Origin: a virus
Strand: one strand, 5' to 3'
IMG/VR virus record: IMGVR_UViG_3300037963_002176
Location: 1-37,088 of that record
DNA length: 37,088 nt
Shown here: positions 1 through 37,088 of the stretch, piece after piece
Layout: each line of letters begins with the position of its first letter
Numbering within the stretch: the first letter of the stretch is position 1
Notes under the pieces: model-generated
What the model saw: only the letters and a program-made list of their open reading frames with translations
What the model was told of the DNA's origin: nothing
The model's database searches: none
Translations under genes and position numbers: made by a program

Positions 1-2
1 TT

Positions 3-3000
3 ATGAGTGGTGATTACAATATTGTTGGTGATACTATCTTCTTCACTACTCCACCTTACGGTAAAATTGGTCCAGTTGGTCTTGAAACGGGATCTACTTT
101 TAATGGTAGAGCATTCAGTAGAAGATTTGATCCAGATAAGACTGAAGATCAGAATGTAGTATTTGATGATATTTCCCTTGCATTTACTGGTATCGCAGCT
201 ACTGAATTTACCCTTAAAGTTCAGGGTGATACTACAACTGCGGCATATAACGATGTAAACAAAGGAACTGATATCAACAATAATCCTTTTGTCTTTATCA
301 ACAATGTGTTCCAACGTCCTAGACAAGACTTCACTGTTGATGGATCTTCTGCAAACGTTTTGAGATTCCTCACAGGAACTCCAAGTGCAGGTAGAATTTC
401 TAAGGTTGCAATCACCACTGGATTTGGTTATCAAACACCTCTAGCTGCAGCAGGTATTGCAAGTGTTGGTAATGGTATTTCTGGAGTAACTACTGCAATT
501 TCTACAGTCGCTGAAGACGGACAAGCACTAACGTTTAGTGCTGACGGTACTAAATTCCTTGTTGGTGATAAGACTGGTGAACCTGATGCAATTTTTGTTG
601 GTACTTTATCAACCGCATGGGCAATTGATAGTGTTTCTGGAATTACTTCCGTTTCTTTCAATCATGATGGTGGTATACATGGTATGGTATTCAATGATGA
701 TGGAACTGAATTGTGGTTCACTGGCACATCAAATGACTCTATCAAGAAAATAACTCTTGCAACTCCATATGATTATACGACAAATGTAGGAACTTCTACG
801 AACACAGTTTCTTCTGCTAATCTTAATGCCATTCAGGACCCAGTAGTGAGTGGGCCAATATCCCCAAGAGGACTTGGTATTTCTTCCACAGGATCTTATG
901 TTTATGTACTCGAACTGAATGGTATTGCCCAGGTTAAATTGGACACTCCTTGGGATCTTGATTCTTATAATGTTGGACTGAGTACTTTTGTTCAAATTGA
1001 TGCTACAAATGGTGTCACAGAGTTTGCTGGTGGACCAACATTAGATTCTCCTAGAGGAATTGCATTTGCTCACAATGACACTTACATGTATCTCGTCGAT
1101 TTAACTCTCGATGCGGTACTTGAATATAAGTTATCTACCCCTGGTGATGTACGAACAGCATCTTATGTAAGATCACAATCTGTTCCCAGCAATCCAACTG
1201 ATTGTTTCTTTGGGGATAATAAGTTCTTTGTATTGCAGGAAGAATCATTGAGCACTCTTGATTATACAGGTCAACCAGGAACAATTTATGATATTGAAAT
1301 GACTGGTTCTGGTAGAGGATATCAATTTAAACCAGGAGTAAGTATTGCATCGTCTATCGTTGGAACTGCGGCATCTATTACTACAGTCCTAGGTGCGGGT
1401 GGTACTGTAACTTCCTTTATTGTGAGTGAAGTTGGTGCTGGTTACAGTGCATCTTCTCCAGTTTCTGTCCTTGTAACTCAACCAACTGGATATTCAAATA
1501 TGGATCTCCACTATGCTGGTGTAAGTACTGGTATTGGTATTGAGGCAACTGCAAAAGTCAAGATAGGAGTTGGTTCAAGTATTGTAGATTTTGAAATCGA
1601 TGATCACGGAAGAGCTTACAAGGTAGGCGATAAACTAATTGTTCCTGGATTGATTCAAGACCCAAATGCAGGTTCCTTTGAAGAGTTCCAGATTACAGTG
1701 GAAGAAGTTCAGACAGATAAGTTTGCTGGGTTCTATCCTGGTCAGTTTATCCTCTTTGATGATTTCGCATCACAATTCAATGGATTTAGGAAGAAGTTTA
1801 CTCTAACTCAAACTGAGAACGGAGTTACTGACATCGTAAGTCTTAAGAAACTAGATGGTTCCGACTTGGTTCTTGAAAATAATCTATTCATCTATGTTAA
1901 CGACATTCTCCAAGAACCCAGAAAGGCATATAAATTCCGTGGATCTAGAGTCATCTTTACTGAGGCTCCAAAACCAAATTCAACATGTACTGTCATGTTC
2001 TACAGAGGATCCAGTATTGATGTTGAAACTGTAATTCCACCAGAAAGTCTTAAGAGAGGTGATGGTGTTATTATTGCAGAGAACAGAAATGATCCTTTTG
2101 ATAGAGATCAATTTGAAAGAATTGTTAGAGATATTAAAGCATCTGACGAATTCGATACATTCTCTTACGCAAGTGTTGGTATTGATACTAATCCCGATAA
2201 TGTCAGACCTTTGACCTGGAAAAAACAAACGTTTGATAGAATTATCAATGGTTCCATTATTTCCAAATCTAGACCTGGACTTTCTGGAAGAATCGTTCCA
2301 AATGCAAGAGTAATTAATGATGTAAAACTTGGCGATACTGAAATTTACGTTGATAATGCATTCCCAATCTTTAGTGAACTTGACACAATTTCAGAAGATG
2401 ATAGACACATTTATATCGTAGAAGATAGAGCAACTCAAGTAGCAATAGCAACGGCAGTTGTCTCCAGCGCTTCAACTATCAGTTCTTTTGTTATTAATAA
2501 TGCTGGTGTGGGATATGCTTATACTGACAGTCCTATTATTAACATTTCTTCCACTGCAATTAAATCAAAAGATCCAATCAATGATTGGAAGACAACTTCT
2601 GGAATTGGTTCTACCACTATTACGTTTAACTCCATTGAAAAGGGTAATGTATCGATTACAGTTGGTAGTGGATCCAGATACGCATTTAGTGCTGGTTCTG
2701 ATGTTTGGTTCGATAATACTCTTGGATTTGGTCATACAATCACTTTCAACTCAGTTGCAGTTGGTGGAACTAATGTTTACATGGTTGTTGGTCAATATGG
2801 TTATATCAGAAGATCTATTGGTTATGGTCAAACCATTGATACTTCCTGGACTACAATGGCACTCAAGGAAGATAGATCAATCCCCGCTCAGGGAATTGTA
2901 AACATTGTCAATAGTACATATGGAGATGCTGGTCAATCTTTCAATGATATAGTTTATTCTCCTTTCTTGAATAAGTGGGCTGCAGTAGGAACTGCAGGAT

Positions 3001-4295
3001 CTATCTTCAGTGCAACTGGACTTTCAACTGATAGGTTTATAAGTGTAACTTCTAACTCTATTCAGAGTATTAACAGCGTTGTTGCAACTGGTGAAGGTAT
3101 TATTGCAGTTGGAAATAATGGAACTGTATTGACTTCTCCAAATGGTCAAATTTATTCATCCCTGGGAATCGCTGGATTAGCTGGATTTAATCTGAATAAG
3201 ATTATTTACTCTAATGGTAAGTATGTAATTTGTGGATCTGGTGGTGTTATTGCTACAGGTGATAAATTCTCTACGATTGCAAAAGTTACAACGAACTTAA
3301 CTACTGAGATTGTCAGTGTTGATTATCAGGATATCTATGTTGCAATTGATGTAAATGGTGATCTATATTATTCATTTGATGCATCAACTTGGATTCAGAG
3401 AGATGTTGCAAATGTTGGATCAAACACTTTGAAAGATCTTTCTTTTGCACCAGAATATGGTGCAGATGGTAGATACATTGTGGTTGGTTCTGGTTCTACA
3501 GTCATAGTTTCTGATCAGGTGTTCAATAGAGCAACTGGAGAAACATCACAGACTAATGGAATTGTAACTTCTATCACCGTTACCAATGGTGGATTTGGTT
3601 ATTCTCAAGATAACCCACCATCTGTATTGATAGAAAGTCCACTTGTTAAGAAAGAGAAAGTTGATTCTGTTAAAGCAGAGGGTGATTTTGGTACAATTAT
3701 TGGAATTAATACATTCGGCGCAGGAACCGTTGGATTCGGAACCACAACGCCTAAGATGGAATTTGTTCTCAAGTCTGAAACTTATGACAATACTGCTCTT
3801 GGAATTGGTTATTCTTCACTGAATACTTTTGGTGTATCTTACTCTCAACTTTCTAAGGGTGATTATTTTGTAATTCAAAATAGTAATGTTGCAATTGGAC
3901 GTACATTAGTTGGAATCACTACATTGGATGGATTGAATGGAATGGCCAATTATCCAGACTCTGTTGTCGGTATCATGCGTACTGAACAAGGATTCATTGA
4001 TGGTGTCTATCGAGTTGAACATGTAACAACTGCTCAGGCAGGTATTGTTACTGTAACATGTAACTTTAATAGTAATGATGCTTCTGTTGCGGGTGAATCT
4101 ATCCAAGTTTACAGAAGAGGTGCTGATGTTAGTGGAGTTAACACCAATGGATTCTACGGACATTATAGTTGGGGTAAAATCTACGACTTTAGAAATAGAG
4201 TTTTAGGAAAACCCCAGTCATTTACAGTTGATAGAGACCAAGGAATTGTTGGATTGGAGACTGCTCCATTCATTTACAGATCTAGGTCAATTTAA
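3..4295 (+). CDS. Large baseplate-region structural protein in the gp7 slot (5' end outside window)
   Basis: The frame is open to the left edge, so the ATG at position 3 is probably internal and the gene is 5'-truncated. 1430 residues are visible. It lies directly upstream of gp8, the place of the baseplate wedge gene 7 in T4, but I see no direct gp7 motif, so that role rests on synteny. Residues about 170–420 contain DGTK/LSTxW-type blades (FSADGTKFLVGD, FNDDGTELWFTGT) typical of a beta-propeller. Residues about 858–1170 contain a second, BNR/Ycf48-like propeller (WAAVGTAGSIFSATG, IIAVGNNGTVLTSPNG, YIVVGSGSTVIVSD). GGxGY-type beta-repeats occur between and after the propellers (GAGYSASSP, GVGYAYTDSP, GFGYSQDNPP). 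Two copies of an 'I-N-x-x-x-Q-x-P' module are present, FINNVFQRPRQDF near residue 100 and YVNDILQEPRKAY near residue 630. It could instead be a fibre-attachment or adhesin-bearing wedge protein. Confidence 0.7.
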   Translation: MSGDYNIVGDTIFFTTPPYGKIGPVGLETGSTFNGRAFSRRFDPDKTEDQNVVFDDISLAFTGIAATEFTLKVQGDTTTAAYNDVNKGTDINNNPFVFINNVFQRPRQDFTVDGSSANVLRFLTGTPSAGRISKVAITTGFGYQTPLAAAGIASVGNGISGVTTAISTVAEDGQALTFSADGTKFLVGDKTGEPDAIFVGTLSTAWAIDSVSGITSVSFNHDGGIHGMVFNDDGTELWFTGTSNDSIKKITLATPYDYTTNVGTSTNTVSSANLNAIQDPVVSGPISPRGLGISSTGSYVYVLELNGIAQVKLDTPWDLDSYNVGLSTFVQIDATNGVTEFAGGPTLDSPRGIAFAHNDTYMYLVDLTLDAVLEYKLSTPGDVRTASYVRSQSVPSNPTDCFFGDNKFFVLQEESLSTLDYTGQPGTIYDIEMTGSGRGYQFKPGVSIASSIVGTAASITTVLGAGGTVTSFIVSEVGAGYSASSPVSVLVTQPTGYSNMDLHYAGVSTGIGIEATAKVKIGVGSSIVDFEIDDHGRAYKVGDKLIVPGLIQDPNAGSFEEFQITVEEVQTDKFAGFYPGQFILFDDFASQFNGFRKKFTLTQTENGVTDIVSLKKLDGSDLVLENNLFIYVNDILQEPRKAYKFRGSRVIFTEAPKPNSTCTVMFYRGSSIDVETVIPPESLKRGDGVIIAENRNDPFDRDQFERIVRDIKASDEFDTFSYASVGIDTNPDNVRPLTWKKQTFDRIINGSIISKSRPGLSGRIVPNARVINDVKLGDTEIYVDNAFPIFSELDTISEDDRHIYIVEDRATQVAIATAVVSSASTISSFVINNAGVGYAYTDSPIINISSTAIKSKDPINDWKTTSGIGSTTITFNSIEKGNVSITVGSGSRYAFSAGSDVWFDNTLGFGHTITFNSVAVGGTNVYMVVGQYGYIRRSIGYGQTIDTSWTTMALKEDRSIPAQGIVNIVNSTYGDAGQSFNDIVYSPFLNKWAAVGTAGSIFSATGLSTDRFISVTSNSIQSINSVVATGEGIIAVGNNGTVLTSPNGQIYSSLGIAGLAGFNLNKIIYSNGKYVICGSGGVIATGDKFSTIAKVTTNLTTEIVSVDYQDIYVAIDVNGDLYYSFDASTWIQRDVANVGSNTLKDLSFAPEYGADGRYIVVGSGSTVIVSDQVFNRATGETSQTNGIVTSITVTNGGFGYSQDNPPSVLIESPLVKKEKVDSVKAEGDFGTIIGINTFGAGTVGFGTTTPKMEFVLKSETYDNTALGIGYSSLNTFGVSYSQLSKGDYFVIQNSNVAIGRTLVGITTLDGLNGMANYPDSVVGIMRTEQGFIDGVYRVEHVTTAQAGIVTVTCNFNSNDASVAGESIQVYRRGADVSGVNTNGFYGHYSWGKIYDFRNRVLGKPQSFTVDRDQGIVGLETAPFIYRSRSI

Positions 4296-4298
4296 TTC

Positions 4299-4306
4299 AA
4301 TAAATA
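4299..4306 (+). promoter_or_regulatory. T4-type late promoter (AATAAATA) before gp8
   Basis: AATAAATA matches the NATAAATA late motif of T4-like cyanophages. It lies 3 bases after the upstream stop codon and about 30 bases before the gp8 start. An AAGGA ribosome-binding-like sequence follows at 4312–4316, unusually far (20 bases) from the ATG. Identified by motif and location only. Confidence 0.65.
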
Positions 4307-4336
4307 CTAAGAAGGAAAACCCCTGTTTGTTCTAAA

Positions 4337-5932
4337 ATGCCTGCAATTATATCGGATCAATTTAGGATTCTTAACGCCGAGAATTTCGTAAAGAACATTA
4401 CCGGCGCTGCGAGTACTACTGATAAGTATTATACGTTCATTGGTATGCCCAATGCCTTGGAACCGCAGGCAGGTGGCGCATCAGATTGGGCAACTAATAC
4501 TCCATCCCCACTGGATGGGTTTAAAGAAGAAAACGAAATCAAGCAATCAATTATTGCAATGAGGCAAATTACGTCACAAGACGTAAGACGACTTGTAAGA
4601 AAGGTTGAGTGGGTTTCGGGTACAACGTATGAAATGTATAGACATGACTATAGTGTCTATAACAGAACTCCAGTTAATGAAGCAACTTCATTATATCAAT
4701 CAAATTACTACGTTATTAACGATGATTTAAGAGTTTATATCTGTCTACAGAATGGTACTGATCCAGAAAACCCTGCAGGAAAACCATCATATGATGTACC
4801 GAATTTTATCGATTTAGAACCAAGAGCTGCAGGTACTTCTGGTGATGGATATATTTGGAAATATCTCTTCACAATTAAACCATCTGAGATTGTAAAATTT
4901 GATTCTATTGAATATATTCCAGTTCCTGAAAGTTGGGGTAGTTCCACTGAAACTGCATCTACTAAGAATAATGCAGTTGATGGTAAAGTAGAAACAATTC
5001 TTATTGACAATAGAGGTTCTAACTATCAGCCAATCTCCACATCTTTCTCGAACGTACCAATTTTAGGTGATGGTACTGGAGGCAAAGCAACTATTACTAT
5101 CGATTCCTTTGGAAAGGTTTCTGAAGTATTTGTAACTGATGGTGGTAAAGATTACACTTATGGAACTATCCAGTTTTATCCTGGTGCTCCAGAATCAAAT
5201 GCTGGAGAATCACTTGCTAACTTAGCAAATACAGGAATTGGAACAACTTCATTTGCACAATTTAAGGTAATCATGCCACCAAAGGGAGGTCATGGTTATG
5301 ACGTTTATAGAGAACTGGGTGCATATAGAGTTCTTCTCTTCTCTAGATATGAAACGATTGAAACTAATCCAGATATTATTCTCGGAAATGACTTTGCTAG
5401 AGTTGGTATTTTGAAAAATCCAACTATTCCAAATAGTAACACTGAAATATTAAGTCAAAATATGGTTAGTGGTCTTGGTGCCCTTAAGTTATCTGGTGTT
5501 ACCACAGCGACAACATATGCAGTTGATTCCGTTATTAAACAAACTGTTGGTCTTGGATCTACTGCTGTTGGGTTTGTCGCTTCTTGGGATAAGACAACTG
5601 GAGTTCTTAAGTATTATCAACCAACAGGTTTAGCGTCGAGTGAATCTGGATTCAAAATTATCCCATTTACTTCGTCACCAGAACCAGGTTATGGTGTAAC
5701 AATTAATTGCAATTCCATCGTAGGACCAGCACTATCGATTGACACTGCATTCCAAGGTATCACTACCTCAATAAATAATAAGATATACCAATTAGGTCTA
5801 GACTTTGTAGCTGGTATTGGATCTGCAGAATTTAATAAAAAGTCTGGTGAACTAATCTACATAGATAACAGGGCCCCAATCCCTAGATCCGCTAGCCAAA
5901 AAGAAGATATCAAAGTTGTACTGGAGTTCTAA
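4337..5932 (+). CDS. gp8: Baseplate wedge protein gp8
   Basis: gp8 homologue, a structural component of the baseplate wedge. The N-terminus (ISDQFRILNAENFV, YTFIGMP), the block GDGYIWKYLFTIKPSE followed by EYIPVPE, and the C-terminus SGELIYIDNRAPI...EDIKVVLEF align by eye with T4 gp8 (GDGYVWEYLFEIPP, YIVVPWPE, SGEMIYMENRPPI...EEINILFTF). The central PPKGGHGYDVYRELGAYRV block is typical of marine gp8 proteins. At 531 residues it is longer than T4 gp8 (334). Part of the extra length, residues about 215–290, carries two GGxxY-type beta-repeats (DNRGSNYQP, TDGGKDYTYG) of the same kind as in neighbouring genes. A late promoter lies upstream, and the next gene starts 6 bases after the stop codon, so the two are probably co-transcribed. 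Confidence 0.93.
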   Translation: MPAIISDQFRILNAENFVKNITGAASTTDKYYTFIGMPNALEPQAGGASDWATNTPSPLDGFKEENEIKQSIIAMRQITSQDVRRLVRKVEWVSGTTYEMYRHDYSVYNRTPVNEATSLYQSNYYVINDDLRVYICLQNGTDPENPAGKPSYDVPNFIDLEPRAAGTSGDGYIWKYLFTIKPSEIVKFDSIEYIPVPESWGSSTETASTKNNAVDGKVETILIDNRGSNYQPISTSFSNVPILGDGTGGKATITIDSFGKVSEVFVTDGGKDYTYGTIQFYPGAPESNAGESLANLANTGIGTTSFAQFKVIMPPKGGHGYDVYRELGAYRVLLFSRYETIETNPDIILGNDFARVGILKNPTIPNSNTEILSQNMVSGLGALKLSGVTTATTYAVDSVIKQTVGLGSTAVGFVASWDKTTGVLKYYQPTGLASSESGFKIIPFTSSPEPGYGVTINCNSIVGPALSIDTAFQGITTSINNKIYQLGLDFVAGIGSAEFNKKSGELIYIDNRAPIPRSASQKEDIKVVLEF

Positions 5933-5938
5933 ATCAAC

Positions 5939-8900
5939 ATGGCACAGAATATCAATCTAAACGCTTCTCCATACTTTGACGATTTTGATGCGTCAAATAG
6001 TTATCAGAGGGTTTTATTCAAGCCAGGAACTCCTATTCAGGCAAGAGAACTTACTACCCTACAGTCAATTCTACAAGATCAAGTAGAACAGTTTGGTAAA
6101 CACTTCTTTAAAGAAGGATCAGTCGTAATTCCTGGTCAAATTGCATATGACCCAGACTATTTTTATGTTCAAATTGATGCAAACCACTTAGGAGTTCCAG
6201 TAGAAATTTATTTGGATGCTTTGGTTGGTCAAACAATCAAGGGTCAAATTAGTGGTGTTAAGGCAAAAGTTGTAAATTATATTACCTCAGGTACATCTGA
6301 AAGAGGAAATGCAACTCTCTATGTAAAATATTCAACTGGTAGTGAAAATGATGAGGGTGCTAATGGAAATCAAAAAACCGTTTTTGATGCTGGTGAAAAT
6401 CTTATAGTTACTCAGGATGTAAAGTACTCACTATCTACTATTAGATCTGAGTCTACTTTTGCTACTACTCTTCTCACCGATTCAGTTGGTGAGGGTTCTG
6501 TTGCAAAAATTGCAGAAGGTGTCTACTTTATTAGAGGATTTTTTGTAAATGTTCCTGCTCAAGAGGTAATTCTTGATCAATATGGAGATACTCCTTCCTA
6601 TAGGGTTGGTCTCTTTATAAATGAAGAAATTACGGTTGCATCTACAGAAAATCCAGATTTATTTGATAATGCAAGAGGATTTTCAAACTTTGCTGCTCCA
6701 GGTGCAGATAGACTGAAAATAACTACAACTCTAATTAAAAAGAGTTTGGATGATCTAAATGATGAAGATTTTATTGAATTACTGAGAATTGAAAACGGCA
6801 TAGTTCAGAAATTCGTAAAAGATAGCACATATAATGTTATTAATGATGAGCTAGCTAGAAGAACATATGATGAATCGGGTCACTATTATGTAACTCCGTT
6901 TTCTATTGAGGTAAAAGAATCTCTAAATGATCAAATTGGAAATGATGGTGTTTATCTACCAAATCAACAAACACAATCTGGAATAACTCCTTCGGACGAT
7001 TTTATATCTTTACAAATTTCTCCAGGTAAAGCATATGTCAGAGGATATGAAGTAGAAACTATTAGTACCACATCTCTTGATGTACCTAAAGCCAGAACTA
7101 CAGAATTAAAAGAAAATTCAAGCATTCCATTTACTCTGGGTAGACAATTTGAACTGAATAATGTCCACGGTTCTTTGCCAGTAGGATTCTCAACGTCAAC
7201 AGTTTCACTACGTTCAGAAAGAACTGTAACTGGAGGAACTGCAGCGGGTCTGGAAATTGGTGTTGCGAGAGTTTATGATTTAAAACTCAAAAATGCTGAT
7301 TATCAAAATGATGCTACTCCATTCGTAGTATCATTATATGACGTACAGACTTATAATTATATCAATCTTAATTCCACCATTGATTTAGCATTACCAGCTT
7401 ATATTGAAGGTAAGAATAGTAGTGCTCATGGATACCTTGTAGAAGCAGTATCTGGAAGTAACCAATTAAAACTATATCAAGTATCTGGTACTTTCATCCC
7501 TAACGAACAAATTAAAATTAATGGTGAAGATGATTCCAGAACTATTCAAGATGTAAGAGATTACAGCATGAATGATGTTAAACAACTTCATTCTAGCACC
7601 GCAGCATTTACTGCGGATATTCTTTTGAACAGAGGTGTTGCCATTTCTCCTCAAGGTGATCAATTTAGTATTACTTCTGGTGGTGTAATTAAATCACCAA
7701 ATCAAACATTTAGTGTAGGTATCCAAACTGGTGATATTGTTGCATATGCACAAGAAGGCGATACTGTACCTACTTTTAACAAAGTAACTGCTGTAAGTGC
7801 ATCTGCAAAAACGATTACAGTAAGTGCTACAACATCGGTTACTGGAGTTTCTAATGGCGCTTTACCTGGCAGTACAATTACGGTAACTAATGTTTTAAAA
7901 CTAGTTCCTCAGGAATTTAATCTTAATGAGGCATATCTTTATGCGCCTCTTGAAGAAATCAATGTTTCTGATACTAATCTATCGGAGTCCAATATTGTAA
8001 TCAGAAAGGCATATGATGTTACCATTTCTGGCAATGGTTTAAATCAGACTCTTGAAACTGATAACAGTATGACTCTGGAACCATTTGATGAAGAGGATTA
8101 TAACCTTACTTACACTAGCACTGGTGCAGTTGAAAGTCTTGATAGTAGTAAATTGACTGTAAATGGTAGAACTATTACGTTGCAAGATCTTAGTGTAGCT
8201 AGTGGTTCTGCAAGATTGACAGTAACTTTCAAGAAGAAAGATCTTACTCCAAAGAGTAAAGTATATAATAGAAATGCCGTATTGATTGTAGATAAGTCTT
8301 CTAAGGAAGGTTCTGGTACTGCAACTACTTCATTCCAAGATGGTCTTACTTTTGGTAAAATATTTGGAACTAGAGTTCAAGATAAACAAATTTCTCTTAA
8401 TGTACCAGATGTCCAGGATGTTCTTGCTGTATTCGAGTCTAATGATGAGAATGAACCAGAATTACCAAAACTCACATTAACCAACTTCAATGCTAATATT
8501 CTCAATACTATAAAAGGCGAGTATATTAGGGGTGAAACTAGTGGAGCGGTTGCTACAGTTGTTGTTAATAACGCAACAAATCAGGTAGATTTTGTTTATC
8601 TAAATGAGCAGTCTTTCCAGGTAGATGAAAAAGTAACTTTTGCAGAGTCCCAAGTTACCGCAAATGTTTCTGCAATTTCTGTTGGTGATAGAGATATTCT
8701 TCCAAACTTTAGTTTGGTTCCAAACCAGAAACCACAATTCTGCGATTACTCTTATCTAGAAAGAAATAGCGATAGCGCTGCACCAACCAGAAAGTTAAAA
8801 GTTATTTTTAATCACTATGTTTTAAATGCTGATGATCCTGGAGATTTCGTAACTGTAGATTCTTATGAAAAACAAAGATATAAGTCGGAAATTCCTATTT

Positions 8901-11900
8901 TAGAAGATGGTGTTGCCGGTTGTGATATTATTGATGTTAGACCAAGAGTTGTACCATTTGATGTAGCTACCGCTACAAGATCTCCATTTGAATATAATGC
9001 AAGAGCTTTTGCAAAGGCTACAAACTCCTCACCATTTAACTTTGTATCTGATAAAGCAATCAACTTAGATTATAATTTCTATCTTGGCAGAATTGATAGA
9101 ATTTATCTAAACAAAGATGGTGAGTTTTTCCTTGCAGAGGGTGTGCCATCTAAAGAACCTAAAGAACCTCAAGTTATTGATGGATCTTTGGATGTAGGAA
9201 CCATTACAGTTCCACCATACGTATTTAAAACTGATGACGTGGAAGTAGTTCTTACTCCACATAAGAGATATAGAATGATCGATATCTCTCAACTTGAAGA
9301 TAGAATTACCAGTGTTGAAAATTATACTGCACTTACTTTACTTGAAACTGAAACTAAAAACTTAACTATTAGAGACTCTCAGACTGGTTTGGATAGATTT
9401 AAGTCTGGATTCTTTGTTGATAACTTTAGATCAGTATTTGGTGGGGAAACTGCTGCAGCTGACTATAGATGTTCTATTGATACCACTGAAGGTCATTTAA
9501 GACCAACTCATTACACTACTGCTATTGATTTACTTCTTGGATCTGAAGCTGTTATTGGTTCATCTGGAACACCAGACCCTGCGGCTGATCTCAGATTTGT
9601 AGAAGATCTTGGAACTCCTAATACTATTAAAAAAGGTGATGTTGTTTGTCTAAATTACGATGATGTAGTTTACTTTGCAAATAAATTTGCTACTAGATCT
9701 GAAAACGTTAATCCATTCCACGTTGTCAACTGGATTGGTGCTATTGAACTCAATCCAGCAACTGATACTTGGATTGAAACTAGAAAAACTAAGAGAACTG
9801 CAGACATTGAAGGCAATTATAAGACAACTATGCAGCAAACTGGTGCTGATAGTAATACTGGTTTAGCTCCTGTAGAATGGGGTTCTTGGAATACAACTTG
9901 GAGAGGAACACAAGTAACTGGAAGAAATAGAAGTAGAACTAGAGTTAACACTAGAAGAGTTGGTAGAACTGTAACTAGAGGACCTAGAAGAAGAAGAGGT
10001 AGACTACAGACAACTAGAACCACAAGAAGAGATACTTTTATCCAGTTTACAAATACCACAACTCTTACTACCACGAGGCAACAGAGAACTGGTACTCAAC
10101 TTAAAGTTACTGAAAGATTTGACTCTACAAACCTAGGAGACAGAGTTGTTTCTACTGAAGTTATTCATACAATGAGAAGTAGAAACATTGAATTTATTGC
10201 AAGAAGAATGAAACCCAATGGTAGGGTTTATCCATTCTTCGATAACGTGGATATGTCCAAATACGTTATCCCCAAACTTATTGAAATTGAGATGATATCT
10301 GGAACTTTCCAAGTTGGTGAAGTTCTTGTTGGTAATAGTGGTGCTGTTTCAGTACGAGTGAGAGTTGCAAATGCTGACCATAAGTATGGTCCTTATAATT
10401 CACCAAGTCAAACTTATAAACAGAATCCATATAAGACGGGTGAAATTTTACCAAAAGCATATTCAACTACTTCTTCAGTTCTAAACATTGATACTGCAGG
10501 GTTAGAACTTCAGTCTGCTTCTGGTTATTATGGATACATTGTGAAGGACATGAGACTTGTAGGTCAATCCAGTGGTGCAGTTGCAAAAATTAAAGATATA
10601 AGACTTAAAGCTGATAATTCTGGAACTATTATCGGTTCTCTATTCTTACCAGATCCAACTCTTTCTTCTACACCATCTTTTAGTACTGGAACAAAGACTT
10701 TCTCACTAACTTCTAGTAAAACTAAGTCAACTATTGTTGGTACTAAGGACAGTGAAGCAGAAACTACATATAGTGCTTCTGGAACTCTACAAAACGTAGA
10801 GAATCTGACTCTCAGAATGAGAAATGCAGACGTTGAGAGAAATACTCAAACTCAAGGCAGGACTCGACAGAGAACTAGAACTAGACAAAGAGCTCGTACA
10901 ACCTTTAGAGATAGAACTACTGTTCAAAGAAGATGGGTTGACCCACTTGCACAATCCTTTGAAGTTCCAGATACAAACGGTATCTTTATCTCTAAAGTAG
11001 ATTTCTTCTTCAGAACAGTTGATACTGCGGGTCTTCCAGTTACTTGTCAGATCAGAACAATGCAAACTGGTCTACCAACTCAAACAATTGTACCATTTGG
11101 TGAAACTGTACTAACTCCAGATCAAGTCAGTGTTTCTAACGATTCAAGTGTACCAACTACATTTGAATTCCCATCACCTGTTTATCTTGCACCAAACCAA
11201 GCATATTGTTTTGTTCTTCTATCCGCATCTAATGAATATAATGTTTGGATTTCAAGAATGGGTGAAGTAGATGTTTCTACTTTAGATAAGGCAGAATCTG
11301 AACAGATTATTGTTGCACAACAACCACTATTAGGTTCTCTATTTAAATCTCAGAACGGTGCGACATGGGATCCTGCACAGTATGAAGATCTCAAGTTAAC
11401 TGCATATAGAGCAGAATTCTTTGAAGGTTCTTCTACTGCAAGATTCTATAATCCAGATCTTGATATTGGTAATAACCAAATTGCAAGTCTTGATTTGAAC
11501 CCATTGGAGACTACTTCTAAATCTATTCTTGTAGGTATCGCTAAGAGTCTATCTACTACGGAAACTGGATCTTTAACTCCAGGTGTTAAAGTTCTACAAC
11601 AAAATAATCCTGGATTCTCTGGAAACCTGAGAAGTCTTGTAGGTGCTATTGGTATTAGTAGTGATTTAACCATCACCAATGCAGGAACTGCGTTTACTTC
11701 TGCAAGCACTACCTATGCTAACGTAGATCTGATTTCTCTCACTGGTAAAGGTAGTGGTGCAAAAGCAACAGTTACTGTCAATGGTGGTGTTGCAGTTGCT
11801 GCTACAGTATCGATTGGTGGTACTGGTTATGCATTTGGTGATTCTTTGACAGTGGATTATGCAGATACTGGAAACTTCGGTAAGAATTTAATTCTATCAA

Positions 11901-13447
11901 TTCCAAATACTGTTGGTGTTATCTCCGCATTTAACTCACTAATTATTGATAGAGTTCAAGGTAATATTGCAGTCGATGCTTCATCAACTCTATTCTATGT
12001 TGGTACTGGTGGAACCGCAAATATCAGCGGTGCATCAAATGTTAAATATTCAGAAACTCTAAGTGATGGACTTCACCTTAAAGTTCGTCATTCAAATCAT
12101 GGAATGTATTCTGTTAATAACTTTGTTACTCTATCTGGAATTCAACCAGACCAAAAACCATCCAAAATTGAAGCACAATACACTCCATCCGCGACTGGAG
12201 ATTTGGTTGTAGAAAACGTTGGTATTTTCACTAGTTTTGAAAATGTTCCAGTTTCAAGTGTCAACCCTGGTTATATTATCATTGATGATGAAATTATCAA
12301 ATATACTGGAGTAACTACTTCTACGAATTCTTTACAAGGAATAAGTAGAGCGCAAGATAACACTATTGCTGAACAACACTCAATCAATGAACCAGTATAT
12401 AAGTATGAAATGAATGGTGTTTCTCTCAGAAGAATCAATAAAAAACATGATTTTTCTGAAGTTAATCACTCACTATTCCCAATTGATATTGATTCCTATC
12501 ATATCAAGATTGATGCATCTGAGTCTGGAACAGACAGAACTACTGGAAATGCCAATTCATTCCCAGTTCTATTCTTCAACGAAGATAAGAAGTGTGGTTC
12601 TTATGATCAATTATCACTTAAGAATTCTAATAGAACTCCACATGCAACCCAAAACATCCCATTTAATGCTCTAACCCCTAATCTACAAACTGCAATTCCC
12701 GAGGGAACTACAGTTTCCGCGAAAGTTAGAACTTTCTCTGGAGGTTCTCCTGATAATCTCACTCAAGTATCATTCAATGATCAAGGATTTGAACCTATTA
12801 GTTTAGAGAGTACTAATTTCTTCGAGACCCCAAGAATAATTTGTTCCAAGGTCAATGAAGATGAACATCTGCAAGATTTCCCTGGTAAGAAATCATTCAC
12901 AATTGAAGTTTCTCTTGAAACCACTGATCCAAAAGTTTCTCCAATGATTGACCTAGATAGAGTCAATGCTATTTTAACTACAAATAGAATTAACTCTAAG
13001 ATCACTAATTTCTCTACTGACGGTAGAGTTAACTCCTTGACAGAAGATCCAAGTGCAGCAACTTATGTTACTAAGATCATTAAACTTGAAAAAGGATCTG
13101 ATAATTTGAAAGTATTCTTTGATGCATACAGACATTCTAGTAATGACATCAGAGTTCTTTACAGATTGTTTAGAACAGATACTGATGAATCTAATCAATC
13201 CTACGAGTTGTTCCCTGGTTACAAAAACCTTGATGCAAATGGAAATGTAGTTAGTGTTGCAGATAATGATGGTTTACCAGATAAGATCGTCGATTTCTCT
13301 AACACTGATGATGATTTTAGAAGTTATGAGTACACTGCGAAAAATCTTCCACTATTCAATGGATTCCAAGTTAAAATCGTTATGAATGGAACTAATTTGG
13401 CAAAAGTTCCTCTGATTCGTGATCTCAGGGTTATCGCAACTGCTTGA
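5939..13447 (+). CDS. Giant DUF4815-type virion structural protein (2502 aa)
   Basis: The N-terminus (NASPYFDDFDASNSYQRVLF, GTPIQARELTTLQSILQDQ) is characteristic of the DUF4815 family of large phage structural proteins. Family-like blocks RYRMIDISQLEDRI and FKSGFFVDNF follow near residues 1110–1165, and PLAQSFEV...FISKVDFFF near 1670–1690. The C-terminus (DAYRHSSNDIRVLY near 2400, ELFPGYKNL, GFQVKIVMNGTN) is common in marine T4-like phages. Two strongly Arg-rich tracts occur at residues about 1329–1365 and 1641–1666. A GGTGYAFGDSL repeat lies near 1960, and an 'IIIDDEIIKYTG...ISRAQDNTIAEQH' module at 2112–2147. It occupies the T4 gp9/gp10 position, so a baseplate-periphery or fibre-anchoring role is inferred. 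GGAG at 5923–5926 precedes the start. Exact function is unknown. Confidence 0.82.
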   Translation: MAQNINLNASPYFDDFDASNSYQRVLFKPGTPIQARELTTLQSILQDQVEQFGKHFFKEGSVVIPGQIAYDPDYFYVQIDANHLGVPVEIYLDALVGQTIKGQISGVKAKVVNYITSGTSERGNATLYVKYSTGSENDEGANGNQKTVFDAGENLIVTQDVKYSLSTIRSESTFATTLLTDSVGEGSVAKIAEGVYFIRGFFVNVPAQEVILDQYGDTPSYRVGLFINEEITVASTENPDLFDNARGFSNFAAPGADRLKITTTLIKKSLDDLNDEDFIELLRIENGIVQKFVKDSTYNVINDELARRTYDESGHYYVTPFSIEVKESLNDQIGNDGVYLPNQQTQSGITPSDDFISLQISPGKAYVRGYEVETISTTSLDVPKARTTELKENSSIPFTLGRQFELNNVHGSLPVGFSTSTVSLRSERTVTGGTAAGLEIGVARVYDLKLKNADYQNDATPFVVSLYDVQTYNYINLNSTIDLALPAYIEGKNSSAHGYLVEAVSGSNQLKLYQVSGTFIPNEQIKINGEDDSRTIQDVRDYSMNDVKQLHSSTAAFTADILLNRGVAISPQGDQFSITSGGVIKSPNQTFSVGIQTGDIVAYAQEGDTVPTFNKVTAVSASAKTITVSATTSVTGVSNGALPGSTITVTNVLKLVPQEFNLNEAYLYAPLEEINVSDTNLSESNIVIRKAYDVTISGNGLNQTLETDNSMTLEPFDEEDYNLTYTSTGAVESLDSSKLTVNGRTITLQDLSVASGSARLTVTFKKKDLTPKSKVYNRNAVLIVDKSSKEGSGTATTSFQDGLTFGKIFGTRVQDKQISLNVPDVQDVLAVFESNDENEPELPKLTLTNFNANILNTIKGEYIRGETSGAVATVVVNNATNQVDFVYLNEQSFQVDEKVTFAESQVTANVSAISVGDRDILPNFSLVPNQKPQFCDYSYLERNSDSAAPTRKLKVIFNHYVLNADDPGDFVTVDSYEKQRYKSEIPILEDGVAGCDIIDVRPRVVPFDVATATRSPFEYNARAFAKATNSSPFNFVSDKAINLDYNFYLGRIDRIYLNKDGEFFLAEGVPSKEPKEPQVIDGSLDVGTITVPPYVFKTDDVEVVLTPHKRYRMIDISQLEDRITSVENYTALTLLETETKNLTIRDSQTGLDRFKSGFFVDNFRSVFGGETAAADYRCSIDTTEGHLRPTHYTTAIDLLLGSEAVIGSSGTPDPAADLRFVEDLGTPNTIKKGDVVCLNYDDVVYFANKFATRSENVNPFHVVNWIGAIELNPATDTWIETRKTKRTADIEGNYKTTMQQTGADSNTGLAPVEWGSWNTTWRGTQVTGRNRSRTRVNTRRVGRTVTRGPRRRRGRLQTTRTTRRDTFIQFTNTTTLTTTRQQRTGTQLKVTERFDSTNLGDRVVSTEVIHTMRSRNIEFIARRMKPNGRVYPFFDNVDMSKYVIPKLIEIEMISGTFQVGEVLVGNSGAVSVRVRVANADHKYGPYNSPSQTYKQNPYKTGEILPKAYSTTSSVLNIDTAGLELQSASGYYGYIVKDMRLVGQSSGAVAKIKDIRLKADNSGTIIGSLFLPDPTLSSTPSFSTGTKTFSLTSSKTKSTIVGTKDSEAETTYSASGTLQNVENLTLRMRNADVERNTQTQGRTRQRTRTRQRARTTFRDRTTVQRRWVDPLAQSFEVPDTNGIFISKVDFFFRTVDTAGLPVTCQIRTMQTGLPTQTIVPFGETVLTPDQVSVSNDSSVPTTFEFPSPVYLAPNQAYCFVLLSASNEYNVWISRMGEVDVSTLDKAESEQIIVAQQPLLGSLFKSQNGATWDPAQYEDLKLTAYRAEFFEGSSTARFYNPDLDIGNNQIASLDLNPLETTSKSILVGIAKSLSTTETGSLTPGVKVLQQNNPGFSGNLRSLVGAIGISSDLTITNAGTAFTSASTTYANVDLISLTGKGSGAKATVTVNGGVAVAATVSIGGTGYAFGDSLTVDYADTGNFGKNLILSIPNTVGVISAFNSLIIDRVQGNIAVDASSTLFYVGTGGTANISGASNVKYSETLSDGLHLKVRHSNHGMYSVNNFVTLSGIQPDQKPSKIEAQYTPSATGDLVVENVGIFTSFENVPVSSVNPGYIIIDDEIIKYTGVTTSTNSLQGISRAQDNTIAEQHSINEPVYKYEMNGVSLRRINKKHDFSEVNHSLFPIDIDSYHIKIDASESGTDRTTGNANSFPVLFFNEDKKCGSYDQLSLKNSNRTPHATQNIPFNALTPNLQTAIPEGTTVSAKVRTFSGGSPDNLTQVSFNDQGFEPISLESTNFFETPRIICSKVNEDEHLQDFPGKKSFTIEVSLETTDPKVSPMIDLDRVNAILTTNRINSKITNFSTDGRVNSLTEDPSAATYVTKIIKLEKGSDNLKVFFDAYRHSSNDIRVLYRLFRTDTDESNQSYELFPGYKNLDANGNVVSVADNDGLPDKIVDFSNTDDDFRSYEYTAKNLPLFNGFQVKIVMNGTNLAKVPLIRDLRVIATA

Positions 13448-13448
13448 T

Positions 13449-13676
13449 ATGGAAAAACGACCAGTTAAAGACATTCCTGGGTTATTTCGTTTAGACAGCG
13501 GAGCAATCGTAAATTGCTCCGACTCTGAATATAATAATTATATGGAAGCAAAAAGACTCAAGTTAAAAGAACTTGAAGAAAAACAAAGTGAAAAAGAAGA
13601 AATCCAACAATTAAAGTCGGATGTGGAAGATTTAAAAGACATGTTAAAACTGGTCTTAAATAAATTGGATAAATAG
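13449..13676 (+). CDS. Small acidic/coiled-coil protein, conserved type in marine T4-likes
   Basis: 75 residues starting MEKRPVKDIPGLFRLDSGAI. I chose the ATG at 13449, one base after the upstream stop codon, over an in-frame ATG at 13419 that would lie inside the previous gene. The N-terminal third is compact. Residues about 28–75 form a charged Lys/Glu-rich heptad-like helix (LKELEEKQSEKEEIQQLKSD), predicted to be a coiled coil. There is no membrane segment and no signal peptide. I do not recognise a biochemical function. Its place among tail-fibre and baseplate genes suggests a minor virion component or an assembly factor. A perfect 9-bp inverted repeat lies within the coding sequence at 13499–13521. 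Confidence 0.8.
   Translation: MEKRPVKDIPGLFRLDSGAIVNCSDSEYNNYMEAKRLKLKELEEKQSEKEEIQQLKSDVEDLKDMLKLVLNKLDK
13668..13675 (+). promoter_or_regulatory. T4-type late promoter (GATAAATA) overlapping a stop codon
   Basis: GATAAATA fits the NATAAATA late motif. Its last two bases are the first two bases of the TAG stop codon (13674–13676) of the preceding gene, and it lies 22 bases before the next ATG at 13698. Transcription from it would give a very short leader. There is no convincing Shine-Dalgarno sequence in that leader. Confidence 0.6.
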
Positions 13677-13697
13677 CTAAAACTGTAAGTTCTAATA

Positions 13698-14033
13698 ATG
13701 GCGGCAAGGAATGTAAATCTAGTTCTTGAGCAGGGTGTTGACTTTCAAGCCACTTTTACCATTAATAACGCATTTAACAATGCACCTTTGAATCTTACTG
13801 GTTATACTGGAATCTCTTCCATAAGAAAACACCCATCCTCAACAACTGCGTACCCACTGACAGTATCTTTTCCAGATCGTTTGAAGGGAAAGGTAAAAGT
13901 TTCCATGGGATACACTGCCTCAAGTGCAATTGAAGGTGGTCGTTATGTCTATGATTTAATTTTGGTGTCCACGAACGATTACAGAACAAGAGCTGTTCAG
14001 GGTAATGTTCTAGTAACCCCAGGTGTTGTCTGA
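13698..14033 (+). CDS. Small structural protein with BppU-N-like beta domain
   Basis: 111 residues. The pattern 'LEQGVDFQATFTI...LNLTGYTGISSIRKH...LKGKVKVSM...GGRYVYDLILV....RAVQGNVLVTPGV' is that of a widespread ~100-residue phage beta-sandwich domain. That domain is found at the N-terminus of baseplate upper proteins (BppU) and as a stand-alone tail protein. The whole protein is this single domain. The stop codon overlaps the start of the next gene (TGATG at 14031–14035), so translation is probably coupled. An adaptor role in fixing fibres to the baseplate is an inference from the family. Similarity was judged by eye. Confidence 0.72.
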   Translation: MAARNVNLVLEQGVDFQATFTINNAFNNAPLNLTGYTGISSIRKHPSSTTAYPLTVSFPDRLKGKVKVSMGYTASSAIEGGRYVYDLILVSTNDYRTRAVQGNVLVTPGVV

Positions 14034-14710
14034 TGTCAGAATACGTAGTATCAGTAGATCAAAGTCCAGAATATGATGTTGGTGTCAATTATGAGATACC
14101 ATCAAAATCTATTCAGAATGCTAATCTTATTTTAGATCATCTGAACTCGCAGTTCGATGGATCAAAGACATTATTTGCACTAACTCATAATACTAATGTT
14201 TATGCTCCTATAAACGATCAACAAATACTAGTTGTAAAAAACAATCTAGTATTGGAACCTATTGAAGACTATAATGTTTCTGGAAGCAACATACAATTTA
14301 CTGTTGCTCCTGTTTCAACTGATGACATATTCATTGTTGCTTTACAGTATACAGCTGATCTAACCAGAACAGTTAATTTTATTGTAGATTCTGGATCTGC
14401 AGATATGAATACGGGTTTGAAAGGTTCACTAACACTAGATGTAACTGGCACTATTGAACACGTTCAAATAATGTCGGATCAAGTTGGTAGTGTTCAGGTG
14501 GATATTAAAAAATCAGATTATACATCCTTTCCAACAAGCAATAGCATAACAAATAGTCAATATATCAGTATAAGTAACGGACAAATTGTCAGAGATGACA
14601 CCCTAAATAATTGGGATAATATAATCCGATCGGGTGACATACTGCAATTTGAAGTCATTTCGGTCAGTAATATCAGGAGATTTCTAATCTCTTTGAAATT
14701 AAATTTATAA
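14033..14710 (+). CDS. Fibre-tip-like structural protein (225 aa)
   Basis: There are two recognisable parts. Residues about 60–110 hold the module 'ILVVKNNLVLEPIEDYNVSG...IQFTVAP...DDIFIVAL', also present twice in the gp7-slot protein. Residues about 125–225 follow the pattern of a common C-terminal domain of phage tail fibres and receptor-binding proteins: KGSLTLDVTGTI, then MSDQVGSVQVDI, DYTSFP, D..LNNW, SGDILQFEVISVSNIRRF and LISLKL. The start overlaps the upstream stop codon by one base. The TAA stop codon is embedded in a perfect late promoter. A small tail-associated adhesin or baseplate component is likely; direct receptor binding is an inference. Confidence 0.72.
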   Translation: MSEYVVSVDQSPEYDVGVNYEIPSKSIQNANLILDHLNSQFDGSKTLFALTHNTNVYAPINDQQILVVKNNLVLEPIEDYNVSGSNIQFTVAPVSTDDIFIVALQYTADLTRTVNFIVDSGSADMNTGLKGSLTLDVTGTIEHVQIMSDQVGSVQVDIKKSDYTSFPTSNSITNSQYISISNGQIVRDDTLNNWDNIIRSGDILQFEVISVSNIRRFLISLKLNL

Positions 14711-14713
14711 ATA
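14706..14713 (+). promoter_or_regulatory. Perfect T4-type late promoter (TATAAATA)
   Basis: TATAAATA, identical to the T4 late consensus recognised by the gp55 sigma-like factor, spans the stop codon of the upstream gene. It lies 43 bases before the ATG at 14757, which has a strong ribosome-binding site, AAGGGAG at 14741–14747. Confidence 0.75.
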
Positions 14714-14756
14714 ACAATAGTTATTTCATCTGTAGCCAAGAAGGGAGTTGTTTTAA

Positions 14757-15764
14757 ATGGCACTATTAGTCCCCAATATTGGAGAACTTGAATCACTAAG
14801 GTACTTGGTTGCAAATAACAACCACGTTCCTACTCTTGGTGATCAGTCCCCCAGAAACCTTGTTCTCAAACTGTTCACATCGAACACCACCCCAGCGGAG
14901 TCTGACGTACCTTCGCCAACTGCATATTTTGAACCATATGGTGTAGGTAACACCAATGCATATGGTTATGCACCTACAACTGGTTATCCGTTCTGCGTAA
15001 ATAACAGAACTGATCAGTCGTATACCCAACAAACAGGTATTCTTCTTAACGGTTCTCGTTGGACCATTGCTCAGGTTGGTTCTGGTACTACTGCAACGTA
15101 TCCAGAGCAAACTTTCACATTCGATGGTGCTGCTGGTGACGTATACGGCTACTACGTTACTCGTGCTAACAACATGCCATCTACTGTACAAGGTGTTGTA
15201 CATGGAGCGGATGTTGGTATTGGAACCACAGTAAGTCTTGGAAACAACTCTGACCCAGTTATCGGTGTTATTGGTAACTCATATCTCACAGTTGATGCTA
15301 ACCAGAGTGTCGATGACATCACTCTTGGAATGGTTGTTGGAGGTAACGCTGGTATTGTAACGGGAACTAAGGTTATTGGTGTTGACAGAGCACTGAAAGT
15401 TATCTATTTGGATAATGCACTGATCGATAACATTCAGGTTGCAACCGATCCCGATGTTACATTCAGTTTCTCCAAGATTACCGCAACTAACCACGGATTA
15501 GTCGCTGGTGACATCATCTATGTTGCTGCAGGTACTGCAAACACCACTACTGCATCTGCAACTTATACTGTATTTGATGTACCAAACAACAACGAGTTTA
15601 CAACAACTCCTGCACTCAACCCAACTCAAAACGCTGTTGGTGGTGCTGGAACATGTACTCTCTACTCTAGCATCATGTATGCTGAGAGATTCACCAACGG
15701 ACCATACACGATCCAAAACAACGGTGACCAAATTAAGATCACACTGAATGTCGCACTTGACTGA
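14757..15764 (+). CDS. Phage structural protein of the 'MALLVPNxGE' family with a central insertion
   Basis: The N-terminus (MALLVPNIGELESLRYLV, LKLFTSNTTPAESD) and the beta-rich block WTIAQ...TYPEQTFTFDGAAGDVYGYYVT match a common ~130–150-residue tail structural family. In that family the VYGYFV strand is followed directly by an AERF strand. Here the matching C-terminal part (SSIMYAERF...GDQIKITLNVAL) comes only after about 160 extra residues (about 145–305). The insert holds GIGTT-type beta-repeats and an HGLVAGDIIYVA...YTVFDV module like those in the giant fibre. Total length is 335 residues. It has the strongest ribosome-binding site in the fibre region, its own perfect late promoter and a strong hairpin just downstream, so it may be a single, highly expressed transcription unit. 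The exact virion location is unknown. Confidence 0.78.
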   Translation: MALLVPNIGELESLRYLVANNNHVPTLGDQSPRNLVLKLFTSNTTPAESDVPSPTAYFEPYGVGNTNAYGYAPTTGYPFCVNNRTDQSYTQQTGILLNGSRWTIAQVGSGTTATYPEQTFTFDGAAGDVYGYYVTRANNMPSTVQGVVHGADVGIGTTVSLGNNSDPVIGVIGNSYLTVDANQSVDDITLGMVVGGNAGIVTGTKVIGVDRALKVIYLDNALIDNIQVATDPDVTFSFSKITATNHGLVAGDIIYVAAGTANTTTASATYTVFDVPNNNEFTTTPALNPTQNAVGGAGTCTLYSSIMYAERFTNGPYTIQNNGDQIKITLNVALD

Positions 15765-15803
15765 TATTATATCTTTTTTCTTAATTTAATAGTTTTGAAT
15801 TGT

Positions 15804-15835
15804 GAGGGGGTTGCTTATTATGAAGCGATCCCCTC
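15804..15835 (+). terminator. Strong hairpin terminator after the 335-aa gene
   Basis: A 13-bp stem pairs 15804–15816 (GAGGGGGTTGCTT) with 15823–15835 (AAGCGATCCCCTC) around the 6-base loop ATTATG. All positions pair, with two G·T wobbles. It lies 40 bases after the stop codon. The 3' tail (CTTTGTG) is only weakly T-rich, so it may terminate partially or act as a 3'-end stabiliser. The rest of the 15765–15871 gap shows no canonical late promoter. Confidence 0.7.
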
Positions 15836-15871
15836 CTTTGTGATCTCTAAACTATATGTTAGGTCGTACTG

Positions 15872-18800
15872 ATGCCAAGCGTCTATAAGTTTAATCTGGA
15901 ACAAGCGGATTTTCCTTATGAACAGGAAGATTATGGAACTCTTTCGGGTTCTGTATCATCTACTGTTGATTATGGAAGTGGTTTGCCTGTTCAGAATGAA
16001 CCAGACTATAGTACAGACCTTTATTATCCCCCAACTCCAACTCCCCCTAATCCGCCAGGGTTACCATACTTAAATTTCGGATTTATTTACGAAACTCAGG
16101 ATCAATATCCTGGCGGCGGTCTCACTACAAGTGGATTTGTTGGAGAAGCTAAAACTACTAAAGATTACACACCCCCACTTGATCTTTACATCATTCTTGC
16201 TGGAGAAGTACTCAAGAAACTTGTTAAGGTCTGGGTTGGTACTGGTCAACTCTTCGAGATAAGAGAAGACGGCGGTATAAGATTAATAAGACAAACTGGC
16301 GAAGCTTCGGGAACTCTCCGATTCGACGAAAGCACCGTGGGTGCTACGGAGAAAGTCTCTTTTGACCCACCAGAGAACAACCAACTATACAGCATTTCGG
16401 GATCTTCTGTTGAGAAGTTTGTAGCTAATACTCCAGAAGATACCATATTGTTCTCTGCTGGTGGCGTTGGCCTAACCAGACAAGAATGGAATTACGGTTA
16501 CTACGGAGACGATAACGATCCTGGTACATCGGGTATTATTACACTTGACGCAGGTTCTGTACCTACAGGTGTTGTATTCCGTGCAGATTGGGTTGGTGCT
16601 GGATCACTATTCAGTCTTGGCGAGAAAGACGAAAGAGTAACTTGGAGTTATAACGAATCTTCTGTTGGATTTGGTACAGAAGATTGGGGTTATATCTACG
16701 AACAGGCAGCTCCAATCAATTGGGGACTTATTACCGATCCCGTTGGTGGAACTGATCAGAACTGGGGACTTATTACCGAAACGGATTTCACCGAATTACC
16801 ATTCGGCACGATCCTCTTCGATCAGACTGTAGAAGGCGATACAAGACTATTATATCTCTATCAAGTTACTGGCGCTGGTACTTCTGGTGGTATCACCATC
16901 TCAGGCAGACCTCTCGTCCACCCAGAGGTCGATTACACGCCTCATTATGGTATTGACCAGAATATTGGTATCGGGACCACTGGCATCCAAATCAGTGGTA
17001 ATGCACCAGAACCCATTAGGTCCTTTGGATATGAGGCTTCTGGTAATATCAAATTCTTACGATCCGTATTCGAGGGTAGTAATCTCACTCTTGATGGATC
17101 AACTCCAACATTTGATAGTGATCAACACTATTGGGATTCCACTCAGGGTACTGCAGCCAAAGAAAGGTTTACTGGAGATCCCCCAGAAGGCGTTGTACTT
17201 TACACCGCTTCTGGCACTGCAGCTGAGACATTTATTGCTCAAACTCCAGAAGATGTCGTTCTCTTCAAAATATCTGGAGAAATTGAAGAACCTCTTCTCA
17301 CGTTCAGTGAAGTTGGTGTTCCTGGAATTATTACTCTCACAGGAACAGCTGTTGAACGTCAGACTGATGATTATGAAGGTGTCGGAATTGCGACCTTCAT
17401 TGGAGATGCAGCCACCAGACCGATTGGTGTATTTGGTCAAAACGGTACTTCTACTGATGGTGGTGGTATTACCATCCTCGGCGAACTTAACCATCCAAAT
17501 ATTGATTACACGCCACATTATGGTATTGACCAGAATATTGGTGTTGGTACAACTGGTATCCTGTTCTCTATTGGTCCAGGTGGATTTGATATTCTCGGAA
17601 ATCCAATTGGTGGAAGATACTACTCACCAATTTACCCAGGTAATGCAGGTGGAGTTGAAGGACCTGGTAGTCCTGGTATTGGCACCTTCAGACTTAATGA
17701 TAATAGAGAACTTACTGTCACGAGAGCTCTATTACCATACTTTGGTAGAGGTACTATTAATGTCACAGGTATTGCTTCTGAGGCATTTGGCAATCAAGTC
17801 GATGATGATGTAAATGTAATCCTATACAACATAAGTGGAGACGCTATAGAGCGTCCTGTTCAGGTATATGGTTACTATGGTGATGATCGTGATCCAGGCA
17901 CTTCTGGAATTATCACCCTATCCACCCAAACTACTGAAACACTAGAGAAAGTTGCGTATGATTATGTTGGATCTGGAAATGCCAACTTCTCTGGTGCTGC
18001 TTCTGATGTCAAGTTAGTAACTGCATACGAGGCATCTGGAACTCTCTTCGTTCAGGGAGGATCTGCAGAGGCAACAACTGCAGATCCTGCAGATGAAACA
18101 GTACTTTATACTTTCTCTGGAAACGCTCTAGAATCTTACAACAGAGCTCCTGTTATTGGATCAGGAACGCTGACTATAAGTGGTGCTGCTTCCGATATCA
18201 AGACTACCATTGATGAAGTCGGATCTGGTACGCTTGAATTTAGTGATCGTGCTATTGCTCGGGTTAGATATATTCCTTCAATCTTTGGCAGTGTACTGTT
18301 CAAAGTTGGAACGAATCTTGATATTACTTGTGATAGTGATATACTTGAATGCGATTACTTTAGTGATGCTCTATACTCACTCACTAAAGATCTTACTGAT
18401 GAGAATGAAACTGCATCTCTCACAGTTTCTGGTTCTGCTGGAACTAGAGAAGTTGATCTATTCCAAGATTACACAACCACAGGAAATCTTACATTCTCCA
18501 GTTCTGCTACAGAAAGGTTTGCATTTACTCCAGAAACTTCTGGTACGCTATCCATTACAGGAATTGCAGAAGAATCTTATTCGAGAGCGAACTTCTCTGG
18601 TTCTGGAACATTCTCCACTCTCAATGGAGCTGCAGAGAAATTCAGATTCAATCCAGTTGGTGGAACTATTCTTTATGACATTGGTGGATCTTCTACTACA
18701 AGAATTGAAAAAGAATACACAGCAGTTGGACTTGGATTCGCAACGTTCTCTGGTTCTGCAGAAACTAGAATTGAAAGAGAACTTAGAGTTTCTAACACTG

Positions 18801-19141
18801 TCCTATTCCAAGTTTCTGGTGAACTTAATCATCCAAACATTCAATATATTCCCCACTATAGAGGTGGCGGAACAATCACCATACTTGGATCTGGGGATGA
18901 ATCTATTGCCAGAACTCACAAAGGAACGGGAGGACTATTCGGTCTTGCGTCTGGACTCGAAGCTTATGCACGTACACCTTACATCGGTGTTGGTACAATT
19001 TATATCGGTAAGTATGATCCTAATGGTGAGGCAGCTCAGGGTGCTGGCGGACTAGGTGGTCTTGCGGGTGGTGGACTATCAGGTGGCGGAACAGAAAAAC
19101 GCAACTTTGAACCACCAAGAACATTTGTGTCCATAATTTAA
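15872..19141 (+). CDS. Repeat-rich tail-fibre/adhesin-like structural protein (1089 aa)
   Basis: The N-terminus is acidic and aromatic, with a Pro-rich segment (PPTPTPPNPPG) near residue 52. Most of the protein is a run of ~25–30-residue beta units with the pattern 'GSGTLxxSGxAxE' (GSGTLTISGAASD, GSGTLEFSDRAIA, SGTLSITGIAEE, SGSGTFSTLNGAAEK). Longer repeats are also present: YGYYGDDxDPGTSGIITL twice, and the DYTPHYGIDQNIGxGTTGI block twice with a degenerate third copy near residue 990. The last ~35 residues include a Gly-rich stretch (GGLGGLAGGGLSGGG). I recognise no enzymatic motif. Repetitive beta structure and its place just before the giant fibre suggest a fibre or fibre-associated virion protein. 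The sequence GTCGTACT directly before its start is shared with the next gene. Confidence 0.75.
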   Translation: MPSVYKFNLEQADFPYEQEDYGTLSGSVSSTVDYGSGLPVQNEPDYSTDLYYPPTPTPPNPPGLPYLNFGFIYETQDQYPGGGLTTSGFVGEAKTTKDYTPPLDLYIILAGEVLKKLVKVWVGTGQLFEIREDGGIRLIRQTGEASGTLRFDESTVGATEKVSFDPPENNQLYSISGSSVEKFVANTPEDTILFSAGGVGLTRQEWNYGYYGDDNDPGTSGIITLDAGSVPTGVVFRADWVGAGSLFSLGEKDERVTWSYNESSVGFGTEDWGYIYEQAAPINWGLITDPVGGTDQNWGLITETDFTELPFGTILFDQTVEGDTRLLYLYQVTGAGTSGGITISGRPLVHPEVDYTPHYGIDQNIGIGTTGIQISGNAPEPIRSFGYEASGNIKFLRSVFEGSNLTLDGSTPTFDSDQHYWDSTQGTAAKERFTGDPPEGVVLYTASGTAAETFIAQTPEDVVLFKISGEIEEPLLTFSEVGVPGIITLTGTAVERQTDDYEGVGIATFIGDAATRPIGVFGQNGTSTDGGGITILGELNHPNIDYTPHYGIDQNIGVGTTGILFSIGPGGFDILGNPIGGRYYSPIYPGNAGGVEGPGSPGIGTFRLNDNRELTVTRALLPYFGRGTINVTGIASEAFGNQVDDDVNVILYNISGDAIERPVQVYGYYGDDRDPGTSGIITLSTQTTETLEKVAYDYVGSGNANFSGAASDVKLVTAYEASGTLFVQGGSAEATTADPADETVLYTFSGNALESYNRAPVIGSGTLTISGAASDIKTTIDEVGSGTLEFSDRAIARVRYIPSIFGSVLFKVGTNLDITCDSDILECDYFSDALYSLTKDLTDENETASLTVSGSAGTREVDLFQDYTTTGNLTFSSSATERFAFTPETSGTLSITGIAEESYSRANFSGSGTFSTLNGAAEKFRFNPVGGTILYDIGGSSTTRIEKEYTAVGLGFATFSGSAETRIERELRVSNTVLFQVSGELNHPNIQYIPHYRGGGTITILGSGDESIARTHKGTGGLFGLASGLEAYARTPYIGVGTIYIGKYDPNGEAAQGAGGLGGLAGGGLSGGGTEKRNFEPPRTFVSII
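16494..17925 (+). repeat. Long internal repeats inside the 1089-aa gene
   Basis: Two dispersed repeat pairs are still recognisable in DNA as well as protein. YGYYGDD(N/R)DPGTSGIITL is encoded near 16494 and 17868. The DYTPHYGIDQNIG unit is encoded near 16931 and 17505, with GATTACACGCC-CATTATGG and TATTGACCAGAATATTGGT conserved. A diverged third copy of the second unit is near 18830. This indicates duplication and possible recombination within the fibre gene. Confidence 0.7.
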
Positions 19142-19144
19142 GAT

Positions 19145-19152
19145 ACTAAATA
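19145..19152 (+). promoter_or_regulatory. Possible degenerate late promoter (ACTAAATA) before the giant fibre
   Basis: ACTAAATA departs from NATAAATA at the AT dinucleotide but sits 4 bases after the upstream stop codon and 37 bases before the fibre start. The same CTAAATA core recurs at another junction (34568–34574). Weak motif evidence only. Confidence 0.35.
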
Positions 19153-19189
19153 TATCAGAGAAAGTAGTAGTTGAAGAGCACGTCGTACT

Positions 19190-22100
19190 ATGACCAAACA
19201 GGTACAACTAAGAAGGGGTACAGCAGCCGAACATGCTGTTTTCACGGGTGCGGTCGGAGAACTAACAATTGATACCACTAATGATGTTGCGGTAGTACAT
19301 GATGGGGTGACTCAAGGAGGTATTCCTCTAGTTGGAACCTTAGCCGAACAAAAAATATTAAATAAAACTGCAATTGGTATTGGAACCGCATCTTTAGATG
19401 AAGGTCTTTATGTAACTGGTGCATCGACATTTAGGGGAGATTTATTTGCAGTACCAGACCCCACATTAGTCTATGCCGGTATTATTTCGTATTTCCCTAA
19501 CCAAAATACTGTAACTGGTATTGCTACTGCTGGTGTTGAAGTAGGTAATTTACTTTCTGTAGCTAATCAAATTCACATTGGAGTTGGCGCAACTTTAGGT
19601 GCTGGATCAACAAGCTCGGTTGTTACTGGCATTGGACAATCAACTATTACTCTTGCAGATACATTCGATACTGGTTATTTCATAGCAACTACTGGTCGTT
19701 GGGATGGATATGATGATGGTACTGGAAATGGAACAAATGTAATTTCTGGTATTAATACTGCAGGTATTATACCCTCTCAGAGAGTTGTTGGTGCTGGAGT
19801 TTCAGACAATACTAGAGTATTCCAAGTTAATGTTAGCGAAGTTGTACTTGATACTAATGGTCTTAACAGTGTATCAGGTAACACCTTACAGACAGGTAGT
19901 TCCACTGCAGGAAGCGATGTATTATCGGTTGATGATACAGCAGATGGCATTTCTGTAGGACAAGTAGTTACTGATGACACAAACGGAACTGCAAATATCC
20001 CTGCAGGAACTACTGTTGTTGAAATTCTTTCTTTAACTTCAGTTAGAATTAGTAATAATGCAATTCTTTCTCAAAGTAGTGATTTTAGATTTACCCAAGA
20101 TACTCTTTTCACATTTGCTGAGTATTCTCAAATTACTTTTGATGCTTACGTAGATACTATTGGTATTGGTAGTATCAAAGCGGGCGAACTAAATCTCACT
20201 AAAAGCGCTAAAATTGAAAAGAACCTTGAAGTTACTGGTGTAGCTACTGTTGGAGCTGGTTTATCTGTAATCGGTGGAGATTTATTCTCGCAGGGCCAAA
20301 TTGTAGGTCAGAATAATGCTATATTTGCTGGAAATGTAACCGCAGTTAATGGATCCTTTGGTGGTGCTGTTACTGCTATTGGACTTACTGCAAATAATTA
20401 TGTTGTAGGTAATACGGGTTACTTCGATGTTTTAGATGCGGGTGGATTCAGGGCCAATTCTGGTGTTATAACTGGAATGACCGTAAATAATTTAAATGTT
20501 AACTCGGGACAATCAACAAGTCATACAATCGATCAACTGACTGCAGGTACTGCAAATATAAATGGCACTCTAGCCGTAGCGCAGACTGCAAACTTTAATT
20601 CCAATCTTAACGTTTCCAATGGCAATTTCTTTGCTAGTGGTAATGCAAATATTGGCGCTTCTCAGGATATTGGTGCTGACTTAAACATTGCTGGATTTAC
20701 TACAGTTGGTACGGGACTAACTGTAAAACAAGGAGCTACGATAGGTGCTGCAGTTACTATACAGTCTGGAAATCTTGAACTTACTGAAGGTATTCTTGAG
20801 GCTCATTCAGTATCTATCGGTACTATTAGAAGATATAAAGGTTACGATTTATTCGTAGAACCCAATGTTAATATTGGTGGAGACACAGGACATGGTATTC
20901 TTACTTCCAGATATATTGTTGCTAATAACACTGGAAATCTAACCAGAAGTGGTAACACTATCGATGCATATCCATTTGAAATTACTGGTGTAGATACCTC
21001 AAGACTTTTCCGTGGAGATAGAGTTGCTGCTGCAGGAACTGTTAATGTTTATACAATAGGTGCAGAACCAGAAATTATTGACATTGGTTTTGGAACTATC
21101 TTTGTAAGTCAACCAATTCAAAGAACTGATTACCTGGTTGGGGTTTCAACTGGATATCTCGATGGTATTGGAACATCAATAATTTCTGGTGTTGACACTT
21201 CTGGTGCATTAGTTGGTTATGCAGTTTCCATGGATGGTGGTGTAATTGGTAAGGGAACAACAATTACCTCAATCGGTAGTGGAACACTTACTTTATCAAG
21301 TGCAGCGACTAACACCAGAGATGAACGTTATACTAAGAATGGAGCGGTTAGTTCTGGTAGTTCTGTAATTACTGGTATTAATACTACTGGTATAGAAATT
21401 GGAGATACTATATCTGGAGGTTCTTTCAGCGCACCATTACCTATTGTTGGTTCTATTGGAGTTGGAAGTATTGTAATTTCTTACAATGCAGGATTCACCG
21501 ATGCCTCTGCTTCTCTAACATTCACATTATTCAGAAGTGTTGGATTTGGAAATGCTACTGGAATCAGCTCTTCGTTTATTATCAGTAATCCAAACTACGG
21601 AAGATTTGAAGGCACTCATCTAGAAGTTGAGAGAGTAGGAACTATTAATGTAACTGCTGGTGATATTACAGCAGGAAGTGGTATTATTACTGATTTAGTA
21701 TCTAAAAATCTAAATTATGACGTTTCTTATGGTGGTACTGCTTATATCAATACTGGTATCATAACAGATCTCAATATCACTAACTCTGTAATTGGTGAAG
21801 TTGGTATTAGTACTTCCTTTACAGATCTTTCAAACTTTGATGTTGGTATCGGTACTGTACTTCACGTAACTGATGTCTATGCAACCAATGTTTATGCAAA
21901 CGTTGGTATTGCAACTGCTCTTGATACTCCACTACTACAAGTAGGAACTGCAAATATTGCTGCTGGTATTATTACTGCTGCGGGTATTAGTAGTGCTGTT
22001 ATCGACAAGGCAGAAATTAACACTGGTATTATTACTGCTGCGGCTATAGAAGAGGTTACAACTCCTCTTGCATACATTAATTCTGGTATCTTTACTGATG

Positions 22101-25100
22101 TCAACGTAACTACTCAAAATACCAACGAACTAAGATTCAATACTGGTTTTGGTACTAACTTGACAGTCAGTGAAAATCTAAACGCAACTAGAATTACTGC
22201 AACTGACACTGTTTCTCTTGGTTCTTCTGTTGGTATTGGTAGTGTAGTTATCGATAATGCTTTCGTAAATATCTTTACTGATATTGGTGTAAGTACTGCT
22301 AGATTTGATAATCTATATTTCAACAACGGTATTGGTACATACATAGGACTCACTACTGGATTTGCATCTGGTTTAGGTATTCACAGTGTTTATGCAAACA
22401 CGGGTATCTTTACCGCAATTCAAGTTCAAGGAAGTAGCATTGCAAATTCTGCAAACTTTGACCGTGCAGTTATTGGTATTCTTACAGTAACTGAAGATAT
22501 TTTTGGTGTTGATCAAAAGAATACTGGTGTTTCTACCTTTGGAACCGCGACCATCAATGGTGTAGGTCAGACTACATTCCACATGACTGGCGATATGAGA
22601 GTCAGTGGAGAGGTCAAGATTGGTATTGGAACTACTGGCATTACTATTGATGGAGATTCTACTGATATAGTTGGTGTCAGTACCTTTGTAGCAAATGCTG
22701 GTATTATGTCATCCTTGACAATATCTGGTATTAATACAACTACAGGTCTTTCCAGAAATGTGACCCTGAAGACTTCTTCTTCTGGTATTGCAACGGATTA
22801 TACACTAACTTTACCTGCAAGACTCGGTAAGGTTGGTCAGGTTCTTTCTCTACAAGAAGATAATACCATTGGATTTAACACTGGTGGTCAGGGTCTGTAT
22901 GAAAACAGATATTATGTATCCGCAGTTAACGGTGATGACACTAATGATGGTAAGACTCTTCCAACCAAGTCAATTAGAAGGGCTGCACAGTTAGCATCCT
23001 TCGATTCATTCGTAATTCCAGGTCAGAGATATCTGGATGCTGGTGATTTGATGGAGAACAACAAAGACTTCATTGTTGATGAAGTTGTTGGTAAAGTTGA
23101 ATTTAACTATGAAAATATTGGTGTTTCAACTATCTTCCCAGACTATGATCAGGCCATTTGGAAGACTTATGTCGGAGACACATTAGATGATCTAATCTAT
23201 AACATCAGATTTGGTGGAAATAACCAGATCAGATCACGCGCTGTAGGTTTTGGTACTACTACTTTCTCAACCACTACCGAACCTGCACTGTATGCTTTTG
23301 AATATCTGAGATATATTACTCAGTATGTTGTTAATAACCAAACTCCACCAACATTCTACAGTGATCCTTCTGTAACTCAACAGACTTTTGACTTAACGAT
23401 CACTCAAGATCCAGAAAACAATAATGCAAACTATTTCAATAGAAATAAGAGTGCAAGAATTCTTCTAAGTGGAAACAGACAAGAAATTATTGATAAGTCA
23501 CTTGCATCCGTCGCAATTGGCGTTACCGATGTTCCCTCGTTCTACTTCCCAGGTGATGACGGTCCTGTAACTGATAGATCCAGATTCTACACTGCATATC
23601 GTCTAATCCAGAAGAATAGACAGGAAATTATTGATTATGCATGGGCAGCAACTGTTGCAACATATCCTGGCATTTCTTCTACAGAAACTAAGTGTAAGAG
23701 AGACCTTGGATACTTTGTTGATGCAATTTCGACTGATATCTTCTGCGGTAGTAACGAATACGCAAGAAGATTCATGGGATTCTACTTCGATGCGAATGGA
23801 AACCCAACAGGAAATGGTTTACTTGGAGAAGAAACCGAATCGGTATTTGCATTTACAGAAGCCGCAGTTGGTATGTCCTCTGCAGTTTGTAACCTACTTG
23901 CAGTAACAGATCTAACTGCACCAAATGATCCCCTCACAGGAAATAATAATACTGCATCTAACTGCGCTAACGTAAGATCTACAATCACCACACTGACTGG
24001 TATTGTTACCACAACCGTCGCAGCAGGTTCTACTTCTGGAATCTCCACTACTCCAAACTATGGTTACTTTGTCGTTGATTATGAAACCAACGTTCGCGGA
24101 AACGTAGGTATTGCAACTACCATGGTCACGGGTGGTAGAAAGTGTGCAAGAGACCTTGGATATATCATTGATGCAGTCACAATGGATATATCGTTTGGTA
24201 GTAACCAACATATTCAACGTGCAACTAAGTTCTACTTTGATGGTGCTGGTAATCCTAAGACTGATGGATTGGTTGCGGAAGAAGCGATTTCTGGTTATGC
24301 ATTTACAAGTCTTGCCTACTATGCTAAGAAGGCAATTACTAACCAGTTAAACTTCCAAGACTTTACCAGACCATTTGATGCTGGTATTGGAACTAATAAG
24401 GGTGATCTGGTTTGTGCAAACACCCAAGCATCGATTGATAACTTAGTTGGTATTCTTACTACTGCAGTTCTTAGTGGATCACTAGCAGGCATTCCAACCT
24501 CAATTAACTTCGGTGTTGCAGATTGTGCTGATGTAAGAGAGTCAATCTTCAACTACGTCGGTATTGTTACAACTGCAGTTAGTGGAATCGGTTCTATCCC
24601 AGCACTTAATAATCCACAAACACAGTCACAACCAGTTTGTATCTTCGTTGAGGCTGGTAACTACGAAGAAGATAACCCAATCATCCTTTATGATGATATC
24701 GCAGTTGTTGGTGATAACCTAAGAAACACCATCATTAGACCTAAGAACCAAGGTAAGGACCTCTTCCGTGTAAGAAACGGTATGTATCTGACTGGTTTCG
24801 CGATGAAGGATGCGATTGACGCTGCAGGTATTCCTCAGTCTACTTGGAGATTCGCAGTTGCATTTGACGATCCAGCAGATACATCGGTCTCCAGAACTGG
24901 TTATGCAACCAAACTGGATAAACCAATTATCAGTAGATCTCCTTATATTCAGAACTGTTCGATTCTTTCTTTCCTTGGAGGTAACGGTATTCTGGTTGAC
25001 GGTGCTAAGGTACAGTCACCAAACACTCCAATTATTAAAGAAGAAGTAGAACTCAACGCAGACAGTGTACAACCTGAACAGGGTAAGTCCATGGTTGCTG

Positions 25101-28100
25101 CGGCATTCACCATGGTTTCCTTCGGTGGTATTGGTTGGCGTGTTATCAACGATGGTTATTCTCAGGTTGTTTCCTGTTTCCAAATCTTCTGTAGATATGG
25201 TTCACTTGCACAGTCTGGTGGTTATCTCTCAATTACTAACTCCGCAACTAACTTTGGTTTCTACTCTCTAAGGGCGACAGGATTCTCTAGAAACTCCTTT
25301 GTCTTCGATAGAGGTAGAATCGCTGCAACTGGTACTGCAGGTGGTCTACAGACCCTTAAGGCAGTAGGTTACGGACGTTCTGACATCGATAACTATGTTC
25401 TTAGATTCTTCGATGATGGTTTAGTAGATAGAACTAACCTATTCAAACCCACTACAACTCAGAAGGACTTTAATGCAGCAACTGCGGTCAACACGGTTGC
25501 AGAAACTCTCACAATTACTAACCACGGATTTACCAATGGTGATCCTGTTGTTTACAATGGAGATGAGGACGCACAACCACAAAGAATTATCGGTGGTCTT
25601 GTTAATGATAACCAGTATTATGTTGGTTACATTGATGCAAATACCATTCAACTCTATGAAGATGATTCTCTTGCACTTCTAGTTGATCTACAAGATACTG
25701 GTGGTGGCGGTATCCACACCTTGACGAAGGCAGCACAAGACTTCTTCGCAACTCAGGTTACTGATGCACACAACTCTTATCAGATGTTGACCTTAGCGGG
25801 TGTTGGTTCTACTGCTAACTTCCAATCGGGTAGACTTATTCAACAGAGTGTTGCTAGTGGTACTGCAATTGGTTACGCTGTAACTTACTACAATGATAGT
25901 AGAGAGCTCTTAGTCGGTCTAGAACTATCTGGTGGTATCAGAAGACCATTCGCAATTTCCGATGGTGGTAGTAACTTAACAGTTACCGATCATACCTCAC
26001 CAAACCCAATTGCAATTGGCATTACTGTTGTTGCAGGACTATCTACTTATTGGACCGTTGAGTTTAAGGTTGACTCTACCACAACTGGTAACCAGATTCT
26101 CAATATCGCAGATCTACCTGAAGATTATAGACTACACTTCCACAGACCATCCATTGTTAACTCTTCTGCACATACATGGGAATACTCTGGTTCTGGTATT
26201 GACTATAACGCTCTACCAGAAAATGGAGGTAAAACCGATCCAAATACTGAGCAGGTCTCTGAACTTGGTGGACGAGTTTACTCCTCAGGTACTAACGAAC
26301 TGGGTGACTTTAAGGTTGGTGATGCAATTACCGCATTCAACAGAACAGGTAATATTATCTTTAACAACACCGTTACCATCGGTACATTGGATTCTATCCG
26401 ACTGTCCCTATCTGGTGGTGCTGTTATTGAAGAGTTCTCCACTGATGTTGGTCTTGGAGACAATGAAACTGGTGGTGCTAAGAACACCAGAATTTCAACT
26501 CAGTTAGCAATCAGATCGTTCCTCAACAACAGACTTGGTTCTGTTCTTGATAAGACCGTATCAACTAACGCAATTCCAAACGCGATTGTTCAGTTGAATG
26601 CAATTGGTCAGATCAACGCTGACCTAGTTCCACCAAGATCTGTAAATTACTTCAGATCTGATTTTGATGGTGGTAGAATTCAACTCGTTAACCTGATTCC
26701 TGCAACTAATCTCAATCAGGGTGACACCGTTGTTGAACCAACTGACTCCTTCGTTCTAATCTCCGACTTGATCGGACAATACCTAATTCTTGATTCTACC
26801 AATGACGCTGGTATTGCACTTACAGACTTTAGTTTCACTAACGGATTTGAAGTTGTATCTGCGGTTACTGGTGGTGGTGCAATTGGTCTTGTTACCGCAC
26901 CTCCAGGAGTTGGTGTTGGAACTGGAGTAACAACTGTGGATCCTGCAGTTGGTTATGGTACAACTGGTTTAGTTAAGGGTGTACCACTTGCAGTCACCAA
27001 TCTACAAGGTGGTTCTGGATATTCCAACCCAGGCATTTACACTGGCGTAAGACTGGATCAATCTTCTGGTATTGGCACTGGAACAAGTGCTAAGATTACC
27101 ATTGGACCTTCTGGTAACGTAACAAATGTTGCTATCCAAACTGGTGGATTTAGATATGCAGTTGGTGATACTCTAACCCTGAATGATCCAAGTGTGATCG
27201 GAGGTAGAGTTGGTGGATCTAACTTTACAATTGATGTTGGTGAAGTTGAAACAAGACTGTATCTTGCTCTTCAAGAAGGCACCGCAGGTACTCAGAAGTT
27301 CCCTGGTAGTACTGTTCTTCCAGATTACATCGCTGATGAAAGTGCAGTTGGATATTCAACAAACATTGGTATTGCAGTAACTGAGACATTCACTCCAACC
27401 GACTATCTCGTTTCTGGTAACATTGACTTTGCGAATGATCGTATTGTTCTTGGTTCTGGACACCCATTTGTTGATGGAGACCCAGTTCTTTACAAGACGA
27501 ACGGTGGTGTTGTAGTTAGTGATCTACTCGATAATGAAATTTACTACATCAAGACGGTTGGTATCACATCAGTTCAACTGTATACCACTTACGCACTTAC
27601 AACTGTCAAGTCCCTACTCAGTTCTGGTACTGGAACTCACTCTCTAACTAGAGCGGGTATTACAACTCAAACTGATCAGATTGTATTTAAAAATCACCCA
27701 TTCACTCAAGGTGATGCAATTAGAATTCAACCAGGAAGTGCTGCACCAATTGGTGTTACAACTGGAAACTTCTACTACATCGGTTCTAAGACTACCAACT
27801 CCTTCACACTACACACCACAAGAAATCAGGCAATCGGTTCTGTCAATGGTCTTATCCTTAACACTATTGATCTAGACGCTACATACGGAGCAAACGTTGG
27901 TGTCGTAACCTTCCAGGAACAAAATGTTGTTTACACTAAGTCGGTAAACACTTCTTCTTCAGACGTTAGTAACTTCTCTCTACTTTCCTCCAGTTCACTC
28001 GACGCTCAAAACATCATTTCTGGTGTATTTGATCCTGCTAGACTGGGTTCTGGAACTGCAAACGCAGACGTTGTTCTTTACGGTGATTCTTCCTTCAAGA

Positions 28101-29944
28101 AGGTTATTAAGTCCGTTGGTATTGGAACAACTCAACCAATTGGTGTAACTTACACCTCTGCAGATCTGGCACCTGGTGGTGTAGGAATCAACACCTACTA
28201 TGGTGATATTCAAATGACTCTCAACAGAGTTGTTTCTACTCCAGATGATTATTCAACCCTTGGTATTTCCAAATTTAAGTTGAGTACATTTGCAGTAGGA
28301 GATGATGGTGCGATAACAATCAGATCTTCTACAAATAGTGGTGATATTGACGCTGCGACCCTTGGTGGACAGAATGGTGCATATTACTTAGATATTAACA
28401 ATAGTACTGGACAACTTTCTATCGCAAGAGGTGGTACGGGCCTAGGCGCGTTACCTGGTAACGGTAGTATGTTGATTGGTAATGGTTCTACTTACACATT
28501 GACTGGAAGTCCAACACTTTCTGGAACAATGTCCGCAGGATTCACAGTCCTCGGTGGTAAGGATATTACCTTCACCAACTCCGCTTCATTCACTGGAGAT
28601 GCATCGGGTAGAATTCAACTTTATAACAATTCACTCTACCTCCAGTACAACACTTCAATTATCTTCAGAGAGTCTACTGGTAGTACCGATGTTGCAAACA
28701 TCAACAGCAGTGGAGATCTAACCTCTATTGGTGACATGCAGTTCCGTAGAGGAACCTTCACCCAGGCAACTGGAACCGCACCATTCAGTGTTTCTTCTAC
28801 CACACTGGTTAATAACCTGAACGCAGACCTACTTGATGGTATTCAGGCATCATCTTTCGTAAGAGCTGATGCAAATGATACGGTTGCAAACAACCTGAGT
28901 TTCACCTCAGTTACTACTCCAATCACAACGAACTCCATCAAGTTCAATAACTCTGAAATGAGTTCTTCGTACTATACGGAGGCACAAGGAGTACTTGCAT
29001 TTGACGAAAACTTCTATACTGATTCTCAATATGGTTCAGAGGCCACCGCGCCCGCGCAAACCTTCACCACAAACGGTGGCGGTCTTGTAGTCAAGAACGA
29101 AGATGGATGGGGTGCAGTTCTTTCCTCACAAAACATCCGTTGGTGCGAAGGTAACTTCGCTAACCTACAGATCGGTGGTAACCAGGTATTCCACACTGGA
29201 AACGACGGTTCTGGATCTGGTCTTGACGCGGATACCGTTGATGGAATCGAAGGTGCATCACTCCTCAGATCTGATGCTGCAGATACTCTGGATGCAGTTC
29301 TAACTGTTGGTCAAAACGGAAGAATTGACTTCTCAGACATCTCTACTGTACCTGATAATCCTACAAACCAACAGGCAGATTACATCAGATTTGGTTCTAA
29401 CGGATCTATCTCACAGGTTTCTGGTCGTGGCGGTTTGATGATCTCATCATCTGATGATGGTATGGTCATTGCAAACGGTGATGTTGGTAGAGGATTCACC
29501 GACTCCAATATTAATATAGACATTGAAGATACCTTCATTCTTTCCGACTTCAAGATTGAGTTGTGGACAAATCTTCAAAATGGATTTGGAAACCAACAAG
29601 CGTTTGTCTTCAGAACAGACGGTGAATTTAGAGCTCCTGTAACAGTTCAGGCAAACTCTGATATCAAACTCAAGACTAACCTCAGACCTCTTGAAAATTG
29701 CCTAGATAAGATCTCGCGCATCACTGGATATCGTTACGAACGTATCGATCTTAACAATAAAGAACAAATCGGTGTTGTCGCGCAGGAAGTTGAGAAGGAG
29801 TTCCCAGAACTCGTAAGTGAGGAGAAGGGAATCAAGGCAGTATCCTACGGAAACCTCGTTGCCGTCGCGTTTGAGGCGATCAAGGAACTCAAGGCAGAGG
29901 TTGATACCCTCCGCGAAGAGATCCGCGAACTGAAGGGAGAGTAA
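19190..29944 (+). CDS. Giant tail fibre with Mtd_N-like start, beta-helix and S74 chaperone end (3584 aa)
   Basis: Likely host-recognition fibre. Residues 5–50 (QLRRGTAAEHAVFTGAVGEL, VVHDGVTQGGIPLV) match the Mtd_N-type domain that starts many phage fibres. Residues about 60–1230 are short beta-repeats (GIGT, NTGIITAA, GVSTF). From about 1238 (RYYVSAVNGDDTNDGKT) a pectate-lyase-like right-handed beta-helix begins, with IFVEAGNYEEDNPIIL near 1815 and two ~150-residue-spaced copies of a C-x-RDLGYxxDAxxxDIxxGSN block (about 1500 and 1650). Three HGF/HPF-x-x-GD modules occur later, then two 'LNADLLDG...SSFVRADA' repeats (about 3215, 3345). The end is a Peptidase_S74 intramolecular chaperone with the SDIKLK cleavage motif at Ser3490, IGVVAQEVEKEFPE, and a terminal coiled coil. 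Self-cleavage there would release 95 residues. A terminator follows 21 bases after the stop codon. Confidence 0.9.
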   Translation: MTKQVQLRRGTAAEHAVFTGAVGELTIDTTNDVAVVHDGVTQGGIPLVGTLAEQKILNKTAIGIGTASLDEGLYVTGASTFRGDLFAVPDPTLVYAGIISYFPNQNTVTGIATAGVEVGNLLSVANQIHIGVGATLGAGSTSSVVTGIGQSTITLADTFDTGYFIATTGRWDGYDDGTGNGTNVISGINTAGIIPSQRVVGAGVSDNTRVFQVNVSEVVLDTNGLNSVSGNTLQTGSSTAGSDVLSVDDTADGISVGQVVTDDTNGTANIPAGTTVVEILSLTSVRISNNAILSQSSDFRFTQDTLFTFAEYSQITFDAYVDTIGIGSIKAGELNLTKSAKIEKNLEVTGVATVGAGLSVIGGDLFSQGQIVGQNNAIFAGNVTAVNGSFGGAVTAIGLTANNYVVGNTGYFDVLDAGGFRANSGVITGMTVNNLNVNSGQSTSHTIDQLTAGTANINGTLAVAQTANFNSNLNVSNGNFFASGNANIGASQDIGADLNIAGFTTVGTGLTVKQGATIGAAVTIQSGNLELTEGILEAHSVSIGTIRRYKGYDLFVEPNVNIGGDTGHGILTSRYIVANNTGNLTRSGNTIDAYPFEITGVDTSRLFRGDRVAAAGTVNVYTIGAEPEIIDIGFGTIFVSQPIQRTDYLVGVSTGYLDGIGTSIISGVDTSGALVGYAVSMDGGVIGKGTTITSIGSGTLTLSSAATNTRDERYTKNGAVSSGSSVITGINTTGIEIGDTISGGSFSAPLPIVGSIGVGSIVISYNAGFTDASASLTFTLFRSVGFGNATGISSSFIISNPNYGRFEGTHLEVERVGTINVTAGDITAGSGIITDLVSKNLNYDVSYGGTAYINTGIITDLNITNSVIGEVGISTSFTDLSNFDVGIGTVLHVTDVYATNVYANVGIATALDTPLLQVGTANIAAGIITAAGISSAVIDKAEINTGIITAAAIEEVTTPLAYINSGIFTDVNVTTQNTNELRFNTGFGTNLTVSENLNATRITATDTVSLGSSVGIGSVVIDNAFVNIFTDIGVSTARFDNLYFNNGIGTYIGLTTGFASGLGIHSVYANTGIFTAIQVQGSSIANSANFDRAVIGILTVTEDIFGVDQKNTGVSTFGTATINGVGQTTFHMTGDMRVSGEVKIGIGTTGITIDGDSTDIVGVSTFVANAGIMSSLTISGINTTTGLSRNVTLKTSSSGIATDYTLTLPARLGKVGQVLSLQEDNTIGFNTGGQGLYENRYYVSAVNGDDTNDGKTLPTKSIRRAAQLASFDSFVIPGQRYLDAGDLMENNKDFIVDEVVGKVEFNYENIGVSTIFPDYDQAIWKTYVGDTLDDLIYNIRFGGNNQIRSRAVGFGTTTFSTTTEPALYAFEYLRYITQYVVNNQTPPTFYSDPSVTQQTFDLTITQDPENNNANYFNRNKSARILLSGNRQEIIDKSLASVAIGVTDVPSFYFPGDDGPVTDRSRFYTAYRLIQKNRQEIIDYAWAATVATYPGISSTETKCKRDLGYFVDAISTDIFCGSNEYARRFMGFYFDANGNPTGNGLLGEETESVFAFTEAAVGMSSAVCNLLAVTDLTAPNDPLTGNNNTASNCANVRSTITTLTGIVTTTVAAGSTSGISTTPNYGYFVVDYETNVRGNVGIATTMVTGGRKCARDLGYIIDAVTMDISFGSNQHIQRATKFYFDGAGNPKTDGLVAEEAISGYAFTSLAYYAKKAITNQLNFQDFTRPFDAGIGTNKGDLVCANTQASIDNLVGILTTAVLSGSLAGIPTSINFGVADCADVRESIFNYVGIVTTAVSGIGSIPALNNPQTQSQPVCIFVEAGNYEEDNPIILYDDIAVVGDNLRNTIIRPKNQGKDLFRVRNGMYLTGFAMKDAIDAAGIPQSTWRFAVAFDDPADTSVSRTGYATKLDKPIISRSPYIQNCSILSFLGGNGILVDGAKVQSPNTPIIKEEVELNADSVQPEQGKSMVAAAFTMVSFGGIGWRVINDGYSQVVSCFQIFCRYGSLAQSGGYLSITNSATNFGFYSLRATGFSRNSFVFDRGRIAATGTAGGLQTLKAVGYGRSDIDNYVLRFFDDGLVDRTNLFKPTTTQKDFNAATAVNTVAETLTITNHGFTNGDPVVYNGDEDAQPQRIIGGLVNDNQYYVGYIDANTIQLYEDDSLALLVDLQDTGGGGIHTLTKAAQDFFATQVTDAHNSYQMLTLAGVGSTANFQSGRLIQQSVASGTAIGYAVTYYNDSRELLVGLELSGGIRRPFAISDGGSNLTVTDHTSPNPIAIGITVVAGLSTYWTVEFKVDSTTTGNQILNIADLPEDYRLHFHRPSIVNSSAHTWEYSGSGIDYNALPENGGKTDPNTEQVSELGGRVYSSGTNELGDFKVGDAITAFNRTGNIIFNNTVTIGTLDSIRLSLSGGAVIEEFSTDVGLGDNETGGAKNTRISTQLAIRSFLNNRLGSVLDKTVSTNAIPNAIVQLNAIGQINADLVPPRSVNYFRSDFDGGRIQLVNLIPATNLNQGDTVVEPTDSFVLISDLIGQYLILDSTNDAGIALTDFSFTNGFEVVSAVTGGGAIGLVTAPPGVGVGTGVTTVDPAVGYGTTGLVKGVPLAVTNLQGGSGYSNPGIYTGVRLDQSSGIGTGTSAKITIGPSGNVTNVAIQTGGFRYAVGDTLTLNDPSVIGGRVGGSNFTIDVGEVETRLYLALQEGTAGTQKFPGSTVLPDYIADESAVGYSTNIGIAVTETFTPTDYLVSGNIDFANDRIVLGSGHPFVDGDPVLYKTNGGVVVSDLLDNEIYYIKTVGITSVQLYTTYALTTVKSLLSSGTGTHSLTRAGITTQTDQIVFKNHPFTQGDAIRIQPGSAAPIGVTTGNFYYIGSKTTNSFTLHTTRNQAIGSVNGLILNTIDLDATYGANVGVVTFQEQNVVYTKSVNTSSSDVSNFSLLSSSSLDAQNIISGVFDPARLGSGTANADVVLYGDSSFKKVIKSVGIGTTQPIGVTYTSADLAPGGVGINTYYGDIQMTLNRVVSTPDDYSTLGISKFKLSTFAVGDDGAITIRSSTNSGDIDAATLGGQNGAYYLDINNSTGQLSIARGGTGLGALPGNGSMLIGNGSTYTLTGSPTLSGTMSAGFTVLGGKDITFTNSASFTGDASGRIQLYNNSLYLQYNTSIIFRESTGSTDVANINSSGDLTSIGDMQFRRGTFTQATGTAPFSVSSTTLVNNLNADLLDGIQASSFVRADANDTVANNLSFTSVTTPITTNSIKFNNSEMSSSYYTEAQGVLAFDENFYTDSQYGSEATAPAQTFTTNGGGLVVKNEDGWGAVLSSQNIRWCEGNFANLQIGGNQVFHTGNDGSGSGLDADTVDGIEGASLLRSDAADTLDAVLTVGQNGRIDFSDISTVPDNPTNQQADYIRFGSNGSISQVSGRGGLMISSSDDGMVIANGDVGRGFTDSNINIDIEDTFILSDFKIELWTNLQNGFGNQQAFVFRTDGEFRAPVTVQANSDIKLKTNLRPLENCLDKISRITGYRYERIDLNNKEQIGVVAQEVEKEFPELVSEEKGIKAVSYGNLVAVAFEAIKELKAEVDTLREEIRELKGE

Positions 29945-29960
29945 GAACTCTCTCATGGTT

Positions 29961-29968
29961 TATAAATA
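29961..29968 (+). promoter_or_regulatory. Perfect T4-type late promoter (TATAAATA) for the neck/packaging genes
   Basis: TATAAATA, identical to the T4 late consensus, begins 28 bases before the gp13 ATG. Its last four bases are also the first bases of the terminator stem. By T4 late-promoter geometry the transcript should start near 29974, inside the hairpin. It is the only consensus promoter I see before gp13. Confidence 0.8.
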
Positions 29969-29995
29969 CCTCTAGGAAACTAGGGGTATTTTTTT
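29965..29995 (+). terminator. Intrinsic terminator of the giant fibre gene, ending at the gp13 start codon
   Basis: An 11-bp stem pairs AATACCTCTAG (29965–29975) with CTAGGGGTATT (29980–29990) around a GAAA tetraloop, with one G·T pair. A run of seven T (29989–29995) ends directly before the gp13 ATG. This is a textbook Rho-independent terminator. The right arm also carries the GGGG element that probably serves as the gp13 ribosome-binding site. Confidence 0.9.
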
Positions 29996-30820
29996 ATGGC
30001 GCAACCATCTAGTAGAGCGGAGTTGAAAGAATACTGCCTCAAACAACTAGGTAAGCCAGTCTTAGAAATAAACGTAGATGACGATCAAATTGACAATCTA
30101 ATTGATGATGCGATCCAATACTTTCATGAGCGTCACTATGATGGTATTGAACGTGTTTACCTAAAACATAAAATAACACCAACCGAGAAAGAAACAATCA
30201 AACAGACTGGAATATCCACAACTCAGTCTGCAACTGTTGTTGGTGCAGGTTTGACATCTATTGATTATGTCGAAGGTGTAAATTATCTACCATTACCTGA
30301 TTCAATTATCGGAGTAAACTCTGTACTTAAGTTAAACTCTAGCACCGTTTCTGACGGACTCTTTAACATTAAGTATCAGTTATTCTTGAATGATGTTTAT
30401 TATTATGGTGCTCTTGATTTATTGAACTACTCGATGGTCAAGAGATATCTTGAGGATTTGGATCACATCCTAAATCCCCATGCAATGATTAGATTTAATA
30501 AAACTAATCATAAGTTATATCTTGATATTGATTGGACTGAAGTTGGTCAGAATGAATATCTAATTATTGATTGTTACAGAATCATTAATCCTTCAGAAGC
30601 GACCAAAGTTTATAATGACTTCTGGTTGAAGAGGTATCTTACTGCACTGATTAAAAAACAGTGGGGTATGAATATGATCAAGTTCAATGGCGTTCAACTT
30701 CCTGGTGGGGTTGTGCTCAACGGAAGACAAATTTATGAAGATGGTCTTGCAGAAATAGAAAAACTGGAAGAACAACTTAAGAATGAGTACGAGTTACCAC
30801 CAATCGATTTAATAGGCTGA
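29996..30820 (+). CDS. gp13: Neck protein gp13 (head completion)
   Basis: 274 residues. The N-terminus (SRAELKEYCLKQLGKPVLEI, VDDDQIDNLIDDAIQYFHE, HYDGIERVYLKHKIT) and the later VYNDFWLKRYLTALIKKQWG, LPGGVVLNGRQIYEDG and ELPPIDLIG blocks are characteristic of gp13 in T4-like marine phages. T4 gp13 is 309 residues. gp13 and gp14 form the neck that closes the filled head and receives the tail. It is the first gene of the neck/packaging operon, directly after the promoter/terminator hairpin. Only one base separates its stop codon from the gp14 start. The ATG at 29996 follows the T-run directly, with GGGG about 10 bases upstream. Confidence 0.92.
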   Translation: MAQPSSRAELKEYCLKQLGKPVLEINVDDDQIDNLIDDAIQYFHERHYDGIERVYLKHKITPTEKETIKQTGISTTQSATVVGAGLTSIDYVEGVNYLPLPDSIIGVNSVLKLNSSTVSDGLFNIKYQLFLNDVYYYGALDLLNYSMVKRYLEDLDHILNPHAMIRFNKTNHKLYLDIDWTEVGQNEYLIIDCYRIINPSEATKVYNDFWLKRYLTALIKKQWGMNMIKFNGVQLPGGVVLNGRQIYEDGLAEIEKLEEQLKNEYELPPIDLIG

Positions 30821-30821
30821 T

Positions 30822-33095
30822 ATGTCTCCACTAAATTCTTATTTTCTCCAAGGATCTCCTGGTGAGCAGAGACTCATTCAGGATTTAGTCAATGAACAGT
30901 TAAAAATGTATGGTGAGGACGTACTGTACTTACCAAGAAAGATCATTGGAGAAAATACTGTTATACGAGAAAACACTGCTGCAAAGTTTGACGATAGTTT
31001 CAGAATCGAAGCGTATCTGATGAACTATGAGGGGTTCCAGGGTGCAAGCGCAGAACTCCTCACAAAGTTTGGTGTTAGAAATACGGATGAATTAACTCTT
31101 GTCATATCAAAGGAAAGATATGATGATTTTGTTCAACCAATTATTGATCAGTTCCCAGTTGGAGAAAGAAAGAAGGCTAAAAGACCTAATGAAGGAGACC
31201 TGATCTTTTTCCCTCTAGAGGGAGCACTTTTTGAAATTAAATTTGTGGAAGGTAAAAAACCTTTCTATCAACTCAGAAATCTATATGTCTACGAACTCTT
31301 ATGTGAGAGATTTGAATTTGAAGATGAGATTATTGACGTTTCACAAGTAGATAATGAAGGATCTACCGTCAATGAGACTGTATCTCAGTTTGGTAATGTT
31401 TTAACACTAAATCTTGTGGGTGCATCTGCAACTACCGCAGCTGCTTCTGTGTCTGGTATTGTAACTGATAATCAATATAAGTCTGCACAGTATATTGACT
31501 TGATCCATGATGGTGCGTATGTAACTACACCTACAGTAAAGATATCAAAACCTTTCTTTGGTATTGGTGTAACTGCAACAGCTTCTGCAAATCTAAACGT
31601 TGATGGAAGTATTTCGTCATTCAACATATTAAATGGGGGAACACAATATGTTAATGGAGCTACTGTAGCCATTTCTACAACTCCCGATATACCAGATGAA
31701 TATGTTAGAGATCATCAGATTAATGATGTAGAACCTGGTTATGATAGTTATTATTCTTTAAAAATTGATGATAGAGAGTGGCAATTAAATACAACTCGTG
31801 GAGTAACAGGACAAAATTCTGTTGGAACTGTTAAATTTTACTATTGGCACTCAGGATCCACCCCAACAAGTGGATATCTTTATAAATCAAACTTTGTAAA
31901 TGTTAAGTGGACTGCAGATAGTACTGTTAGTGTTGAAATAAGAAGAACAGATAATGCACAGTTTGACACAGCCATCTTAAATGAACCAATATCACTGACT
32001 ACTGGATGGAATAAGATTGAGTTTAGTTGGGATGGTTCAATATTCTCTTTCTGGAACATCCCTCTTGGAGGTTCTAGAGTTAGACAGTTTTATGACAATC
32101 TTTCTGGAACTAATTATGAAAATCAAAAGTTTGTGGATGACAACCCAGTATCTTTAGGATCTACAACTGGAGGAATTCAATACTTTGATCACTTTGAAAT
32201 ATATAGTACTGCTTCGGTATATAATGGTGCAGGCGCTGCATCAACAAGTAGAATTTACTTGGAAAGTTTTGAAAAAGGCGAACAAGCTTTAGCAACTGTA
32301 AATGTAAGTGCCGCAGGCATAGTGACGAGTATAACCGTAGATTCTTCTAACATAGGTTATGCATATACAATTGCACCATCAGTAACAATTTCAACGCCAG
32401 AGAATGGCATTCAAGCTACTGCGGTAGCTATTATGACAAGTAGAACCGTCAATCAAAAACGAGGTATCGATAGAGTTCTTCTAACAAATCCAGGTTATGG
32501 TTATACAGTTTCTCCAACTATTGAATTTATTAGTTCAAATGGATCTGGGGGTATTGCTACAGTTGTAATTAATTCTGGAGTTCTCCCAGTTGTTGCAATT
32601 AGTAGTGGTGGTGTAGGTTATACTACCGATCCACAAGTATTCATTGAACCAATATTTGTTGCAGAATCTGTTGGGGTCAGTTCTGAAATTAATAATGCGA
32701 AGGCAGAAGTAGTTCGCAATACAAACGGAGAAGTATCTCAGATTCTTTACTCCAACGCTGGTGCAGGTTACACATTCACCCCAGGTATTACATTTACTCT
32801 TCCAACATCAGATACTTACGGTTATTACGAATATAACGAAATAGTCACTGGTCAACGTTCTGGTGCAACTGGTTATGTGAGAGAGTGGGACGCTGATGAT
32901 CGCATTCTTAAATTAGCTACTGTAAATGGAACATTCCAAAGGGGAGAATCTGTCGTGGGAGCCGCAGGAAGTTATAAAGTATCTACTGTTGATACAAATG
33001 AATTCTTAGATGCATTTGCAGATAATATAGATATTGAATCAGAAGCTGACGAAATCATTGACTTTAGTCAAACTAATCCCTTTGGAGAATTCTAA
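30822..33095 (+). CDS. gp14: Neck protein gp14, enlarged by inserted beta domains (757 aa)
   Basis: Residues 1–175 (GSPGEQRLIQDLVNEQLKMY, EDVLYLPRKII, FRIEAYLMNYEGFQG, GDLIFFPLEGALFEIKFVE, FYQLRNLYVYELLCERFEF) and the end (DEIIDFSQTNPFGEF) are recognisable as gp14, the neck partner of gp13. T4 gp14 has 256 residues. About 500 extra residues lie between the two conserved parts. They include GGxxY repeats near 270, a probable concanavalin/laminin-G-like jelly-roll at about 293–465 (DDREWQLNTTRG, KWTADSTVSVEIRR, GWNKIEFSWDGSIFSFW, FDHFEIYS), and at least four GGxGY repeats at about 505–650 (NPGYGYTVSPTIEF, GGVGYTTDPQVFI, AGAGYTFTPGITF). The insert suggests surface-exposed decoration of the neck. 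The stop codon overlaps the gp15 start (TAATG). Confidence 0.9.
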   Translation: MSPLNSYFLQGSPGEQRLIQDLVNEQLKMYGEDVLYLPRKIIGENTVIRENTAAKFDDSFRIEAYLMNYEGFQGASAELLTKFGVRNTDELTLVISKERYDDFVQPIIDQFPVGERKKAKRPNEGDLIFFPLEGALFEIKFVEGKKPFYQLRNLYVYELLCERFEFEDEIIDVSQVDNEGSTVNETVSQFGNVLTLNLVGASATTAAASVSGIVTDNQYKSAQYIDLIHDGAYVTTPTVKISKPFFGIGVTATASANLNVDGSISSFNILNGGTQYVNGATVAISTTPDIPDEYVRDHQINDVEPGYDSYYSLKIDDREWQLNTTRGVTGQNSVGTVKFYYWHSGSTPTSGYLYKSNFVNVKWTADSTVSVEIRRTDNAQFDTAILNEPISLTTGWNKIEFSWDGSIFSFWNIPLGGSRVRQFYDNLSGTNYENQKFVDDNPVSLGSTTGGIQYFDHFEIYSTASVYNGAGAASTSRIYLESFEKGEQALATVNVSAAGIVTSITVDSSNIGYAYTIAPSVTISTPENGIQATAVAIMTSRTVNQKRGIDRVLLTNPGYGYTVSPTIEFISSNGSGGIATVVINSGVLPVVAISSGGVGYTTDPQVFIEPIFVAESVGVSSEINNAKAEVVRNTNGEVSQILYSNAGAGYTFTPGITFTLPTSDTYGYYEYNEIVTGQRSGATGYVREWDADDRILKLATVNGTFQRGESVVGAAGSYKVSTVDTNEFLDAFADNIDIESEADEIIDFSQTNPFGEF

Positions 33096-34150
33096 TGTTT
33101 GGAACTTATTTTTATCACGAAATTTTAAGAAAGACTATCATAGCTTTCGGTACATTATTTAATAACATTGAAATTAAACACAAAGATACATCTGGAAATG
33201 GATTTAGTCAATTAAAGGTCCCTATTGCGTATGGACCTATGCAAAAGTTCTTAGCGAGAATAGAACAATCTCCAAATCTTAGAAAAGAAGTTGCAATAAC
33301 TTTGCCCAGAATGGCATTTGAGATGGTGGGTATTTCATATGATCCAACTAGAAAATCTTCAACCATGCAAACTTTTAAGGTTGTAGATCAAAATAATAAC
33401 AAGATGACTAAGGCTTTTATGCCTGTTCCATATAATGTAAATATTAGATTGTCGATTATGACAAAACTGAATGAAGATGCACTACAGATAGTAGAACAAA
33501 TATTACCATATTTTCAACCCCACTTTAATCTAACAGTCAATCTGGTTGAACAAATAGGTGAGACTAGAGATATTCCAATGGTCTTGAATAGTATTCAGAT
33601 GGATGATGATTATGAGGGAGATTTTACTACGAGAAGATCTCTGGTATATACATTGGACTTTACTGCAAAAACATATCTATTTGGTCCAGTGGATACTGGT
33701 AACGATAGTATAATCAAAAAAGTTCAAGTCGATTATTATACTAATACTGAAAGAAAAAATGCATCCAGAGAACTTCGTTATGTTGCAACTCCCAAAGCTC
33801 TTAAAGATTACAATTCTGACGGTGCAACTCAACTTTCTCAAGATATTGCAGCAAACGTCACCGAGTTTAGTGTTGAATTTGGAACTCAGTTGATTTCTAA
33901 GACTTACATACAGATTGGTGAAGAAGTAATGTTTATCAGAGAAATTGCTGGTAATGTTATCAAGGTAAATAGAGGTGAGAACGGTACTATTGCTACCACT
34001 CATGAAGCATTGGATTATGTTAATGCAATCAATGCAGCAGATGATGAACTGATTGATCTTGACGATGATTTTGGATTCAACGAATCTACATTCAATTTTA
34101 ATGATGGAAAGATTTACAGTACAACTAAACAAACTGACGTGGACGCATGA
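33095..34150 (+). CDS. gp15: Tail completion / sheath stabiliser gp15 with C-terminal extension
   Basis: 351 residues. MFGTYFYHEILRKTI...LFNNIEIK, KVPIAYGP, VAITLPRMAFEMVGISYDP, ALQIVEQILPYFQPHFNLTV and RRSLVYTLDFTAKTYLFGPV match T4 gp15 (MFGYFYNSSFRR, VPITYAS, ETILPRINLHLVDFSYN, FQIVEQILPYFQPHFNTTM). gp15 caps the finished tail tube and sheath and joins it to the gp13/gp14 neck. T4 gp15 is 272 residues. The core ends near residue 215 here. The rest includes a module at 271–303 (YIQIGEEVMFI...KVNRGENGTIATTH) that also occurs in the DUF4815 giant, and an acidic tail. The start overlaps the gp14 stop codon by one base, and the end overlaps gp16 by four bases. Confidence 0.94.
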   Translation: MFGTYFYHEILRKTIIAFGTLFNNIEIKHKDTSGNGFSQLKVPIAYGPMQKFLARIEQSPNLRKEVAITLPRMAFEMVGISYDPTRKSSTMQTFKVVDQNNNKMTKAFMPVPYNVNIRLSIMTKLNEDALQIVEQILPYFQPHFNLTVNLVEQIGETRDIPMVLNSIQMDDDYEGDFTTRRSLVYTLDFTAKTYLFGPVDTGNDSIIKKVQVDYYTNTERKNASRELRYVATPKALKDYNSDGATQLSQDIAANVTEFSVEFGTQLISKTYIQIGEEVMFIREIAGNVIKVNRGENGTIATTHEALDYVNAINAADDELIDLDDDFGFNESTFNFNDGKIYSTTKQTDVDA

Positions 34151-34575
34151 AGTACGACGAAATAGATGATGCTTTAGATATTACACCCACAGAGGTTAAG
34201 TCTGAAAAAATTGTCAAAAAAGAACCAGAGGTAACTGAAGTCGTTACTTCTACTCAAGAACAACTCAAAAAAGATTATGAATATACTCGGGGAAATCTCT
34301 ATTCTTTGATTGAAAAGGGTCAAGAAGCGGTTGATGGAATTTTAGAACTTGCACAAGAATCAGATTCTCCTAGAGCATTTGAAGTTGCAGGTCAACTTAT
34401 TAAGCATGTCGGTGATGTTGCCGACAAGTTAGTTGATCTTCAGAAAAAAGTAAAAGACATTGAGAAAGACGATGGCAAATCATCTAAAGCAGCAAACGTT
34501 ACAAACAATGCGGTTTTCTTTGGGTCTACAGCGGATCTCCAGAAATTTCTCAAAAATAATGGAGATTCTAAATAG
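34147..34575 (+). CDS. gp16: Terminase small subunit gp16
   Basis: 142 residues. After a charged N-terminal ~45 residues comes DYEYTRGNLYSLIEKGQEAVDGILELAQESDSPRAFEVAGQLIKHVGDVADKLVDLQKK, the helical core typical of T4-like gp16, which carries the coiled-coil oligomerisation region. T4 gp16 (164 residues) forms rings that recognise DNA and regulate gp17 during packaging. A C-terminal segment (VTNNAVFFGSTADLQKFLK) follows a conserved marine pattern. The ATG overlaps the gp15 stop codon (ATGA). gp16 and gp17 are not adjacent: two genes totalling about 2.1 kb lie between them. Confidence 0.92.
   Translation: MKYDEIDDALDITPTEVKSEKIVKKEPEVTEVVTSTQEQLKKDYEYTRGNLYSLIEKGQEAVDGILELAQESDSPRAFEVAGQLIKHVGDVADKLVDLQKKVKDIEKDDGKSSKAANVTNNAVFFGSTADLQKFLKNNGDSK
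34567..34574 (+). promoter_or_regulatory. Possible degenerate late promoter (TCTAAATA) overlapping the gp16 stop codon
   Basis: TCTAAATA runs into the gp16 TAG stop codon, 23 bases before the next ATG. This is the same geometry as GATAAATAG at 13668. The core CTAAATA also precedes the giant fibre. It deviates from NATAAATA, so confidence is low. Confidence 0.35.
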
Positions 34576-34597
34576 ATAAAGGACATACTTACCTAAT

Positions 34598-36568
34598 ATG
34601 ACCAAAGCTAAATCGTGTCCCCCTGGGAAGTACTGGTGCTATACTGATAAAAAATGTAAAAAAATCCCCATGGGATTTTATGTGGGTCGTGGCGGTTATT
34701 TGTCAAGAGAAGATGAGAATGGTGAAGATGGTAAAAAGAACGGTAAAAAAAATGGTAATGGAAATGGCGGTAATGGAAACGGTGGTTCCAATGGCGGCGG
34801 CAACGGCGGCGGAGGAAATGGTGGCGGGGTGAGCGAAAATACTATATTAGAAAAACGTGATGGTAAGTCTGCGAAGGATAAGGGTTATTCCCTTCGTGAT
34901 TGGTTCAAAGGTGGTGGTTGGAAACAAACAGGTGGTAAGTATGACGGTAAACCCTGTGCGAGACAACCAGGTCAAAAAACCAAACCATTCTGTCGTGATG
35001 CAGATGATCGCGCTTCAATGAGTAAAGACGAAAGAAATAGGAGAGCTGCTAAAAAACGCAGAGAAGATCCAAATCCCGATAGAAAAGGAAAGGCAAAAAT
35101 GGTAACCGATTCATACGATTTTTCAAACTGGAGAGACGAGTTCAAAGCACTCGAATTTGAAACAGTTGACATTATTGGAACAGAACCATTGAAACCAACT
35201 GAAGGTCTCGGAAGTAAAATGCTTGGTGAGAAGTGTTGGAAGGGATATGAGAAGAAAGGTATGAAGACCATGTTTGGTAAGAGATATCCAAACTGTGTCA
35301 AGAAAGAAGAAACAGAAGTCACAAAAGAGGGTGTCCTTGATGCCGCTCTGGAGACTGATAAGAAAATGGGTGAACTTCATAAGAAAGTTGACAATGATGT
35401 CAAACGAATGAAGAAGGGTAAGAAGTTCAAAGAAGAATTTGAAACATGTCCAGTATGTGGTAATGATCCATGTCAATGTTTAGAAGGCAACTTGGAAGAG
35501 ATGGCTTCAGAAAAAGATATTAATAAAAAACTTCAGAAAAAGGTCAACTCTAAAGATCTAAATCCTGCAGAATACATTAAAAATACGAGACTAATGCCTG
35601 GTTCTGGTATTATTAAAAAATTACCAGAAGGAAATGCTGGACCAAGCACTCCTGTAAAACAATATGATGGTAAGTTTATGCCTAACCCAGGTGCTGGTAG
35701 ACCTGGTAAGGTTAGATTAAAACCAGGAACTCCTGCAGCATTAAGACTTGCTCATAAAGAGTATTCTGATTGGAAAACTGAACTTTTTGAAGGTGACGGT
35801 GATCATGAGTATGAAATGGCACGTCGTCAACTAGCAACGATTAAAAATGCAGTTTCTCGTCTTGAGAAAAAGATGGGTGAAACTGGAGAGGGTGAACTCA
35901 AAGCATGGGTTCAATCAAAACTCACTAGATCTGCGGATGACATCGATACCGTTGCAGATTACATGACCAATGAGCAAGTAGGTCCAGACGCACGGGGAGC
36001 AGCGAATCTTAAGAAATGGACTAATATGTCCGCAGATGCCAAAGCAGGAACCCTGGCAAACAGGGCGGCAAATCAAGCAAAAGGCGTCTCAAGAGCAATT
36101 GATAATGCAAGACGAAATGCAAAAAATGTAAAAATAACGCCTGGTAGTGTAAACATTCGTGCAGATATTCCTGAAGAACTTGTCCAGGAAGGAGAAAAAG
36201 ACGCTTGTTACCATAAGGTCAAGTCTCGTTATTCTGTATGGCCCTCTGCATATGCATCTGGAGCACTAGTCAAGTGTCGTAAAGTTGGCGCGAAGAACTG
36301 GGGTAACAAGACTAAAAAAGAGGAAGTCCAGTATCTGAATACTGAAGACTATCAAAGGATACAGGAATATGGTAACGTTTACACTATAATAGTGTTATGG
36401 AGAGGTAAGTCCCATCGCTTGCAACTTTTCTTCCAGGGTACGGCAAGACCTTCCCGCGATGAAGTTAAGAACGAAGTAGAAAAGATTTACCCAGGTGGAA
36501 TGGTGAGTTACTACTTCCCCAGTGCCACCGATCCAGGTAAACCAATTATTGTTTCTACAAGGAGTTAA
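34598..36568 (+). CDS. Modular Cys-motif protein between the terminase genes (656 aa)
   Basis: I do not recognise an enzymatic function. Modules in order: a Cys-containing N-terminal motif (CPPGKYWCYTDKKCKKIPMG, VGRGGYL); an Asn/Gly linker (residues about 46–78); SLRDWFKGGGWKQTGGKYDG with KPCAR and KPFCRDADD plus a basic tail (about 97–165); GEKCWKGYEKKGMKTMFGKR with PNCVKKEE (about 209–235); the zinc-ribbon-like CPVCGNDPCQC near 284; Pro/Gly segments; a helical middle (about 405–540); ACYHKVKSRYSVWPSAY...VKCRK near 558; and a C-terminal domain (YTIIVLWRGKSHRLQLFF, RPSRDEVKNEVEKIYPGG). Similar short motifs occur scattered in marine T4-like structural proteins. The highly basic composition suggests nucleic-acid or prohead contact. 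Location between gp16 and gp17 hints at a packaging link, but this is inference. Confidence 0.72.
   Translation: MTKAKSCPPGKYWCYTDKKCKKIPMGFYVGRGGYLSREDENGEDGKKNGKKNGNGNGGNGNGGSNGGGNGGGGNGGGVSENTILEKRDGKSAKDKGYSLRDWFKGGGWKQTGGKYDGKPCARQPGQKTKPFCRDADDRASMSKDERNRRAAKKRREDPNPDRKGKAKMVTDSYDFSNWRDEFKALEFETVDIIGTEPLKPTEGLGSKMLGEKCWKGYEKKGMKTMFGKRYPNCVKKEETEVTKEGVLDAALETDKKMGELHKKVDNDVKRMKKGKKFKEEFETCPVCGNDPCQCLEGNLEEMASEKDINKKLQKKVNSKDLNPAEYIKNTRLMPGSGIIKKLPEGNAGPSTPVKQYDGKFMPNPGAGRPGKVRLKPGTPAALRLAHKEYSDWKTELFEGDGDHEYEMARRQLATIKNAVSRLEKKMGETGEGELKAWVQSKLTRSADDIDTVADYMTNEQVGPDARGAANLKKWTNMSADAKAGTLANRAANQAKGVSRAIDNARRNAKNVKITPGSVNIRADIPEELVQEGEKDACYHKVKSRYSVWPSAYASGALVKCRKVGAKNWGNKTKKEEVQYLNTEDYQRIQEYGNVYTIIVLWRGKSHRLQLFFQGTARPSRDEVKNEVEKIYPGGMVSYYFPSATDPGKPIIVSTRS
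34732..34830 (+). repeat. Asn/Gly-rich low-complexity linker
   Basis: AAYGGT/GGCGG-rich repeats encode an uninterrupted Asn/Gly(/Lys) tract (GNGNGGNGNGGSNGGGNGGG and onward). It separates the N-terminal Cys motif from the rest of the 656-residue protein and is likely a flexible linker. Such a tract is prone to length variation. Confidence 0.85.
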
Positions 36569-36570
36569 TC

Positions 36571-36738
36571 ATGCAAGACGACATCGAACTTTCAAATTTG
36601 TCAAAAGCACTTGAATATGAACGTCAGGCTAGAGAGATTGATAAGATGACTCTAACTGAAGCGAGAGAGTTCGCGAAGTCTTATTTAAAACTCTACTTTA
36701 AACAACAGGAAGTAATAGGTTCTATAGCAAACATGTGA
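36571..36738 (+). CDS. Conserved-type 55-aa protein upstream of gp17
   Basis: Reads MQDDIELSNLSKALEYERQA and continues REIDKMTLTEAREFAKSYL, KLYFKQQEVI, GSIANM. It has a strong ribosome-binding site (AAGGAG at 36559–36564, overlapping the end of the previous gene), 6 bases before the ATG. It is all-helical by composition, acidic N-terminally, with no membrane segment. Small proteins with a 'LEYER..R.ID...AKSYLKLYFKQQEV' pattern are, as far as I recall, common just before gp17 in T4-like cyanophages. Function is unknown; translational coupling to gp17 (4-base gap) suggests a packaging-related role. Confidence 0.8.
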   Translation: MQDDIELSNLSKALEYERQAREIDKMTLTEAREFAKSYLKLYFKQQEVIGSIANM

Positions 36739-36742
36739 TTTT

Positions 36743-37088
36743 ATGAGTGACGTATATCTTGGTAATCCTAATCTAAAAAAAGCGAATACTCCGATTGAAT
36801 TTACGGAGGAACAGATTAATGAATGGATCAGGTGTAAGAATGATCCTGTTTATTTTGCGAACAATTATATCAAGATTGTTTCACTAGACGAAGGTTTAAC
36901 ACAATTTCATCCATATCATTTCCAAGAGAAACTGATTAATCGATTTCATGAGAATCGATTTAATATCTGTAAGATGCCACGACAGACTGGTAAGTCTACT
37001 ACCGTGGTGTCTTATCTTTTGCACTATGCAGTTTTCAACGATAGTGTCAACATAGGTATCCTTGCAAACAAAGCGGCAACCGCAAGGG
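36743..37088 (+). CDS. gp17: Terminase large subunit gp17 (5' part, cut by window end)
   Basis: Only the first ~115 codons are in the window. MSDVYLGNPNLKKANTPIEF is followed by NDPVYFANNYIKIVSLDEGL, FHPYHFQEKLINRFHENRFN and the ATPase motif CKMPRQTGKSTTVVSYLLHY, where PRQTGKST is the Walker-A-like P-loop (T4 gp17: SRQLGKT), then VNIGILANKAATAR. gp17 is the packaging motor ATPase and nuclease. The N-terminus is shorter than in T4, where the P-loop is near residue 161; here it is near residue 80. The reading frame is open at the window edge. There is no obvious Shine-Dalgarno sequence, so translation probably depends on the preceding 55-aa gene. Confidence 0.97.
   Translation, partial: MSDVYLGNPNLKKANTPIEFTEEQINEWIRCKNDPVYFANNYIKIVSLDEGLTQFHPYHFQEKLINRFHENRFNICKMPRQTGKSTTVVSYLLHYAVFNDSVNIGILANKAATAR

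Follow-up and report, generated by a model that had tools for sequence, protein, structure and literature searches.

Cyanophages are among the commonest marine viruses, and a large share of their virion is unassigned. In phage T4, the internal protein IPIII carries the sequence MKTYQEFIAE. Within the ten-residue N-terminal propeptide of IPIII, positions 4 and 7 act in targeting and positions 8 and 10 in processing, and the T4 protease gp21 cuts after L/I-X-E (PMC9026906). In the phiKZ-like giant phages, a protease resembling gp21 processes proteins of the inner body at S/A-X-E (PMC9026906). The g15–g18 interval of cyanophages has been described as hyperplastic and as a carrier of cargo genes (PMC2984593; PMC3037559). 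A gene located in this interval, between the homologues of gp16 and gp17, encodes a chain of small conserved modules separated by linkers. With moderate confidence, we interpret its product as a head-targeted polyprotein, which would be cut by gp21 into small modules that accompany the DNA in packaging and probably also in ejection.

The window, i.e., the whole stretch of DNA that was analysed (37,088 nucleotides; IMG/VR virus record IMGVR_UViG_3300037963_002176), is part of a 46.6 kb viral contig, the rest of which runs from gp17 to the start of gp23 and encodes the head maturation protease gp21, the scaffold protein gp22, and the major capsid protein (MCP). On this contig, the prohead protease gp21 is encoded at 44019–44669 (phrog_207, head maturation protease, E 5e-80), approximately 7.5 kb downstream of the gene under study. 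A run of N just beyond the window end (contig position ~37089) breaks gp17, and the window stops at this assembly gap. The features of the locus are compiled in Table 1.

Table 1. Features of the gp16–gp17 region; positions are those of the window, residues those of the mosaic protein.
Feature	Position	Strand	Evidence or remark
gp16 homologue, terminase small subunit	34147..34575	+	phrog_445, E 3e-54
Mosaic gene, 656 aa, T4-GC 119 family	34598..36568	+	ATG start; phrog_727, E 1.6e-52
Module A, residues 5-36, three invariant Cys, small beta fold	34610..34705	+	53 copies; pLDDT 83-95 over residues 11-40
Asn/Gly-rich linker, disordered	34718..34849	+	pLDDT < 50
Predicted prohead-protease site ILE|K, directly before module B	34847..34858	+	hydrophobic-x-Glu at residue 85
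Module B, residues 86-170, two invariant Cys, C-terminal half of DUF5872	34853..35107	+	85 copies
Capsid-targeting-like motif DFSNWRDEFKALEFET	35117..35164	+	motif class enriched in family linkers
Module C, residues 209-237, two invariant Cys, predicted site MLGE|KCWKGY at residue 211	35222..35308	+	93 copies
Module D, residues 282-296, CPVCGNDPCQC, four conserved Cys	35441..35485	+	11 copies, CLEG always next
Capsid-targeting-like motif and predicted protease site YSDWKTELFE|GD before module E	35762..35797	+	motif analysis
Module E, residues 402-458, helical hairpin	35801..35971	+	39 copies; helices 403-428 and 436-459, pLDDT 77-95
Predicted protease site ELVQE|G before module F	36176..36193	+	junction motif analysis
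Module F, residues 531-580, two invariant Cys, N-terminal half of DUF5872	36188..36337	+	89 copies
Module G, residues 590-652, alpha-beta-beta-alpha-beta domain, predicted start site RIQE|YGN at residue 590	36365..36553	+	66 copies; core pLDDT ~93
NblA-like ORF, 55 aa	36571..36738	+	87% identity to S-SCSM2R protein annotated NblA
gp17 homologue, terminase large subunit, 5' part, cut by window end	36743..37088	+	phrog_5989, E 3e-36

The reading frame of the mosaic gene is genuine, being far above chance given its relatives and invariant cysteines. Its product is highly basic, as an earlier note on this DNA had claimed (pI 9.46, net charge +36 at pH 7; 126 Lys and Arg versus 90 Asp and Glu), and all motifs quoted in that note were recovered in it; its 13 cysteines are found at residues 7, 14, 20, 120, 132, 213, 233, 284, 287, 292, 294, 537, and 560. 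The placement between gp16 and gp17 is correct, but the gene is not the lone occupant of the gap, which holds two genes, the NblA-like ORF having been overlooked. The label of this ORF (NblA, phycobilisome degradation) derives solely from identity to the annotated NblA; no Pfam NblA match was obtained.

Five copies of ATAAATA, the core of the cyanophage late promoter, were counted in the window, all of them on the + strand (sites including 4300, 13669, 14707, and 29962), a total which is below the chance expectation of 10.9, so that the placement alone is notable; four of the five copies are located just upstream of a gene. None directly precedes the mosaic gene, which is, thus, probably read from the 29962 site together with gp13–gp17. 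Also in the window, the gp14-type neck protein (30822–33095; 757 aa) is prolonged at its C-terminus by a long extension with matches to families of virion structural proteins and tail fibres (phrog_701, phrog_19630).

Relatives of the mosaic protein are encoded in 371 phage records, nearly all of them of cyanophages (tblastn), with matches in S-SM2, P-SSM2, syn9, and others at E-values down to 1e-47. They are labelled either as hypothetical or as structural protein, T4-GC 119, cyanophage only; hence, the family is already on record, and it is its function that is undescribed. The PHROG matches (727, 38880, 3477, 32745, 10346, 30733, and 1742) are, every one, of unknown function, and searches of Pfam, NCBIfam, and PDB sequences with the whole protein gave nothing usable; the PDB sequence matches of the whole protein were discarded as matches to Gly-rich linkers.

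The protein is, as had been proposed, a genuine mosaic, in which the motifs belong to recurrent conserved modules, A–G, arranged as beads on a string. In modules A, B, C, and F, each cysteine shows 100% conservation (53–93 copies), and modules E and G are devoid of Cys. In the AlphaFold model, A, E, and G are confidently folded, and the linkers have pLDDT values below 50; no confident fold was obtained for B and F, which counts against the reading as a cut polyprotein. A fold search with module G gave no PDB match below E 0.001, and the viral library returned cyanophage relatives only. The sequence CPVCGNDPCQC of module D does not conform to the zinc knuckle that had been suggested, its spacing being CX2CX4CXC and not that of the CCHC type, CX2CX4HX4C; the four cysteines are kept in 11 of 11 copies, and metal binding is putative.

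Among the 85 relatives that contain three or more types of module, 32 distinct module strings were found. The shuffling is partial: A comes first (E precedes A twice), B always stands before F, and G closes the string, whereas the positions of C, D, and E vary. Free permutation of the modules was, therefore, rejected in part, given that A, B–F, and G hold their relative order; complete cutting need not maintain such an order, and this is a second point against a cut polyprotein. Also rejected was the idea that a genome uses its modules repeatedly, in more than one protein: in the eight complete cyanophage genomes, A, B, C, E, and F were each found no more than once, and a second G, if present, lies only beside the first. 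In relatives, foreign domains are inserted among the modules, namely DUF192 in S-SM2 SSM2_109 (L002) and an NT5C nucleotidase in L094. F-like and B-like modules are united in one protein of L108 (4782–6005), a contig titled WOR-3 bacterial chromosome (2.85 Mb), where they may stem from a prophage, a host gene, or an assembly error.

Single genes, too, encode modules F and B. In Pelagibacter phage HTVC027P, in the roseophages CRP-7 and CRP-902, and in phage C72C1, these small genes lie side by side, and in the Prochlorococcus podovirus P-SCSP2 they are close together, with two ORFs between; in IMG/VR, F stands alone on 61 contigs, and on 57 of these a separate ORF encodes B, usually no more than ~100 bases away. 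The Pfam family DUF5872 (PF19197) is composed of F followed by B: standalone F matches positions 1–49 (46.9 bits for a standalone F relative) and standalone B positions 48–111, or about 45–112 across its standalone relatives. With the whole window protein no match to DUF5872 was obtained, and its F fragment scored 16.4 bits, below the cut-off of 27.5. DUF5872 has been reported in Chrysochromulina parva virus, an alga virus (PMC12085832). A third small gene, of the DUF6321 type, is often located beside F and B, and in some cyanophages it constitutes the last module of the mosaic.

Wherever both terminase genes are visible, the mosaic gene sits between them, with few exceptions (80 IMG/VR loci and annotated phages); the locus is, thus, kept in most relatives, and close homologues do not lie mostly away from the terminase genes. 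In P-SSM2, the gene precedes gp16, and in cluster C phages a part of the family (B-C-F) is found near the ribonucleotide reductase genes. The adjoining terminase genes in most relatives, the net charge, and the F and B genes of roseophage CRP-7, which are located just upstream of the terminase large subunit, would fit a basic accessory that helps gp16 and gp17 to package the DNA or to handle its ends, a role raised in the earlier note. Against it, the two exceptions in gene position weigh together with the location of F and B near capsid genes in other phages and with the fact that terminase is normally no component of the virion, whereas the relatives are; moreover, the g15–g18 interval is known as a hyperplastic cargo region (PMC2984593; PMC3037559). 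No tie to packaging or DNA-end handling was found, and we consider such a role very improbable.

Of the alternatives listed in that note, an injected or prohead protein is best supported. The presence of relatives in the virion is taken from the literature and from GenBank annotation. The virion proteome of S-CREM2, which splits the family into ORF160 (B-C-F) and ORF137 (G and a DUF6321-like end), includes ORF160 with 7 unique peptides, ORF137 with 4.1% sequence coverage, and also ORF136 (PMC10665884). The latter is encoded between gp16 and gp17 and starts with MQTFSMFFSE|D. In S-SCSM1, the relative (A-B-F-C-G) carries the annotation “virion protein”, and the corresponding paper reports 45 proteins detected by mass spectrometry (PMC9602691). 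This peptide evidence for the relatives is thin, and a location in the head interior is not fixed by it, which weighs against the polyprotein reading. A peptide resembling the N-terminal arm of MCP, GFTGAAAPEGPVAGYDP, is carried by the mosaic protein in cluster C phages (L121, S-CREM2 ORF160 and ORF145; L005, S-B68).

The junctions between modules are marked by a motif of the protease type. In the family linkers, [LI]xE[GA] occurs 70 times versus 22.7 ± 4.6 times in shuffles (10 times inside modules), an enrichment that is inflated by kinship among the sequences, the linkers being conserved and E-rich; the irrelevant control motif [LI]xK[GA] is likewise above shuffles (z 4.4), which speaks against cutting. 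E[GA] is found at 146 of 269 distinct junctions versus 129 of 1162 control 17-mers, and a hydrophobic P3 residue is present in 113 of these 146 E[GA] junctions versus 55 of 182 controls (Fisher p 7e-18); about half of the junctions are without E[GA], a further point to be held against a cut polyprotein. The contexts vary by module, e.g., LVDE|GKKDACY (F), VKE|AVRIPAKTGN (G), IEE|AKKCWKGY (C), and VDE|ANKSGDSSL or LSE|ARDGKSAK (B). In the window protein, which has 12 hydrophobic-x-Glu sites in its 656 residues, modules B, C, E, F, and G start at most three residues from such a site (ILE|K, LGE|K, LFE|G, VQE|G, and IQE|Y, respectively). The MCP of the same contig carries LGE|A at the expected place.

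Motifs of the targeting type are enriched as well. The form [YF][ST][DNEQ][WF] is present 62 times in the family linkers versus 1.0 ± 1.0 in shuffles, and T4-type N-terminal targeting sequences were counted 20 times versus 0.09 expected, almost all in the region under study. MKTFSQFLLE|A heads B-F-G proteins and MKSFQQFLSE|S heads standalone G, and the N-terminal MK-x-aromatic-xx-F sequence is present in the relatives L046, L056, and L057; it is absent from the window protein, which starts with MTKAKSCPPGKYWC and has internal motifs only, at residues 175 and 389, a further point against the polyprotein reading. A near-perfect T4-type start, MKNFSSFLTE|A, is found in NMNAT (cytidylyltransferase), a virion protein of S-CREM2 (L121 24608–25468; L005 904–1791), and such a capsid-targeting start would explain the packaging of this enzyme.

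If cutting by gp21 is the point of the junction motifs, propeptides are to be expected on the single genes of T4-like phages and not in phages without such a protease. So far, this prediction holds: in non-T4-like marine phages, F and B have no propeptides, and in T4-like ones the single genes are equipped with them. Standalone F with a direct start (MSKKDACYH...) was found on 44 contigs, none with a T4-like neighbour, and standalone F with a motif-containing propeptide on 22 contigs, nine of them with a T4-like neighbour, where matches to the DUF6321-like module of S-CREM2 ORF137 and to ORF176 are left out of the counts and the flanks comprise only 4–5 kb, so that an absent neighbour is weak evidence. 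Among genes with C as the first module, the motif is present in 17 of 18, e.g., MKILEILE|GTRCWKGY.

On the polyprotein reading, the capsid-targeting-like motifs of the linkers would bring the mosaic protein into the prohead core, and gp21 would then cut after hydrophobic-x-Glu at the module junctions. The small basic, mostly Cys-bearing modules freed in this way would stay with the packaged DNA and would probably be ejected with it, like the T4 internal proteins. Alternatively, the protein might remain uncut as an accessory of the head or capsid surface, with its modules binding the capsid lattice and the junction motifs being mere recombination-prone linkers. The presence of relatives in the virion and the conservation of the linkers are in line with this, as is the S-CREM2 and S-B68 peptide that resembles the MCP N-terminal arm (GATGFTGAAAPEGPVAGYDPLMG vs GADGFTGAAAPGGPNAGFDPVMI). 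However, this peptide is confined to 2 of 91 relatives, and the junction motif recurs ahead of unrelated modules and on the propeptides of single genes; we regard an uncut accessory as unlikely.

As a guess, the modules freed from a polyprotein would make contact with DNA or serve host take-over. They may enter the cell together with the DNA as small effectors or as proteins that counter host defence, like T4 IPI, a reading that adds a function to the polyprotein mechanism without opposing it. T4 internal proteins are diverse defence proteins with the targeting sequence as their sole shared feature (PMC3012670); similarly, the module set of the cyanophage proteins differs between phages, and some relatives include enzyme domains, e.g., DUF192 and NT5C. 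Yet B and F recur in almost every relative as well as in widely differing phages, with DUF5872 extending to an alga virus, and this wide spread suggests a housekeeping role in the virion over host-specific counter-defence. We regard the delivery of take-over proteins as less likely than not.

Regarding the origin of the putative polyprotein, T4-like cyanophages may have fused small virion proteins, which in other marine phages are encoded by separate genes and which form a Pfam family reported in an alga virus, into a shuffled chain in which each module has its own targeting and protease signal, the capsid protease thereby yielding many internal head proteins; we judge this scenario to be evenly balanced. 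If true, a large uncharacterised family, encoded at a locus long recognised as hyperplastic, would gain a mechanism together with a prediction open to testing, namely that head-protein cargo is exchanged as protease-cut modules. The small DUF5872 halves would, by suggestion, constitute a virion component common to very different viruses, and the N-terminal rule MK-x-[FY]-xx-F-[LIM]-x-E would allow cyanophage internal head proteins to be listed by sequence inspection only.

Compared with known systems, the closest is the T4-GC 119 family itself (S-SM2 SSM2_109, P-SSM2 PSSM2_123, syn9 gp114), with which the window protein shares sequence homology, the gp15/gp16–gp17 locus, modules, and structural annotation; its order A-B-C-D-E-F-G is, however, unlike that of every annotated relative fetched, and it is without the DUF6321 module (no Pfam match) that the S-SM2 and P-SSM2 relatives have. 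To DUF5872, it is related through modules F and B, which correspond to the two halves of that family but stand in reverse order (B before F), ~360 residues apart. The T4 proteins IPI–IPIII and gp22/gp67 are comparable with regard to the same-form junction and N-terminal motifs of the relatives, the basic character, and the presence of relatives in the virion; they are, however, small proteins with one N-terminal propeptide, in contrast to a seven-module chain with internal targeting-like motifs. As the window protein has no N-terminal targeting sequence, it is not classed as a T4 internal protein and is likened to these in its working only. With the phiKZ-like inner body, likened here by description, it would have in common that many DNA-associated head proteins are processed by a prohead protease, these being encoded by separate genes there and by one shuffled polyprotein here. 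No earlier description of a modular protease-cut design was found in the open-access literature searched; if confirmed, this design would be a novel variation on the way in which T4 employs its internal proteins.
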